Translations under genes and position numbers: made by a program
Notes under the pieces: generated by a model
What the model saw: the letters and a program-made list of their open reading frames with translations, nothing else
Database searches by the model: none
Told to the model about the DNA's origin: nothing
Shown: positions 1 through 64,000 of the stretch, piece by piece
Position numbering within the stretch: the first letter of the stretch is position 1
How the letters are laid out: each line of letters starts with the position of its first letter
Source: a bacterium endosymbiont of Escarpia laminata
GTDB lineage: Bacteria > Pseudomonadota > Gammaproteobacteria > Chromatiales > Chromatiaceae
DNA: 64,000 bases
Assembly (NCBI GenBank): GCA_003660235.1
Contig: QGON01000071.1
Location: 248,001 to 312,000, forward strand
Direction of reading: 5' to 3'

Positions 1-158
1 GTGCAGAATTCACAGAAGATTCTCGGGCGTTTGGAATTTTTCATATTTTAGCTGTTTGGCGCTGGAATTCCATGCAAACAGGTTGCTTGAGGAATCTAAG
101 GGCAGGATGACAGCTGTTACGGGATCAGGCTGTCCCGCCGGTCGTGAGTGCTTGCAGT

Positions 159-1208
159 TTACTCATTGATCATCCTCTCTTTTTTTGCGTCTTCCTGGAA
201 GTAGTAGTCGTACTTCCTGTGCATCTGATTTGTGAAGGACCAGGCCTCGCTATACGATAGACCGCTGTTCTTTGGAATGATGACCTTGACGTAAAGCTGG
301 TTGGCCTTCTGCACTTTCAGACGGGTAAGTGACTGATCGAGCTGTTTGCGCGAAACGGTATTGAAGGTTTCGCCTCCGGGTGCCTTGTAATCTATGACAA
401 GTTGCCCTTTGGTCTTGGCGAAACGCACCACCACGACAAATTTACCCCGGGAGGTGCGGGCGGGCCGGATAAGTTTGTCGTATTTGATCTTGAGCGCCTG
501 AAAGTCGATCTCCAGATCGGCAAGCGTCTGGTCTGCATCCACATTTTGGGCCTGTGCCTGAGCCAGCTCCTCACTTTGGGCACGAAAGGAAGTGCGCAGG
601 CTCTCCAGCTCGCCCTGGGTCAATGTGTGGCGGCTGGTGACTCGATTTATGTCTTCAGTCAGATTTTCAATACTGCGGATGGCATTGTCGACCTGCACCT
701 GTAAGCGGTTGGTGTCTGTTGTCAGCCGGGATACCTGCACATTGAGGTTGTCTTTGTCGTGGGTGAGCCGGGTGACCAGAATATTGAGATCATCTTTGTC
801 ATGGGCGAGGCGGGTTACGTTGCTCTCCAGATCGTCCCGTTCCCGTGACAGGCTGCTGATCTGGTGCAACTGGCTGGCGATGGCCGCCTCCTGCTGCTCC
901 TGCTGCTCCTCCGTGCGCATCAGCTGCATGCGCATCATCGAGAGCTCATATTCACGGGAGAGCAGGCGCTCCTCCAGTGTCTGATTCTCCTCGCCCGTTG
1001 TCTTGACCAGTTCCATCGCCTCCTGCTCTGCAGCCATGGTTGAGCGCAGCTGGTCCAGCAGCTCCATGTTGCGGATCAGCAGAACCACCATAGCGAGCAT
1101 GAATATCATGAGAATTACCGTCATGATATCGGTGAAAGAGGGCCAGAAACCCTCCTCAGCCTGGGCTGCGTGGTGGTTTAGTCGCAGATCGACGAAGCTG
1201 TTATCCAT
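159..1208 (-). CDS. MotB-like stator protein with long coiled coil, no OmpA domain
   Basis: The 349-residue product has a short N-terminus, then one membrane segment at about residues 28-46 preceded by SFTDIMT; Asp27 sits where MotB-type proteins carry the proton-binding Asp. Residues about 50-245 are predicted coiled coil, including three consecutive 14-residue repeats of the type VTRLxHDKDxLN. The last 100 residues form a small alpha/beta-looking domain that I do not recognise as the OmpA/Pal peptidoglycan-binding domain. The gene lies 5 bp downstream of the MotA/ExbB-like gene on the same strand, so the two probably form one inner-membrane proton-driven unit with the coiled coil reaching across the periplasm. 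The role is unknown; it is not flagellar by context. Confidence 0.75.
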   Translation of the reverse strand: MDNSFVDLRLNHHAAQAEEGFWPSFTDIMTVILMIFMLAMVVLLIRNMELLDQLRSTMAAEQEAMELVKTTGEENQTLEERLLSREYELSMMRMQLMRTEEQQEQQEAAIASQLHQISSLSRERDDLESNVTRLAHDKDDLNILVTRLTHDKDNLNVQVSRLTTDTNRLQVQVDNAIRSIENLTEDINRVTSRHTLTQGELESLRTSFRAQSEELAQAQAQNVDADQTLADLEIDFQALKIKYDKLIRPARTSRGKFVVVVRFAKTKGQLVIDYKAPGGETFNTVSRKQLDQSLTRLKVQKANQLYVKVIIPKNSGLSYSEAWSFTNQMHRKYDYYFQEDAKKERMINE

Positions 1209-1213
1209 GCCGT

Positions 1214-2143
1214 TTAGTCAGGCTGGCGCAGTCGGAAACCGCGAATCAGGATGTGTTTGATATCGGCCATGTCGCGGGAGTGAGACTTTGACTGTTCGGC
1301 AAAGCCATCCAGCGTGGTGAGCATGTGCTGTTCCATCTCCTGTACAGCCTGCTGTGACTGGCCCATCTGCTTGACCAGTTCCTGCATGGAGCGGATCAGG
1401 CCGGTGAACTCGTAGAGAACACTGTCGGTATGGACATGGAAACGCGGGATCAGTTCGTTGACCGTGACCTGTTCCACGGCACTGACCAGATTGGTCTGGA
1501 CGTCGGTGAGTTTGAGGTGGAAATAGCCGAAGATAACGTAGCAGACAATCGCGGTAATGGTGGTGGAGAGCGCCGTGGACATGCCGTGTATTATCATGCC
1601 CATGCCGCCCACATTGATCGTACTCTCCAGCAGGTCAGAGGCGCCGATCAGGGCGATGGAGAGGGAGACGATGGTGCCGAAAACACCGGTCAGGATCAGG
1701 ATATTGTTGATGAACTTCGGCAGGCTGTTGCGTGTGCTCTCGTTGGCCAACAGGGTGGACGCCAGTGAGCCGTGGTTGATCGGGCAGTTCGCTTTGAAGA
1801 GTCCCTCCATGATGCGGTAGCGCATCACGATAATGGATTTTTGCGGCAGCCGGGCGTAAGGCTCTTCCATCCCTTCCCGCAGATTGCGCACGAAATGGAT
1901 CAGCGCATTCTCTTCGCGGACATAGTGGATGAAGATAAGGACCATGCGCAGAATACCGACAAAGAACAGCCCAATAATGGCGCCGTTAATGATCAGGCCG
2001 GTGCTGGTGAGCTGGTCCCGGAAATAGACTTGGTTGATAAAATCGAACTTCCAGACAATCAGTCCTGCGGCCAGGGTGGACATGATGACCATCCTGATCA
2101 GGATGTTTCGACTGAAGTTACGGCGTAACTGTATGCTTCCCAA
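1214..2143 (-). CDS. MotA/TolQ/ExbB proton channel family protein
   Basis: The 309-residue product has membrane segments at about residues 18-35, 50-72, 145-170 and 190-215. The last two are the pair that in MotA, TolQ and ExbB line the proton path; the segment with ILTGVFGTIVSLSIALIG is typical. The C-terminal 80 residues are helical and cytoplasmic. It is first in a two-gene minus-strand operon with the MotB-like gene. Together they would convert proton flow into mechanical work, but the target is not evident. The family call is secure, the function is not. Confidence 0.8.
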   Translation of the reverse strand: MGSIQLRRNFSRNILIRMVIMSTLAAGLIVWKFDFINQVYFRDQLTSTGLIINGAIIGLFFVGILRMVLIFIHYVREENALIHFVRNLREGMEEPYARLPQKSIIVMRYRIMEGLFKANCPINHGSLASTLLANESTRNSLPKFINNILILTGVFGTIVSLSIALIGASDLLESTINVGGMGMIIHGMSTALSTTITAIVCYVIFGYFHLKLTDVQTNLVSAVEQVTVNELIPRFHVHTDSVLYEFTGLIRSMQELVKQMGQSQQAVQEMEQHMLTTLDGFAEQSKSHSRDMADIKHILIRGFRLRQPD

Positions 2144-2300
2144 CGCGGCTTCTCCGACGGTGCTGCAAATCGGCTCAGTTTACCTCAGGAGAGTCTGGGA
2201 ATTAAGAAGAAGATGATAATTCTTTTCGGGAGACTGCCTTGAGCGGCTTATGAGGAAGATGTCTACGGCTATTTGACGGCAATCGTGGGAAAATCAGACC

Positions 2301-3527
2301 ATGAACACGCCCCGCATGTCACTGCTGGAGATTTTCGATGCCGCTCTGCGGGTTGTGGACGGCCGCCGCTGCGTAAGGGAGAGGTTGCGGCAGAGGCCGT
2401 TAAAGGGCCAAATATCCCTCGTGGCTGTAGGCAAGGCGGCGGCTGCGATGGCCGCGGGGGCCAGAGAGATGGTGGGTGAGCATATCGTCTCGGCGCTGGT
2501 GATCTCCAAGCCTGGCCATCTGGATAGTGTTTCGGCCAGCTTGCCGGGCTGGGAACTGTTTGAGGCTGGCCATCCACTGCCTGATAGCAGGAGTCTGGCG
2601 GCGGGTGATCGCCTGATCGCTTTTCTGCAACAAGAACCACAGAGACAGCTGCTTTTTCTGCTTTCTGGGGGGGCATCCAGCCTGGTTGAGTCTCCTGTCG
2701 ACGGTGTGGGGGGTGATTTTCTGGTCCGCGCCAATCGCTGGCTGCTGGGTAGCGGTCTGGCGATTGGCGAGATGAACCGGGTGCGCAAGGCGCTCTCCCG
2801 GATCAAGGGCGGCGGACTACTGCACTGGGTGGGTGATCGACCGGTGACTGTACTGGCAATCTCTGATGTGCCGGGGGACGAACCTGACGTGATCGGCTCC
2901 GGGCTGTTGATGCCGGAGGTGATAACGCCTGATGGGATGGAAAACTTGAGTCTGCCCGGTTGGCTGGATTCGGTTGTCAGACAGGCCACTCGACAGCGGC
3001 GGATTTATGGGGGCCACGGCCCAGTCATCGAGATCATCGCCAACCTGGGGCAGGCAAAGGCTGCTGCGGCTCGGGAAGCCCGGAAACTGGGCTATCGGGT
3101 AAAGGTGGTGGATGAGTTCGTTACAGGAGACGCGACGGCAGCAGGTGTGCGGCTGGCCGATGAACTCAAGGTCGCCGAACCTGGTGTGACAATCTGGGGT
3201 GGCGAGACCACGGTTGTCCTGCCACCCGAGCCGGGGCAGGGCGGCCGAAATCAGCATCTGGCCCTGGCCGCCGCGGGGGCGTTGCAGGGCCATGACAATC
3301 TTTGGTTTCTCGCTGCCGGCACGGACGGCACGGATGGTCCCACCGAAGATGCGGGTGCATTGGTGGATGGCGCCACGCTGACCCGTGCACGAAATGCGGG
3401 TTTCGACCCGGATCAGGCACTGCGCCAGGCCGACTCAGGTTCACTGTTGGCGGCGAGCGGAGATCTGGTGACCACCGGGCCTACCGGGACAAATGTGATG
3501 GATCTGATGTTGGGACTGAAGTTGTAA
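2301..3527 (+). CDS. Glycerate 2-kinase / MOFRL family
   Basis: The 408-residue protein fits the DUF4147-MOFRL glycerate kinase family, which phosphorylates D-glycerate with ATP to 2-phosphoglycerate and was formerly annotated as hydroxypyruvate reductase TtuD. Visible signatures are the N-terminal VAVGKAA segment, the glycine-rich LLSGGASSL loop, and the C-terminal MOFRL motif with GGRNQHLAL followed by AAGTDGTDGPTEDAGA. Its stop shares one base with the start of the ferritin-like gene, so the two are probably co-transcribed. The enzyme would feed glycerate or photorespiratory-type carbon into lower glycolysis. Confidence 0.88.
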   Translation: MNTPRMSLLEIFDAALRVVDGRRCVRERLRQRPLKGQISLVAVGKAAAAMAAGAREMVGEHIVSALVISKPGHLDSVSASLPGWELFEAGHPLPDSRSLAAGDRLIAFLQQEPQRQLLFLLSGGASSLVESPVDGVGGDFLVRANRWLLGSGLAIGEMNRVRKALSRIKGGGLLHWVGDRPVTVLAISDVPGDEPDVIGSGLLMPEVITPDGMENLSLPGWLDSVVRQATRQRRIYGGHGPVIEIIANLGQAKAAAAREARKLGYRVKVVDEFVTGDATAAGVRLADELKVAEPGVTIWGGETTVVLPPEPGQGGRNQHLALAAAGALQGHDNLWFLAAGTDGTDGPTEDAGALVDGATLTRARNAGFDPDQALRQADSGSLLAASGDLVTTGPTGTNVMDLMLGLKL

Positions 3528-4342
3528 TGATGAATGAAAAGAGCCTCTACCCGGCTGCCCGCCGCTGTCTGCTGGAAAAAGAGGTGGAAGCAAAGCTGAA
3601 TCTTACAGACCAGGTGGCGCAGGCCTGGCGGTTAGGGGAGTTGGGACTCAGCGACTGGAGCCCTGCGGACGCTATCATCGAAGCAGGTCATCCCCCCCGG
3701 CCGGAACTGGTGCATCCAAGCAAGTTGCCCCGTCGTGGTCTCGGCACGGAGCAGGGGCGAGTGGCACTGATCCACGCCATAACCCATATCGAATTCAATG
3801 CCATCAATCTGGCCTGGGACGCAGTGCAGCGTTTCCCCGATATGCCGGAGAAGTTCTATAGCGATTGGATACAGGTGGCGGTGGAGGAGGTGCGGCATTT
3901 CCGCCTGCTGCGGGAACGTCTGCGGGATGCAGGTGCCGATTACGGTGATTTTCCTGCCCACAATGGTCTTTGGGAGATGGCTGTTCGTACCGCTGATGAC
4001 CCACTGGTCCGCATGGCGTTGGTGCCCCGCATGTTGGAGGCCCGTGGGCTGGATGTCACGCCGGGCATCATGGCGCGCTTCCGCAAGGCGGGGGACCAGG
4101 AGACGGTGGCGGTGCTGCAGGTGATCCTGGACGAAGAGGTGGGACATGTGCAGTTCGGCAGCGACTGGTTTGCCTGGCTTTGTGAACAGCGGGGAGTGGA
4201 CCCTGAAACCACCTATTTCGATCTGCTGAACAACGTTCTCAACGGCGAAATTCGTTGCCCCCTGCACCGGCAGGCGCGGCTGGATGCAGGTTTTTCGGAA
4301 AGTGAGCTGGAACGTCTGGAGGCGTTATGTGCGAAACATTGA
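3527..4342 (+). CDS. DUF455 ferritin-like protein
   Basis: The 271-residue product begins MMNEKSLYPAARR; the open frame extends upstream but only over the kinase gene, and the ATG at 3527 overlaps the kinase stop (TAATG), so I take this start. It is mostly helical with ferritin-like di-metal motifs: E in ITHIEFNAINLAWD, EEVRHFRLL, and EEVGHVQFG near the C-terminus. These are the usual E...ExxH pairs of a four-helix bundle. DUF455 proteins are uncharacterised; relatives include MiaE-like oxygenases. It ends 19 bp from the convergent lpxH. Confidence 0.82.
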   Translation: MMNEKSLYPAARRCLLEKEVEAKLNLTDQVAQAWRLGELGLSDWSPADAIIEAGHPPRPELVHPSKLPRRGLGTEQGRVALIHAITHIEFNAINLAWDAVQRFPDMPEKFYSDWIQVAVEEVRHFRLLRERLRDAGADYGDFPAHNGLWEMAVRTADDPLVRMALVPRMLEARGLDVTPGIMARFRKAGDQETVAVLQVILDEEVGHVQFGSDWFAWLCEQRGVDPETTYFDLLNNVLNGEIRCPLHRQARLDAGFSESELERLEALCAKH

Positions 4343-4361
4343 GGCTGCTGTCTGAAACTCC

Positions 4362-5093
4362 TTAGACCGGCCTGATGGTTTCCACCCTGAGTCCTTCCGG
4401 TGACGCCACTAAACATTCGGCATGATCTGGATGCCACTCCCCCAAAACAAAACGGCTGGCTGCAACGCCGGACAACATGAAGTCGTGGCGGCCGGGACGG
4501 TGGGTATGTCCGTGGATCAGACGCCTTACGCCGCGATCCTCCATATACTGCGCCACAGTCGTTTGATTGATGTCCATGATTTCTGCCGCCTTCAGTGAGG
4601 TTGCCTCACCGCTCTTCGCCCGGTACTCCTGGGCAATGGCAATACGCTCCGGAATGGTCCTGGAGAGAAACCGTGTGATGAATGCCGGATCGCGAACCTG
4701 TTTGCGGAAGGCCTGATAGGGCAAGTCATCGGTGCAGAGCAGGTCTCCATGCATCAATAGCGTGGCTGTGCCGAAAAGATCGATCTGTGTTGGATCGTCG
4801 ATGAGTTCCGCGCCGGTCTGAGCGCAGAATTGCTTGCCAAGCAGGAAATCCCGGTTGCCGTGCATCAGCAGGATTCGGCTGCCACTGTTGGAGAGTCTCT
4901 TTAGTGCGGCCTTAATCTGTGGCGCGGGCTCGACTTCGAGATCGTCACCGATCCAGGCGTCGAAGAGGTCACCCAGGATATAGAGCCTATCTGCGCCAGG
5001 GGCGCGGTGTTTGAGGAAATCGAGGAACAGCCGCACCGTCTCCGGCCGGTCGTCGGAGAGGTGCAGGTCGGAGATGAAGAGGGTTTCGGCCAA
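4362..5093 (-). CDS. lpxH: UDP-2,3-diacylglucosamine hydrolase LpxH
   Basis: The 243-residue calcineurin-like phosphoesterase cleaves UDP-2,3-diacylglucosamine to lipid X and UMP in lipid A synthesis, at the inner face of the inner membrane. Metal-binding motifs are present in order: SDLHL, GDLFDAWIGDD, HGNRDFLLG, LMHGDLL and HGHTHRP. Length matches the E. coli enzyme (about 240 residues). It follows the cyclophilin genes on the same strand, separated by a palindromic repeat. Confidence 0.95.
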   Translation of the reverse strand: MAETLFISDLHLSDDRPETVRLFLDFLKHRAPGADRLYILGDLFDAWIGDDLEVEPAPQIKAALKRLSNSGSRILLMHGNRDFLLGKQFCAQTGAELIDDPTQIDLFGTATLLMHGDLLCTDDLPYQAFRKQVRDPAFITRFLSRTIPERIAIAQEYRAKSGEATSLKAAEIMDINQTTVAQYMEDRGVRRLIHGHTHRPGRHDFMLSGVAASRFVLGEWHPDHAECLVASPEGLRVETIRPV

Positions 5094-5140
5094 TTTAGTC
5101 TCTTTGGGTTTGGTTCCCCGGAGTTTGCTGCGCAGAGTCG

Positions 5141-5206
5141 GTAGGAGCGGCGCCCCGCCGCGATTACTCGGTGGATAGGTAAATCGCGGCGGGGCACCGT
5201 TCCTAC
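5141..5206. repeat. REP-like GC-rich inverted repeat
   Basis: Two arms of about 26 bases (5141-5166 and 5180-5206) are near-perfect reverse complements, with cores GCCCCGCCGCGATT and AATCGCGGCGGGGC, separated by a 13-base loop. The arms begin GTAGGAGCGG and end CCGTTCCTAC. The element lies between ppiB and lpxH. It resembles interspersed palindromes common in proteobacterial genomes and may also attenuate transcription of lpxH. Confidence 0.85.
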
Positions 5207-5227
5207 GAACTACTCAGTAGCCGACGT

Positions 5228-5716
5228 TTAGTCGGTGATTTCCGCCTTCTCGATGATGATGTCTTCCGCCGGAACGTCCTGGTGACCCGCGTTCATGGTG
5301 GTGTCAACGCCCTTGATCTTGTCGATCACGTCCATGCCGGAGACCACCTTGGCGAAGACGCAGTAGCCCCAACCGTCCTGTCCCGGATGGTCGAGGAAGC
5401 TATTGTTCGCGACATTGATAAAGAATTGGGCGGTGGCGGAGTGGGGGTCTCCTGTGCGGGCCATGGCGAGGGTGCCGATCTCGTTGGAAAGTCCGTTTTT
5501 CGCCTCGTTTTCGATCGGATCGCGGGTCTGTTTCTGGACCATGCCCGGCAGGAACCCGCCACCCTGAATCATGAAGTTGCCGATGACCCGGTGGAAGATG
5601 GTGCCGTCGAAAAAGCCATCATCGACATACTGCTTGAAGTTGGCGCAGGTATTGGGTGCGTTCTCTTCATCCAGTTCGATGACGATAGGGCCGAGATTGG
5701 TGGTCAATGTAATCAT
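5228..5716 (-). CDS. ppiB: Cytoplasmic peptidyl-prolyl cis-trans isomerase B
   Basis: The 162-residue cyclophilin has no signal peptide. The family core is clear: [19 protein letters not shown] with the catalytic Arg, then [25 protein letters not shown] and [19 protein letters not shown]. It catalyses cis-trans isomerisation of proline peptide bonds in the cytoplasm. It lies 45 bp downstream of a secreted paralogue on the same strand. Confidence 0.95.
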
Positions 5717-5761
5717 GTAAATTGCCTGTCTTTTTAGATTGAAATAGTGCTGGGTCAGAGT

Positions 5762-6331
5762 TTATTTAACCACGCTGACTTTTTCGATGATGATCGGAGT
5801 GGTGGGCACATCACGCATGCCGCTTTTGAAGCCGGTCGGTTGCGATGCAATGCTGTCCACCACGTCCATGCCTTCAATCACTTCTCCGAAAACCGCGTAA
5901 CCCCAACCATCAGGGTTGGGGTAGTCGAGGGAGTTGTTGTCCTTGTGGTTGATGAAGAACTGGGCAGTGGCAGAGTGGGGATTACTGGTGCGGGCCATGG
6001 CGATACTGCCGCGCTTGTTCTTCAGACCATTCTTGGCTTCGTTGGAGACCGGATTGCGGGTCTCCTTTTTATCCATATCGCTGGTAAAACCGCCACCCTG
6101 GATCATGAAGCCTTTGATGATGCGGTGGAAGATGGTGCCATTGAAGAAGCCGTCTTCCGCATACTGGACAAAGTTGTCGACAGTTTTCGGCGCTTTTTCA
6201 CGATCCAGCGCCAACAGGATATCTCCCTGACTGGTCACCATCTTGACCCGAACCGTCTCCGCCGCTGCAATGTTTGCAAAGATGCCGCTCAGCAGCAGAG
6301 TGAGTAGTGTTTTGAGAAAAAATTGCTTCAT
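5762..6331 (-). CDS. ppiA: Secreted peptidyl-prolyl cis-trans isomerase A
   Basis: This cyclophilin resembles its neighbour but carries an N-terminal signal peptide, MKQFFLKTLLTLLLSG followed by IFANIAAAE. I chose the ATG at 6331 because it opens the signal sequence; the open frame runs a further 59 codons upstream with no family-like sequence. The product is 189 residues. Motifs are [35 protein letters not shown] and DGWGYAVFGEVIEGMDVVD. It would assist protein folding in the periplasm. Confidence 0.93.
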   Translation of the reverse strand: MKQFFLKTLLTLLLSGIFANIAAAETVRVKMVTSQGDILLALDREKAPKTVDNFVQYAEDGFFNGTIFHRIIKGFMIQGGGFTSDMDKKETRNPVSNEAKNGLKNKRGSIAMARTSNPHSATAQFFINHKDNNSLDYPNPDGWGYAVFGEVIEGMDVVDSIASQPTGFKSGMRDVPTTPIIIEKVSVVK

Positions 6332-6601
6332 GAAGCGATGCCCCGTTAAAACTGATAATTTGAAGGGACCAATGATATAGCTTCTCTCAGGCAGGAAAAA
6401 GGCCTTTCCGGCTGGGGGATCATCCTTCCTGCTGCCACCTCGACAATCTGTTGGTAGAAAACAGGCGCATTTTCCGCAGTACGCCAGCCGAATGGCTGGT
6501 ATTAACAAAAAACCTCAAGTTTTCTTGGGGGATGCCGAATTAAATCGTATTGATTAATTTATTAATGCGCCCTATGCCTGCGTATTTCGGATGAGTTGAA
6601 A

Positions 6602-8490
6602 ATGTCCCGGTATATTTCAGTTCAATGGAAAATCTTGCCTGCCATGGCCTTGATATTCCTGATTATCATGGCAATTGCCACAGTCTATTCGGCCTATCAG
6701 CAGAAAGCTCAGCTTCTGCGCTCCGCCGAAATCCAGATGACCGATGTGCTAAACGGTTATCTGGATAGTATGAATGCCATGATGTTTACCGGCACTATGG
6801 CCAATCGGGAGATGTTGCGGGAGAAGATTCTGTCCCGCGAAGAGATACTCGATGTCCGCATGCTCAGGGGAGAGGCGGTCAGTAAGGTTTATGGTCCCGG
6901 CTTTGACATCGAAAAGCCAACCGATGATCTTGCGAGACGGGCGTTGGTGGGAGAGCGCATCGTAGAGCTGAACAAGGTTGATGGGGCCAGAGTGCTCACC
7001 GTCATCCAACCTTCGCTGCCAGCCATGGAGAGCGAAGCGAAGGCTGGTAGTCCCCGGTAGCCGCGAGGCCGCACTGCTTACCCGGCGTGCCTTGCGCCAG
7101 AGGGGAAGCAAAGTAGGCATCCGAGCGCGGCGTCCAGTCATCGGGAGCTGGCAACGGAGCGGCAACGAGCTTGCGAGGTTGTCGCGTAGTGCCAGTGACC
7201 GGGACGGCCGGGGCACAAACAGGTTGTCGAAGGCCGAGTCGATTTTGGGGACTGGGATGTCCCAAAATCTATCACGAGGTCGAAGACTCACTTGTTTTTG
7301 CGGAATCCAGTCACAACGGTACCAACTGCCTGACCTGCCACGCGCTGCCGGAGGGTACGGTACTTGGTGCCGGCCGCATGAGCCTTTCCCTGGCCAAACG
7401 GGACGCCGCAATCGAGCGGGAACTCTGGATTGGCGCCGGGATAAACCTGGTGATCCTGTTGGTTGGTCTGGGTATTGTCAGTCTGATCATCCACAAAGTC
7501 GTTATCTCTCCTCTGGGCCGTCTGCGCAGGACCATGGAGGAGATTGGTCAACATGCCGACCTGCGCCCCCGGGTGGCAAGTGGCGCGCATGATGAATTTT
7601 ACTATGTCGGCAAGGCAGTGAACGATATGCTCAGCCGCTTTCAGCCCACCATCCATGAACTCAGCACCACGATGGATACTCTGGCGGTCTCTTCCGATGA
7701 GTTGGCTCAGGTGTCCGTTTCAAGCCGTGAGGATTTCTCCGAGCAGGGGATCCAGACGCATCAATTGAAAATTGCTATTGGCGAGATGGCGACCGCTGCC
7801 GAAGATGTGGCCAGGAGCGCCGCTGGTGCCGCAGAAACGGCAAAAAGTGTTCGCGAACATGCCGCCGGGGGCAAAAAAGTGGTGTCAGAGGTCTCCGCGT
7901 CGATCAACAACCTCTCAAATCGCGTCGCCAAGGCGTCAGAGGTCGTGCAGAAACTCGCAGGAGATACCCAGAGTATCGGGCACGTTTTAGCGACGATCAC
8001 GGGTATTGCGGAACAGACCAACCTGCTGGCGCTCAATGCCGCTATTGAGGCCGCCAGGGCGGGTGAGCAGGGGCGGGGTTTCGCGGTGGTGGCCGATGAG
8101 GTGCGCAATTTGGCGCAACGAACCCAGGAGGCAACCCGGGAGATCCAGGTCAGCATTGAACATCTCGATAGCGCCACTAACCAGGCTGTGGCTGTGATGC
8201 AGGAAAGTGGAAAGGAGGCGCAGCAGAGTGTCGAGGATGCGGCGCGGGCAGGTGCTGCATTGGATGAGATTACCTTGGCCGTTGATGCAATCACCGACAT
8301 CAATGCCTGCATCGCTACAGCCTCGGAAGAGCAGTCTGCGATGGTCGTGGGAATCAACAACAGCATCCTTGCTATCAGTGAAGTCACGGATCGTACCGCA
8401 AAAGGGGCGCTGAGCACCTCCGAGACCAGTGAAAAAGTTGCCGCTATTGCCGGACAACTGGATCGGATGGTCAATCAGTTCAAGGCCTGA
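6602..8490 (+). pseudogene. Haem-type methyl-accepting chemotaxis protein, interrupted
   Basis: The N-terminal half starts at ATG 6602 (MSRYISVQWK), with a membrane segment at residues about 10-32 and a periplasmic sensor region to about 7016, and reaches a stop at 7058-7060. The C-terminal half resumes in another frame at about 7290: a NCLTCH motif (7324-7341) that fits covalent c-type haem, a second membrane segment ([21 protein letters not shown]), HAMP, and a full signalling domain with the hairpin sequence [20 protein letters not shown]. It ends at 8490. Between the halves lie about 250 bases of non-coding sequence. The intact receptor would sense redox or gas ligands. The C-terminal half could still be made only from an internal start. 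Confidence 0.82.
7020..7290. other. Structured non-coding insert inside the chemoreceptor gene
   Basis: This stretch matches neither half of the receptor. It is GC-rich and contains several hairpins: CCAGCC/GGCTGG at 7020-7049, a GCGGCAAC/GTTGTCGC stem in the middle, and GGGAC/GTCCC near 7250. There is no plausible open frame. Boundaries are approximate because I could not find a clear target duplication. It may be a small non-autonomous mobile element. Confidence 0.45.
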
Positions 8491-8617
8491 TTTCGCCGCA
8501 ACAATCCTTGTCGGCATGGATTGCCGGTTGTCTCTCTACCCCACTGTTTTGTGAAGCGGGCAGGTTTTCGCTACCATGCGCGCATTTCGCAGACACTCTC
8601 AGGGTAGCGGGCCAGCC

Positions 8618-10006
8618 ATGCTCAAGATCTACAACGACCTCAATAACCGCAAAGAAATGTTTGAACCTCTGGAAGCAGGCAAGGTGCGGATGTATGTCTG
8701 TGGTATGACCGTCTACGACCTCTGTCACTTGGGGCATGCGCGGGTGATGGTGGTGTTCGATGTGGTGGCCCGCTACTTTCGTCACCTCGGCTACGACGTT
8801 ACCTATATTCGGAATATCACCGATATTGACGACAAGATCATCGCTCGCGCCAATGAAAATGGCGAGCCTTTCATGGATCTCACCGACCGCTTTATCCTGG
8901 CGATGCATGAGGATTCGGACGCATTGGGCATTCAACCGCCGGATGATGAACCCAGAGCCACCGGCCATATGAGCGAGATTCTCGCCATGATCGAAAAGTT
9001 GATCGCTAAAAATCACGCCTATATGGCGGATAATGGTGATGTCTATTACAGCGTGCGCAGTTTTACCGGTTACGGAAAACTGTCGGGCAAGTCGATCGAC
9101 GATCTGGAATCGGGGGCGCGTGTCAAACCGGGGGATGCCAAGCGCGATCCGCTGGATTTCGCTCTCTGGAAGGCCGCCAAGCCAAGTGAACCGGCGTGGG
9201 ATTCTCCCTGGGGACAGGGGCGTCCGGGCTGGCATATCGAGTGCTCCGCCATGTCCTGCACCGCTTTGGGCGATACCTTCGATATCCACGGCGGCGGGGC
9301 CGATCTGATCTTCCCGCATCATGAAAACGAGATTGCCCAGTCAGAGGGCGCGAGCGGCCACCCGTTCGTAAAATATTGGATGCACAACGGTTTTGTTCGC
9401 ATCGCCGACGAGAAAATGTCCAAATCACTGGGTAACTTTTTTACCGTGCGGGAGATTCTGGCGCGATATCAGGCAGAAGAGGTGCGTTACTTCATCCTCA
9501 CCAGCCAATATCGCAGTCCTCTCAACTACGATAGTGAGCATCTCGACAACGCCCGGGGCGCATTGACCCGTTTCTACACTGCGATGCGGGGCTTGCCGAA
9601 GGTTGAGTCAACGGGAGCAGAGACTTTTTCTCAGCGTTTTCACGATGCTATGGATGACGACTTCAACACGCCTGAAGCGCTGGCTGTGTTGTTTGACATG
9701 GTTCGTGAAATCAATAAGTTGCGTGATACTGATCAGGCGGCGGCAGCCGGCTTGGCAGCGGAGCTGCGTCGTCTGGGCGATGTGCTGGGTATTCTGCAGG
9801 ATGATCCGGAGCGCTATCTCAAGGGGGGAGAGCCGGGTGCAGATGATGGACTCAGGGACGATGAGATTGACGCCATGATCCAGCAGCGTATCGATGCCCG
9901 CGTCAGCAAGGATTGGGCCGAGGCAGACCGCATCAGAGACGCGCTACAAGAGGCGGGAGTGCTCCTCGAAGATGGTGCGCAAGGCACCACTTGGCGCAGG
10001 GGCTGA
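8618..10006 (+). CDS. cysS: Cysteinyl-tRNA synthetase
   Basis: The class I synthetase, 462 residues from ATG 8618 ([10 protein letters not shown]), charges tRNA-Cys. Zinc ligands are visible: Cys28 in YVCGMTVYD, the Cys of GWHIECSAM, and the His/Glu of [10 protein letters not shown]. The HIGH motif is CHLGHAR at 36-42 and the KMSKS loop is EKMSKSLGN near residue 266. The open frame has 14 extra codons upstream with no family resemblance, so I take the downstream ATG. It stands between two chemoreceptor genes on the same strand. Confidence 0.97.
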
Positions 10007-10247
10007 TACCTCTCACCCCCTACCCCAGCAATCGGATGAGGTATTCAAATGGAGAAGCGGCGTCCCGTCGCACCTACATATGCTTCTCGGCAAGCTTCGG
10101 GAAATTTACCCCAAAGAGATTAAAGAAATCCCCACCCTGGACGCTTATCAAGGACAGATCCTTTGTTTTCTTACGAGCCCCACCCTGCAGAATAGGGGCG
10201 CCGGAGAGACAAAACCTGCTTTTACTGATCTTGATGAGGGAATGTTA

Positions 10248-11873
10248 ATGTCTATCAAAGGACAATCACTTAGCGCCAGGTTGCTTCTGTTGGCGCTCGT
10301 CGGCACCCTGCTGATGGGCTCGGCCATTGCATATGGCGTAATTTCACTGCTCAATGTGCTTGAGGTCTATGACTATGCTCTGGATCACCAGGTCGACAAT
10401 GAGCGCCAGATGTTGATCATGCAGAGTGACTTCAAGAAGCAGGTACAGGAGTGGAAAAATGTCCTGCTACGTGGATTTGATGCGAAGAATCTTAATAAGT
10501 ACTGGGGTAAATTCGAGGCCCAGGAGGCCTCGATAAAGGCGAATGGGGCAAAGTTGCTGTTCCGGCTGGAAGATGATTCTGCGAAGCGGATTTTGCGATC
10601 GTTTCTCACCTCCCACGAGCAGATGGGGCGTGCTTATCGTGCGGGGCTGGAGAAATTCAAACAGTCTGGCTTTGATCCCAAGGTGGGTGACAAATCGGTG
10701 AAAGGGATCGACCGGGCACCCACCAGAAAACTGGCTGAAGCGGCGGAGAATATCTCGCAGCGGCTCTACCAATCCACCAGTCACTTGCGTGACCAAAGTC
10801 ACAATGCGCTGTTCGTCAGTCTGCTGGTCGCACTGGTTGCACTGGTCGCCATGGCCGGTTTCACAGTCTGGATGTTAAAACGCATCATCATCAATCCCAC
10901 CAAGGCGATCTCTGTCTCGCTCAAACGGTTTGCCGATGGGGATTTCAGTAAGATCGATATCGAGCATCAAGGTGGTGAACTGGGTGAAGTGGCAGAGAGT
11001 GCGTTGCAGGTAAAAGAGCATCTTGGTGGCATTATCCGTGAGGTCAGGGGTGCTGCCGTTGAGTTGATCCGGGCTGCGGGGAGCCTCTCTGAGACAACCC
11101 ACAACACTCAGGACGGCCTGGTGCGACAGCAGGGCGATATCCAGCAGGTGGCAACGGCAATGGATCAGATGTCTGCGGTGGTCAACCAGGTTTCCAGTAA
11201 CGCCCAAGCGGCGGTTGAAGCCGCGCGCACTGCGGATGCCGCCTCCACTGAGGGCCGCAAGATTGTGGAGACGGGTATCATTGAAGTCAGAGAGCTGGCG
11301 CAGGATGTGGAGGGTGCAGCTGATGTGGTGCAGAGCCTGCAAGGGGATGTGGCCAACATCGGCTCGGTGCTCGATGTCATCAAGAGCATCGCGGAACAGA
11401 CCAATCTGCTGGCGCTGAATGCAGCCATCGAGGCGGCACGGGCCGGTGAACAGGGACGGGGATTTGCGGTGGTCGCCGATGAGGTGAGGACGCTGGCGGG
11501 GCGTACCCAGGAGTCAACCAGTGAGATTCAGCAGATGATCGAACGGCTTGAGTCGGGATCTGGCCGCGCGGTCAAGGTAATGGCTGAGAGCCGCCAGCGG
11601 GTGGAGGTGAGTGTTGAGCATGCCAGCAAGGCAGGAGAGTCACTCAGACAGATTACAGATGCCGTCGCAGCGATAGCGCAGATGAACGAGCAGATTGTGG
11701 CCAGTTCGTCCGAACAGAGTACGGTGACTGAAGAGATCCATCGTAACGTTACCAGTATCAATGATCTGGCCAGGCATACTGGAGAGAGCGCCCGTGCGGC
11801 GTCGGAAGCCGGAGAGGGCGTAGCCGCACTGGCCGGTAATATGGAGGCTCTGGTAGGGCGTTTTAAGGTCTGA
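10248..11873 (+). CDS. Methyl-accepting chemotaxis protein
   Basis: The 541-residue receptor starts at ATG 10248, preceded by a TGAGGG ribosome site; the open frame extends 118 codons upstream but overlaps cysS and has no family content. Layout: TM1 about residues 10-32, periplasmic helical domain 33-185 (four-helix-bundle style), TM2 186-208, HAMP ([23 protein letters not shown]), then a long cytoplasmic coiled coil with the conserved tip [20 protein letters not shown]. There is no C-terminal CheR-tethering pentapeptide. The ligand is unknown. Confidence 0.92.
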
Positions 11874-11886
11874 TTGAGCGGTGTTT

Positions 11887-11923
11887 CGCAGGAGTGGCTT
11901 TGCGCCGCTCCTGCGTTACTTTT
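11887..11923. terminator. Bidirectional terminator between chemoreceptor and folD
   Basis: A hairpin with arms CGCAGGAG and CTCCTGCG (11887-11915) is followed by a T-rich stretch on the plus strand. It lies between the convergent chemoreceptor and folD genes, where a shared terminator is expected. Confidence 0.65.
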
Positions 11924-12779
11924 ACAGCGCGTTGTGCAGTTCTGCGGCCTGCAGCGTGTTCTCCAGCAGCGTGGCGATGGTCATCGGCCCCACACCGCCA
12001 GGGACCGGCGTAATCCAACTGGCGCGTTCGCTGCAGCTGTCGAAATCCACATCCCCCACCAGTTTTCCCTCATCCGTGCGGTTGATACCGACATCGATCA
12101 CGATCGCGCCGGGTTTGATCCAGTCGCCGGGTACAAAGCGGGAACGACCCACTGCCGCCACCAGAATATCGGCGTTACGGCACTTCTCTTGCAGATCTTT
12201 GGTGCGGCTGTGACAGACCGTGATGGTGCAGCGCGCAGCCAGCAATTCCAGTGCCATGGGCCTGCCAACGATGTTGGACTGGCCGATGATGACGGCATCC
12301 AGCCCCTCCAGTTTCTGTCCGGTGCGCTCCAGCATGGTCATGATCCCCTTCGGGGTGCAGGGACGCAGAATGGGCATACGCAATACCAGCCGGCCGACGT
12401 TGTAGGGGTGGAACCCATCCACGTCCTTGGTGGGCAGGATGCGCTCGATGACAGACTCCTCGTCGATCTGCTCCGGCAGCGGCAGCTGTACCAGAATGCC
12501 GTCGATGGCATCGTCAGCGTTGAGTTTGTCGATCAAGGCCAACAAGTGTGCCTCACTGGTATCAACGGGCAGATCGTGGCGTTCCGAGTAGAATCCCACC
12601 TCTTCACAGGAGCGGCGTTTGTTCCGGACATAGACCTGAGAGGCGGGGTTTTCACCCACCAGCACAACGGCAAGTCCTGGGCGGCGCAGACCCTGCTCAA
12701 TACGGGCCTCCACCTTGGTTTTGATCTCCTTTTTAAGGTCGGCAGCAATCACCTTGCCGTCAAGAATCTGTGCGCTCAT
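11922..12779 (-). CDS. folD: Methylenetetrahydrofolate dehydrogenase/cyclohydrolase FolD
   Basis: The 285-residue bifunctional enzyme oxidises 5,10-methylene-THF with NADP and hydrolyses the product to 10-formyl-THF. Signatures: [14 protein letters not shown] with catalytic Lys54, [23 protein letters not shown], the nucleotide-binding [13 protein letters not shown], and the C-terminal [14 protein letters not shown] take ATG 12779 (MSAQILDG), which matches family N-termini; five extra codons upstream are possible. Confidence 0.96.
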
Positions 12780-12867
12780 TTTACCTGCTTCCAAAACTGG
12801 ATTTGACTGGGATGCGAATCATAGCCTGAAAGGGCGGGGCCTGTAATCAATTCATTGGCACCGCCCA

Positions 12868-12896
12868 TTGACCTGACCCGCCTTGATCAGTATTAT
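12868..12896 (+). promoter_or_regulatory. Sigma-70 promoter of the tRNA cluster
   Basis: TTGACC (12868-12873), an exactly 17-base spacer and TATTAT (12891-12896) precede the first tRNA gene by about 43 bases. A GC-containing stretch follows the -10, as in stable RNA promoters. Confidence 0.75.
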
Positions 12897-12939
12897 TCCG
12901 CTTCTTCGCGCATCCTTGAGGTGTTGCGAGACCCGAAAT

Positions 12940-13016
12940 CGGGGTATAGCGCAGCCTGGTAGCGCGCCTGCTTTGGGAGCAGGATGTCGGGAGTTCGAAT
13001 CTCTCTACCCCGACCA
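12940..13016 (+). tRNA. tRNA-Pro (TGG)
   Basis: The 77-base gene folds as a full cloverleaf with the CGGGGTA/TACCCCG acceptor, anticodon stem CCTGC/GCAGG and loop TTTGGGA giving anticodon TGG. The T arm contains GTTCGAAT and CCA is encoded. It is first of four tRNA genes in a row. Confidence 0.97.
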
Positions 13017-13025
13017 AATTTATCT

Positions 13026-13102
13026 GCGCCCGTAGCTCATTTGGATAGAGCATCGGCCTTCTAAGCCGAGGGTAGCAGGTTCGAATCCTGCCGGGCGTGC
13101 CA
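13026..13102 (+). tRNA. tRNA-Arg (TCT)
   Basis: The 77-base gene has acceptor GCGCCCG pairing with CGGGCGT, anticodon stem TCGGC/GCCGA with loop CTTCTAA (anticodon TCT), GTTCGAAT in the T arm and encoded CCA. It lies 9 bases after tRNA-Pro. Confidence 0.97.
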
Positions 13103-13131
13103 AATACGGCAGATATACTTAAAGAGTTTAT

Positions 13132-13208
13132 GGTGGGCGTAGCTCAGTTGGTAGAGCTCCGGATTGTGATTCCGGCGGTCGTGGGTTCGAGACCCATCGT
13201 CCACCCCA
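13132..13208 (+). tRNA. tRNA-His (GTG)
   Basis: The gene has the extra 5' G characteristic of tRNA-His opposite discriminator C. The anticodon stem is CCGGA/TCCGG with loop TTGTGAT (anticodon GTG). CCA is encoded. Confidence 0.96.
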
Positions 13209-13259
13209 TATACTGACCGTTCCCAAAAGTCGCGGGAGGCGGAAAAAGCGCGATCTTTC

Positions 13260-13335
13260 GGGCCATTAGCTCAGCTGGTAGAGCAGTGGACTCTTAATCC
13301 ATTGGTCGAAGGTTCAAATCCTTCATGGCCCACCA
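13260..13335 (+). tRNA. tRNA-Lys (CTT)
   Basis: The 76-base gene has acceptor GGGCCAT/ATGGCCC, anticodon loop CTCTTAA (anticodon CTT), GTTCAAAT in the T arm and encoded CCA. It is the last tRNA of the cluster. Confidence 0.96.
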
Positions 13336-13343
13336 ATGAAATC

Positions 13344-13375
13344 AAGGGGTTGCGAGAAATCGTAACCCCTTTTTT
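13344..13375 (+). terminator. Rho-independent terminator of the tRNA cluster
   Basis: AAGGGGTT and AACCCCTT form an 8-bp stem (13344-13351 with 13364-13371) followed by a run of T, 8 bases after tRNA-Lys. Confidence 0.88.
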
Positions 13376-13446
13376 ATCTCACCCCCGAAAAAAACCCCGA
13401 AAATAAACGCCGTTTTCTGGAAAACCGGATCAGAGAACAATTTACT

Positions 13447-13741
13447 CTAATATTCCCCGTCTGTTGTTTTTCTCGGGCGCCCTAGCTTACCTAAGCGCGT
13501 CCGTCGATTTGTCATGGCCTCGATTTCTTCCACCTTCAGATCCCTGCGCCTATGCACCACGGCCAGCACAAAAAATGCCCTGATCCTTGATCTCGTAGAT
13601 GATCCGGTAGGAGTGGAGGAATAACTCCCTGACAGTTTCATCTTTGGAAGTAAATGCAGGCAAATCTATGCCTGTATGGCACACCATCTCTGCTGAAAGT
13701 CCTCGAAATACGAGGGAGGTATTGGTGGCGGGAATCGCCAC
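13447..13741 (-). pseudogene. ParE/RelE-type toxin remnant, frameshifted
   Basis: Two minus-strand frames join into one ParE-like sequence: ETVRELFLHSYRIIYEIKDQ ends in GIF, and the other frame continues FVLAVVHRRRDLK. This is the conserved second half of ParE toxins, which poison gyrase. The frames meet at a six-A run (plus strand 13570-13575); five would restore the reading. The N-terminal third does not look like ParE, so the gene is also truncated. No antitoxin gene is visible beside it. It lies between tRNA-Lys and the left island boundary. Confidence 0.65.
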
Positions 13742-13827
13742 CCGTTTGTGGTTTTGTAAAACTTTGGGGCTGGTTACGCGAAATTACGCTACGACTATAG
13801 ATAAGTTATTGTATATTAAGGAAATGA

Positions 13828-13851
13828 TGGTGCCGAGGAGAGGACTTGAAC
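13828..13851 (-). repeat. Left attachment site (tRNA-Leu 3' end copy)
   Basis: This is an exact 24-base copy of the 3' end of the tRNA-Leu gene at 28784-28807, including the T-arm sequence and CCA. The match ends abruptly on the inner side (CTACCATT here against CCTCCACG at the tRNA), as expected for an attL or attR core. Confidence 0.88.
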
Positions 13852-13909
13852 TACCATTAGAATCGCAAATTATCTATATAAAACAATGCGTTACAATTTT
13901 ATAATTTCA

Positions 13910-13930
13910 CTGCGTTCCACTCACGTTCCA
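13910..13930. repeat. Left copy of 21-base island-end repeat
   Basis: The plus-strand sequence matches 28599-28619 at 18 of 21 positions; all three differences are T here and C there. It contains two tandem copies of a CGTTCCAC-like unit. It lies 58 bases inside the left attachment site and may be a recombinase arm site. Confidence 0.65.
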
Positions 13931-14028
13931 CGTTGATTCTTGCGGATGCTCTATCGGCTCATTCTTAATCTGGATTTTCCAGGGTATCTTCGTGCCCCAG
14001 TCATATGCAAAAGCCTCATGCTGCCAAC

Positions 14029-14987
14029 CTATAATTCGCCTATATGCTTCTGGATCTTTTCCAGAATGGTATCGAAAGGAATTTGCTCGCCGAAGTAAAG
14101 TGAAGCCGTTGCCTGGTAGGCGAGGGTGTACTGCTTCCTGATCACTGGATCCGATAAAAGAAATGCTTCGTTTTCGGCGATGATCAGGTTGTCGTCTTTT
14201 CTGAAGCGGTGCTCCTTCTCCGTGCCTGGTACTCCGGGGTGCCTATGAATGTGGTCACATCAGGATGCTCCAGGAGTTGGCCAATGTCGTAATAGTGACG
14301 GAGGAAGTTCGGCGGCATTTCTCCATTGTCCTGTTGCTGGCGGAATTTGGTGGAGACGGTTTGCAGCTTTTCCACAAAGGTATAACCGGGGTGATAGCAG
14401 GGAACGTCGATCGCTCGGTTATCTGCGAAGGTAATGTCGGTTTCCGAGGCCCTGTCAAAGGCCCATGAAGAAATTGTCCGGGACATGTTCGGCAGGGTGT
14501 CATCGAACCCGACTTCCAGCAGGATACCTTCCTTAAGACCGGCCGGATTTTCGAAGGCGCTTTCGTAATGCAAACGGATGCCGCCACTCCGGTATTTCAC
14601 ATCATCGAAGGCATGATCGCGAACGATGCTGATAATGCCTGCGATTTGAATGGTATCCGCGAGCCAGTCATAGAACTGCTTTCTGGATTCGATATGCCGG
14701 GATTTCTTGGTTTGATTCGGCGCAGAGAAGACCTCGAAAGGGGCGCATGCCGGATCAATGCGGATATCGATGTCTTCCGAGAATCGCTGGATGATGTCGA
14801 AGCCCTTGGATAGTGAGGTGCCGCCCTTTAGCTCGAAGCTGAATCCTTGTCTGCCCAGGCCATACAGACAGTGCATGATCCAGTAGTCTTTTTCCACCAG
14901 CACCGGCAATAGGTTGCGTTCGCTGGCAACGACCCGGATCAGATCGGAAAAGTCAGATCGTTCATGCAGGTAGGGGTCAGGCGGCAT
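14029..14987 (-). pseudogene. AbiEii-type nucleotidyltransferase toxin, frameshifted
   Basis: From ATG 14987 (MPPDPYLHERSDF) the frame runs through the AbiEii/AbiGii nucleotidyltransferase signature LKGGTSLSKGFDIIQRFSED then IDIRID, to a stop at 14184. Family-like sequence continues in another frame from about 14215: KEHRFRKDDNLIIAENEAF, ending GEQIPFDTILEKIQKHIGEL at 14029. The shift lies near 14214-14222 and is not in a homopolymer. The start overlaps the upstream antitoxin gene by 11 bases. In type IV systems this toxin class transfers nucleotides and is countered by AbiEi. Confidence 0.72.
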
Positions 14988-15558
14988 CAGCCAATACCTG
15001 ATCGAAGAATTTGCGGGTGGCGACCTTGCCATAGTTGCGGGCGGCCAGTCGGAGCTTACTGGCGTTCAGCTCTTTCGCTTTTGCACGTGCGCGCGAACGA
15101 AGCGCTTCAGTGTCTTCTGCAAGCGTAGGTAAATTATTCAGAAGATCTACGAGCAGGAATTCTTCCGAGAGTTTCCGGGGGAAGCGGGGTTTCCGGCGGA
15201 ATTCGAAGGAGAGGCCACCCAGCGTGAAGCGCCCATGGCGCTTGTGGTTATAGACGACACGGTTGTTGTAGAGCTGTGTGGTACCCAAGCCCAGGGTGTT
15301 GTAGGCGTTCGGTGAGGTGAGCAGAAAGTCATCCTCTTTCAGGAAACTGCGTACCAGTTCCCGCTCGTCTGCTGGTACCCGGCCAAAAACGGAAGCCTTA
15401 GGATAGTAATACAGGCCGTTCTGAAGTTTCTGCAGCACACCCTCATCAACAAGCTCACGTGCATGCCGGTCAACACTTTTCGACCATTGGGCCAGATCCG
15501 CGCGTCGGTACACACGGCCAGGGCGCAGGTGCTTTTTCAACTGATCCAAGCGTTTCAT
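14977..15558 (-). CDS. AbiEi-type antitoxin (DUF6088-like)
   Basis: The 193-residue protein begins with a winged-helix region: RPGRVYRRADLAQW, then VDEGVLQKLQNGLYYYPK. The rest matches the DUF6088/AbiEi antitoxin style. I prefer ATG 15558 over 15564 because the GAGGAA ribosome site is then at correct spacing. It is followed with overlap by the AbiEii-type toxin, as in type IV toxin-antitoxin operons. AbiEi proteins bind their own promoter, and the upstream region 15565-15819 carries repeated operator-like elements shared with a divergent second module. Confidence 0.78.
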   Translation of the reverse strand: MKRLDQLKKHLRPGRVYRRADLAQWSKSVDRHARELVDEGVLQKLQNGLYYYPKASVFGRVPADERELVRSFLKEDDFLLTSPNAYNTLGLGTTQLYNNRVVYNHKRHGRFTLGGLSFEFRRKPRFPRKLSEEFLLVDLLNNLPTLAEDTEALRSRARAKAKELNASKLRLAARNYGKVATRKFFDQVLADAA

Positions 15559-15688
15559 TGCCATTTCCTCTGATAGGGAATATAGCCTCTATCGGTAGAT
15601 ATGACAATAAAATTATTAAAAATTCATGCATAATAATTATTAAAGCCGCCGTTCATCCAACGCCCACGCTTCGATATTGGACAATTCT

Positions 15689-15803
15689 TGTCAAAACCCC
15701 AGGATTTGTTAGGTGTAACAGCATGAATTGACAAGTGCTTGGGCTGGTTGACAAAGTCAGTCTATACCCCTAAATTATTTAGGTGTAGCGACATATATTG
15801 TCA
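15689..15803 (+). promoter_or_regulatory. Duplicated promoter/operator of the second AbiE module
   Basis: TTGACA (15748-15753), a 17-base spacer and TAAATT (15771-15776) form a strong promoter. Two 25-base imperfect direct repeats beginning TTAGGTGTA and ending ATTGWCA lie at 15709-15733 and 15779-15803 (19 of 25 identical); the second covers the likely transcription start. A TTGTCA at 15689 precedes the first copy, suggesting a duplicated promoter-operator unit. AbiEi antitoxins autoregulate by binding such repeats. Confidence 0.6.
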
Positions 15804-15819
15804 ATCATGTGTGGTGGTC

Positions 15820-16626
15820 ATGAAGGTTCAAGACTTTTTCAGCGAGAATCCGGTATTCCGGCATGAGGCCTTTGTAGCCTTCCTGGAATCAACCGGCTCG
15901 CACCGGACGAAGACGCGGGAGGCGCTGCTTGCCTATCACGGCAAGGCAGGGCACCTGCTGCGGCTCCGCCGTGGCCTGTATGCTGTCGTTCCCCGGGGAT
16001 TCGCTCCCGAGGATTACCCGGTCGATCCCTACCTGTTGGCAGGGCATCTCGCAGTGGATGCAGTGCTGTCCTATCACAGTGCATTGCAGTTTCACGGCAA
16101 GGCCTATTCTGTGCATCATCGGTTTACCTATCTCACCCGGAATGCCCGACGGCCTTTCGTCTTTCGTGGACAGGAATTCGTTGCTATTCCGTTTCCCAGA
16201 GTGCTGCACGCCCAGCAGGCCGAACTGTTCGGGGTCACGACTCAACGGCATGCTGGGGGAGAGGTTCGCGTGACCAGTCTGGAGCGTACACTGGTCGATG
16301 TGCTGGTCCGCCCGGATCTGGGCGGTGGCTGGGAGGAGGTTTGGCGATCGCTTGAGTCTGTGGAGTACTTCGACCTGGATCAGGTGATCGACTATACGTT
16401 GAAGTTGCGTAGTGCAACCGCAGTGGCAAAGGTCGGGTTCTTTCTCGAACAACACCGTGATGCACTGATGGTGGATGAAACCCATTTGGTGTCGCTGCGT
16501 AAGCATGTGCCCAAACAGCCTTGTTATCTGGAACGTAGCCGCCGAACAGCCGGCAAGCTGGTTCCCTCCTGGAACCTCGTGGTACCGTTGGATGTCCTTG
16601 AGCATACATGGGAGGAGGCTGGGTGA
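15820..16626 (+). CDS. AbiEi family antitoxin/transcriptional regulator
   Basis: From ATG 15820 (MKVQDFFSENPVFRHEAF) the product is 268 residues. An N-terminal winged-helix region (GHLLRLRRGLYAVVPRG) is followed by the AbiEi core (VDPYLLAGHLAVDAVLSYHSAL) and the conserved VTSLERTLVDVLVRPDLGGG. The upstream open frame is ignored because it crosses the promoter. The stop overlaps a GTG start of a truncated toxin gene (GTGA), the usual AbiE arrangement. It is divergent from the first AbiE module. The antitoxin may now be orphaned. Confidence 0.82.
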   Translation: MKVQDFFSENPVFRHEAFVAFLESTGSHRTKTREALLAYHGKAGHLLRLRRGLYAVVPRGFAPEDYPVDPYLLAGHLAVDAVLSYHSALQFHGKAYSVHHRFTYLTRNARRPFVFRGQEFVAIPFPRVLHAQQAELFGVTTQRHAGGEVRVTSLERTLVDVLVRPDLGGGWEEVWRSLESVEYFDLDQVIDYTLKLRSATAVAKVGFFLEQHRDALMVDETHLVSLRKHVPKQPCYLERSRRTAGKLVPSWNLVVPLDVLEHTWEEAG

Positions 16627-16733
16627 ATCTATCGCTTCAAGACCTCCAGGCCAAAGCGGCGGCGACCGGATTTCCACTGGAAACCCTGGATAAATATTTC
16701 TTCCCTGGTGGGTCAAAAAATGCCAAATGTTAG
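16623..16733 (+). pseudogene. Truncated AbiEii toxin, first 25-30 codons only
   Basis: The GTG at 16623 overlaps the antitoxin stop and opens SLQDLQAKAAATGFPLETLDK, split here as the first part of a typical AbiEii N-terminus. After about codon 25 the family sequence is lost and a stop follows at 16731. Nothing downstream resembles the nucleotidyltransferase core, so the toxin has been deleted or displaced. Confidence 0.6.
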
Positions 16734-16969
16734 GCGTAGCCGCAGAGATCGAAGACCGTGATGCCGCCAGGGCGTACGTCCAACCCCAGTTGCCTTTGGC
16801 GTGCGTAAACGGCACCGGGCCAGTCAACGGTCGAGCCTGTCCGGGTATTGGCGCCACGGACTGAGAGTAGCACGTCTGTTCTAGGCAGTAATCGGCCGAT
16901 ATCGGCAATAATCGGTTGACAGGTACTGGCTGGACGCATATTTTTCAGTGATTTAGATTGGGAGGGCAA
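16730..16969 (-). other. Unassigned ORF in the AbiEii truncation point
   Basis: A 79-codon minus-strand frame containing RPASTCQPIIADIGRLLPRT followed by DVLLSVRG fills the gap between the truncated toxin and the next operon. It faintly recalls the central part of IS1380-type transposases but lacks the rest. It may be debris from the event that removed the toxin. I would not call it a gene. Confidence 0.2.
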
Positions 16970-17024
16970 TGCTCTGGCGCTCCCATGTTGGCTTTTAACC
17001 CATCACTCACGAGGGCGTTGAGGA

Positions 17025-17252
17025 ATGGTTGAGATGGAAGACCGCTGGTTATCAATAACTGAGATATGCAAATACCTCGGGGTCAGCAATGACACGGTAT
17101 ATAAGTGGATCGACAAGCATGGCATGCCTGCCCACAGGATGGGGCGTCTCTGGAAATTCAAGAAAGATGCCGTAGATGCGTGGGTAGAAGCAGGTGGGGC
17201 TGATCAGACAAACAGGAGCGGAATGAACGGAGCTAAAAATGGCCGGCCATGA
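17025..17252 (+). CDS. Excisionase-type HTH DNA-binding protein
   Basis: The 75-residue protein is a MerR/excisionase-like winged helix: WLSITEICKYLGVSNDTVYK, then WIDKHGMPAHRMGRLWKFKK and DAVDAWV. The natural start may be the fourth codon (MEDRW). Its stop lies 14 bases inside the helicase gene, so it leads the same transcript. Such small proteins commonly head restriction-like operons as regulators; because the island lacks an integrase, an excision role is less likely. Confidence 0.8.
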   Translation: MVEMEDRWLSITEICKYLGVSNDTVYKWIDKHGMPAHRMGRLWKFKKDAVDAWVEAGGADQTNRSGMNGAKNGRP

Positions 17253-20200
17253 AACCGATCTGACTTTTTTCACTAATGATAAAAACCAGACCCTGCTGGA
17301 TCGGTTCAAGGCGACCCTTGCCGATACCCGGCTGTTTGACGTATTGGTCGGTTATTTCCGTGCCAGTGGTTTTTACCAGCTTTACGACAGCATTGAGTCC
17401 ATTGAGAAAACCCGCATATTGGTCGGCTTGGGAATTGATGATGAATCTTATCGCGCAATCGATGCTTTCCGCTCTCAGGCACTACTCGACTTTGAATCAC
17501 ACAAGAACGCCAAGGCCACTTTCCAGGATAATCTGATCAACGAAATTGAGAGTTCTGAGGAGTTTGATGACAAACTGGAGTTGGGGCTGAAAAAATTCAT
17601 CGAATTCCTGCAAGCGGATTGCCCAGATCCAGCAAATGACCGCGAACAAGGTGGCAGTGGTAAGAAGCTCGAAATCCGCGCCTTCCCCTCCCGGAACATT
17701 CACGCCAAGGTCTATATCGGTCGGTTCGCCCCTGATGACCGGGACTATGGTTTTGTGATAACCGGATCGAGCAACTTCTCCTATTCCGGCCTGGTCGCAA
17801 ACCGTGAGTTCAATGTCGAGCTGCGCCAGAGCCGGGATGTCGAATACGCACTGGATCAATTTGAAGAGCTTTGGCGGCAGTCAGTTGATATTTCTGATGA
17901 CTTCATTGACGCAGTGCAAAAAAAGACCTGGCTAAACGATTCCATTACCCCCTTCGAGCTTTACCTGAAACTTATTTATGAATACATGCAGGAAGACATC
18001 AACCTGCAGGATCACATGGAGATTTTCCTGCCTGAAGGCTTTATGTCCCTGCAATACCAGCAACAGGCGGTACAGCAGGCGCTGAAAAAACTGAACGAGC
18101 ATAATGGCGTCTTCCTTGCCGACGTGGTGGGCCTCGGTAAGACCTTTATCACCGCCCAGCTTTTGCAACAACTCAAGGGTCGGATTCTGGTGATATGCCC
18201 GCCGGTGCTACAGGGGTATTGGGAAGAGAGTCTGCATGATTTTCGTGTGCCGGCCCGTGTGGAGTCGTTAGGCAAGCTGGAAAAGGTCATCCGCTTTGGG
18301 CTCGATCGTTTTGATTACATCGTGGTCGACGAAGCGCACCGCTTCCGCAACGAGGCGACCCGTTCCTATGCCGACCTGCTTGATATTTGTCGGGGCAAAA
18401 AGGTGATTCTGGTGACGGCAACCCCACTCAACAATACTATTGATGACATCTTCGCCCAGCTTAAGCTCTTTCAAGCGCCCAAGAACTCAACCATTCCTGG
18501 AATACCCAACCTGGAACGTTTTTTCACCACCCAGCGCAAACGCTTCAAGGGACTTGATCGGGATGATCCTGGATATAAAGAAGCCATCAAGGCGGTCTCC
18601 CGCGAAATCCGTGAACGCATTCTAAAACACGTCATGGTGCGGCGTACGCGAACAGATGTAGTCACCTATTTCAAGAAAGATACCGAAACCCAGGGTCTGT
18701 TCTTTCCTGAGCTTCAAGACCCACGGCGCATTGTTTACGAATTTGAAGGCGAACTGGAAAGGATCTTTAACCAAACCATCGGCTTACTTCAAGGTTTTCG
18801 CTACGCCCGCTATATCCCGCTGTTGTATTACTGCGGCAGCAAGCAGCTTTCAGAGTTTGAGCGCCAGCAGCAGCGTAATGTCGGCGGCTTTATGAAAGGC
18901 ATTCTGATCAAGCGTCTGGAAAGCAGCTTCCATGCCTTTCGCCGGAGTATCGGCCGCTTCATTGAATCCTACGAACGTTTTATCGCCATGCTCGATGAGG
19001 GAACGGTCTATATCAGCAAGGACATAGATGTTTACGAACTGTTGGATAACGACGATTTCGATACGCTGGAAAACCTTGTCGAAGAAGAAAAGGCGCAGAA
19101 GTATGGCGCCAGGGACTTCCGCAATGAATTCGCTGATGACCTGCAACATGATCTAGACACCCTGCGCCAGATCGAGACGCTCTGGCGCAGGGTGAACGAG
19201 GACCCCAAGATTGAATCCTTTATCAGGCAACTCAGAGAAGATGATGACCTGAAGCAACACCGGCTGCTTGTGTTTACCGAATCAAAGGAAACGGGCGACT
19301 ATCTTTTCGAGCAGTTAAACCGCCACTATCCCGGCAAGGTGATGTTTTTCAGCAGTGGAGGCGGTCGCGCAGGCGACCCTTCTGTTACTCACAACAAGAC
19401 CCTGGCGCGCGACATGATCAAAGCGGCCTTCGATCCCAACCAGAAGGAGAGCAATGACGAGCTGCGTATCCTGATTGCCACCGATGTGCTGTCAGAGGGA
19501 ATCAATCTTCACCGGGGCAATGTATTGATCAATTACGACCTCCCCTGGAACCCCACAAGAGTTTTGCAACGGGCTGGCCGTATCAATCGTCTTGGCACCG
19601 AATACCCGGAACTGTTTATCTACAACTTCTTCCCCACCACCCAGTCCGATGAACATCTGGGGCTGGAGACCAATATCACCAACAAGATTCAGATGTTCCA
19701 CGATATTTTGGGTGAGGATGCCAGATACCTGACTGATGGTGAGGAGATAGGCAGCCAGGAGCTGTTCGATACCCTGAACCGCAAATCAGCCTACACCGGA
19801 GAAGATGAAGAGGGGGATTCGGAGCTGAAATATCTGGAGATGATGCGAGAGCTGCGCGATGAACAGCCGGAACTGTTTGAAAAGATCAAGCGGCTGCCAA
19901 AAAAGGCGCGTTCCGGACGCAAGGCAGAGCATGTTCCTGCCGATCAACTCGTCACATTCTTCCGCATTGGCCCATTGAAGAAGTTTTATCTTAATGAGGG
20001 GGGTGAAAGCCGCGAGATCACTTTCTTCGAAGCGGTCAATGAACTGGAATGCGAACCCGATACACCCAGACACCCCATTCCCGCAGATTACTACCATTGG
20101 CTGGAGACCAACAAGCAGCGTTTCGCCCAGGATACCCTGCAGGATGAACAACCGGCCGGTGGTGGAGGTGGCCGTTCCAATGTCGGTTATATCGAAAAAC

Positions 20201-20496
20201 GCCTTAAAGACAAAGTGTTCCGTAATTGCCAGAAGTTTACCGACACCGATGAAGAGTTCATCGACGGCGTCAAACGCATGATTGCCCAAGGCTTGATGGC
20301 AAAGAAAACCGCACAGACCATCAAAAAGGCCTTTGAAAAGACCCTTGATCCGTTGGAAATGGTCACCATACTACGCGAGCATATCCGCACCCTGGCAACT
20401 GCGGAACGCTCGTCATCACAGCAAATGCAGACCAGGCGGGAAATTATTCTCTCTGGTTATCAGGTTGCGGGTGCGACGGAAGGACAGCAGGAATAA
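17239..20496 (+). CDS. PLD-domain SNF2 helicase
   Basis: The 1085-residue protein has an N-terminal phospholipase D-like domain (residues about 15-215) with HAKVYIG (His155, Lys157) and GSSNFSYSG (176-184), one HKD-type half-site. A superfamily 2 helicase follows: VVGLGKTF (296-303), VVDEAHRF (362-369), VTATPLNNT (392-400), and late motifs ATDVLSEGINL and QRAGRINRLG at about 745-790. The C-terminal 280 residues are unassigned. It likely moves along or remodels DNA, with the PLD domain able to cut if it dimerises. It is translationally linked to the preceding HTH gene and lies 3 bases before the methylase. Confidence 0.88.
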   Translation: MAGHETDLTFFTNDKNQTLLDRFKATLADTRLFDVLVGYFRASGFYQLYDSIESIEKTRILVGLGIDDESYRAIDAFRSQALLDFESHKNAKATFQDNLINEIESSEEFDDKLELGLKKFIEFLQADCPDPANDREQGGSGKKLEIRAFPSRNIHAKVYIGRFAPDDRDYGFVITGSSNFSYSGLVANREFNVELRQSRDVEYALDQFEELWRQSVDISDDFIDAVQKKTWLNDSITPFELYLKLIYEYMQEDINLQDHMEIFLPEGFMSLQYQQQAVQQALKKLNEHNGVFLADVVGLGKTFITAQLLQQLKGRILVICPPVLQGYWEESLHDFRVPARVESLGKLEKVIRFGLDRFDYIVVDEAHRFRNEATRSYADLLDICRGKKVILVTATPLNNTIDDIFAQLKLFQAPKNSTIPGIPNLERFFTTQRKRFKGLDRDDPGYKEAIKAVSREIRERILKHVMVRRTRTDVVTYFKKDTETQGLFFPELQDPRRIVYEFEGELERIFNQTIGLLQGFRYARYIPLLYYCGSKQLSEFERQQQRNVGGFMKGILIKRLESSFHAFRRSIGRFIESYERFIAMLDEGTVYISKDIDVYELLDNDDFDTLENLVEEEKAQKYGARDFRNEFADDLQHDLDTLRQIETLWRRVNEDPKIESFIRQLREDDDLKQHRLLVFTESKETGDYLFEQLNRHYPGKVMFFSSGGGRAGDPSVTHNKTLARDMIKAAFDPNQKESNDELRILIATDVLSEGINLHRGNVLINYDLPWNPTRVLQRAGRINRLGTEYPELFIYNFFPTTQSDEHLGLETNITNKIQMFHDILGEDARYLTDGEEIGSQELFDTLNRKSAYTGEDEEGDSELKYLEMMRELRDEQPELFEKIKRLPKKARSGRKAEHVPADQLVTFFRIGPLKKFYLNEGGESREITFFEAVNELECEPDTPRHPIPADYYHWLETNKQRFAQDTLQDEQPAGGGGGRSNVGYIEKRLKDKVFRNCQKFTDTDEEFIDGVKRMIAQGLMAKKTAQTIKKAFEKTLDPLEMVTILREHIRTLATAERSSSQQMQTRREIILSGYQVAGATEGQQE

Positions 20497-20499
20497 CCC

Positions 20500-23400
20500 A
20501 TGGACAAGAGACAGGCCCAACAATCCATTAGCGAACTATTCACCCAGCCATTTGATCGAGGGCGTTATCAGCATTTTTTGAATAATCTGCTCAATCGATA
20601 TGAGCCACGAAATGGCCACTATACGGGTAACTACATACCCGATGCCTACAAACAGCATATCAAGCAATACTGGCGCATAGGTAAATATCAAGACCCGGAA
20701 GGCGATGAACTGGATCTGCTGGTGGTCCAGGTCAAATCACTCAGCAAGCTGGAACGGGCCCGCTCTGCGCTGCGTAACTTCGCTGTCACTCGCTTGAAAC
20801 AGTTTGAAAAAGAGGTATCGTTGATTGCCTTCTACTCCGAAGATGACCAAGGTGCTGACTGGCGCTTCTCCTTCGTCAAGATAGAGCACGAAGCCTATAA
20901 GGACGGCAAGGGCAAGGGCAAGGTCAAGCTCAGGCAGGAACTGACACCTGCAAAACGTTACTCCTATCTGGTGGGCGTGCACGAAAACAGCCACACCGCC
21001 AGCAAGCAGTTATTGCCGCTGCTGGAGATGGACTATGCCGACCCGCGTATCGAAGAGATAGAGGCGGCCTTTAGTATCGAGAAGGTCACCGATGAGTTCT
21101 TCGAGCAATACAAGGCGCTGTTCCAGAATCTTGCGGAGCATCTAAAAAACCAGCCGTTGTTCAATAAAGCCGATGATGAAGAGCGGGCTCAGCAGGTCAG
21201 CCGCTTCGCCAAAAAGCTGCTGGGCCAGATCGTATTTCTCTATTTTCTGCAAAAGAAGGGCTGGCTGGGGGTCGCCAAAGGTGAGAAATGGGGAACAGGA
21301 AGCAAACGCTTTATGCGCGAGCGCTTCGAGCAGGTGTCTGAACAAAATGGCGACTATTACCACGACTTTCTGCAATACCTCTTCTACGAAGCCTTGGCGG
21401 ATGAGCGCAAGGGGCAGAATGATCCTGGCTACTACGCCCGTTTTAATTGTCGGGTGCCTTTTCTCAACGGCGGTCTGTTTGAACCAGACTATGAGTGGCA
21501 AAAGGAACATATAGACCTGCCCAACACCTTTTTTCACAACACGGAGAAAAACAAAAACGGTGATGTCGGTACCGGCATTCTGGATGTCTTCGGCCGCTAC
21601 AACTTCACTATCAAGGAAGACGAACCGCTGGAAAAGGAAGTGGCGGTGGATCCGGAGATGCTGGGCAAGGTGTTCGAGAACATGCTCGAAGTCACCGAGC
21701 GTAAGAGCAAGGGGGCGTTCTACACCCCCCGTGAGATTGTTCACTACATGTGTCAGGAGAGCCTGATCCACTATCTGGATAACCGGCTCAACCACTATGC
21801 TTCCACGCCGGAGTTGTCCGAGCCACAGGCGGATATCTTTGGCAGCCCGGGTGGGCAGCAGAGCCTGGGGGATGGCGAAGACATAAGAGTTCTAAAAGAT
21901 GATCTGGAAACACTGATCCGCAAGGGCCATTTATTTATTGAAAATGATGAAGCAGCGCTTCGGGCTCTTGAGCGTATTGAAAAAGGCAAACAGAAAACGA
22001 CTAAACATAAAATTGAGCTTCCGGATTCCGTAAAGGAAAACGCCAAGGCGATTGATGAGGCCCTGGCCGATATCAAGGTCTGCGATCCGGCCATTGGTTC
22101 CGGTGCCTTTCCGGTGGGCCTGTTACACGAGATCGTCAACGCCCGGCTGGCACTTGCGCCCCACAGTGGAAACAGCCAGAGTGCCTATGAACTCAAGCGC
22201 CATGCCATTAGTGAGAGCCTCTACGGCGTAGATATCGACGCCTCAGCCATAGACATTGCCCGCTTGCGCCTGTGGTTATCGCTGATCGTGGATGAGGAGG
22301 ATTATGATACGATCGAGGCACTACCCAATCTGGATTACAAGATTGTGCAGGGGGATTCACTAGTGGGCTTTCCTGAAAACTGGAAGAGTCCGGCGTTTGA
22401 CAAAATCGAGCGACTCCAGAAGCTCTATTTTCCAGAGACCGACCACGATAAAAAGGCTGTGCTTAAACAACAGATCGATGCTGAAATTCGGCAGCGGCTT
22501 GATGGTTCCCAACAGACCTTCGGCTGGCAGGTTAATTTTGATTTCCGACTGTTTTTCCCGGATATTTGGCATCAGAAAGATGGCTTTGATGTTGTTATCG
22601 GCAACCCGCCCTATGTACAGATCCAGAAATTTTCCGGTCAGCAGATTCAGAAAGAGTGGGAGGAACAGAACTATGAAACCTTTGCCAAAACCGGCGATGT
22701 CTACTGCCTTTTCTACGAAAAGGGGCATCGGATATTGTGTAATCAAGGCATTCTGACCTTCATCACCTCCAATAAATGGATGCGTGCGGGATATGGCAGG
22801 AAACTGCGGCAGTTTTTCCTGAACCAGACTAGCATTGATCAGCTACTCGACTTCGGGGATTCTCAAATCTTCTCGGAAGCGACAACTTACACCAATGTCC
22901 TGCTGTTTGAAAAGACCAAAAAGGAACATACGCCCAAGGCTTGGGATCTTTCTTCTGCTTATCGTGAAGCAGCCTCGCTGGTACGCATGCTGGATGAGAA
23001 TCCATCCGGTGCTGCGCTTTTTAATGAAGAAGGTTTTGTGATTGCTCCAGCGGAGATGGCTGCAATCAAAAAACAGATTGAAAAGGTGGGTACGCCGCTT
23101 AAGGATTGGGATATTGCAATCAATTACGGCATTAAAACCGGCTTCAACGAGGCCTTTACCATTGATGGTAAGAAAAAGGATGAACTGATTGCGCAAGATC
23201 CAAAAAGTGCCGAGATCATCAATCCCATTTTGCGTGGACGGGACATCAAACGCTACCGAATAGATTTTGCGGATTTGTGGTTGATCAACACCCACAATGG
23301 TTACGGGAAAACACCACCCATCGACGTAACAAATTACCCAACAATCAAGACATACCTTGACCAATTTCTGCCAAAATTGACAAAGCGAAAGGATAAGGGT

Positions 23401-24027
23401 GTAACTCCATATAACCTCAGAAACTGTGCATACTTGGAGAAGTTTGAGAAGGAGAAGATTTTTTGGCTTGAGATGTCTCCTATACCGAATTTTGCATTTT
23501 CAGCAGAAGAAGTATTCATCTTAAATACCTCATATATCCTCACGGGTGAAAAGCTCAAGTGGGTATTGGCAATACTCAATTCATCGGTGCTGGATTGTTA
23601 TTTTCCGCTAATATCTACCGATGTGCGGGGCAAAACCAGACGCTATTTTAAGCAGTACGTAGAATTGCTGCCTATCCTGCCTTATGAGAGTAGTTACGCA
23701 GACTTCCTTGAACCATTGGTGGACTACTCTCGAATCGCCAAGGAAACAGAGCAGAAACTCCAATCCGCCTATTTCGAACAACTCATTGACGGCCTGGTCT
23801 ATGAACTCTACTTCCCCGATGAAATCAAGGCTGCCAACAAGGAAATCCTCCCTCATCTGGGCGAGCTGACCCCCATCACCGACCACATGGCCGAAGAAGA
23901 AAAACTCGCCACTATCCAGCGCGGGTTCGACCGCCTCTACGACCCCCGCCACCCGGTACGAAACAACCTGGAAACTCTGGATAGCGTGGAAGTGGTCAGA
24001 ACCATCCGTGAGGCGTTGAAGCGATGA
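20500..24027 (+). CDS. Eco57I-type adenine methyltransferase
   Basis: The 1175-residue protein has an N-terminal domain of about 350 residues (with GDELDLLVVQVKSL at about 67-80), then GAFYTPREIVHYM, SAM motif I DPAIGSGAFPVG (about 529-540) and catalytic motif IV GNPPYVQIQ (about 700-708), placing it with N6-adenine DNA methylases of the Eco57I class. The C-terminal part (about 850-1120) is probably the DNA target recognition domain. I see no clear PD-(D/E)xK nuclease site, so it may modify only, leaving cleavage to the helicase partner. It shares ATGA with the next gene. Confidence 0.9.
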   Translation: MDKRQAQQSISELFTQPFDRGRYQHFLNNLLNRYEPRNGHYTGNYIPDAYKQHIKQYWRIGKYQDPEGDELDLLVVQVKSLSKLERARSALRNFAVTRLKQFEKEVSLIAFYSEDDQGADWRFSFVKIEHEAYKDGKGKGKVKLRQELTPAKRYSYLVGVHENSHTASKQLLPLLEMDYADPRIEEIEAAFSIEKVTDEFFEQYKALFQNLAEHLKNQPLFNKADDEERAQQVSRFAKKLLGQIVFLYFLQKKGWLGVAKGEKWGTGSKRFMRERFEQVSEQNGDYYHDFLQYLFYEALADERKGQNDPGYYARFNCRVPFLNGGLFEPDYEWQKEHIDLPNTFFHNTEKNKNGDVGTGILDVFGRYNFTIKEDEPLEKEVAVDPEMLGKVFENMLEVTERKSKGAFYTPREIVHYMCQESLIHYLDNRLNHYASTPELSEPQADIFGSPGGQQSLGDGEDIRVLKDDLETLIRKGHLFIENDEAALRALERIEKGKQKTTKHKIELPDSVKENAKAIDEALADIKVCDPAIGSGAFPVGLLHEIVNARLALAPHSGNSQSAYELKRHAISESLYGVDIDASAIDIARLRLWLSLIVDEEDYDTIEALPNLDYKIVQGDSLVGFPENWKSPAFDKIERLQKLYFPETDHDKKAVLKQQIDAEIRQRLDGSQQTFGWQVNFDFRLFFPDIWHQKDGFDVVIGNPPYVQIQKFSGQQIQKEWEEQNYETFAKTGDVYCLFYEKGHRILCNQGILTFITSNKWMRAGYGRKLRQFFLNQTSIDQLLDFGDSQIFSEATTYTNVLLFEKTKKEHTPKAWDLSSAYREAASLVRMLDENPSGAALFNEEGFVIAPAEMAAIKKQIEKVGTPLKDWDIAINYGIKTGFNEAFTIDGKKKDELIAQDPKSAEIINPILRGRDIKRYRIDFADLWLINTHNGYGKTPPIDVTNYPTIKTYLDQFLPKLTKRKDKGVTPYNLRNCAYLEKFEKEKIFWLEMSPIPNFAFSAEEVFILNTSYILTGEKLKWVLAILNSSVLDCYFPLISTDVRGKTRRYFKQYVELLPILPYESSYADFLEPLVDYSRIAKETEQKLQSAYFEQLIDGLVYELYFPDEIKAANKEILPHLGELTPITDHMAEEEKLATIQRGFDRLYDPRHPVRNNLETLDSVEVVRTIREALKR

Positions 24028-25490
24028 CGATCGACAGGCCAGAAGAATATTTGATCAGCCTGGTTCGCGAACTGTGTAAGCTGCCCGGTGAAACCGAATG
24101 GCTTGAGTTCAAACATAATAATGATGATCCGGAAGAGATCGGTGAATATCTTTCCGCCCTGGCAAATGCAGCCGCGCTTCTGGGCAAGGTCAATGCTTAT
24201 ATGGTCTGGGGTATTGACGATGAGACGCATGGCATCATAGGTACTACATTTCGGCCAGGTTCTGCCAGGGTCGGTGGAGAAGAGCTGGAAAACTGGCTCT
24301 TGCGTCTGCTCTCCCCGAAAATCAATTTCCGGTTTTATGAACTGGTCGTTGAAGGTCAGTCATTGGTTCTGCTGGAGATCGGCGCGGCTTTCCGCCATCC
24401 GGTACGCTTTAAGGGTACCGAGTTTATTCGGGTTGGCTCCTATAAGAAAAAACTCAAGGACTTCCCGGAAAAGGAGCGCGAGTTATGGCGCGTATTCGAC
24501 CAGACACCCTTTGAAAGGGAAATCGCGGCGGAAAATATTTCCGCCGACGAATTACTTCAACTCCTGGACTATCCCGCCTATTTCGATCTGCTGTCTCTTC
24601 CTTTACCGGAAGGTCGTGAAGGCGTCCTTGCAGTGCTTGCAGCGGATGAAATGATTGCGACTGGCAAAGGCGGCAAATGGAATATTACTAACTTGGGTGC
24701 AGTGTTGTTTGCAAAAAAGTTCGGGGATTTTCGGAATATGAAGAGAAAAGCCGTGCGGGTCATTTTATACACGGGTGAAAGCCGGGTAGAAACCATCCGT
24801 GAACAGGAAGGTACGAAAGGCTATGCCTCTGGGTTTGAAGGATTGATTGGTTTTATTACCAACCTGTTGCCGAGTAACGAAGTGATTGGCCCGGCATTAC
24901 GTAAGGAAGTACCTATGTTTCCGGAACTGGCCATCCGTGAGCTGGTTGCCAATGCTATTATCCATCAGGACTTTCACGCAACTGGCACTGGTCCGATGGT
25001 CGAGATATTTTCCAATCGTATGGAAATTACAAACCCTGGCTTGCCGCTGGTTCAGACGGACCGGTTTCTGGATAGTCCACCCAAATCACGCAATGAGGCC
25101 ATTGCATCCTTTATGCGGCGAATCGGTGTCTGCGAGGAGCGTGGTAGTGGTGTTGATAAGGTTGTTTTCCAGACCGAGCTATATCAACTGCCGGCGCCTC
25201 TTTTCGAGACCACGGTAGAACATACCAGGGCTGTGCTATTCGGTCACCGTGAGTTCAGGGAGATGGACAAGGATGATCGGATTCGCGCCTGCTATCTTCA
25301 TGCCTGCCTGAAGTATGTTCAACGTGATTTTATGACCAATACCACCCTGCGAGAGCGGTTTGGGATTGAAGAGAAGAACAGCTCAATGGCCTCAAGAATC
25401 ATCCGGGATACCATTGAGGCCGGCCTCATCCGCTGCCACGATGAAACCGTCGGCAGCAAGGCCAGGAAATATCTGCCGTGGTGGGCGTGA
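24024..25490 (+). CDS. AlbA_2 / Schlafen-like ATP-binding protein
   Basis: The 488-residue protein begins with an AlbA_2 (Schlafen-like, DUF4062-adjacent) domain: ETEWLEFKHNN, ALANAAALLGKVNAYMVWGI. A GHKL-type ATP-binding domain follows with ELAIRELVANAIIHQDF (about 300-316) and GSGVDKV. A winged helix lies at the C-terminus (LRERFGIEEKNSSMASRIIR). Such proteins are usually annotated as putative transcriptional regulators and recur in defence operons. It overlaps the methylase by 4 bases, so it is part of the same unit. Confidence 0.85.
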   Translation: MTIDRPEEYLISLVRELCKLPGETEWLEFKHNNDDPEEIGEYLSALANAAALLGKVNAYMVWGIDDETHGIIGTTFRPGSARVGGEELENWLLRLLSPKINFRFYELVVEGQSLVLLEIGAAFRHPVRFKGTEFIRVGSYKKKLKDFPEKERELWRVFDQTPFEREIAAENISADELLQLLDYPAYFDLLSLPLPEGREGVLAVLAADEMIATGKGGKWNITNLGAVLFAKKFGDFRNMKRKAVRVILYTGESRVETIREQEGTKGYASGFEGLIGFITNLLPSNEVIGPALRKEVPMFPELAIRELVANAIIHQDFHATGTGPMVEIFSNRMEITNPGLPLVQTDRFLDSPPKSRNEAIASFMRRIGVCEERGSGVDKVVFQTELYQLPAPLFETTVEHTRAVLFGHREFREMDKDDRIRACYLHACLKYVQRDFMTNTTLRERFGIEEKNSSMASRIIRDTIEAGLIRCHDETVGSKARKYLPWWA

Positions 25491-25660
25491 TGGCAGCCAT
25501 TAATTTGCTTGACCGTTGCTTGACTGAGGTGGTCTTGATATGACGGCTTTCAACAAAAAGACGAGATAAAACAAATGGTTATTAAGCTATATTTGTTTGA
25601 CTGGAGTTTGATGGACACGCACGTTGCGGCAAAACCTGACAGAGAGGGTGGGAGCAAACA

Positions 25661-25845
25661 GTGACCAGTAATACAGAAAACAACAGCTCGGAGAGACAAC
25701 GCGCCCCGGTCTGGTCAATGCGGAGATCGCATTGAAGCGGGCGGCGCGAAAGGCGCGGGAAAACGCCCGGAAAACTGGGGTGCCGGTGGTGATTATGAAA
25801 GACGGAAAGATCATGGAAGAGCAAATCGGCAGCTATGCGCATTAA
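25661..25845 (+). pseudogene. Small basic protein, frameshifted start
   Basis: A GTG at 25661 opens MTSNTENNSSERQRAP; the downstream frame (open from 25672) reads GLVNAEIALKRAARKARENA then RKTGVPVVIMKDGKIMEEQ. One extra C in the CCCC run at 25704-25707 would join them into a protein of about 61 residues. The 3' end overlaps the ATPase ATG by 11 bases, indicating translational coupling. The composition (basic helix, then a short strand with VIMKDGKI) recalls small antitoxin-like proteins; no function is assigned. The rest of the gap 25491-25660 shows nothing coding. Confidence 0.55.
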
Positions 25846-27292
25846 GACCATTGAGATTACCAACTACAAGGCCTTTCTTGGCACGCACAAGATCAACGTG
25901 GGTGGCAAGAATCTCTTTATCTATGGTGAGAATGGCAGTGGTAAAAGCTCTCTGTACTATGCGCTGAAAGACTTTTTTCAGTCTTCCATCGAAGATATCG
26001 ACCTGAACGAACTCGAAAATGTCTTTGTCTCCGAAAAGAACAAGGGTAAAACAGCCATCAAGGTTGTTTTCAAGCCGAATAGCCAGAGTCAGAATAAATT
26101 ACAGGCTTATCACTTCAACACGAAGAAAAATGATACCTGTGCGACTGCTGATACCAGTATCCGCGATGGCAACAAGCTCAAGAGCTTTCTTACCTACAAG
26201 CATCTGCTGGCCATTCATCATCTGAAAAAAGACGAGACCATCAATCTTTTCGACCTGTTGGTGGGAGGCGTACTCAAGCATTTCAAGTACGCCCTGACCG
26301 GTGGCAGGGAACTGGGTGGATTGTGGTCAGATGTGGAGGATTCTATCGCCAGAACCACTGGCAAAGAGTTCCCCATCAACAAGAAAAAGGCGGATGTGAA
26401 TGCTGCCATCAAGGCGTTCAACGAAGCATTCGGTGAGTTGTTTAAACCGGGAAGTCCAGAATACATTCTGAAACATGCCAATCCCATTCTCGACCGATTT
26501 AACCACAATATTGATCTGAACCTACGCTTTGCCCAAGTGCGCCCGAGCAGTGACTATGCAACCTTTGAGGGTGCAGAAGTTCATGTGGAACTGGGCTATG
26601 CGGGCAAGCAGATCGACAAGCCGCACCTGTTCCTCAACGAGGCGCGCCTGTCAGCTATCGCGATCTCCGTTTACCTGGGTATGATCAAGCGCCATGTGCA
26701 GGGTATACCCTGCAAGGTGCTCTTCCTCGATGACATCTTCATCGGCCTGGATATCTCTAACCGCTTGCCGCTACTGAATATCCTTGAAACAGAGTTCCCT
26801 GACTACCAGATATTCATCACCACCTACGACAAGCCTTGGTTCGAATACGCCAAAGGGACGCTGGAGCAAAAGCTAGACTGGAAAACCATGGAGTTCTATG
26901 CCCAGCCTTGTGACGACGGCACTGAAGTGCCCATCATCTTCGATAATCAGGACTTGATTGCCAAAGCCAAATATCACCTTCAACAGTGCGATTACAAGGC
27001 TGCTGCTGTCTATACTCGATCCGCTTTCGAAAAGCTGATCCGTAAGCACTGTGAGAAAAAGAAAAAAGCAGTAATTTTCAAACCGCGCCTCAAGGACTAT
27101 ATGACCGAGGATTTCTGGAAAGTCATCAAAGATGATCTGGAAGAGACTACTCGAAACGAAATAGAAACCTATCGCCCGCTTGTACTGAACGCCTTCAGCC
27201 ACTACAACACCGAACGGCACGAAATAAAAACCGAGCTGGAAAGTGCAATCCTGGCCATCGATAAATTGAAGCAGGAACTGGCAGGCCTTTGA
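25835..27292 (+). CDS. AAA/ABC-type ATPase with C-terminal helical domain
   Basis: The 485-residue ATPase has Walker A GENGSGKSS at 31-39, a signature-like NEARLSAIAISVYLG, and Walker B KVLFLDDIFIGLD at about 293-305. It is RecF/SMC-like in the head but lacks a long coiled coil. The C-terminal 120 residues contain a HEPN-like helical stretch: AKYHLQQCDYKAAAVYTRSA followed by FEKLIRKHC. It probably acts as the sensor or switch of the helicase-methylase system. Start ATG 25835 overlaps the small upstream ORF. Confidence 0.85.
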   Translation: MRIKTIEITNYKAFLGTHKINVGGKNLFIYGENGSGKSSLYYALKDFFQSSIEDIDLNELENVFVSEKNKGKTAIKVVFKPNSQSQNKLQAYHFNTKKNDTCATADTSIRDGNKLKSFLTYKHLLAIHHLKKDETINLFDLLVGGVLKHFKYALTGGRELGGLWSDVEDSIARTTGKEFPINKKKADVNAAIKAFNEAFGELFKPGSPEYILKHANPILDRFNHNIDLNLRFAQVRPSSDYATFEGAEVHVELGYAGKQIDKPHLFLNEARLSAIAISVYLGMIKRHVQGIPCKVLFLDDIFIGLDISNRLPLLNILETEFPDYQIFITTYDKPWFEYAKGTLEQKLDWKTMEFYAQPCDDGTEVPIIFDNQDLIAKAKYHLQQCDYKAAAVYTRSAFEKLIRKHCEKKKKAVIFKPRLKDYMTEDFWKVIKDDLEETTRNEIETYRPLVLNAFSHYNTERHEIKTELESAILAIDKLKQELAGL

Positions 27293-27297
27293 ACAAA

Positions 27298-28545
27298 ATG
27301 AGTAACTCCGAAAAACACAAATGGACCTTCCCCACACGCTTTCGAACCGGCGCTTACAGCTGGAAGGCGTCCAGGCTGGCGTGCCAGCGCCTTCGCGAAG
27401 CCGTCTCCGAGATAAAAAAGGTTGCAAAGAAAGATCCTGTTCTTGGGGCGGAAGGCGCAGTCCGTCTGATGGAGAAGCTTTGGCCGGCGCTAGAGCACAT
27501 AGACACTTCCAGCGGAGCTCTGGGATCGGCCGTCAATAAAGCGCTGGATGCGTTGATACTCATCGTCGTCAAGGCACCTGCTGACGAGTATACTCGTAAC
27601 AAGTGGCTCGACCGGCTCTGGCAGGCCATGGCTGATGATGGAGTCGACTATCTCAGCCCGGTCGGTGACCGGTGGGGTGAGATCTGTGGCTCGGTGGAGG
27701 TTGCCGGGCGATGGGCCGATGATCTGGTTTCCTCGTTGCGATCCTGTTGGACGGATCCGAATCCAGGTAACTATTTCCACGGCACGACGGCGTGTTTGTC
27801 CTGTCTGCTGGTGGCGGGAAGACACCAGGAGTTGCTTGAGCTTTTGGAATTGGATCGGTATCCCATGTGGCATTACCGGCGCTATGGTGTCGAGGCACTC
27901 CTCGCCTTGGGCATGAAGGCGAAAGCCATCCAGTATGCCGAGGCCTCGCGGGGATTGAATCAGCCGGACTCGGCGATCGACCAGGTTTGTGAGGAGATCC
28001 TGATCTCTTCCAGCCTGCATGAGGAGGCCTATCAACGCTATGGGTTGAGCGCTGCAGTGAGTAACTCTTATATCGCCCGTTTCCGCGCGGTTGCGAAGCG
28101 CTATCCCATGAAGGACCCGTCACAGATTTTGGCCGACCTGATTGCCACGACGCCGGGAGAAGAGGGCAAATGGTTCGCCACGGCCAAGGATCTCAAGCTT
28201 TATGATCTGGCGCTGGAGTTAGCGAACCGAACCCTCTGTGATCCAAAAACGCTGACAAGGGCGGCAAGAGATTATCTCGATACGGAACCGGCATTTGCCC
28301 TCGGTTCCGCTATGGCTGCGCTTCGTTGGTTGAGTGAAGGCTGGGGCTACGAGGTAACGAGTGCCGATGTGGTAGAGGTCTATGACCGGGCGATGGATGC
28401 CGCAGACAGGTTGAATAAAATTGATGAGGTAACAGACCAGATTCGGCAACTCATCGAGTCGAATCAGAGTGCTTCAGTGTTGTTCGTTCGACAGGCTTTG
28501 CTCAGACGTATGCGTGCGCATCAGTCATCGATTAACGAAGTGTGA
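27298..28545 (+). CDS. Conserved helical protein of unknown function
   Basis: The product is 415 residues from ATG 27298, or 418 from a TTG at 27289 that overlaps the ATPase stop. It is almost entirely helical, with conserved-looking blocks EIKKVAKKDPVLGAEGAV, WPALEHIDTSSGALGSAVNK, NYFHGTTACLSCLL and ELLELLELDRYPMWHYRRYG. The pattern suggests a TPR-like scaffold. No catalytic motif is visible. It closes the operon after the ATPase and should be considered part of the same system. Confidence 0.72.
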   Translation: MSNSEKHKWTFPTRFRTGAYSWKASRLACQRLREAVSEIKKVAKKDPVLGAEGAVRLMEKLWPALEHIDTSSGALGSAVNKALDALILIVVKAPADEYTRNKWLDRLWQAMADDGVDYLSPVGDRWGEICGSVEVAGRWADDLVSSLRSCWTDPNPGNYFHGTTACLSCLLVAGRHQELLELLELDRYPMWHYRRYGVEALLALGMKAKAIQYAEASRGLNQPDSAIDQVCEEILISSSLHEEAYQRYGLSAAVSNSYIARFRAVAKRYPMKDPSQILADLIATTPGEEGKWFATAKDLKLYDLALELANRTLCDPKTLTRAARDYLDTEPAFALGSAMAALRWLSEGWGYEVTSADVVEVYDRAMDAADRLNKIDEVTDQIRQLIESNQSASVLFVRQALLRRMRAHQSSINEV

Positions 28546-28598
28546 TTGCGATCGGATTATGGACCATGAGCGTGTGCGATTTGGAAAAAAGCACTAAT

Positions 28599-28619
28599 CT
28601 GCGCTCCACCCACGCTCCA
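28599..28619. repeat. Right copy of 21-base island-end repeat
   Basis: This matches 13910-13930 at 18 of 21 positions in the same orientation; it contains two tandem CGCTCCA-like units. It lies about 165 bases inside the right attachment site. Confidence 0.65.
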
Positions 28620-28723
28620 TTATTGGGACTGCCATGGACAATGAGAGACAACGAAATGATATTGTAGGCACTCGCCGCTCCTGTGTATCCTGCACCTGCG
28701 GCATTAGTACATCCCTGTACGTC

Positions 28724-28748
28724 AAAGCCCTGTAAAAACAGGGCCTTT
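28724..28748. terminator. Terminator hairpin downstream of tRNA-Leu
   Basis: GCCCTGT and ACAGGGC (28727-28733 with 28738-28744) form a 7-bp stem with an AAAA loop, flanked by AAA and CTTT, so it can work on both strands for the island operon and the minus-strand tRNA-Leu. Confidence 0.65.
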
Positions 28749-28783
28749 CATTACTTTTGGTGGTCTGTGATGGTTTTTCAATT

Positions 28784-28807
28784 TGGTGCCGAGGAGAGGA
28801 CTTGAAC
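28784..28807 (-). repeat. Right attachment site inside tRNA-Leu
   Basis: The last 24 bases of tRNA-Leu, from the T arm to CCA, are identical to 13828-13851. The insertion keeps the tRNA intact. Confidence 0.88.
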
Positions 28808-28870
28808 CTCCACGGGGTTGCCCCCACATGCACCTGAAGCATGCGTGTCTACCAATTTCACCACCTCGGC
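28784..28870 (-). tRNA. tRNA-Leu (CAG)
   Basis: The 87-base minus-strand gene has acceptor GCCGAGG/CCTCGGC, a long variable arm, anticodon stem CATGC/GCATG and loop TTCAGGT giving CAG, and encoded CCA. Its 3' end is the island attachment site and is repeated at 13828-13851. Confidence 0.96.
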
Positions 28871-28908
28871 TAAGAGGGTACTAAACGACTGTGCCGTCTG
28901 GAGCGCGA

Positions 28909-28937
28909 ACTTTACCGATAGATGGTTGGAGTGTCAA
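28909..28937 (-). promoter_or_regulatory. Sigma-70 promoter of tRNA-Leu
   Basis: On the minus strand TTGACA (28937-28932), a 17-base spacer and TAAAGT (28914-28909) lie about 39 bases upstream of tRNA-Leu. Confidence 0.75.
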
Positions 28938-29031
28938 CTTTTGAGGGGTAGATTCGACCTCGATTGGATTGGATGGTTTGCTATGCTAGGTTGCTCCCGT
29001 TTCAGGACAGATTATCAGGTGATCCAGTTTC

Positions 29032-29874
29032 ATGGGTATTCGTAACAGTGGGGTACTTCCTTTTCTCCATGCATTGATGTTTCTACTTTTTGCAGGGACA
29101 GCTTCTGCAATTTCTGATGAACTCATTCTCGAAGGGCACCTTGTCCAGGGAGGGATGGCAATTGGCCATGTGTCGCCAGGCGAAAAAGTCTCCGTAAACG
29201 GCATAGGGGTTAGGGTTTCGGCTAGCGGCGTGTTTGTGATCGGTTTTGGCCGGGATGCGGCCCTGGAAAATCGTGTCGAAGTGACGGGTAGTGATGGGCG
29301 CAAGCGGACTAAACTGGTCAAGATCGGCAAACGTGCCTACAAAGTTCAACGTATTGACGGCTTACCGCAGAAGAAGGTAACCCCGCCGAAGATGGACTGG
29401 GCGCGGATCAAGAAAGAAAACGCCATGGTGAAACAGGCACGCAAACTGGATGATCCCCGTACCGATTTTCTGGGTGGATTCGTCTGGCCCGTGAAAGGCC
29501 GAATCAGTGGGGTCTACGGGAGTCAGCGCATTCTCAACGGCACGCCGAAACGGCCCCATATGGGAGTCGATGTGGCTGCATCTACCGGAACAAAGGTGGT
29601 CGCACCGGCGGATGGGATGGTTACACTGGTGCATGATGATATGTTCTATTCCGGTGGTACCCTGTTGGTCGACCACGGCCATGGCCTGACCTCTTCGTTT
29701 TTGCACTTGAGCCGGATTCTGGTGAAGAAAGGGAGTAAGGTCCGCCAGGGGGATGTTATCGCCGAGGTTGGGTCGACAGGCCGGGCCACCGGTCCCCATC
29801 TGCATTGGGGTCTGAATCTGTTCGGAACCCGTCTTGATCCTCAGCTTGCCGCCGGACCAATGGACAAAAAGTGA
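29032..29874 (+). CDS. Secreted M23 family metallopeptidase
   Basis: The 280-residue protein has a signal peptide (FLHALMFLLFAGTASA), a beta-rich N-terminal region that looks like the usual leader domain of this group, and a LytM/M23 domain from about 150: RPHMGVDVAA with the first zinc His and Asp, VDHGHGLTSSFLHLS, and TGPHLHWGLN. All zinc ligands appear present. It would cut peptidoglycan cross-links in the periplasm or act as an activator. It lies 108 bp before tolC. Confidence 0.92.
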   Translation: MGIRNSGVLPFLHALMFLLFAGTASAISDELILEGHLVQGGMAIGHVSPGEKVSVNGIGVRVSASGVFVIGFGRDAALENRVEVTGSDGRKRTKLVKIGKRAYKVQRIDGLPQKKVTPPKMDWARIKKENAMVKQARKLDDPRTDFLGGFVWPVKGRISGVYGSQRILNGTPKRPHMGVDVAASTGTKVVAPADGMVTLVHDDMFYSGGTLLVDHGHGLTSSFLHLSRILVKKGSKVRQGDVIAEVGSTGRATGPHLHWGLNLFGTRLDPQLAAGPMDKK

Positions 29875-29982
29875 GCGCTGGCGGCCTCTGGATCGAAGAC
29901 TTCCGCTGATCCCTTAATACCCTATAATAGCTGCTTTAGTCGGTACCCCGTGGTCCGAATCCCTCTAGGAATGGAGCTGAAG

Positions 29983-31299
29983 ATGAAAAAAACTCGGTTG
30001 GTCCTCCCTCTCTTGTCCGCACTGTTGGCGATGCCGCTGCAGGCCCGGGATCTGATGGATGTATACAATCTGGCGCTGGTCAATGATCCGCAACTCCAAG
30101 AGGCGAAGGAACGGCTGGAGTCGGTGCGCCAAGGCAAGGTGCAGGCGCGCGCGCGACTGCTTCCCACGATCAGTTTGGGAGGAGGAATCGATGGAGTAAG
30201 ACGTGATGTGAAGACCTCTCCAACAGGCGGTGTTGGTACCAGTAGCTATAGTGATAAGAGTCTGGGACTGAACCTCTCCCAGCCGCTTTATCATCGCGAT
30301 TACTGGATTCAACTTGAGCAGGCGGATCACTCCATCGCACAGTCGGAAGCGGAGTATGCAGCTGCCCGGATCGACCTGATGGTGCGTAGCTCATCCGCCT
30401 ATTTCAATATACTTGCGGCGCAGGATATCCTGCGGGTGGCCGAGGCCCAGACTGAAGCCAACGCCCGGCAGCTTGATCAGGCGACACAGCGTTTCGATGT
30501 GGGGTTGATCGCTATTACCGATGTGCATGAGGCCCAAGCATCTCACGACGGTGCCAGAGCAGAGGAGATTGCCGCCGAGAACGCAGTGGACAATGCCTGG
30601 GAGGCTCTGTTTGAGATCATTGGTCAGACTCAAGAGGATGCCCTGGCCGAGCTGGGTGAGAAGCTGAAACTCGATCCGCCGAATCCCAATACCCTGCAGG
30701 CCTGGTCCGATACGGCCCAAGCCCAGAACTACACCATTATCGCTGCCCGCAATGGGTTGGAGAGCACACGTAAAAACATTGAAGTCTTCCGCTCCGGCCA
30801 CTATCCGACCCTGGATCTGGTGGGAGGGTACGATATGTTCCGCACCAATAACGACTTCGGCTCCGAAGCTGATACCGGCAAGATTGGTGTGCAGTTGCAA
30901 CTGCCTATCTACGCTGGCGGGTCGGTCACATCCCGGACCGAACAGGCTCGCAGCGACTACCGTGCCGCACAGCTGGTGCTGGACCAGAGCCGTCGCGCAG
31001 TAAACAGACAGGTGCGTGATGCTTATCGGGGTGTACTCTCCACCATAAGCCGAGTGGGAGCCCTCAAGGCTGCGACGGTCTCTGCCAAGAGCGCGCTGGA
31101 CTCCACCCAGGCAGGTTATGAGGTCGGTACCAGAACCATCGTTGATGTGCTGAATGTGCAGCGTAATCTCTTCTCTGCTCAGACTGACTATGCGGGTTCA
31201 CGCTACGATTACATCCTCAATGGCCTGCAGTTGAAACAGGCGGCCGGCAATCTTATCCAGTCGGATCTGGAAGGCATCAACGCCTGGTTGGAGCGATAA
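29983..31299 (+). CDS. tolC: TolC family outer membrane efflux protein
   Basis: The 438-residue product starts at ATG 29983 ([21 protein letters not shown], of which the first 21 residues are a signal peptide). It carries two OEP repeats; conserved pieces are [49 protein letters not shown] and the second-repeat counterpart [21 protein letters not shown]. It forms a trimeric outer-membrane channel for type I secretion and RND efflux. An 11-codon upstream extension is not homologous. Only 4 bases separate it from aroC. Confidence 0.92.
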
Positions 31300-31303
31300 C
31301 CTT

Positions 31304-32389
31304 ATGTCGGGCAACAGCTTCGGCAAACTCTTCACCGTAACCTCGTTTGGCGAGAGCCACGGACCGGCAATCGGCTGTATCGTCGATGGCTGTCCTCCCG
31401 GTCTTGAATTGTCCGAGGCGGATCTGCAACGGGATCTCGACCGCAGAAAACCGGGTACTTCGCGCCATACGACGCAACGCCGTGAAGCGGATGAGGTGCA
31501 GATCCTCTCCGGTGTCTTCGAAGGTAAGACCACGGGTACGCCCATCGGTCTGATCATCCACAATACGGATCAGCGTTCCAAAGACTATTCGGAAATCATA
31601 GATCGTTTCCGTCCGGGGCATGCTGACTACACCTATACCCAGAAATACGGTTTTCGTGACTACCGGGGCGGCGGACGCTCCTCGGCGCGGGAGACCGCCA
31701 TGCGCGTGGCTGCCGGTGGCATTGCGAAGAAGTATCTCAAAGTGCGTTATGGCATTGAGATTCGTGGTTACCTGGCGCAGCTCGGTCCCATCAAACCGGA
31801 GAAATTTGTTTGGGACGATGTGTATGAAAACGCTTTTTTCTGCCCCGATCTCTACAAAGTACCGGAACTCGAGGCCTACATGGATCAACTGCGCCAGGAG
31901 GGGAACTCTATCGGTGCGCGGATCAATGTGGTTGCCACTGGTGTGCCGCCAGGCTTGGGTGAACCGATCTTCGACCGCCTCGACGCAGAGATCGCCCATG
32001 CGATGATGAGTATCAACGCGGTGAAGGGTGTGGAGATCGGTGACGGATTTGCCTGTGTGGAACAGAAGGGTACCGAGCATCGGGACGAGATGACGCCGGA
32101 TGGTTTCAAGAGTAACCATGCCGGTGGTGTGTTGGGTGGTATCTCAAGCGGTCAGGATATTCTCGCCAGTATTGCGCTGAAACCCACTTCAAGCCTGAGG
32201 CTTCCGGGACACACGGTGAACAAAGAAGGTAAACCGGTCGAGGTGGTCACCAAGGGGCGTCATGACCCTTGCATCGGGATTCGCGCCACTCCCATCGCCG
32301 AGGCCATGATGGCGATGGTGCTGATGGACCATATGTTGCGCCACCGTGGACAGAATATGGACGTGCATTCGGATACGCCAGTCATTTAA
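31304..32389 (+). CDS. aroC: Chorismate synthase
   Basis: The 361-residue FMN-dependent enzyme converts 5-enolpyruvylshikimate 3-phosphate to chorismate. Signatures: [67 protein letters not shown] and the C-terminal [16 protein letters not shown]. Length matches the family. Its stop overlaps the MFS start (TAATG). Confidence 0.97.
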
Positions 32390-33525
32390 TGCCGTATTGG
32401 CGCCTTTCCGGTTTCTATCTCTTCTACTTTGCCTCGCTCGGGGCGCTGCTGCCGTTCTGGGGACTCTATCTAAAAGACCGTGGTTTCGCTCCCTCGGAGA
32501 TCGGGGAGTTGATGGCAGTGATCATGTTTACCAAACTGGTCGCGCCCAACGTCTGGGGCTGGATTGCCGATCATACGGGGCGGCGGATGCCCATCGTCCG
32601 TCTTGCATCATTGCTGGCGCTGATCACCTTTGGCGGGGTCTTCTACGCCGAAGGGTTCTGGATGCTGGCGCTGGTGATGATGCTGTTCAGTTTCTTCTGG
32701 AACGCGTCGCTGCCCCAGTTTGAAGCTGTGACCCTCAGCTATCTGGGTGACCAAATACAGCAGTACAGCCGTGTACGTCTCTGGGGTTCCATCGGTTTTA
32801 TCATTGCGGTAGTCGGGCTCGGTTATCTGATCGATCAGATGGAGGTTGGACTGGTGCCGATGGTGGTGTTGGTGCTCTATCTTGGTCTCTGGCTGAACAG
32901 TCTCGTGGTGCCGGAGCGGGGCGCAAAGATGCCTCACCATGAACAGGGTTCGATACTGGCGGTATTGAAGCGCAAGGAGGTCATTGCGTTTCTGGCCGCC
33001 TGCTTCCTCATGCAGGCGAGTCACAGTGCCTACTACGCCTTCTACTCGATCTACATGGAAGAGCACGGCTATTCCAGCACCCTCATCGGTCAGCTCTGGG
33101 CGCTGGGAGTGGTTGCTGAAGTCCTGGTATTTCTGGTGATGCACAGGCTGTTGCATCGCTGGGGCGCTCGGAAAGTGGTAATCACAAGCTTGATTATTGC
33201 AGTCGTGCGCTGGGTGATCGTCGGCAGCGCGCCAGACCAGTTGTTCCTGGTATTGCTTGCCCAAGTCATGCACGCAGCCACCTTCGGTACCTTTCACGCT
33301 GCGGCCATCCACCTGGTCCACCATTTTTTTATCGGCAAGCATCAGGGGCGGGGGCAGGCCCTCTACAGCAGTATCAGCTTTGGTGGTGGCGGTGCCTTCG
33401 GCAGTCTGCTCAGTGGATATCTCTGGACTGGGATCGGGCCGGGACCCACCTATTGGGTGGCGGCGGGTTATGCGTTCCTGGCGATGCTGATTGTTTGGCG
33501 TTGGCTCATTCATGAAGCGGCCTGA
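32389..33525 (+). CDS. MFS transporter (MFS_1-like, HcaT-type)
   Basis: The 378-residue protein starts at ATG 32389 overlapping the aroC stop; the longer frame covers aroC. About 12 membrane segments are visible, starting [20 protein letters not shown]. The loop sequence [19 protein letters not shown] is the MFS signature between helices 2 and 3, and [19 protein letters not shown] is typical of the 3-phenylpropionate transporter-like group. The substrate is unknown. Confidence 0.87.
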
Positions 33526-34243
33526 TTCACATCCGCTAAAGCTGCCGGTCAAATCCCTGGATGGGGCTGAGACGGATATGCAACTGGTCAAAACCCCACA
33601 ACGTCTGGAATTGCATCAGATATCGGATGGCTGCGTGCTCTATATCGATTTTGTCTCAGGCAAAAGTGCGCATCGCCGTCAGTTCGGTGGCGGCCGGGGG
33701 CAGCCGCTGGCCAAGGCAGTGGGACTCAAAAAGGGGTTGAATCCGAGAGTGCTGGACGCCACGGCGGGGCTTGGCCGGGATGCGTTTGTACTGGCGACAT
33801 TAGGTTGTAAGGTCCAGCTGGTTGAACGCTCCCCCGTTATCGCCGCTTTGTTGCAGGATGGCCTTGATCGTGCGTTGGAGGATGCCGCTGTCGGACAGAT
33901 TGCTGCGCGGATGGAACTGTTTTCGGCCGATGCCATTCTGTTCATGCGGGGCTTGAAAGAGGCGTACAGACCGGAGGTGGTCTACCTGGATCCGATGTAT
34001 CCCCACCGCAAGAAATCGGCCCTGGTGAAAAAGGAGATGCGAGTCTTCCGCGCTCTTGTGGGCGACGATCCGGATGCGGCTGAATTGTTACTGGCCGCGC
34101 GGGAGTGCGCCACCGCCAGGGTCGTTGTGAAACGCCCGGCCAATGCCGGTTTTCTTGGCGAAACCGAGCCAAGCATGTCGATCAAGAGTCCGAACACCCG
34201 CTACGATGTCTATATCAAACGCGGGCTACAGGTGGTCGATTGA
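33512..34243 (+). CDS. rsmJ: 16S rRNA (guanine1516-N2)-methyltransferase RsmJ
   Basis: The 243-residue SAM enzyme starts at ATG 33512, inside the end of the MFS gene (14-base overlap). Family motifs: [20 protein letters not shown], the SAM loop [50 protein letters not shown] and [10 protein letters not shown]. It methylates G1516 of 16S rRNA. Confidence 0.93.
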
Positions 34244-34244
34244 G

Positions 34245-35372
34245 ATGGAGCGTTTAGCCACACCCTTTGGTGAATTTTCACTCAGCCGCTATCCAGTGCG
34301 TGCTAAAGAGAAGCTGCGTGCCTGGGATGCAGCGGACGAGTATCTTCTTAACTTTCTTGCCGATGAGGATTTGCTATCATCAAGTCGCAATCTCCTGATC
34401 CTGAACGATAGTTTTGGCGCCCTTGGAACGGCCTTGGCGCAATATGCACCGGTGAGTCAGGTTGATTCTTTTCTCGCTGAAGAGGCTACACGGCAGAATC
34501 TGTCAGCCAATGGATTGCCGGTGGATGCAGTGTCACTGATTGATTCACTCCAAACCCACCGAACCCGTTACGATCTGGTACTGGTCAGAGTCACCAAGAC
34601 CCTCGCGCTGCTGGAGGATGAACTGCTGCGACTGAGGCCCTATTTGGCAGATAACTGCCGCATCATCGGCTGCGGTATGGTGAAGCAGATCCACAGCTCC
34701 ACTCTGAAACTGTTTGAGTCGATCATCGGGCCGACCAGGACCTCTCTGGCAAAGAAGAAGGCGCGCCTGATCTTCTCAGAACTGGATTTGGCACGGAAAG
34801 TTCCATCCTCTCCCTACCCGGTCAGTTATTCGCTGGAAGAGAGCCCATTCCGACTGATCAACCACGCAAATGTTTTCTCTCGTGACAGACTCGATATCGG
34901 CACCCGGCTCTTGCTGCAGCATATACCGGGGCAGGGGTTGTCAGAGATTGTGGATCTGGGTTGCGGTAACGGTGTGGTTGGGCTCATTGCGGCTGAAAGA
35001 AATCCCAATGCAACGATCCACTTTGTGGACGAGTCCTATATGGCAGTTGCCAGCGCCAAGGCGACTTTTGAGACGTCCGGCCTGGGAAATAGCGCGGTGT
35101 TCAGAGTGGCGGATGCATTGAGCGGTTTCGCTCCTGAAACCGTGGATCTGGTTCTCTGCAACCCCCCTTTCCACCAACAGCAGGTGGTGGGTGATTTCAT
35201 TGCCTGGCGCATGTTCAGCCAGTCTGTAAAAGTGTTGAAGCGTGGTGGAGAGCTGCGCGTTGTCGGCAACCGCCACCTTGACTATCCTGCCAAGCTAAAA
35301 CGTCTCTTCGGGAATGTTGAGCAACTCTCCGCCAATCCAAAATTTTTCGTGCTGCGGGCGGTTAAGCGGTAG
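34245..35372 (+). CDS. rlmG: 23S rRNA (guanine1835-N2)-methyltransferase RlmG
   Basis: The 375-residue product starts at ATG 34245, two bases after rsmJ; the longer frame reads through rsmJ. It has the two-domain RsmC/RlmG layout: a degenerate N-terminal domain, then a catalytic domain with VDLGCGNGVVGLIAAERNPN and VLCNPPFHQQ. The length and start FGEFSLSRYP fit RlmG better than RsmC. It ends 11 bases inside the convergent LysR gene. Confidence 0.86.
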   Translation: MERLATPFGEFSLSRYPVRAKEKLRAWDAADEYLLNFLADEDLLSSSRNLLILNDSFGALGTALAQYAPVSQVDSFLAEEATRQNLSANGLPVDAVSLIDSLQTHRTRYDLVLVRVTKTLALLEDELLRLRPYLADNCRIIGCGMVKQIHSSTLKLFESIIGPTRTSLAKKKARLIFSELDLARKVPSSPYPVSYSLEESPFRLINHANVFSRDRLDIGTRLLLQHIPGQGLSEIVDLGCGNGVVGLIAAERNPNATIHFVDESYMAVASAKATFETSGLGNSAVFRVADALSGFAPETVDLVLCNPPFHQQQVVGDFIAWRMFSQSVKVLKRGGELRVVGNRHLDYPAKLKRLFGNVEQLSANPKFFVLRAVKR

Positions 35373-36246
35373 CCTTTTCGCCACTGTCCAATATCAATTG
35401 CTGCATCGCCTGCGCTGCATTGGACAAAGTCCGCTGCCGGTGTGTCACCAAACCCAACGCGCGTTCCAGTCTGATCTCTTCAACATTGAGTCTAACCAGT
35501 CCTGGTGTCACTAGGGTCTCCGGCAGCAGAGCCCAGCCCAATCCGATCGAAGCGAGCATCTTCAGGGTCTCCAGATAGTCGGTGGAGAGGCTGCAGTTGA
35601 TCTTATATCCTTCTGCTTCGAGGCGATTTTCCAGCAGTGTTCGAGTGTAGGTGCCCAAGGTTGGAAGGACCGCAGGATGCTGGATAAGCTCTTCAATCCC
35701 GATGTTGGCTCGACCGGCCAACGGGTGCTCCTCTCCCACGATGAAACAGAGTGGGTCATGCCAAACCTGCTGCGTCAGCAGATTTCTGGATGGCTGCAGA
35801 GGGAGTGTGACCACACCCAGTTCCAGCTCTCCACTCTCCACTGCAAGACAGGCCTTTTCCGATCCCATGAAGCGGATATCGAGTGTGACTGCAGGGTAGT
35901 TGTCGGCATAGCCTCTAAGGAATGGTGGTAGACGATGCAGGCCGATATGGTGGCTGGTGCCCATGGCCAGCGTGCCTCCGACCTCGCCGCTCAGGTTGGA
36001 AAGTTCACGCCCGATGTCGGTGATCTCCTCGATGATCTGTTCTGCCCGTGGTAATAGCTGTCTTCCCGCTTCGGTAAGGACAATCTGCCGCCCGATACGA
36101 TCAAACAATCGGCAGTTGAGTTCCGTCTCCAGTCCGGCGACCCGTTTGCTGACTGCCGGTTGGGTGATGAATAAGACCCCGGCAGCCTGGGAAAACGAAC
36201 CGGAGCGGGCGACCTGCACAAAGGCACGGAGGTTGGCAAATTCCAT
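35362..36246 (-). CDS. LysR family transcriptional regulator
   Basis: The 294-residue protein has an N-terminal HTH (LRAFVQVARSGSFSQAAGVL, ITQPAVSKRVAGLE) and a periplasmic-binding-like effector domain from about 90. It is divergent from leuC with a palindrome in the 96-bp gap, so it probably controls leuCDB and itself. The effector is not known; a leucine-pathway intermediate would be a reasonable guess by position only. Confidence 0.88.
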   Translation of the reverse strand: MEFANLRAFVQVARSGSFSQAAGVLFITQPAVSKRVAGLETELNCRLFDRIGRQIVLTEAGRQLLPRAEQIIEEITDIGRELSNLSGEVGGTLAMGTSHHIGLHRLPPFLRGYADNYPAVTLDIRFMGSEKACLAVESGELELGVVTLPLQPSRNLLTQQVWHDPLCFIVGEEHPLAGRANIGIEELIQHPAVLPTLGTYTRTLLENRLEAEGYKINCSLSTDYLETLKMLASIGLGWALLPETLVTPGLVRLNVEEIRLERALGLVTHRQRTLSNAAQAMQQLILDSGEKATA

Positions 36247-36276
36247 AAGTATTCCAAAATAGAATAGAAAATATGA

Positions 36277-36296
36277 ATAATATGAATTTGTATTAT
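36277..36296. promoter_or_regulatory. Probable LysR operator between LysR gene and leuC
   Basis: ATAATA and TATTAT arms with an 8-base centre form a T-N11-A type palindrome in the AT-rich divergent intergenic region. LysR proteins bind such sites. Confidence 0.5.
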
Positions 36297-36342
36297 ATAT
36301 CAGGACATCCTATGGTTTTACCACCATGATGAGGCAAGGTTG

Positions 36343-37755
36343 ATGACTAACAAGACCCTTTACGACAAGCTTTGGGATTTACATGTGGTGCGCTACGATG
36401 AAAACGACACCGCACTGCTCTATATCGACCGGCAACTGATACACGAGGTGACATCACCCCAGGCCTTCGAGGGGCTGCGACTTGCAGGCCGCAAACCCTG
36501 GCGTGTCGAGGCCAACCTGGCCACGCCGGACCACAACGTACCCACCACGAGTCGCCCCAACGGGATCGCGGATATCTCCGATCCTATCGCTCGTATACAG
36601 GTGGAGACCCTGGATGCCAACTGCGAAGAGTTTGGTTTGACCGAATTCACCATGAACGATATCCGTCAGGGCATCGTGCATGTGGTTGGGCCGGAGCAGG
36701 GCGCTACCCTGCCGGGCATGACGGTGGTGTGTGGTGACTCCCACACCTCCACCCACGGTGCCATGGGTGCACTGGCGTTCGGTATCGGAACCTCGGAGGT
36801 TGAGCATGTGCTCGCGACCCAGTGCCTGATCCAGAAGAAGTCGAAATCGATGCTGATTAGTGTCGACGGCAAGACCGCCCACGGCGTCACTGCCAAAGAC
36901 ATCGTATTGGCTATCATCGGTGAGATCGGCACCGCCGGCGGCACCGGTTACGCCATTGAGTTCGGCGGTCAGGCAATCCGCGACCTCTCCATCGAAGGAC
37001 GGCTGACGGTCTGCAATATGGCGATAGAGGCGGGTGCCAGGGCCGGTTTCGTGGCGGTGGACGAGAAGACCATCGACTACGTCAAAGGCCGTCCCTATGC
37101 GCCGGAGGGTGAGACGCTTGAACAGGCCATCGCCAACTGGCAGACCCTGCACAGTGATGAGGATGCCGAGTTCGATAGGGTCGTCAACATCGATGCGTCA
37201 GAGATCAAACCTCAGGTTACCTGGGGCACCTCCCCCGAGATGGTGGTCAGTGTGGATGCACGGGTGCCGGATCCTGATCAGGCTGATGACCCGGTCAAGG
37301 CAGAAGGTATGCGCCGAGCGCTGGACTACATGGGACTCGAAGCGGGTACGCCGGTCAGCGGGATCAATGTGGACAAGGTCTTCATCGGCTCCTGCACCAA
37401 CTCCCGTATCGAGGACATGCGCGAGGCTGCAAAGGTAGCCAAGGGGAGACGGGTGGCAGACAACATCAAACTGGCGCTGGTCGTTCCGGGATCCGGACTG
37501 GTGAAGCAGCAGGCGGAAGCCGAAGGACTCGACAAAATTTTCATTGATGCAGGATTTGAGTGGCGTGAGCCGGGCTGCTCCATGTGTCTGGCCATGAATG
37601 CCGACCGGCTGGAACCGGGTGAGCGTTGTGCATCGACCTCGAATCGCAATTTCGAGGGCCGGCAGGGGCAGGGTGGACGCACCCATCTGGTGAGTCCTGC
37701 GATGGCAGCTGCGGCTGCGATTGCCGGACACTTTGTTGATGTAAGGGATTTCTGA
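36343..37755 (+). CDS. leuC: 3-isopropylmalate dehydratase large subunit
   Basis: The 470-residue [4Fe-4S] isomerase subunit starts at ATG 36343 with a GAGGCAAGG ribosome site. Signatures: [40 protein letters not shown], and cluster ligands in [13 protein letters not shown] and [11 protein letters not shown]. With LeuD it interconverts 2- and 3-isopropylmalate in leucine synthesis. Confidence 0.97.
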
Positions 37756-37843
37756 TTTGCCACGAAGGGCGTAATGAGAGAAAAACTATATGTTTTTCTT
37801 TGTTTTACTCGGTGTTCTTCGCGTACTTTATGGTTATCTGATT
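37756..37843 (+). repeat. Intergenic repeat copy A (leuC-leuD)
   Basis: The gap contains TTCTTCGCGTACTTTATGG, closely matching TTCTTCGCGTTCTTTGCGG in the leuB-asd gap. An arm ACGAAGGGCGTAATGAGAG upstream can partly pair with it. It looks like a decayed inverted-repeat element. Confidence 0.45.
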
Positions 37844-38485
37844 ATGAAAAAATTCGAGACATTTACCAGCATCGTCTGTCCATTGGACCGTTCCAATGTG
37901 GACACCGACGCCATCATCCCCAAGCAGTTTCTTAAGTCGATCAAACGTTCCGGGTTTGGTCCCAACCTGTTCGATGAGTGGCGCTATCTGGATCATGGCG
38001 AGCCTGGTATGGACAACAGCAAGCGGCCGTTGAATGAGAATTTTGTCCTCAATAACCCCCGCTACCAGGGGGCGGGCATCCTTCTGGGACGCGATAATTT
38101 TGGTTGTGGTTCTTCCCGTGAGCATGCGCCCTGGGCGTTGGAAGATTATGGATTCCGGGTCATAATCGCCACCAGTTTTGCGGATATATTCTTTAATAAC
38201 TGCTTTAAGAATGGCATATTACCTATTGTTTTATCAGAAGAAATAATAGATAACCTGTTTGCTGTGGCAGGTGGAGAGAAGCCGCTGGAGATAGCTGTGG
38301 ACCTGGAGGCACAGCAATTGAAGGTGGCAGAGGACGAGGTTATTCCATTTGAGGTGGACGCATTCCGCAAGCACTGCCTGCTCAATGGACTCGACGATAT
38401 CGGCCTCACCCTGCAGCATGTGGATGCCATCAAGGCCTATGAAGCGCGCCGATGCCAGGAAGCGCCCTGGTTGTTTAGTCAATAG
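37844..38485 (+). CDS. leuD: 3-isopropylmalate dehydratase small subunit
   Basis: The 213-residue swivel-domain subunit starts at ATG 37844 ([20 protein letters not shown]); the 18 upstream codons are not homologous. Motifs [20 protein letters not shown] and [20 protein letters not shown] are characteristic. It forms the heterodimer with LeuC. Confidence 0.96.
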
Positions 38486-38487
38486 AA

Positions 38488-38555
38488 TGTAGGGTGCAAT
38501 CTGCGCACCAGTAATAAACAGATACAGTAATCATGGTGCGCGCGGCGCACCCTAC
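38488..38555. repeat. Inverted repeat between leuD and leuB
   Basis: Arms at 38488-38510 (TAGGGTGC...GCGCACCA) and 38534-38555 (TGGTGCGC...GCACCCTA) are near-complementary around a 23-base loop. It resembles interspersed TAGGGTGCG palindromes. Confidence 0.75.
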
Positions 38556-38596
38556 CCAATCTTCGCAGCAAGCTGCGGGTAAGGATGTAAATCGAA

Positions 38597-39670
38597 ATGA
38601 GTAAAAATATCCTGATTCTACCAGGTGACGGCATTGGCCCTGAGATTGTTACCGAGGCGGTAAAGGTAATGGCCGCACTGCGTGATGATTTTGGCCTGGA
38701 TATAGAGATGGACGAGGCGCTGGTCGGTGGCGCTGCCATCGATGCCACCGGTGGGCCGTTGCCGGAAGCGACACTGGAGCTGGCACAGGAGGCGGACGCG
38801 ATTCTGCTTGGTGCAGTCGGTGGTTACAAATGGGAAGCGTTGGATATCTCCATCCGTCCCGAGAAGGGGCTGTTGGGCCTGCGCGCCGGTCTCAATCTCT
38901 TCGCCAATCTGCGTCCCGCGATTCTCTACCCGCAACTGGCGGATGCCTCGACCCTGAAACCGGAAGTGGTTTCGGGTCTCGATATCATGATCGTGCGCGA
39001 GCTGACCGGCGGCATCTACTTTGGCCAGCCCCGGGGCGTGCGGGAGCTCGATAATGGCGAAAAACAGGGCTTCAATACCCTGGTCTACGCCGAATCAGAG
39101 GTCGACCGTATCAGCCGCGTCGCCTTTGATATCGCCATGAAACGCGACAAGCGGGTCTGCTCCGTGGACAAGGCCAATGTCCTGGAGTGCACTGAATTGT
39201 GGCGCGAAGTCGCCACCCGTGTGGGCAACGACTACCCGGATGTTGAATTGAGTCACATGTATGTGGATAACGCTGCAATGCAGCTGGTGCGGGCGCCAAA
39301 ACAGTTCGATGTGATGGTTACCACCAACATGTTCGGTGATATCCTGTCAGATTGCGCCGCCATGCTCACCGGTTCTATCGGCATGCTGCCCTCCGCCTCG
39401 CTGGATGAAAACCGCAAGGGCATGTATGAGCCGATTCACGGCTCAGCGCCTGATATCGCCGGACAGAACAAGGCGAATCCGCTGGCCACCATCCTCTCGG
39501 TGTCGATGATGCTGCGTTACAGCCTGGATGAGCCCGCGATGGCGGATCGTATCGAGGCGGCGGTCAACAAGGTGCTGGACGATGGCTTGCGGACCCAGGA
39601 CATCATGTCTGAGGGCAAAACCGAGGTCAGTTGCGACGCCATGGGCGATGCGGTGGTCGCTGCGCTGTGA
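38597..39670 (+). CDS. leuB: 3-isopropylmalate dehydrogenase
   Basis: The 357-residue NAD-dependent enzyme oxidatively decarboxylates 3-isopropylmalate. Signatures: [49 protein letters not shown] and [20 protein letters not shown]. It is the last leucine gene in the run leuC-leuD-leuB. Confidence 0.97.
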
Positions 39671-39773
39671 TGTTGTAACCGGGAAGAGCGCAAAGGCTGT
39701 AATTAAAGTCATTGTTTACGCCGAGTAAGATTCTTCGCGTTCTTTGCGGTTAATTGAAATAGAGACAAGACAG
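39671..39773 (+). repeat. Intergenic repeat copy B (leuB-asd)
   Basis: It contains GCGCAAAG and CTTTGCGG arms and the sequence TTCTTCGCGTTCTTTGCGG shared with copy A before leuD. Confidence 0.45.
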
Positions 39774-40892
39774 ATGAAACGAGTCGGATTTGTAGGTTGG
39801 CGTGGCATGGTCGGATCGGTCCTGATGGGCCGTATGCGGGAAGAGAACGATTTTGCCGATATCGAAGAGCCGGTCTTCTTCACCACCTCCCAGGCAGGCC
39901 AGAAGGGTCCCGACATCGGCAGAGAGATTCCGCTGCTCAAGGATGCGACGGATATCGATGAACTGAAGAAAATGGATGTAATCGTTACCTGCCAGGGCGG
40001 CGGTTACACCAATGAGGTCTTCCCCAAGTTGCGTGCTGCGGGTTGGGACGGCTACTGGATCGATGCGGCATCCAGCCTGCGTATGAAGGATCACTCCATT
40101 ATCGTGCTCGATCCGGTCAATGACAACGTCATTCGCGATGGCCTGAGCAGTGGCGTCAAGGACTACATCGGCGGCAATTGCACCGTCAGCCTGATGCTGA
40201 TGGCACTGGGTGGCCTCTTCCGGGAGGATCTGGTGGCGTGGACGACTGCGATGACCTATCAGGCTGCATCCGGCGCCGGTGCCAAAAACATGCGGGAGTT
40301 GATCAAGCAGATGGGCGCAGTAAAGGCAGCTGTCAGCAACGAGCAGCTGGATGATCCCTACTCGCCGATTCTCCCCATCGACCAGGCAGTGGCGGATGCC
40401 ATCCGCAGCGACAGCTTCCCCACCGAGAATTTTGGTGCGCCGTTGGCGGGTGCTCTGATTCCCTGGATCGATGTGGCCCGGGAGAATGGCCAGAGCAAGG
40501 AGGAGTGGAAAGGTTTTGCCGAGACCAACAAGATCCTGGGCCGTTCCGACAATCCTGTGCCCATCGACGGTACCTGTGTGCGCATCGGCGCGATGCGCTG
40601 CCACAGTCAGGCGCTGACCGTGAAGCTGCGCAAGGATGTACCGATGGATGAGGTGGAAGAGATCCTTGGTTCCGCCAATGAGTGGGTCAAGGTAGTGCCC
40701 AATGAGCGGGAGATCACTGTACAGGAGTTGACGCCGGCCAAGGTGACCGGTTCCCTGGTGGTGCCGGTGGGTCGTCTGCGCAAGATGAATCTCGGTGCGG
40801 AATACCTGAATGCCTTCACGGTGGGTGATCAGCTTCTCTGGGGCGCGGAGGAACCCTTGCGACGGATGTTGCGTATTCTCATGGAGAGCTGA
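39774..40892 (+). CDS. asd: Aspartate-semialdehyde dehydrogenase
   Basis: The 372-residue enzyme starts at ATG 39774 ([20 protein letters not shown]). Catalytic Cys136 is in GGNCTVSLM; the substrate-binding region is [18 protein letters not shown]. It reduces aspartyl phosphate to the semialdehyde for lysine, threonine and methionine synthesis. The type matches the E. coli enzyme. Confidence 0.97.
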
Positions 40893-41068
40893 TTTAAAGG
40901 CTTGGGGCCGACTTTACCCCAATGCCCGGAAGAAGATGGCCCCGGCGCGCAAATAGCGCATACCGGGCTCTTCGTTCTGCTGGAAACTGAACGCTGCCCC
41001 GCCGCTCCTGGTGTTTCTTCGTAACTAGTTGCGGGGAATCAAACCCTATATTTGAGATTGAACAGAAC

Positions 41069-42088
41069 ATGAACCCTGAAATGGATATTGCACTGGTCGG
41101 CGCGACCGGTCTGGTTGGTGAAGCCTTACTGGAGGTTATCTCTTCACATCCCTCTCTTGCCGGTAGCATGCAGGTGCTCGGGGATGAGGAGGTTGCGGGA
41201 GATACGGTTGAGTTCGGGAAGCGGGCATTGACCATTGCTGATCTGTCGCTGTTCGATTTCACCCAAGTCCGTATTGTTATTTCGACCGGTGAAGACTCCT
41301 CTGCTGGAGACTGGCTTGATCTCGCACAGGATGCCGGTTGTATTATTCTGGATATCGGTGCCCGGCTGCTGGAGGAGACAGATCTGCCGCCTGTGGTCGG
41401 CTGGGTCAATCCTGAGTCAATGGAAGTTGTATCGAAAGGGGGCATCATTACTCTGCCGGACGCAGGCACAAGCCAGTTGGTCAGGGTTCTCAAACCCGTG
41501 CTGGACAGGGCGGGGCTTGAACAAGTCTCGGTGGTCAGTTGTCAGGCTGTTTCAGATTTCGGTCATGCTGGCGTGGAAGAGATGGCGAGGCAGACTGCGC
41601 AGTTGCTCAACGCCAAACCGATAACTCCAGTACTGTTTCCCCAGCAGATTGCATTCAATCTTTTGTCGATAGTGGACGAGGTCAACGAAGACGGAAGCAC
41701 CCCCGGTGAGACAAAGGCTGAACAGGATGCCCTGAACGTCCTTGGATGCAATGATCTTTCGCTTACCATGACAACTGCCATAGCGCCTGTTTTTTACGGG
41801 CACTCGCAGATGGTTCAGTTTCAAACTTCCCGGCCGCTAACATTGAAGAACCTGCAGTCGCTGTTGGCAGAGACTGAGGGTGTAACGCTTGTGGATAGTG
41901 AAAACGGTGCCTGTGTCAGTCCAGTGAGCCATGCTTCAGGCAAGGAAGAGATCACAGTCGGCAGGATCAGGTCTGTGGGAAAAAACGCAACGCAATTCTC
42001 ACTTTTCACAGTGGCTGACAATCTGCGTTCAGGTATTGCGGCAAATGTTGTGAAGATTGTTGAAGTTTTGGTAAAAGACTATTTATAA
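41069..42088 (+). CDS. usg: USG-1 protein, inactive Asd paralogue
   Basis: The 339-residue protein has the Asd fold: ALVGATGLVGEALLEV and the C-terminal dimerisation domain (VFYGHSQMVQFQ). The catalytic Cys region is GIITLPDAGTSQLVR, with no Cys, so it cannot form the acyl-thioester. Usg is a conserved neighbour of asd and fimV in gammaproteobacteria with unknown function. Confidence 0.9.
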   Translation: MNPEMDIALVGATGLVGEALLEVISSHPSLAGSMQVLGDEEVAGDTVEFGKRALTIADLSLFDFTQVRIVISTGEDSSAGDWLDLAQDAGCIILDIGARLLEETDLPPVVGWVNPESMEVVSKGGIITLPDAGTSQLVRVLKPVLDRAGLEQVSVVSCQAVSDFGHAGVEEMARQTAQLLNAKPITPVLFPQQIAFNLLSIVDEVNEDGSTPGETKAEQDALNVLGCNDLSLTMTTAIAPVFYGHSQMVQFQTSRPLTLKNLQSLLAETEGVTLVDSENGACVSPVSHASGKEEITVGRIRSVGKNATQFSLFTVADNLRSGIAANVVKIVEVLVKDYL

Positions 42089-42214
42089 GCTATAGTTATG
42101 CGGATAATATTAAGTTTATTCTATCATTCATAATGTTCCATCTGGATTTAAATAAACCCTTTGCAGCTGCTTCTCATCCACGGGTGAGTGGGGTGGTTCA
42201 GGCAAGGAGGAAGC

Positions 42215-44983
42215 ATGATTCGTAAGCTGTCCCTGGCAGTGGCTATAGCAACAGCCCTGTCACCACTGGGCGCCTATGCGCTTGGATTGGGTGAGATCCA
42301 TACTCAGTCGTCTCTCAACCAATATTTCAAAGCGGATATCGATCTGATATCCGTGAAATCTGATGAGGTGCAGGACGTCAGGGTAGAGCTGGCTTCTCAA
42401 GCAGCCTTTGCTCGGGCCGGTGTTGAGCGTCCCTTTATGCTTTCCGGCTTGACCTTTAAACCTATGCTACGCAGTGATGGCAAAGTGGTCATTGTGGTGA
42501 GCAGTCGGGATCCCGTGCGTGAACCTTTCCTCAATTTCCTTATTGAGGTTAACTGGCCGAAGGGTCGTCTGATCCGTGAGTACACTGTACTACTGGATCC
42601 GCCGCTTACGGTGAAACGTAAACCGGCTCCGATTGTGCGAACAGCGCCTGCGAGCACACCAACACCCGTGCAGAGCAGGAGGACGGTTACATCCCGTCAG
42701 CAGGCTGCTGTCAGCAGGAGTGACGGCGGTGCCCGCGAATACGGCCCCGTCAAGAACAATGACAATCTGTGGGTTATCGCCAGGTCGATGCGACGCAACG
42801 GTGAAACCACCGAACAGCTCATGATGGCGCTGCTGGAGCACAATCCAAAAGCTTTTATCAGAAATAATGTCAATGGTCTGAAGGTTGGCAAGATCCTGCG
42901 TCTTCCAGAGGGCACTGACCCGAGCGCGCTACCCCCCGGTGAAGCACGGTCTGAGTTCTTGGCCCAGACCCGCGCCTGGAGAGATAATCGTGGTCGAGGA
43001 AAAACTGCGACAACTGACCAGTCTCCCGCCAAATCAGCGCCAGTCCCTGCGGATGATCGTCTGAAGCTGGTCTCTGCCAAGCCCGAGGCCGATAAGGCCG
43101 TCGACAGGGAAGGCAAAGCCGAACAGAATGAAGATATCCAACGTCTTGAAAAACAGATCCTGTTGGTGCGTGAATCCAATGAATCCACGCGTCAGGAGAG
43201 TGAGGAGCTACGCGGTCGGATCAAGGGCCTGGAAGCTCAACTGGCGGACATCCAGCGGCTTCTGACCCTGAAGAGCGATCAGCTTGCCCAGTTACAGTCG
43301 ACGCAGCTTCTTGAATCCCAGGCCCCAGCGGTGATGGTCGAAGAGGAAGTGCTGCCGGTTTCCGACGAACCCGTCATCGAAGAGGCAGATATTGAGTCTG
43401 CTATCGAAGAGGCCATGCAGCAAAGTGCAGACAGTGCTGCTGCTGCCGAACCCATACAAGAGGCAAAACCTGAACCTGTTGTTACAGAAAAGCCTGCTCC
43501 CGTGGTTGCGCCACCTGTGACTCCGACCAGGGTCGCAGAGGAGACTGCGCCAAAACCGATAGTAAAGAAAAAGCCTAAGGAGAGAGGGCTGTTGGATGCC
43601 CTGACCGGCAACACAACCCTGATGGGTATAGTGGGCGCTGTTGGGGTGCTCCTGCTCTCGCTGCTATGGCTGATCATGCGGCGTCGCAAGGAGGCTGAAG
43701 CGGAATTTGCCGAAAGTATTCTCGTCACTCCAGATGGAGAGCCTGCAGCTGAAGCGGCCCAGGTGGAGGCGGGTTCCATCAACGAACTGACTGATGAAAC
43801 ATCATTCCTGAGTGATTTTTCTCCCAGTGACATCGATGCACTGCAGGATGAAACCGGTGAGGTTGATCCTCTCTCCGAAGCTGATGTTTATATCGCCTAT
43901 GGCCGTTATCAGCAGGCTGAAGAACTAGTCAAGCAGGCGATCGAAAAGGCCCCTGAGCGTGCGGAACTGAAGCACAAGTTGCTGGAGATTCACTATTCGG
44001 CAAAAGATACGAGTGCATTTGCCGCACTGGCCGGTGCGCTTTCTGCTGCGGGTATCGCAACCACGAACCCGGATGTCTGGAGCAAAATCTCCGCCATGGG
44101 CAGGGAGCTCGATCCGGAAAACAGTCTGTTTGGTTCTGCTACGGACGCAATGCCGACGGCGGACAGTTTTGCATCGGGCATGGATGATGAGCTCGACGAC
44201 CTTGGTTTGAATCTGGATAGTGAGCTGCACGACTCTTCACTCGATCTGTCGAGTCCTGCATCAGCTGCCTCTGAATCTGTCGATATGGATGATCTTGATA
44301 ACGACCTTGATTCCCTGGATCTGAGTGAACTCTCTGATCTGGATGATATGGAACCCAGTGCTCTGGACTCTGAGTTATCCATAGATTTAGAGATGGCCGA
44401 TGATGCCGCAAACCAGACGAAACCCGGCACCACTGACTCTGAATTGCTGGATATCGATCTTGCCAGCCTGGGGCTCGATTCGGGATTGCTGGAGGATGCC
44501 ACGCCATCCGAAGGATTGGATGATAGCCTGCAGCTCGATACATCACCCGATACCGATAGTGTGCTTGCGGATCTGGACCTGGGAGACTTGGCCGACGATA
44601 CGGGCTCTGCAACCAGCAGCATTATAGGCATCGACGACTCCGAATCCCTCGACGATCTTGATCTTGAGAGCCTGGAACGTGAATTGGAGTCGCTGTCCGA
44701 AGATCTGGATGCAAAAGAGAGCGAAGGGTCTGATCTGTTGGATAGCGACAGCGAGGATTTGGGTGAGGCTGACGAAGATATCGCACCCCACTCACTGACC
44801 TTCGATGAGGAGATGGAACTGGGTGCAGAAGATGAAGTGAATACCAAGCTCGATCTGGCCCGCGCTTACGTGGAGATGGGCGATGAAGAGGGTGCAAGAA
44901 GTATCCTCGAAGAGGTGGCCACTGAAGGCAACGATGAGCAGCAGGAAGAGGCCACGCAATTGCTCGAAAAGATGTCGTCCTGA
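42215..44983 (+). CDS. fimV: FimV pilus assembly/polar hub protein
   Basis: The 922-residue product starts at ATG 42215 behind AAGGAGG. A signal peptide (LSLAVAIATALSPLGAYA) is followed by the FimV N-terminal domain, LysM-like peptidoglycan binding (VKNNDNLWVIARSMRRN) at about 175-235, coiled coil near 310-365, and one membrane segment (LMGIVGAVGVLLLSLLWLIM) at about 470-490. The cytoplasmic tail has a TPR motif, a very acidic Asp/Ser/Leu-rich region (about 660-860), and the conserved FimV C-terminus DLARAYVEMGDEEGARSILE. In Pseudomonas FimV acts in type IV pilus assembly and twitching. Confidence 0.93.
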   Translation: MIRKLSLAVAIATALSPLGAYALGLGEIHTQSSLNQYFKADIDLISVKSDEVQDVRVELASQAAFARAGVERPFMLSGLTFKPMLRSDGKVVIVVSSRDPVREPFLNFLIEVNWPKGRLIREYTVLLDPPLTVKRKPAPIVRTAPASTPTPVQSRRTVTSRQQAAVSRSDGGAREYGPVKNNDNLWVIARSMRRNGETTEQLMMALLEHNPKAFIRNNVNGLKVGKILRLPEGTDPSALPPGEARSEFLAQTRAWRDNRGRGKTATTDQSPAKSAPVPADDRLKLVSAKPEADKAVDREGKAEQNEDIQRLEKQILLVRESNESTRQESEELRGRIKGLEAQLADIQRLLTLKSDQLAQLQSTQLLESQAPAVMVEEEVLPVSDEPVIEEADIESAIEEAMQQSADSAAAAEPIQEAKPEPVVTEKPAPVVAPPVTPTRVAEETAPKPIVKKKPKERGLLDALTGNTTLMGIVGAVGVLLLSLLWLIMRRRKEAEAEFAESILVTPDGEPAAEAAQVEAGSINELTDETSFLSDFSPSDIDALQDETGEVDPLSEADVYIAYGRYQQAEELVKQAIEKAPERAELKHKLLEIHYSAKDTSAFAALAGALSAAGIATTNPDVWSKISAMGRELDPENSLFGSATDAMPTADSFASGMDDELDDLGLNLDSELHDSSLDLSSPASAASESVDMDDLDNDLDSLDLSELSDLDDMEPSALDSELSIDLEMADDAANQTKPGTTDSELLDIDLASLGLDSGLLEDATPSEGLDDSLQLDTSPDTDSVLADLDLGDLADDTGSATSSIIGIDDSESLDDLDLESLERELESLSEDLDAKESEGSDLLDSDSEDLGEADEDIAPHSLTFDEEMELGAEDEVNTKLDLARAYVEMGDEEGARSILEEVATEGNDEQQEEATQLLEKMSS

Positions 44984-45006
44984 TATTGTCGTAAGAGATA
45001 TCTCTG

Positions 45007-45037
45007 AAGGGGGTGCAGTTTGCACCCCTTTTCTTTT
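45007..45037 (+). terminator. Rho-independent terminator after fimV
   Basis: GGGGTGCA and TGCACCCC form an 8-bp stem with a short GTT loop, followed by TTTTCTTTT. It is 24 bases after the fimV stop. Confidence 0.9.
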
Positions 45038-45057
45038 GTATCCATGAAGAGAAATAG

Positions 45058-45849
45058 ATGAGAGTTGCCCTGGGGGTTGAATACGACGGCGCGGCATTTC
45101 ACGGCTGGCAGACCCAGGATGATGTGCGCAGTGTGCAACAGTGCGTCGAAGAAGCCGTTTCCAGCGTGGCGGATCATCCTGTGAGGCTGCACTGTGCCGG
45201 AAGGACCGATACGGGGGTTCACGCAACAGGGCAAGTGGTTCATTTTGAGACGGAGGCGGCCAGGAGCAGGCGTTCCTGGATATTGGGGACAAATGTCAAT
45301 TTGCCGGGAGATGTCAGCATTGCCTGGGCACGAGAGATGCCGGACGATTTTCATGCACGTTTTTCGGCTATCGGGCGGCACTATCGCTACCACATTCTGA
45401 ATCGGCCGATGCGTTCTGCTCTATGGCGGGATCGTGCGGTCTGGGTGCATCAGCCCTTGGATGAATCGAGCATGCACCGGGCAGCGCAGGCACTGGTGGG
45501 TGAGCATGATTTCTCATCCTACAGGGCGTTGGGCTGTCAGGCTAAACACCCGGTGCGTACCCTTCACCGGCTAAATGTGAGCCGGGAAGGCGAGATGGTG
45601 GTGATCGATGTCCATGCCAATGCGTTTTTGCACCACATGGTGAGGAACATTGCCGGTGTGCTGATGGCCATCGGTCGGGGAGAGCAGGAGGAATCCTGGG
45701 CACGACAGATCCTTGAATTGCGTGACCGTACAAAAGGTGGCGTCACGGCCCCGCCGCAGGGACTCTATCTTACCAAAGTCGATTACCCTGAAAACTATTT
45801 GTTACCTGAGGGGCCAGGTATCTCATTGCCTGCGTCGAATGGGTCTTGA
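45058..45849 (+). CDS. truA: tRNA pseudouridine(38-40) synthase TruA
   Basis: The 263-residue enzyme has catalytic Asp51 in GRTDTGVHATGQVVHF, preceded by LGVEYDGAAFHGWQTQ, and the C-terminal HHMVRNIAGVLMAIGRG. It modifies U38-40 in tRNA anticodon arms. It lies just after the fimV terminator. Confidence 0.97.
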   Translation: MRVALGVEYDGAAFHGWQTQDDVRSVQQCVEEAVSSVADHPVRLHCAGRTDTGVHATGQVVHFETEAARSRRSWILGTNVNLPGDVSIAWAREMPDDFHARFSAIGRHYRYHILNRPMRSALWRDRAVWVHQPLDESSMHRAAQALVGEHDFSSYRALGCQAKHPVRTLHRLNVSREGEMVVIDVHANAFLHHMVRNIAGVLMAIGRGEQEESWARQILELRDRTKGGVTAPPQGLYLTKVDYPENYLLPEGPGISLPASNGS

Positions 45850-45939
45850 ATCCGCGAAAAATGCTATGCCACTATGCTGAGAGCACCTGATCCGCAGCGC
45901 TTGATCGGGTCTCCATTTCTCACTTGCAAGCCAGGATGA

Positions 45940-46014
45940 AGACGTAGGCCGATTCAAGCGCAGCGGAACCGGCAACCTGACTTAAGCAGCCGCCGCCTGC
46001 CGGTAATTGGCGTA
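45940..46014. repeat. REP-like element between truA and trpF
   Basis: The gap contains GTAGGCCGATTCAAGCGCAG followed by CGGAACCGGCA, and later CTGCCGGTAATTGGCGTAG, giving partly complementary GCCG/CGGC arms. It is similar in style to enterobacterial REP sequences. The boundaries are approximate. Confidence 0.4.
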
Positions 46015-46051
46015 GCGCAGTCAGGCGCTATCCTGTATCTTTCCATGCTTT

Positions 46052-46678
46052 ATGAGAACCAGGATCAAAATCTGCGGTATCACCCGGCCGGAAGATGCCC
46101 TTGTGGCCGTTCAGCAGGGAGCTGATGCGATTGGGTTGGTGTTCTATCCGCCCAGCCCAAGAGCGGTGAGTGTGGAGCAGGCCAGGAAGGTCGTCGAGGT
46201 TATACCGGAATTTGTCACTGTTGTGGGCCTGTTCGTGGATGAGGATCGCGTACGGATCGCAAGCCTGCTGCAAGAGGTACATATCGATCTCCTGCAATTC
46301 CATGGGAAAGAGGATGCCGCGGCTTGCCAAGATCATGGCAGACCCTGGATCAAGGCAGTGCGCATGCGCGATGGGATCGATCTTGCCGCGACGGCGAGCG
46401 AATTCAGAGGCGCAACCGGACTGCTGCTGGATGCCTACGAGTCGGGTAAGCCAGGCGGTACAGGAACGGTCTTCGACTGGGAACGGATACCTGAAAATCT
46501 GGCTTCAAGGATCATCCTTGCCGGTGGATTGAATCCGGATAATATTGAAGCGGCTGTGCGGCAGGTTCACCCCTATGCAGTAGATGTGAGCGGCGGCGTC
46601 GAACAGTCCAAAGGCATCAAAGATGCTGGTAAAATAGCGGCCTTCATTGAAGGAGTGAAGCGTGGCGATAACAGCTGA
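46052..46678 (+). CDS. trpF: Phosphoribosylanthranilate isomerase
   Basis: The 208-residue TIM-barrel enzyme has catalytic Cys in [12 protein letters not shown] and catalytic Asp in [14 protein letters not shown], with [14 protein letters not shown] near the end. It catalyses the Amadori step in tryptophan synthesis. Its stop lies 17 bases inside trpB. Confidence 0.96.
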
Positions 46679-47879
46679 AAAGATTATTGGCACTCAGCCG
46701 GACGATAGAGGCCATTTCGGTGTCTATGGCGGCCTGTTTGTGGCAGAAACCCTGATGGAACCCCTCAAGGATTTGCGCCTGGCCTATGAGAAATATATGC
46801 AGGACCCCGAGTTTCTCAAGGAGCTCGATGAGGATCTCGCCAACTATGTAGGGCGGCCCTCCCCAATCTATTTTGCGCGGCGCTGGAGCCGGGAATTGGG
46901 TGGCGCACGCGTCTATTTGAAACGCGAGGATTTGAACCACACCGGCGCGCATAAGGTCAACAACACCATCGGTCAGGCGCTGCTGGCGAAGCGCATGGGC
47001 AAGACCCGAATCATTGCCGAGACCGGCGCCGGTCAGCACGGTGTGGCAACCGCTACGGTAGCCGCCAGGATGGGACTGGAGTGTGTGGTCTATATGGGGG
47101 CTGTCGATATAGTCCGCCAGGAGGCCAACGTCTACCGCATGAAACTGCTGGGTGCCGAGGTCCGATCTGTGGAATCGGGATCCAAAACCCTGAAGGATGC
47201 GCTCAATGAGGCGATGCGGGATTGGGTCACCAATATCGATGATACCTTCTATATCATCGGCACCGTTGCGGGTCCCCATCCCTATCCAGCCATGGTGAGG
47301 GATTTTCAGACCGTGATCGGTCGTGAAGCAAGGGAGCAGATTCAACAGCAGACTGGCCGACTGCCTGATGCCCTGGTTGCCTGTGTCGGTGGCGGTTCCA
47401 ACGCGATAGGTCTCTTCTACCCGTTCCTTGATGATGCGGCAGTTGATATCTATGGTGTGGAAGCGGCTGGAGATGGGCTGGAAACCGGACATCATGCGGC
47501 GCCGCTCTGTGCCGGACAGCCGGGCGTATTGCATGGAAACCGCACCTATCTGATGGAGGACAAGGATGGCCAGATCATCGAAACCCACTCTATCTCTGCC
47601 GGTCTCGATTATCCTGGTGTCGGCCCCGAGCACGCCTGGCTGAAAGATACCGGGCGGGCACAGTATGTTGCGATTACGGATGAAGAGGCGCTGGGTGCCT
47701 TCCACGCTTTAACCAAAATCGAGGGCATCATCCCCGCGCTGGAGTCGAGCCATGCGCTGGCTTATGCGGCCAAACTTGCACCTGCAATGGAGAGTGACCA
47801 AATCATCCTGGTCAACCTCTCCGGACGGGGTGATAAGGATATGCATACCGTGGCGGCACTGGAGGGCATCGAGATATGA
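46662..47879 (+). CDS. trpB: Tryptophan synthase beta subunit
   Basis: The 405-residue PLP enzyme begins with GTG at 46662 behind AAGGAGTG. The PLP Lys is Lys98 in [14 protein letters not shown]; the phosphate loop [10 protein letters not shown] is present. It joins indole and serine. It shares ATGA with trpA. Confidence 0.97.
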
Positions 47880-48685
47880 GTCGTATCAGTCAGAGATTCA
47901 ATGATCTGCGGGAGCAGGGCAAAACCGCACTGATCCCCTTCATCACCGCCGGTGATCCGACCCCTGGGATAACCGTCGGTTTGATGCATGACATGGTCTC
48001 TTCGGGTGCTGACCTGATTGAACTTGGCGTGCCTTTTTCGGATCCCATGGCGGATGGTCCTGTCATTCAGCGGGCCAGTGAAAGGGCATTGGAGCACCAT
48101 GTCAGTCTGCATGATATCTTTCAGATGGTTAAGACCTTCCGGGAGAGGGATCAGAATACTCCGGTGGTTCTGATGGGTTATCTCAATCCGATCGAGGTCA
48201 TGGGTTATGCCACCTTTGCCGGGGCAGCCAGTGCTGCAGGCGTTGACGGCGTACTGATCGTCGATATTCCGCCGGAAGAGGGAGAAGAGCTGTTGCAGTC
48301 ACTACGTGACAAGGCAATAGACCAGATCTATCTGTTGGCACCGACGAGTACCCCTGATCGAATTGGTCAGATCTGCAATGTGGCCGGGGGCTTTGTCTAT
48401 TATGTCTCCGTCAAGGGCGTAACCGGCTCAAGCCAGCTGGATACCGCCGCGGTAGCGGAAAAGCTGGAGCAGATCAGGGAGAAAACAGCACTTCCCGTGG
48501 GGGTTGGATTCGGCATCAAGGATGCAGCCACAGCAGCAGCAGTTTCTCAGCTTGCTGACGCTGTCGTCGTCGGTAGCGTCCTGGTATCCCGGGTCGAGGC
48601 GTTGCAAGAGACCCCAGATGAAATCGGTCCTGCGCTGGCGGAAATTTTGTCCGGTATGCGCAGGGCAATGGATGCTGTTCATTAA
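47876..48685 (+). CDS. trpA: Tryptophan synthase alpha subunit
   Basis: The 269-residue TIM barrel has catalytic Glu in [16 protein letters not shown] and the Asp in [11 protein letters not shown], with [11 protein letters not shown]. It splits indole-3-glycerol phosphate and channels indole to TrpB. Confidence 0.97.
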
Positions 48686-48727
48686 GGCTCCTGACTTCTG
48701 GCACATTTATGAGGTAGAATCTCACCC

Positions 48728-49588
48728 ATGAGTTGGTTCGAAAAATTGATGCCAAGCCGCATTCGTACAGAAGGCGGCAGCAAACGGGCGGTTCCCGAAG
48801 GCCTTTGGGACAAGTGTCCGGGGTGCAACGCGATTCTCTATCGAGCAGAGATGGAGCGGAACCTGGATGTCTGCCCTAAATGCAACCATCACAATCGCCT
48901 GGGCGCCCGGCGCCGGCTGGCGTCGTTTCTCGATCCGGAGCCATTGGAGGAGATTGCATCGTCTCTCGAATCGGTCGATCCCCTGAAGTTCAAAGACAGC
49001 AAGAAGTACAAGGATCGTCTGAGCCAGGCGCAGAAAAGCTCTGGCGAAAAAGATGCGCTGGTGGTGATGCGCGGCCAGCTCAAGGGATTGGAAGTGGTTG
49101 TGGCGGCTTTCGAATTTAAGTTCATGGCGGGCTCCATGGGTTCAGTGGTCGGCGAGCGTTTTGTTCGTGCGGTCAGTGTCGCCCTGGAACGCCATATTCC
49201 GCTGATCTGTTTCTCCGCCAGTGGTGGCGCCCGCATGCAGGAGTCACTTTTCTCTCTGATGCAGATGGCAAAAACCAGCGCTGCCCTGGATCGGTTACAG
49301 AAACGCGGCTTGCCCTTTATCTCAGTCATGACTGACCCGACCATGGGTGGTGTTTCCGCCAGCCTTGCCATGTTGGGTGACATCAATTTGGCAGAGCCCA
49401 AAGCTCTGGTCGGCTTCGCCGGTCCCCGGGTCATTGAACAGACCGTCCGGGAGACCCTGCCGGAGGGGTTTCAGCGCAGTGAGTTCCTGCTGGAACATGG
49501 GGCCATCGATATGATCATCGATCGTCGTGACATGCGTGACCGCATCGCCGATCTGTTAAGCATATTCATGCACAAGCCACGCCCATAG
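48728..49588 (+). CDS. accD: Acetyl-CoA carboxylase carboxyltransferase beta subunit
   Basis: The 286-residue protein has a zinc ribbon (Cys30, Cys33, Cys49, Cys52) followed by the crotonase-type carboxyltransferase domain with [30 protein letters not shown] and [13 protein letters not shown]. It works with AccA in the first step of fatty acid synthesis. Confidence 0.97.
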
Positions 49589-49618
49589 CCCCCCTTTTTC
49601 TTCAACACCCTACCCAAC

Positions 49619-50908
49619 ATGCGTTTTAACAGTCTGGACGGCTGGTTGGCGTGGCAGTCGTCACTTCATCCGCACGAGATCGAGTTGGGACTCGATCGTG
49701 TCGACAGTGTCTGGCAGCGCATGAGGCCTTCAGGACTTGCATCTCAAGTAGTGACGATAGCCGGAACCAATGGCAAGGGCTCCTCTGTTGCAATGTTGGA
49801 ATCGATCTTCACACAGGCAGGCTATCGCACCGGCGCTTACACCTCCCCCCATCTGGTTCACTACAATGAGCGTGTGCGGCTGAATGGCATCCCCGTGTCG
49901 GATGAGCAGTTGTGCCGTGCCTTCCAACGCGTGGATGACGCACGGGGTGAAGTAGCATTGACCTATTTTGAGTTCGGTACCCTGGCGGCACTGGATATTT
50001 TCGCTGAATTGACACCGGACCTGGTGATTCTGGAAGTCGGGCTTGGAGGACGTCTCGATGCGGTGAATATCATCGATGCGGATGTGGCAGTGATCACCAC
50101 GGTTGCGCTGGATCATACCGATTGGTTGGGAGAGACCCTGAATCAGATCGGCGCGGAGAAGGCGGGCATCATGCGCGGCAACCGCCCGGTGATCATGGCT
50201 GATAAAGAATTGCCGGCTTCCGTCTATCAGCATGCAGAGTCGATTGGGGCGATCCAGTGTCGGGTGGAGGTGGATTTTCATGCCACTCCAAGTGATGATG
50301 AGTGGCACTGGGAAGGTGGACGCCAAAAATATTCCAATCTGCCAATGCCTGCGTTACCAGGGGCATTTCAATTACAAAATGCCGCTGCGGTTCTGGCGGT
50401 TGTCGAACAACTTTCTTCCCGATTAGCTGTCGAACCGCAAGACGTAGCAAAGGGGTTGGCCTCTGTACGACTGGCCGGTCGCTATCAGTTGATAGACGGG
50501 GATGTACCTGTGGTACTGGATGTGGCACACAACATTCAGGCGGCTGAGGCGCTGAGGGATAATCTGCGGGAGAGGGCTGCGAAAGGGTCCGTGTTGGCCG
50601 TTTTCGCCATGCTGGCGGACAAGGATGTCGCCGGTGTGATCCAGATACTGGACCAGGACGTGGACAGTTGGTATCTGGTGGAGTTGTCCGGTAGCCGCTC
50701 TTGTACGGTGGAGCAACTTGAGACAGCGTTACGAAAGGCCGGTAGCGATAGCAGCGCTTATCGATTCGCCTCGGTAAACGATGGCTTGCAGGCAGCAATG
50801 GCTGATGCTGGCAGGGAGGATAGCGTCTTGGTATTCGGTTCGTTCCTGATCGTTGGCAAAGCACTGCAATATCTGGAGCCAGTCGCCGATGTTTTTGTGG
50901 GCGCCTGA
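49619..50908 (+). CDS. folC: Dihydrofolate/folylpolyglutamate synthase FolC
   Basis: The 429-residue Mur-ligase-type enzyme has the P-loop TIAGTNGKGSS at 47-56, YTSPHLVHYNERVRLNG, and LDVAHNIQAAEALRDN. It adds glutamate to dihydropteroate and to folates. Confidence 0.96.
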   Translation: MRFNSLDGWLAWQSSLHPHEIELGLDRVDSVWQRMRPSGLASQVVTIAGTNGKGSSVAMLESIFTQAGYRTGAYTSPHLVHYNERVRLNGIPVSDEQLCRAFQRVDDARGEVALTYFEFGTLAALDIFAELTPDLVILEVGLGGRLDAVNIIDADVAVITTVALDHTDWLGETLNQIGAEKAGIMRGNRPVIMADKELPASVYQHAESIGAIQCRVEVDFHATPSDDEWHWEGGRQKYSNLPMPALPGAFQLQNAAAVLAVVEQLSSRLAVEPQDVAKGLASVRLAGRYQLIDGDVPVVLDVAHNIQAAEALRDNLRERAAKGSVLAVFAMLADKDVAGVIQILDQDVDSWYLVELSGSRSCTVEQLETALRKAGSDSSAYRFASVNDGLQAAMADAGREDSVLVFGSFLIVGKALQYLEPVADVFVGA

Positions 50909-50954
50909 TATACTCTCCTAATACGATTTATTGATTTCTGACAGGTATCCGGTT

Positions 50955-51491
50955 TTGGAGGAGAGGCTTAAACGCAGGTTGATCGGTGGAACGGTGCTGG
51001 TTTCGCTGGTGGTTATATTTGTACCCATGCTGCTGGAAACTCCGGCCAAGCTGAATAAAGCGATCAAAGGCACCAACATACCGGCAATGCCGAAAAAGCC
51101 TGTCGGGTCTGAAGTCAACATCCTGCCATCGTTTGATCAATCGGTCTCACGAAATGAGAGCAGCCTGGAAATCGTGCCGAAAAAGCCGAAACCTGCTGCT
51201 ACATCCAGCAACAATAAAACGGGGAAAATTGCGCGAACCACTCCGTCAGCCTGGATGATTCAGGTGGCTAGTTTCAGCAATAGAAAAAATGCCGACAAAC
51301 TGGTCAAGCGGCTAAAAAAGGGAGATCTGCCTGCACATATCGAATTCACATCGGTTCAGGGTAAACGATTCTATCGTGTGCGGGTTGGCCCGGAAGTCGA
51401 CCGAAAACTTGCAGAGAAGATGGTTAAGCGTATAAATAGAGACTATTTAGATGAGATCAGGAAGAAGGTCAGTCTGATTCGTTATCCTTAG
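50955..51491 (+). CDS. dedD: SPOR domain protein DedD
   Basis: The most family-like start is TTG 50955 (MEERLKRRLIGGTVLVSLVV), giving 178 residues; an in-frame TTG at 50931 would add eight. One membrane segment lies at about residues 8-28, a Lys/Pro-rich linker follows, and the C-terminal SPOR domain (WMIQVASFSNRKNADKLVKR, FYRVRVGPE) binds denuded septal peptidoglycan. It is involved in cell division. The position after folC is conserved. Confidence 0.87.
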   Translation: MEERLKRRLIGGTVLVSLVVIFVPMLLETPAKLNKAIKGTNIPAMPKKPVGSEVNILPSFDQSVSRNESSLEIVPKKPKPAATSSNNKTGKIARTTPSAWMIQVASFSNRKNADKLVKRLKKGDLPAHIEFTSVQGKRFYRVRVGPEVDRKLAEKMVKRINRDYLDEIRKKVSLIRYP

Positions 51492-51497
51492 GAATCG

Positions 51498-52415
51498 ATG
51501 GTAGTTATGGATTTTACAGGTACAGCTCAACGCGCGATGGGGATCTGGGGAGAGCCAGGTCGCCCCGGGTGGTTGGATCAATTGGTCAGCCGTACTTTAC
51601 CCAGAGTTGCGCTGCTGGTACTTGTGGTTCTGGTTGCCTATGTTCTGGCCCAGATCACCTGGCAGGTGATACCTGTCCCCGCTGAACAGCATATCGTCCG
51701 TAGCGGGGAGGTGCTCACTGGAACGAAACATCCTGGCCGCTCCCTTAAAGATCAGTCGGACCGTCTCTCCGCTCTGCATGTGTTCGGTCGACAAGGGGCC
51801 GTAAAAAGAAGTGCTCCGAGGATTGTAGAGCGAGCGCCCGAGACAAGCCTTAACCTGACGCTGCATGGCGTTTTTGCCGATACTAAACCTGAACTTGGCG
51901 CTGCAATCATCGGCAAGGCTGGTTCAGAGCAGAAGTATTACAAGGTTGGCAAGAAGATTATGGGTGGGGTTACTCTGCAGGCGGTGCATGAAGACCATGT
52001 TGTATTGCTCAGAAATGGTCAGTCGGAGGTGCTGCGTTTCCCCAGGGCTTCCAAGCCCGTGGTAACCAGCAGCAGATCGAAATCCGCATCCAAGGCATCG
52101 TCTTCCTCTTCTCTGAGCACATACAAGGAGATGTTCAAGCGTGAACCGTTGAAGATTTTTCAACATCTTCGTTTCGTACCGGTTCGCACGGGCAAACAGT
52201 TGAAGGGTTATCGGATTTTGCCGCAGAAAAACCGGGATCTCTATAACCGCCTTGGTGTACGGCCATCCGACCTTGTCACTTCTGTCAATGGTGTTCCGTT
52301 AAATGATGACAGGCAGGCGATGGGCCTGATCAAAGATCTGCAAACAGCGGATAACATTGAACTGGTGGTATTGCGTCAAGGCCAGCAGACGACGCTGTCG
52401 CTGGATCTAAACTAG
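51498..52415 (+). CDS. gspC: Type II secretion protein GspC
   Basis: The 305-residue protein has a cytoplasmic N-terminus, membrane segment at about residues 36-57 (RVALLVLVVLVAYVLAQITW), the homology region (LNLTLHGVFADTKPELGAAI, IMGGVTLQAVHEDHVVLLRN), a Ser-rich linker and a C-terminal PDZ-like domain (GYRILPQKNRDLYNRLGVRP). GspC links the inner-membrane platform to the secretin. It lies on the plus strand 6 bp after dedD, apart from the minus-strand gsp genes. Confidence 0.9.
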   Translation: MVVMDFTGTAQRAMGIWGEPGRPGWLDQLVSRTLPRVALLVLVVLVAYVLAQITWQVIPVPAEQHIVRSGEVLTGTKHPGRSLKDQSDRLSALHVFGRQGAVKRSAPRIVERAPETSLNLTLHGVFADTKPELGAAIIGKAGSEQKYYKVGKKIMGGVTLQAVHEDHVVLLRNGQSEVLRFPRASKPVVTSSRSKSASKASSSSSLSTYKEMFKREPLKIFQHLRFVPVRTGKQLKGYRILPQKNRDLYNRLGVRPSDLVTSVNGVPLNDDRQAMGLIKDLQTADNIELVVLRQGQQTTLSLDLN

Positions 52416-52446
52416 TTGTAGTTTCATAATTTGACCGTATATCCTA

Positions 52447-52869
52447 CTAACTATAAAATCTACTCAAAGCCATATCCATAGTTTTCATTACATGCGGTGC
52501 GTAATTTTTGTCACTCTCTTTGACGTGGAGAATTAGCCATATCCGCAATTCTGACATAACTCTTCGTGCAACATCTTTCCCACTCTTCTGCTGCTCGACA
52601 AACGCCCTGAGTTGACTAGCAAATACGTCATGATCATCTCTATGTGAGTTGGATAGCGGATAGCCTGATCGCTCCATGAGAGCTTCTTCAAATGCAAAAT
52701 GACTTCCCATGTATTTGACCAGCCTCATCAGCACTTGAGCTTCCTTTTCTCTATCTTTTTCATGAAGGGCTACCGCAAGTTCGTTGATGTACTCGGCAAT
52801 GCGCCGGTGCTGATTATCAATGACTTCAATACCGGTAGAAAAGGAGGGCTCCTAGGCAAAATAGTGCAT
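52447..52869 (-). pseudogene. Bacteriohemerythrin with early amber codon
   Basis: Read from ATG 52869 the frame gives MHYFA, then TAG (52854-52852), then EPSFSTGIEVIDNQHRRIAE and a full hemerythrin fold to 52447. Iron ligands appear in IDNQH, HFAFEE, NSHRDDH and ILHVKESD. The family has Trp at the stopped position, so TGG to TAG is the simplest explanation. An internal ATG at 52734 would lose the first helix and its ligand. Bacteriohemerythrins bind oxygen. The 195-bp gap to the kinase gene (52870-53064) shows only a TGAGGG/CCCTCA hairpin. Confidence 0.82.
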
Positions 52870-53064
52870 AATTTTTTCTCTTATATAACACGGAATATTC
52901 AGTAACAGGCAGCCGAATCTGATCCCGTAGATTTATTGATTCTTGGTGAGGGTCTATTCCCTCAAAGGTCGATACCAATTATACCTGGGAGGGTTATTGG
53001 ACTGGTCTAGGGGATTCCCTTATTTTTACTGGCAGGCATCAGTCACCTGATGGATGGGTCTTGC

Positions 53065-55201
53065 TTAGTGATTCCGAAGCATTTCCAGTTGCTGGATCAG
53101 TTGGTTATTTATTTCATCCAACTTCAAATTTAACTCGTTGATGAAGGCTTTCCTCTCCTCTGGTGCATCGGGTTGCGATGCTACGCGTTCCAGTAGTTGC
53201 ACCACTTCAACGCCGCCGTAAATACTCATAGCACCTTTTAATTTATGAATTAGCCCAGCTGCGCCACTCCAATCATCACGATTAAGCGCATCCGTTATCT
53301 CTTTCTTCGCGGTGAACAGATACGCTATTGCTTGTTCCAACAGTACCGTCATGCGTTGCGCACCCAGCGCATCAGTCAAACTGGCCAATTTCTCCTCAAT
53401 TTCACTATTCTGGCTCTTCTCTTTCTTGTTGGATGTCTCTGTTTCCGATGGAATTACGCCGCCATGTATCCGGTGTCCAGCCCATTTCACCAGTGCTTGC
53501 GAGAGTAGAGGAATGTCAATTGGCTTGGTCAGAAAATCGTTCATGCCGGCAGCGAGACACTTTTCCCGTTCGCCCACTATGGCATGCGCAGTCAAGGCGA
53601 TGATGGGCAGTTCCAACCCAGGGTGTTCACGCCGTATGGCCTTTGCCGTTTCGAAGCCATCCATTTGGGGCATTTGCAAATCCATAACAACCAAGTCGAA
53701 TCGCTCCGAACGGAGCGCTTTCAGCGCGGCTTCGCCGCTCGCCGCCACATGCACGGTTGCACCCATCACCTCAAGCAGTTCGGTTGCAATCGCACTATTG
53801 AGCACATCATCCTCTACGAGCAAAATATGTGCGAACAGATCAGGCAGCGCTTGATGGGGCGCTTCAGCATCGGCCGCCCCACAATCGGTACCGGGGATAA
53901 AATTGGCACAAAACGCAAAGGTGCTGCCAGCGCCCAATTGGCTTTCCAGTGTAATTTCCCCACCCATGCGTTCCACCAGATTTTGGCTGATTGAAAGCCC
54001 AAGACCGTAACCACCATGCCGGCGCCTGATCGAACTATCCACCTGAGAGAAGGGTTTGAACAATTTTTCGTGCTGTTCCGGTGATATACCTGGGCCAGTG
54101 TCTTCAATTCTGAAACAGAGCCGTATGTTTTCCGGGGTTTGTTCCACTGGTTCGATAGAGACGGTCACTTTACCCCGATCGGTAAATTTGACCGCGTTGC
54201 CCACAAGGTTAAGCAGAATCTGGCTCAAACGTTGAGAGTCACCTTGCAGATAATTGGGCGTACTCTTCGTGACCTTGAGCTGGAACTGAACGCCTTTTTC
54301 GTCGGCCTGACCGCCGAGAATATGTTCAAGGCCCCGCAACACTTTGTTGAGTTGAAAAGGTTCTGAATCCAGCTCAAGTTTTCCATTTTCAATTATCGAA
54401 CTATCCAGAACAGCGTCAACCCTCGCCAGCAGTGCTTGCGAGGAGGTGTGCATCATGTCGAGATAATCGCTTTGACGTCGGCTGGGTTTCGTTTGCTGCA
54501 GCAGATTCCCTAAGGTGACAATCGCATTCATCGGAGTGCGGATTTCATGGCTCATGTTGGCCAGAAATTCAGATTTTGCCGCGTTCGCCCGTCGGGCCGA
54601 TTCCAGTGCCAGATTGAGTTCTTTGCTGGACTGGATGATATTTCTGAGCATCAGGATAACGAACAGATCGAAAACAACGATCAAGGCACTAAGAACTTGG
54701 TAGACGGCGTTCTCTCCCCGTAAGAATACCAGGACAAGCGAAAACAGAAGCGGCTGGGTGGTAATCAGAAAGCTCCGCCAACTGGAGATGTAACCGACGA
54801 TCGAGCCTATGATCAGGGCTGCGCACACCAGTGCAATAAACATCTGGTAAGGTGGTTCGACCAAAGGGAACATCATCAAAGGAAGAGCCGACCAGAAGAG
54901 GCTGCTCGTTAGAAGTGTCGTCAGATAGAGCGGATACCAATGGGGGGTCTTCGTCAACGCCCTTGGTGATGCGCAGAAAGTAGATCCAGGCAGGGGTTTT
55001 AACGATCAATGCACCCAGAAGCCAACTCGTAAGCAGCGTGGGGGCGACCTCACTATATAAAACCAGGTAAACGGCTATCAGCGTCGAAATTTCGCCGATT
55101 ATCACCAGGGGAGCATTTTTATAGAGGAGGCGCTTTTCGAAATCGGGGGCGTTTGGTGCCAGCTTGTTGACCATCCAGGTGAATATGTTTGTGACCGTCA
55201 C
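53065..55201 (-). pseudogene. Hybrid sensor histidine kinase, frameshifted
   Basis: From a GTG at 55201 (or ATG 55174, MVNKLAPNAPDFEKRLLY) the frame has two membrane helices, then shifts at a six-G run (plus strand 54942-54947). The second frame continues HWYPLYLTTLL with three more helices. Five G would give one protein of about 710 residues. Domains: about six membrane segments, HisKA with FLANMSHEIRTPMNA, ATPase with GGYGLGLSISQNLVERMGG, a REC domain with LVVMDLQMPQMDG, and a C-terminal Hpt domain with HKLKGAMSIYGG. It probably signals to the adjacent LuxR-type regulator. Confidence 0.85.
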
Positions 55202-55424
55202 GTTTCATCCAACTCCTGCAAAGGGATACGGGCAGCGTAAACAATCGCCCGGTGAGATACTGTGTAGCTATTCAGGAGAGAGGAGATCCGTTCCCATGGA
55301 CTTTTTTGGAGCCAGCCAAAGAAAGCGTTATGATCAACCCAACCTTTTGCTATAAAAACTGTTCAATATAATACCAAGTCATAATGACAAAGTAGCCTGC
55401 CATCACAAGTTTTCTATGCTCCCC

Positions 55425-56074
55425 ATGACTCAAACCACCTCTTATCCAAAAAAATTCTTTTGGTCGACGATCATCCTCTGGTCTGTGCATTTCTAAAAAG
55501 CCTGATTGAGATCGAAGAGGGGATGGAGATTTGCGGGGAGACAGGTTCAGCCCGCGAGGCCTGGAAACTCATCAAGTCTGAAAAACCGGCTCTTGCTCTG
55601 GTGGATATTTCGCTCGACAGCGGTAACGGGCTTGAACTTATAAAACGAATCAAGAGTGAATATCACTCAATCAGGTTACTTGTATTTTCTGCTCACGAGG
55701 AGGCAGTATTCGCACAACGTGCATTGGACGTAGGCGCCAATGGATTTATCAACAAGCGGGAGACACCTGATAAATTGATCAGGGCCATTCACACTGTACT
55801 CAATGGTGGCCTTTACCAAAGTGATTGGTTAAAGGCACAATGCGACGAGCGCCAAGTGTCAGACGGGGCATCTCCAATGGCAAATCTTAGCAACCGGGAG
55901 CTGGAGGTTCTTACCTTGATCGGTAACGGTAAAACAAACTCGAAGATTGCAAACCTGCTGAATATAAGCGTCAAGACGGTCGAAGCTCACCGAGAAAACA
56001 TCAAGAAGAAAAAGCATTTCAAGACGGCGGCCGAACTGTCCAGCTATGCGATGCAGTGGACGATGAAGGGATAG
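55425..56074 (+). CDS. LuxR-type response regulator, start frameshifted
   Basis: The main frame reads ILLVDDHPLVCAFLKSLIEI and continues through the REC domain (phospho-Asp in LVDISLDSG, Lys in GFINKRETP) to a LuxR HTH (LSNRELEVLTLIGNGKTNSK, then TVEAHRENIKKK). It has no good start: only TTG at 55460. The ATG at 55425 opens MTQTTSYPKK in another frame, and one extra A in the seven-A run at 55448-55454 joins both exactly. I annotate from that ATG. It is divergent from the hybrid kinase and is the likely partner. Confidence 0.8.
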
Positions 56075-56379
56075 GGATAGGAATTTGCTTTCAGCGAGCG
56101 CAGCAGATGGCGCCACCCACTGACTCAATAGCTGAGTCTCAGGGATAATCAGGAAAGATTATCGAATATATGATAAGAACAATATAAACCCGAAACCCTT
56201 TGTCTGGACAAAGTCAGCCAAAGAAATTTTGGAAAAAGTAAATCGTGCGCGATCAACTCTTGATAATATACGATCAAATTAGGACACTACACTAACCGTC
56301 CGTAAACAATGCGAATGCCTTTATTTGCGTTCATTGCAGATGCTTTCGTACAAGATTACTGCCTGCATCAATCAATTTT
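56075..56379. other. Intergenic gap, no gene seen
   Basis: This 305-base stretch lies between the convergent response regulator and lipoprotein genes. It has a GACTCA/TGAGTC hairpin at 56119-56135 and AT-rich sequence, with no convincing ORF or RNA gene. Confidence 0.5.
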
Positions 56380-56742
56380 TCACTTCAAGGCCTTCAGCGC
56401 CTTTGCGTAGCCTTGCGAAGCAGCGCGTTGGATCCACTGCATAGCCTGGCTATCGTCTTTCTCCAACCCCAGGCCATGATGGTACATGTAACCCAATGCA
56501 TATTGGGCCTCGGCATTGCCTTCCACGGCGAGCGGGAAGAGTAGCTGGAATGCAGCCGCATACTTCTTTTCCGCAAACGCAGTCCTGGATTGTTCCAGAA
56601 TGATTTTTGGATCCTTGAGTTGGGCTTCCTTTTCGGCACTGGAGGTGCAGCCATAGAGAATGCTCAGGCTGAGCAGAGGAATTGCGAGCAATCGACAGAT
56701 TGCCGGGAGTCTGGAACTTGGAGGGTATTGATCAGTGAGCAT
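56380..56742 (-). CDS. Sel1-repeat lipoprotein
   Basis: The 120-residue protein has a lipoprotein signal peptide ending at the lipobox LSILYGC (Cys31 or so), followed by about one and a half Sel1/TPR repeats: AFQLLFPLAVEGNAEAQYAL, GYMYHHGLGLEKDDSQAMQW. It is 31 bp after gspF on the same strand and may be a small accessory of the secretion system, but this is by position only. Confidence 0.78.
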   Translation of the reverse strand: MLTDQYPPSSRLPAICRLLAIPLLSLSILYGCTSSAEKEAQLKDPKIILEQSRTAFAEKKYAAAFQLLFPLAVEGNAEAQYALGYMYHHGLGLEKDDSQAMQWIQRAASQGYAKALKALK

Positions 56743-56773
56743 GATTGCGCTTTCCTGAGATGGATCTCCAGTG

Positions 56774-57985
56774 TCAGCCTACCAACTGGTTGAGATCGAA
56801 GATGGGCAGCAGTATCCCCAAAACGATAATGAGTACTGCGCCACCCATGAACAGGATCAGGAGTGGTTCAAATAGCCCCAGCACTGTCGAGACGAGAGAT
56901 TCGATTTCACGCTCCTGAATGTCGGCAGCTCTCTCCAGCATCCCCTCCAGGTTGCCGCTTGATTCACCGCTGGCCAAGAGGCTGAGTGTCATGGGTGGAA
57001 AGTACCCTGTCTTTTCCAATGCACTATGCAGACTGCTACCCTCGCGTACTCGTAGTGATGCCTCTTCAACGGCATTGCGCATCGGCAGATTGGTCAAAAC
57101 CTGAGAGGCGATGCGCAATGCATCCAGAATCGGGACACTGCTTGCGGCCATGATACTGAGGGTGCGTGCGAATCTTGCTGCGTTCGAGGTTCTGACCAAC
57201 CGGCCAATCAGAGGGATATGCAGGGTAAAACGTTGCCACAGAAACTGGGGCCCCGGTTGTCTGATGATGTAGCTGAAGATAAATCCGCCGGCCAGCAGAG
57301 TCACCAACATCAGTACGCCGTAATCCCTTACTGTGTCACTGGTGGCGATGAGCGCCCTGGTGATGAAGGGCAGCTCTTGTCCCATGTTCTCAAATACCCG
57401 GGTGACCTGGGGTACGATGAAAGTCAGCAAGCCACCAACGATAAGGATTGAAACTATAACCAGCAGGGCGGGGTAGAAGAGCGCGAGCACGGTCTTTTGC
57501 TGCATCTGCTGGCGTCGTTCCGTGTAGTCGGCCAGACGTTCCAGCACCACCTCCAGGTGGCCGGACTCCTCACCGGAGGCAACGGTGCGGATATAGAGTT
57601 CCGGGAAGGTATGGGGAAATTCGGAGAGTCCGTCCGCCAGGCTGCGTCCCTCCAGAACCTTGGCGCGCACAGCCAGCAGAGTACGTTCCACATGCCGCTT
57701 GTCGGTCTGTTGTGAGACAGTCTTGATAACGTGTTCAAGTGGTAGGCCGGATTTTAACAGCGTGGCCATCTGGCGGGTGACCAGCGCCAGTTCCATGGCG
57801 TTGATCCGGCGCTGCAGGGTAAAACGGCGGCTTTGGACGATTTCAGAGCTGGCTGTGTTGACGGTGAGTGGGGTAAGTCCGTTCTCCCGAAGTTGCTGTC
57901 TTACCTGTTTGGCGCTGTCACCTTCGAGGACGCCGCGTTTCTCCTTGCCTGAATGGTCGAGCGCTACAAATTCGAAGGCATCCAT
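56774..57985 (-). CDS. gspF: Type II secretion inner-membrane protein GspF
   Basis: The 403-residue platform protein has two GspF domains with three membrane segments. Typical pieces: MELALVTRQMATLLKSGLPL, VASGEESGHLEVVLERLADY and the repeat version LASGESSGNLEGMLERAADI. It lies 6 bp after gspE. Confidence 0.95.
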   Translation of the reverse strand: MDAFEFVALDHSGKEKRGVLEGDSAKQVRQQLRENGLTPLTVNTASSEIVQSRRFTLQRRINAMELALVTRQMATLLKSGLPLEHVIKTVSQQTDKRHVERTLLAVRAKVLEGRSLADGLSEFPHTFPELYIRTVASGEESGHLEVVLERLADYTERRQQMQQKTVLALFYPALLVIVSILIVGGLLTFIVPQVTRVFENMGQELPFITRALIATSDTVRDYGVLMLVTLLAGGFIFSYIIRQPGPQFLWQRFTLHIPLIGRLVRTSNAARFARTLSIMAASSVPILDALRIASQVLTNLPMRNAVEEASLRVREGSSLHSALEKTGYFPPMTLSLLASGESSGNLEGMLERAADIQEREIESLVSTVLGLFEPLLILFMGGAVLIIVLGILLPIFDLNQLVG

Positions 57986-57991
57986 AGTGCA

Positions 57992-59545
57992 CTAGTCTTC
58001 CTGCGTGACACGAATGATCTCGTCGATGGAGGTATCACCTGTCAGTACACGGCGCATGCCATCCTGACGTATGGAGCCAGTTGATTTTCTTATGTGTTCG
58101 AGCATTTCCAGCTCACCGGTACCCTGATGGATGAGGTTTCGCAGGGTTTCATCGATAACGATAAGTTCGTAGATGCCGGTGCGTCCCAAGTAGCCGTTAT
58201 TGTGGCACTTGTCACAACCGGTGGGCGCATAGAGGGTTACCCGTTTGTCCTGGGGCAACTCCAGCAATTCCAGCTCTCGCTGGGTAGCTGAATAGGGTTT
58301 TTTGCAGTGGATGCAGAGGGTTCTCACCAGTCGCTGGGATAGGACGCTGATCAGGCTGGATGCCAGCAGGAAAGGTTCAACGCCCATATCACGCAGACGG
58401 GTAACACTGCCGATGGCGGTGTTGGTGTGCAGAGTGGACAAAACCAGATGGCCGGTAAGACTCGCCTGTACTGCGACTTGGGCGGTTTCCAGATCACGAA
58501 TCTCACCCACCATCACCACGTCGGGATCCTGTCTCAGAATAGCGCGAAGTCCTCTGGCAAAGGTCAGATCGACCTTGTTGTTGACCTGGGTTTGGCCGAT
58601 TCCGTCGAGGTAGTACTCGATCGGGTCTTCAACAGTGACGATATTGCGGCTTTGGGTATTGAGCCGGGTAATTGCCCCATAGAGGGTGGTGGTTTTGCCG
58701 GAGCCGGTGGGGCCAGTGACCAGAAAGATGCCATGGGGGCGTTGGATAACACCCGGGTCGATCTGCGTCAGAAGTTTTTTGGACATGCCGAGATTGGAGA
58801 GGTCCAGGCGACCGGCTTTCTTGTCGAGAAGTCGCAGCACCACCCGCTCGCCGTAACTGGAGGGCAGCGTGGAGACACGAACGTCTACAGGTCTGCGTCC
58901 CACTTTCAATGAGATGCGCCCATCCTGGGGGATACGCTTCTCCGCGATGTCAAGATGGGCCATAACCTTGATGCGGGAGACCAGAAAAGGGGCAACTGTA
59001 CGGGGAGGGTTGAGCACCTCCCGCAGAACGCCATCCACACGGAAACGAACCACAAGACGGTTTTCGTAGGGCTCGATATGGATGTCTGATGCCTCTTCCT
59101 TGATCGCTTCTGTGAAGAGTGCGTTGATCAGGCGGATGATGGGGGCGTCATCGTCGTTTTCCAGCAGATCTTCGGGTTGATCGAGTTGCCGTGCCACATC
59201 GTCGAGATCCATGTCATCGCCCATGGTCTCCATGATTTGGCTGGACTGTTTGGAACCTGATTCGTAGATCGCTATAAGTTTGCGTTCAAACTCATCTTCT
59301 GCGACCTCCTTCAAGACAAGTGGACGCCCAAGGAAGCGACGCATCTCGTTGAAGACGCTTATTGGTGTCCCGGTTTTGAATAGCACCAGAGTCTGATGCA
59401 GCGCATCTTCGTTGACGATAACGCCGTGACGCCTGGCAAAGGCATAAGTGACATCGTCCCGGATTCTTGGTTGGCGATGCTCTGTGCCATCATCCGTAGC
59501 CGGGACTGTCTCTGCCGGAAGGTTGTTCAGAAGTGACTCAGACAT
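57992..59545 (-). CDS. gspE: Type II secretion ATPase GspE
   Basis: The 517-residue ATPase has an N-terminal GspL-binding domain, Walker A GPTGSGKTTTLYG, the Asp box DPIEYYLDGIGQTQV, Walker B RQDPDVVMVGEIRD, the His box LVLSTLHTNTA and the zinc tetracysteine CIHC...CDKC. It powers pseudopilus assembly. Confidence 0.97.
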   Translation of the reverse strand: MSESLLNNLPAETVPATDDGTEHRQPRIRDDVTYAFARRHGVIVNEDALHQTLVLFKTGTPISVFNEMRRFLGRPLVLKEVAEDEFERKLIAIYESGSKQSSQIMETMGDDMDLDDVARQLDQPEDLLENDDDAPIIRLINALFTEAIKEEASDIHIEPYENRLVVRFRVDGVLREVLNPPRTVAPFLVSRIKVMAHLDIAEKRIPQDGRISLKVGRRPVDVRVSTLPSSYGERVVLRLLDKKAGRLDLSNLGMSKKLLTQIDPGVIQRPHGIFLVTGPTGSGKTTTLYGAITRLNTQSRNIVTVEDPIEYYLDGIGQTQVNNKVDLTFARGLRAILRQDPDVVMVGEIRDLETAQVAVQASLTGHLVLSTLHTNTAIGSVTRLRDMGVEPFLLASSLISVLSQRLVRTLCIHCKKPYSATQRELELLELPQDKRVTLYAPTGCDKCHNNGYLGRTGIYELIVIDETLRNLIHQGTGELEMLEHIRKSTGSIRQDGMRRVLTGDTSIDEIIRVTQED

Positions 59546-59556
59546 GTGGTGCTGGC

Positions 59557-61539
59557 TCAGTGTTGTGACGTGCCACTCTCCTCGTCAAAAGGCTGAGGAA
59601 GGGCATTGAATCGATCGGGCAGCAGAGGTGCTGCCTCATCGGGTAGCAGATCGACACCCTGCTGACGCATATCCAACTGCTGTGCCCGGAAGAAGTTGTA
59701 TTTCTCGCCGGTCACAGCGGCATGGGTGGCGGCATCCCTAATAATAACAGGGCGCAGGAATACCACCAGGTTGCGCTTGACCTTGATGGTCGAGTTGGCA
59801 CGGAAAAGGACACCAAGGATGGGGATGTCACCCAGAAATGGCACCTTCTCCTCCACCTGCTGCAGATTCTCGTCGATCAACCCGCCGAGCACTATAGTAT
59901 CGCCGTCATCCACCATGACCACGGTTTTGATCGTGCGTTTGTTGGTGACGATATCAGCGGCACCGGTGCTGGCAGTCTTGTTGACGCTGGAGACCTCCTG
60001 GGAGATCTTCAGCTGGATGGCATTGCCTTCATTGATCTGCGGGGTGACGCGCAGGGTCAGGCCGACGTCCTGGCGCTGGATGGTTTGGAATGGGTTGACC
60101 GTGGTAGTGGAGCCGGTGGAGGCGTACTGCCCCGTCAGGAAAGGCACATTTTGACCGACGACGATCTCCGCCTCCTGATTATCCAGGGTAAGAATACTGG
60201 GGGTTGAGAGGATATTGCTCGATGTGTCGGTCTCCAATGCACGGATCAGGGCGGCAAAATTGATCGAGTTGTTGTTGAAGCTGCCAATCCCGATGGTGGT
60301 GCCGGAGGAGATCGCCGGAATGGTGTCTGCGGCGATGGCCCCGGCAATACTGCCGATGCTGGGGGTTCCAAGGTTGATGACACCCGCCGGTCCCGAGCCG
60401 CCAGGGGTGCCGTCGACGATCCACTGCACGCCAAGTTCCTTGACCCGATCGAAGGAGATCTCGGCGATAATCGCCTCGACCAGCACCTGGGCGCGACGGA
60501 TATCCAGTTTGCGGATGATGGACTGAAGCGTATTGAAGATATTCTGCGGCGCAGTAATGATCAGTGCGTTGGAAGCTTCATCAGCCTGGATATTCACCGG
60601 AATAGAGGGGGCGCCCCCCTTGCCCTTCTTCCTGCTCTTGTCCAGGGTGTCGCTAACGCCGGTCAGTACGGTGGCGAGTTCCTTGGCGTTGGCATAACGC
60701 AGGTAGATGACCCGGGCATTGCCTTCATTTTCGAAAGGGGTATCCAGGTGTTCGATCACCACTCTTGTGCGTAACCGGGTGGTGGCGTCACCGCTGATCA
60801 GTACGCTGTTGGTACGCTCGTCAGCGATGAGTTTTGCCGGTTCCGCAGCGCCTTTACCCTTGTTTTTCCGCAATCCGGTGATGATCCGCACCACCTCTGC
60901 GGCAGAGGCGTGGCGCAGGGAAACCACTTCGATGGAACTGTCGCTCACTTGATCGATGCGGGAGATGATCTTCAGCAGGCGGTCCACGTTTTGTCTGCGA
61001 TCAGAAATAATCAGAACATTGGTGGCGGGGTAGGCCGCCAGGTGTCCCTGCTGCGGGATCAAGGGACGCAGAATAGGTACCAGTTGGGAAGCGGTAACGT
61101 TTTTCACCTGGAGGATCCGGGTGACCATCTGATCCCCCGGCAGTTCATGGCTGTCGATGCCGGTGGGGATGCCGATCTGTTTGGCCTTTACATCGGGAAC
61201 GATCTTGATGACCTCCCCGGCCGGCACGGTGGAGAATCCATGGACTTCCAGGATGGAGAGGAAGACCTGGTAAAACTCATCCTTGTCCATTGGATGAGCG
61301 GAGATGACGGTGACCTTGCCTTTCACCCGTGGGTCGACGACGAAATTCCTGCCGGTGTGTTCGGATACGGTCTTGATTAACGCGCTGATATCGGCGTCGT
61401 TCAGATTAAGCGTAATCCGGTCGGCTTGAACCGAGGCGCAAAACAGCAGCAGACTCAGTGCGATGAACAACCTGCCACGGATATGGCGATGCCACACGGA
61501 TCGAGAAGATATTGGGGAACGGGTTTCCTGACTATTCAT
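59557..61539 (-). CDS. gspD: Type II secretion secretin GspD
   Basis: The 660-residue secretin is taken from ATG 61539; an in-frame GTG at 61566 would add nine codons. A signal peptide (GRLFIALSLLLFCASVQA) precedes the N0 domain (ITLNLNDADISALIKTVSEH), N1-N3 repeats, and the C-terminal secretin domain with VGQNVPFLTGQYASTGST and VPFLGDIPILGVLFR. It forms the outer-membrane pore. Confidence 0.95.
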   Translation of the reverse strand: MNSQETRSPISSRSVWHRHIRGRLFIALSLLLFCASVQADRITLNLNDADISALIKTVSEHTGRNFVVDPRVKGKVTVISAHPMDKDEFYQVFLSILEVHGFSTVPAGEVIKIVPDVKAKQIGIPTGIDSHELPGDQMVTRILQVKNVTASQLVPILRPLIPQQGHLAAYPATNVLIISDRRQNVDRLLKIISRIDQVSDSSIEVVSLRHASAAEVVRIITGLRKNKGKGAAEPAKLIADERTNSVLISGDATTRLRTRVVIEHLDTPFENEGNARVIYLRYANAKELATVLTGVSDTLDKSRKKGKGGAPSIPVNIQADEASNALIITAPQNIFNTLQSIIRKLDIRRAQVLVEAIIAEISFDRVKELGVQWIVDGTPGGSGPAGVINLGTPSIGSIAGAIAADTIPAISSGTTIGIGSFNNNSINFAALIRALETDTSSNILSTPSILTLDNQEAEIVVGQNVPFLTGQYASTGSTTTVNPFQTIQRQDVGLTLRVTPQINEGNAIQLKISQEVSSVNKTASTGAADIVTNKRTIKTVVMVDDGDTIVLGGLIDENLQQVEEKVPFLGDIPILGVLFRANSTIKVKRNLVVFLRPVIIRDAATHAAVTGEKYNFFRAQQLDMRQQGVDLLPDEAAPLLPDRFNALPQPFDEESGTSQH

Positions 61540-61696
61540 CGCGTTTTCTACACCGACCTTGGTCACTGCTCGTTTTGGCAGAGTTTGTTGGAATAAAAAT
61601 CTTTATTCATCATGGGGTTATCTGCGGTATATGAGCCGTTTCTTAATACTAGCAGAAAGCGTTTGAGTCGTATATGCCATGGATGGGAACCGCGCC

Positions 61697-62446
61697 TCAA
61701 AGCTGCCCGGAAAAATTCAGCTGGATGCTGCCGCCGCTGCCTGATTTGCCTATCGCCTTCAAGGTGTTTACCAATGCAGGGTCAGCAGATGCCTTGGGTA
61801 GAATTCTGCCCGAGATCCGATAGGTGCCGGTCGGTGCCAAATTCAACTCACCCTTGATGCTGAGGCCGCCGCCAATATCCTGGATAGTCGACCTTAGCCC
61901 ATTTTCATCGCCGCTAATGTCGAATTGTATGCCGCCCAAGTCCACGGCGACCGGGCTGGTGATGCCGGCCCCCTGCCAACGAATCCTGCCCGCAGCCTCA
62001 TCGAGGTTTGATGCCGCAAACCGTATCGAGGAGATGTCGATGTCGAGATCGCCGATCGTGCCGATCATCGGTTGATTGAGCAGTCCGGGAATAATACGTG
62101 CCTTGACGATGCCCTTGAGGTGCTCGGCCTGGTAACTGCCATCGATGTTGACCCCCGCATAACCGTCAAGTTGTTGCCCCGGTCCGCGTAAGCTGAATCG
62201 ATAGCGGAGTTTCCCGGTCAGCAGATCCAGCGGCTGGAATCTCCAGGCGGTTGTCCCCAGGTTGACGCCATTGTAGTGAGTTTCCGTAGCGCTGCCTGAC
62301 CAAATGGTGCCGCTGCTGTCGGCAAGCGTGAGTGGGGCGATAGTATCGCCAAGCCAGCCCAAAACGTGGCGTGCCGGAGTGGCGGCGATCAGAAACACCA
62401 CAAAGCAGCTAATGCCGAGAATGGTTGGGCCTGGCTGAGGTCTCAT
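61697..62446 (-). CDS. gspN: Type II secretion protein GspN
   Basis: The 249-residue protein has an N-terminal membrane anchor (ILGISCFVVFLIAATPA), then a beta-rich domain typical of GspN: LADSSGTIWSGSA, WRFQPLDLLTGKLRYRF. It overlaps gspM by 4 bases. GspN is present in only some type II systems. Confidence 0.85.
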   Translation of the reverse strand: MRPQPGPTILGISCFVVFLIAATPARHVLGWLGDTIAPLTLADSSGTIWSGSATETHYNGVNLGTTAWRFQPLDLLTGKLRYRFSLRGPGQQLDGYAGVNIDGSYQAEHLKGIVKARIIPGLLNQPMIGTIGDLDIDISSIRFAASNLDEAAGRIRWQGAGITSPVAVDLGGIQFDISGDENGLRSTIQDIGGGLSIKGELNLAPTGTYRISGRILPKASADPALVNTLKAIGKSGSGGSIQLNFSGQL

Positions 62447-62940
62447 TGCGTCGCTCTTTCAAGGTCGAGTCTGGCATTTACCAAACCGGGTTTCTCCTGG
62501 CGATCGATGTTCAGGGAGATGATACTGACCACATGGCGTGCCTGGAGTAAGCCCAGCCATTTGATGATGCCATCGAAGGATGCCTGCTCGATCCAGATCT
62601 GAACCCGGTCGCTGCCTTGGGGTTTCAGTCGTTTGATTGCATGGCGCAGACGATGTTTTTTGGCGGTGCGGTCGATCAGGGTGAACAGCGCCTCATTTGA
62701 GTTTGCCGGAGTGGTTGTACTGCCCTCACCGCGTAGCTGCATGACCTCACTGGCGGCTTTCTGCATCCAGGCCAGATTTTCCTGCCGGTCTTTCAGCTGA
62801 TGTGACTGCTGGTCTATCTCCTGTGCGAATGGCAGCCAGAAGAGCAGATAGGCTAGCAGGAGAACAGGCGTGGTCACCCCCGCAATCAGCGCTATACGTT
62901 CTTGTGGGGTTTTGGATGAGAGCCACTGGTTGATGTTCAT
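62443..62940 (-). CDS. gspM: Type II secretion protein GspM
   Basis: The 165-residue bitopic protein has one membrane segment at about residues 17-36 (ALIAGVTTPVLLLAYLLFWL) and a periplasmic ferredoxin-like domain. It overlaps gspL by 4 bases and would pair with it in the inner-membrane platform. Confidence 0.87.
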   Translation of the reverse strand: MNINQWLSSKTPQERIALIAGVTTPVLLLAYLLFWLPFAQEIDQQSHQLKDRQENLAWMQKAASEVMQLRGEGSTTTPANSNEALFTLIDRTAKKHRLRHAIKRLKPQGSDRVQIWIEQASFDGIIKWLGLLQARHVVSIISLNIDRQEKPGLVNARLDLERATQ

Positions 62941-64000
62941 GCCCGGGTTTTCCTGACACGGAGGTGGGATGAAACCTCTTTTTCCTTGGCATTGGCTGAA
63001 CGGATCTCAACTGAGAGGTTCTGTGCTTCAATCTGCTTTTTTAGTTTTTCCAGCGCAGGAAGTTCGCGCGTGGTCAATTGCAGGTCGAGTTGGCCCTCCC
63101 GGTAACTGATATTGTTCAGGCGGCTGCCGGGGATTTTCATAATTTCCGCTGCCGGAATAGAAAAAAGATCGATGAAAGTGTCTCCTTGTTGTTTCTGATC
63201 TTTGCGTAGCTGGCGCAGTTTCTGTTCCATCTGCACTCGTGGATCCACGATACGTTTGATGTTGGGAAATGCGTCGCGGAAAGTCTGAGTGATCCGTTGG
63301 CTTAGCGCCGCATTCTCTCCCTTGAGCCGATAGTGGTCGAGTGATGATGAGACGATGGAAAGTCCCAGAAAAAAGCCGAATAGAATAGCTGCCGGAAGCC
63401 AGCGTTGCCACTTTTGGGCCTGCTTGTCGACTTGACGATAATCTCCCTGCAGCAGGTTGAGTGTCTGTTGCTCAATCAGGTTGTCTGACAGTAGTTGTCT
63501 AAAGTCGCCGTTGTAATCAACATGGGTTATCTCATAGTTGAGATTACCCAATGCCAGGTCGAAGTAGGGTGCGCTGCTGAGAAACGGAGCCTGAATGACC
63601 TCGAGGCGCTCTGGTGGATCTCCCTCTGTCTGGTCAATGGCAAGCCGGAGCAGTTCGGCGAAGTTGACCGGGTCGGCCGCAAATCCGGTATTGTCGCCGG
63701 TGCGAACCAACACCCTCTCATCATCGAGGTAGAGCGTCCAGCGATTGGGTTTACGTGGCAGGGCGAGCAGGTCGGGGTACATGGCCAGCGGGGCGATGCC
63801 GATCTGATGGAATGCATTCAGCCAATCATCGAGCAGCTGTTTTGCGATTACGGCGACCAGGGTCTTACCATCTGGGCTGGAAGGGTGAATCGCGAAATGC
63901 AGTTCCTCCAACTCTTCCGCAAGGTCGTTTTCCAGGGTAAAAGGGACTGCCTGGCGCAGCCGTTGGCGGTTTTTTGTGGGGATGTCGACTTTCGTCAGCA
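62937..64000 (-). CDS. gspL: Type II secretion protein GspL, 5' end beyond window
   Basis: The frame stays open to the right edge; residues upstream of the first internal start read LTKVDIPTKNRQRLRQAVPF, characteristic of GspL. About 354 of some 400 residues are inside the window. The actin-like cytoplasmic domain is followed by a membrane segment (WLPAAILFGFFLGLSIVSSS) and a periplasmic domain. GspL recruits GspE to the membrane. Confidence 0.92.
   Translation of the reverse strand, partial: LTKVDIPTKNRQRLRQAVPFTLENDLAEELEELHFAIHPSSPDGKTLVAVIAKQLLDDWLNAFHQIGIAPLAMYPDLLALPRKPNRWTLYLDDERVLVRTGDNTGFAADPVNFAELLRLAIDQTEGDPPERLEVIQAPFLSSAPYFDLALGNLNYEITHVDYNGDFRQLLSDNLIEQQTLNLLQGDYRQVDKQAQKWQRWLPAAILFGFFLGLSIVSSSLDHYRLKGENAALSQRITQTFRDAFPNIKRIVDPRVQMEQKLRQLRKDQKQQGDTFIDLFSIPAAEIMKIPGSRLNNISYREGQLDLQLTTRELPALEKLKKQIEAQNLSVEIRSANAKEKEVSSHLRVRKTRA

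Follow-up and report, generated by a model that had tools for sequence, protein, structure and literature searches.

The window analysed here, a stretch of 64,000 nucleotides from a bacterial endosymbiont of Escarpia laminata, carries a run of seven ORFs that the initial annotation had described as a single candidate defence unit on an island. The question is whether this run is one seven-gene system or a smaller conserved operon with other genes lodged in and beside it. Six of the seven ORFs were recovered with the position and character originally given (Table 1), and the proposal of a candidate defence operon that lies on an island and includes a PLD-helicase, a methylase and an ATPase is supported. 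What is conserved across relatives is a unit with the order HTH, helicase, methylase, slot, ATPase. The HTH and helicase genes overlap by 14 bp, the helicase and methylase genes are 3 bp apart, the methylase and AlbA_2 genes overlap by 4 bp, and 344 bp separate the AlbA_2 gene from the ATPase gene.

Table 1. Features of the island and its gene cluster (positions within the window)
Feature	Position	Strand	Evidence or remark
Left copy of 24-bp direct repeat, att-like	13828..13851	+	Exact repeat of tRNA-Leu 3′ end
HTH gene	17025..17252	+	Pfam HTH_17, 63 bits; excisionase/MerR-like; probable regulator
PLD (HKD) nuclease + SNF2 helicase, 1085 aa	17239..20496	+	PLDc_2, SNF2, Helicase_C
Eco57I-type adenine methylase with TaqI_C specificity domain, 1175 aa	20500..24027	+	Eco57I, TaqI_C
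Slot gene: SLFN/AlbA_2 + HATPase_c_4 protein, 488 aa	24024..25490	+	Pfam domains
37-aa TTG ORF, apparent frame-broken relic	25732..25845	+	Alignment with 64-aa ORF of L008
ABC ATPase, RecF/SMC/Rad50-type head; C-terminal domain with R395-x3-E399, N452, S455, H456	25835..27292	+	
"Helical" protein, no family match; tRNA-Leu-linked passenger	27289..28545	+	ATG at 27298
Right copy of 24-bp direct repeat	28784..28807	+	3′ end of tRNA-Leu(CAG), 28784-28870 (-)

The island itself, as proposed earlier, is borne out by lowered GC content (0.48-0.54 in its 2-kb windows vs mostly 0.53-0.60 around it) and by the exact 24-bp direct repeat, which matches the 3′ end of tRNA-Leu. A second GC dip was observed at 51-57 kb. 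To judge from the predicted proteins, the island probably bears an anti-phage cluster that marks the DNA of the cell itself and attacks unmarked DNA. We lean, with some reserve, towards an R-M-like defence operon composed of the HTH gene, the PLD-SNF2 helicase, the Eco57I-type methylase, a cargo slot and the ABC ATPase. This model draws on conserved gene order, kept motifs, a specificity region that diverges between close relatives and varied slot genes.

For the comparison we used the best 80 of 548 stretches encoding a relative of the methylase, so the sample is tilted towards close relatives; L001 and L002, which represent the window itself, lie outside these 80. A helicase is present in 73 of the 80, and an ATPase lies downstream of the methylase in 40, the copies of L005, L019, L024, L036 and L062 being partial or interrupted. 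An ORF of 45-130 aa ends at most 60 bp from the helicase start in 29 of 63 relatives, and about 20 of these 29 look HTH-like by eye. At E values up to 1e-150, the methylase was found in 1 of 398 genomes of the phylum, namely the window's own. A pattern search of viral contigs returned no helicase relatives.

The Pfam matches of the ATPase (E up to 0.01) are SMC_N, AAA_15 and other P-loop families, and its head is of the RecF/SMC/Rad50 type. An ABC/SMC-type head, as in PrrC/RloC, is present. We aligned the ATPases of 34 of the 36 listed loci with that of the window (L024 was dropped for an internal stop and L040 was left out). A C-terminal motif, R-x3-E…N-x2-S/N-H, emerged: R395, E399, N452 and H456 are kept in 35/35 sequences and are, together with L478, the sole invariant residues past residue 366. 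Ser directly precedes the His in 32/35. Mutating the R-x3-E…H motif of RloC, shared with PrrC, abolishes RloC activity, according to excerpts of PMC2610378. The E-to-H spacing is 56-65 in these ATPases vs 36-52 in RloC, as given in part of the same paper.

The motif resembles the RloC/PrrC anticodon-nuclease triad, and we predict, at about even odds, that the ATPase C-terminus is an RNase. The ATPase could instead load or loop DNA as a subunit within the restriction complex, similar to RecF or DndD, with purely structural C-terminal helices. The type of its head would suit such a role, and neither a solved-structure match nor a profile match proves a HEPN domain. In a profile comparison with three RloC-like C-termini, the score was no better than for shuffles. 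With 18 of them (from 26 loci, 24 examined, frames of at least 680 aa kept) the probability was 4% over 9 columns, which was nevertheless above 30 column shuffles. Yet the four invariant residues are polar and ordered as in the known RNase triad, and we rate the structural role as possible but rather unlikely.

A further alternative is that the helicase and methylase restrict alone, while the ATPase gene, like AlbA_2 and the other genes of the slot, is independent defence cargo that only shares their transcription unit. ATPase matches were found in 41 of the 80 loci (that of L004 being a fragment). Of the 40 loci without a placed ATPase, 22 were re-searched and 21 gave no ATPase match at all, so that the helicase and methylase do not need the ATPase, which counts against the favoured five-part operon. 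On the helicase tree, the outer branch has the helicase and methylase pair without an ATPase, and the helicase-methylase junction also measures at least 60 bp in 25 of 73 loci, often with additional genes, which favours the independence of the cargo. The gap is below 60 bp in the other 48, and in 33 of the 37 ATPase-bearing loci. Against this stands the clustering of the ATPase on the tree: its presence requires 4 changes vs 13.9 in shuffles, with 0 of 500 as low. The tree comprised 63 helicases, each 1000 aa or longer, with ATPase labels assigned by hand (L004 as positive); 12 members received none because too little sequence follows the methylase. Moreover, the ATPase keeps its position relative to the methylase while the slot genes vary. 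We regard independent cargo as unlikely.

In the favoured R-M-like operon, the PLD, SNF2, methylase and Walker motifs are all kept. In the helicase, PLDc_2 covers residues 143-212, N-terminal to SNF2/Helicase_C (Pfam), and H155, K157, S177, S178 and N179 are conserved in 63/63 aligned relatives. The N-terminal methylase alignment included 66 of 73 listed loci and the window. The closest relative, L008, shares 90% identity with the window in the helicase, despite a divergent specificity region in the methylase: the latter is 74-89% identical per 100-column block, but 13-33% at residues about 690-1070. The methylase is also a full-length IIG-type polypeptide (PDLC03596, 951 bits, residues 1-1107), and the R-M label would also suit a plain type IIG enzyme. 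A methylase that works by itself as a type IIG restriction enzyme, with the PLD-helicase as an auxiliary, seems to us quite improbable.

Between methylase and ATPase, the operon offers a slot. Of 40 loci, 19 have a tight one, and in the remaining 21 it is filled mostly with changing genes. Across loci it contains McrBC, GmrSD-HNH, PDC-M23, Abi_2, Zeta and AlbA_2 genes, which are mostly known or candidate defence genes. In the window it holds the AlbA_2 gene and what looks like the frame-broken remnant of a small ORF, one that in L008 comes after a Zeta-type gene. The TTG ORF is the sole small plus-strand ORF between the AlbA_2 and ATPase genes that reaches the latter, and its 37 aa align with part of the intact 64-aa ORF of L008, relative to which the frame is broken. 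In L008 the 64-aa ORF overlaps the end of the Zeta-type gene by 4 bp. It had no match in plasmids, so its tie to that gene is based on a single locus. The small coupled ORF was removed from the list of system members as an apparent broken relic of slot cargo. As part of the joint reading given below, the window may keep a fossil of one cassette swap.

The last gene of the run looks like a passenger. For the putatively helical protein encoded at 27289-28545, comparison with Pfam, PADLOC, NCBIfam, PHROGs and PDB sequences gave no match within the limits applied, and a pattern search of viral contigs gave no relatives. Without the core, the gene adjoins tRNA-Leu(CAG) in three other genomes (L114, L115 and L117), and neither the core methylase nor the core ATPase was matched in 13 loci that carry it. 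We read it as a tRNA-Leu-linked passenger outside the operon. A constant 4-bp overlap with the upstream gene was considered and dropped, the TTG start being that of the longest frame only. A separation of the last genes from the first, which the initial annotation had named as evidence against its proposal, holds in this sample for the helical gene and not for the ATPase. A single undescribed seven-gene system, as first proposed, is hardly credible: the window genes share a strand and lie mostly close together, but in the 80 core loci the helical gene occurs in none, the small ORF in one and an AlbA_2 gene of this kind, one of several alternative slot genes, at this place in two (L019 and L031), and the helical gene is linked to tRNA-Leu elsewhere. 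What we see looks like a defence-gene exchange spot built into an operon, with one of the seven listed genes a probable passenger and another a probable broken leftover.

The PADLOC check suggested with the initial annotation yielded no dedicated system among the best 25 matches per protein. Among the systems closest in plan are Type-2 BREX-related (BR) and Hma systems, which in sections of PMC12839542 and PMC8565338 combine a Swi2/Snf2 helicase bearing an N-terminal HKD nuclease, a feature of Type-2 BR that the window helicase shares, with a DNA methylase and an ATPase. For Hma, genes of GmrSD-like type have also been reported as embedded (as cited in a portion of PMC11411939). The window has an Eco57I/TaqI_C methylase and, instead of the DUF499 ATPase (HmaC), an ABC ATPase. 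The suggested affinity to Hma was not upheld, as the nine window proteins contain neither DUF499 nor DUF3780 (Pfam, E up to 0.01) and the HmaA profile covers only helicase residues 544-787 (75.6 bits vs 179.3 for C3a139). Standalone DUF3780, typical of Type-2 BR, was absent from these nine proteins.

PrrC in type I R-M operons and RloC share with our ATPase the ABC head, R-x3-E…H beyond it and an R-M-like operon (passages of PMC3710099 and PMC2610378). The window operon differs in having no AAA_13 match in the ATPase (Pfam, E up to 0.01), a longer E-to-H spacing, no type I hsd genes and a putative HEPN fold. Class I DISARM (excerpts of PMC12458937) and ARMADA also have an SNF2-type helicase adjoining an adenine methylase. 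The DrmD profile scored 145 bits, the DrmD equivalog cut-off was missed (163.7 vs 610 bits), and, in contrast to these systems, the nine proteins include no DrmB-type or second helicase gene product. MADS equivalog cut-offs were missed as well (MAD1 75.5 vs 80; MAD2 15.9 vs 720). Pbe/CxC-ABC, in the parts of PMC10853773 consulted, joins an HKD–SF2 helicase fusion with an ABC ATPase and a small protein, and sometimes with methylases. In the window, the ATPase model (485 residues) has longest helices of 21-22 residues and no long coiled coil, no separate DndE-like gene was seen, and the small ORF appears to be a relic of slot cargo. TgvAB resembles our slot genes in lying between genes of a restriction operon, in its case a type I R-M operon (part of PMC11411939); in the window, the surrounding operon consists of HKD-SNF2, Eco57I methylase and ABC ATPase, and the cargo varies between near-identical helicases. 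Membership in Hma, Type-2 BR, MADS, DISARM and Pbe was rejected, their defining parts being absent or below cut-off. No paper in the literature searched was recognised as describing this gene set; an earlier description may exist.

In the proposed mechanism, the methylase would mark host DNA at a site set by its exchangeable region. The SNF2 motor would work on unmarked DNA, which the PLD nuclease of the same protein would cut. The ATPase may serve as a sentinel similar to PrrC, a second line of defence inside an R-M operon (extract of PMC3710099), or to RloC. Its ABC head would sense DNA ends, or a first line that has failed, and would then free the HEPN-like C-terminal RNase, leading to growth stop. 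The slot gene, here AlbA_2/Schlafen-like, would act as a further effector or regulator. Neither the helical gene nor the broken small ORF would have a role.

We regard the operon as a form of R-M-like defence that is new within the helicase–methylase–ATPase kind; cargo embedded in an operon is already known from other systems. Tentatively, and with slightly less than even confidence, we propose that an unnamed family joins a restriction first line, a sentinel of anticodon-nuclease type and, where methylase and ATPase meet, a site of exchange at which whole modules are swapped between operons with near-identical helicases. If this reading is true, the slot between methylase and ATPase would be a place to seek defence genes that are as yet uncharacterised; L011, L044, L054 and L075 are examples. 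A conserved four-gene unit would be told apart from changeable cargo and could supply the profiles with which to scan genomes. To the helicase–methylase–ATPase group, the reading would add a PLD-helicase system with methylase marking and, possibly, an RNase sentinel.

The window encodes an HTH_17 protein, a PLD-SNF2 helicase, an Eco57I/TaqI_C methylase, an AlbA_2/HATPase_c_4 protein, a 37-aa TTG ORF, an ABC-type ATPase and the product of the helical gene, which matched no family. The initial annotation treated all seven as one unit of mostly overlapping or abutting genes. This spacing holds for the first four, which overlap or lie 3 bp apart, but not for the AlbA_2 and ATPase genes, which are separated by 344 bp.

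To compare gene content, we scanned the methylase against one genome per species (84,980 species) and obtained 548 stretches encoding a relative, of which the best 80 were kept; the counts for these 80 exclude the window's own two loci (L001 and L002). Among these best 80 of 548, the helicase was present in 73 loci and an ATPase match in 41 (one a fragment), with the ATPase placed downstream of the methylase in 40, where it was partial or interrupted in L005, L019, L024, L036 and L062. An AlbA_2 gene of the window's kind stood in the same place in two loci (weaker AlbA_2 matches in 7 more), the small ORF was matched only in L008, the HTH of the window's type occurred only in L082, and the helical gene in none of the 80. 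Thus, the seven families do not co-occur as one set: the HTH, helicase, methylase and ATPase are conserved, and AlbA_2 is one slot gene at the methylase–ATPase junction. The operon is of defence type and has a cargo slot, with a single slot gene added to four conserved genes; it is not a seven-gene system.

The conserved unit is HTH–helicase–methylase–ATPase. Of 73 loci, 48 have the helicase and methylase less than 60 bp apart; among the 37 that also carry the ATPase, 33 do. A FastTree tree was built from 63 helicases, 35 of them labelled as having the ATPase, 16 as lacking it and 12 left without a label. On this tree, presence of the ATPase required 4 changes vs a mean of 13.9 in 500 shuffles, none as low; near relatives by themselves can produce part of such clustering. 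When 22 loci were searched again with 36 ATPases, the fragment in L004 was the sole match. An ORF of 45–130 aa ended no more than 60 bp from the helicase start in 29 of 63 loci, and 20 of these 29 looked HTH-like by eye, mostly XRE-type. Within the unit the HTH is exchangeable, and the ATPase is restricted to part of the helicase tree.

Of the 40 loci, 19 have the ATPase no more than 51 bp behind the methylase, and the other 21 have a gap of 305–8255 bp. Slot contents were assigned by Pfam and PADLOC on representatives and by clustering for the remaining loci.

Slot contents in related loci (L-handles) and island features in the window
Feature	Position or loci	Strand	Remark
Direct repeat, 24 bp, exact	13828-13851; 28784-28807		second copy = 3′ end of tRNA-Leu(CAG)
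AbiEii/AbiEi pair	14184-15564	minus	PADLOC matches within 196-350 bits
Separate AbiEi-type gene	15739-16626	plus	PADLOC match within 196-350 bits
Slot: GmrSD_N + HNH	L016, L020, L021, L033; L034, L040, L044		with other genes in the last three
Slot: McrB + McrC	L015, L018, L029
Slot: PDC-M23 pairs with HamB-like helicase	L061, L044
Slot: Abi_2/AbiD	L010
Slot: Zeta-type kinase	L008
Slot: Bro-N/PDC-S13	L024
Slot: ResIII-type helicase	L075
Slot: HSP70 + UvrD-like + GmrSD	L011
Slot: AlbA_2	L019, L031
Slot: IS200-type ORF	L062
Slot: 101-aa ORF	L054		without annotation
Slot: no ORF of 100 aa	L081

On the helicase tree, at least 12 changes of slot label are required. In L015, L029 and L034 the helicases are 98% identical, with methylases merely 65–77% and ATPases 66–84% identical; the slot holds McrBC in the first two and an AlbA_2-cluster gene plus GmrSD-HNH in the third. 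Helicases 95–98% identical paired with methylases 65–77% identical were seen in these three loci and in L005/L006. Such near-identical helicases with divergent methylases suggest frequent exchange within the methylase.

The nearest relative of the window, L008, shares 90% identity in the helicase, 62% in the methylase and 75% in the ATPase. Its Zeta-type kinase gene is overlapped at its end, by 4 bp, by a 64-aa ORF; the window slot carries AlbA_2 followed by a frame-broken piece of that ORF, which we read as a fossil of cargo exchange. The helicase–methylase gap reached at least 60 bp in 25 of 73 loci, often with extra genes and mostly where the ATPase is absent, so the methylase–ATPase junction is not the sole place for cargo. 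Examples of wide gaps are L023, L027, L039, L041, L047, L048 and L060.

The helical gene, formerly counted as an operon member, had a match in 15 genomes when 369 of the class, the window's own among them, were searched. Six of its 20 matches are free of stops and span 90% or more of the query; the remaining 14 are partial, and several of these contain stops. In L114, L115 and L117 a spacer of 108–183 bp separates it from the tRNA-Leu(CAG) 3′ end (238 bp in the window), with no core gene in the fetched stretches; in L118 and L119 it lies ~3–4 kb from a tmRNA gene. On plasmids pBIL and pBVIE02 it is flanked by tnpC of a Tn3-type element on one side and an integrase on the other, and on further plasmids it has different neighbours. 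The core methylase and ATPase had no match in 13 helical-gene loci; the only other core-type matches were to part of the helicase in L119 and to an HTH in L084. This gene belongs to mobile elements and lies outside the operon. At another locus of the window's genome (L120, C11, 6360-7503), a helical-gene fragment overlaps the preceding ORF by 4 bp; that ORF looks PIN-type toxin-like by eye and is itself preceded by an antitoxin-like ORF.

The island (window at 248001-312000 of contig 11, genome G000) has a GC content of 0.48–0.54 vs mostly 0.53–0.60 in flanking DNA (2-kb windows). Among 38 relatives, a close helicase was found only in the window's own genome, the next best match being 30% identical. 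The repeat pair at tRNA-Leu(CAG) is of the kind that integration at a tRNA commonly leaves, here spanning ~15 kb. No integrase was detected by profile scans among the nine larger proteins scanned between the repeat copies. Three AbiE-type genes lie left of the candidate operon, at 14184-16626. In the one-contig relative G373, the island flanks (13377; 28724-28784) are ~2.46 Mb apart, at 1.16 and 3.63 Mb, which places the island at a rearrangement breakpoint between the two genomes. Additionally, a ~112-bp stretch at about 13419-13533 has 92–93% identical copies on two other contigs of the same genome (C13, C19).

Defence genes embedded in defence operons are already a known phenomenon. Published cases are TgvAB within a type I R-M operon and, cited in the same paper, GmrSD-like genes inside Hma (PMC11411939), as well as auxiliary effectors embedded in BREX and BR systems (PMC12839542). 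Among the nine window proteins scanned, neither DUF499 nor DUF3780, which mark Type-2 BR/Hma, had a Pfam match at E up to 0.01, and the earlier Hma-type grouping is not supported; scores were also under the cut-offs for DrmD, MAD1 and MAD2. In the same-genus relative G373, another island lies beside the same tRNA-Lys cluster (L167, 1644-9169). At ~9–16 kb from the cluster it encodes a type III methylase, DUF4391, an AlbA_2 protein and a C3a139-type (HKD+Snf2) SNF2 helicase; AlbA_2 proteins thus accompany more than one kind of helicase–methylase pair.

Alongside the gene order, motifs and exchange observed in these loci, we infer a working that may resemble that of Type-2 BR/Hma and of PrrC-guarded R-M. 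The methylase would mark self DNA, and unmarked DNA would be cut by the helicase through its SNF2 motor and PLD nuclease. The ATPase would be a waiting sentinel that stops growth upon failure of this first line, and the slot gene an added effector. On balance, we lean towards a restriction-modification-like defence operon of HTH, helicase, methylase, cargo slot and ATPase that would work in this way.
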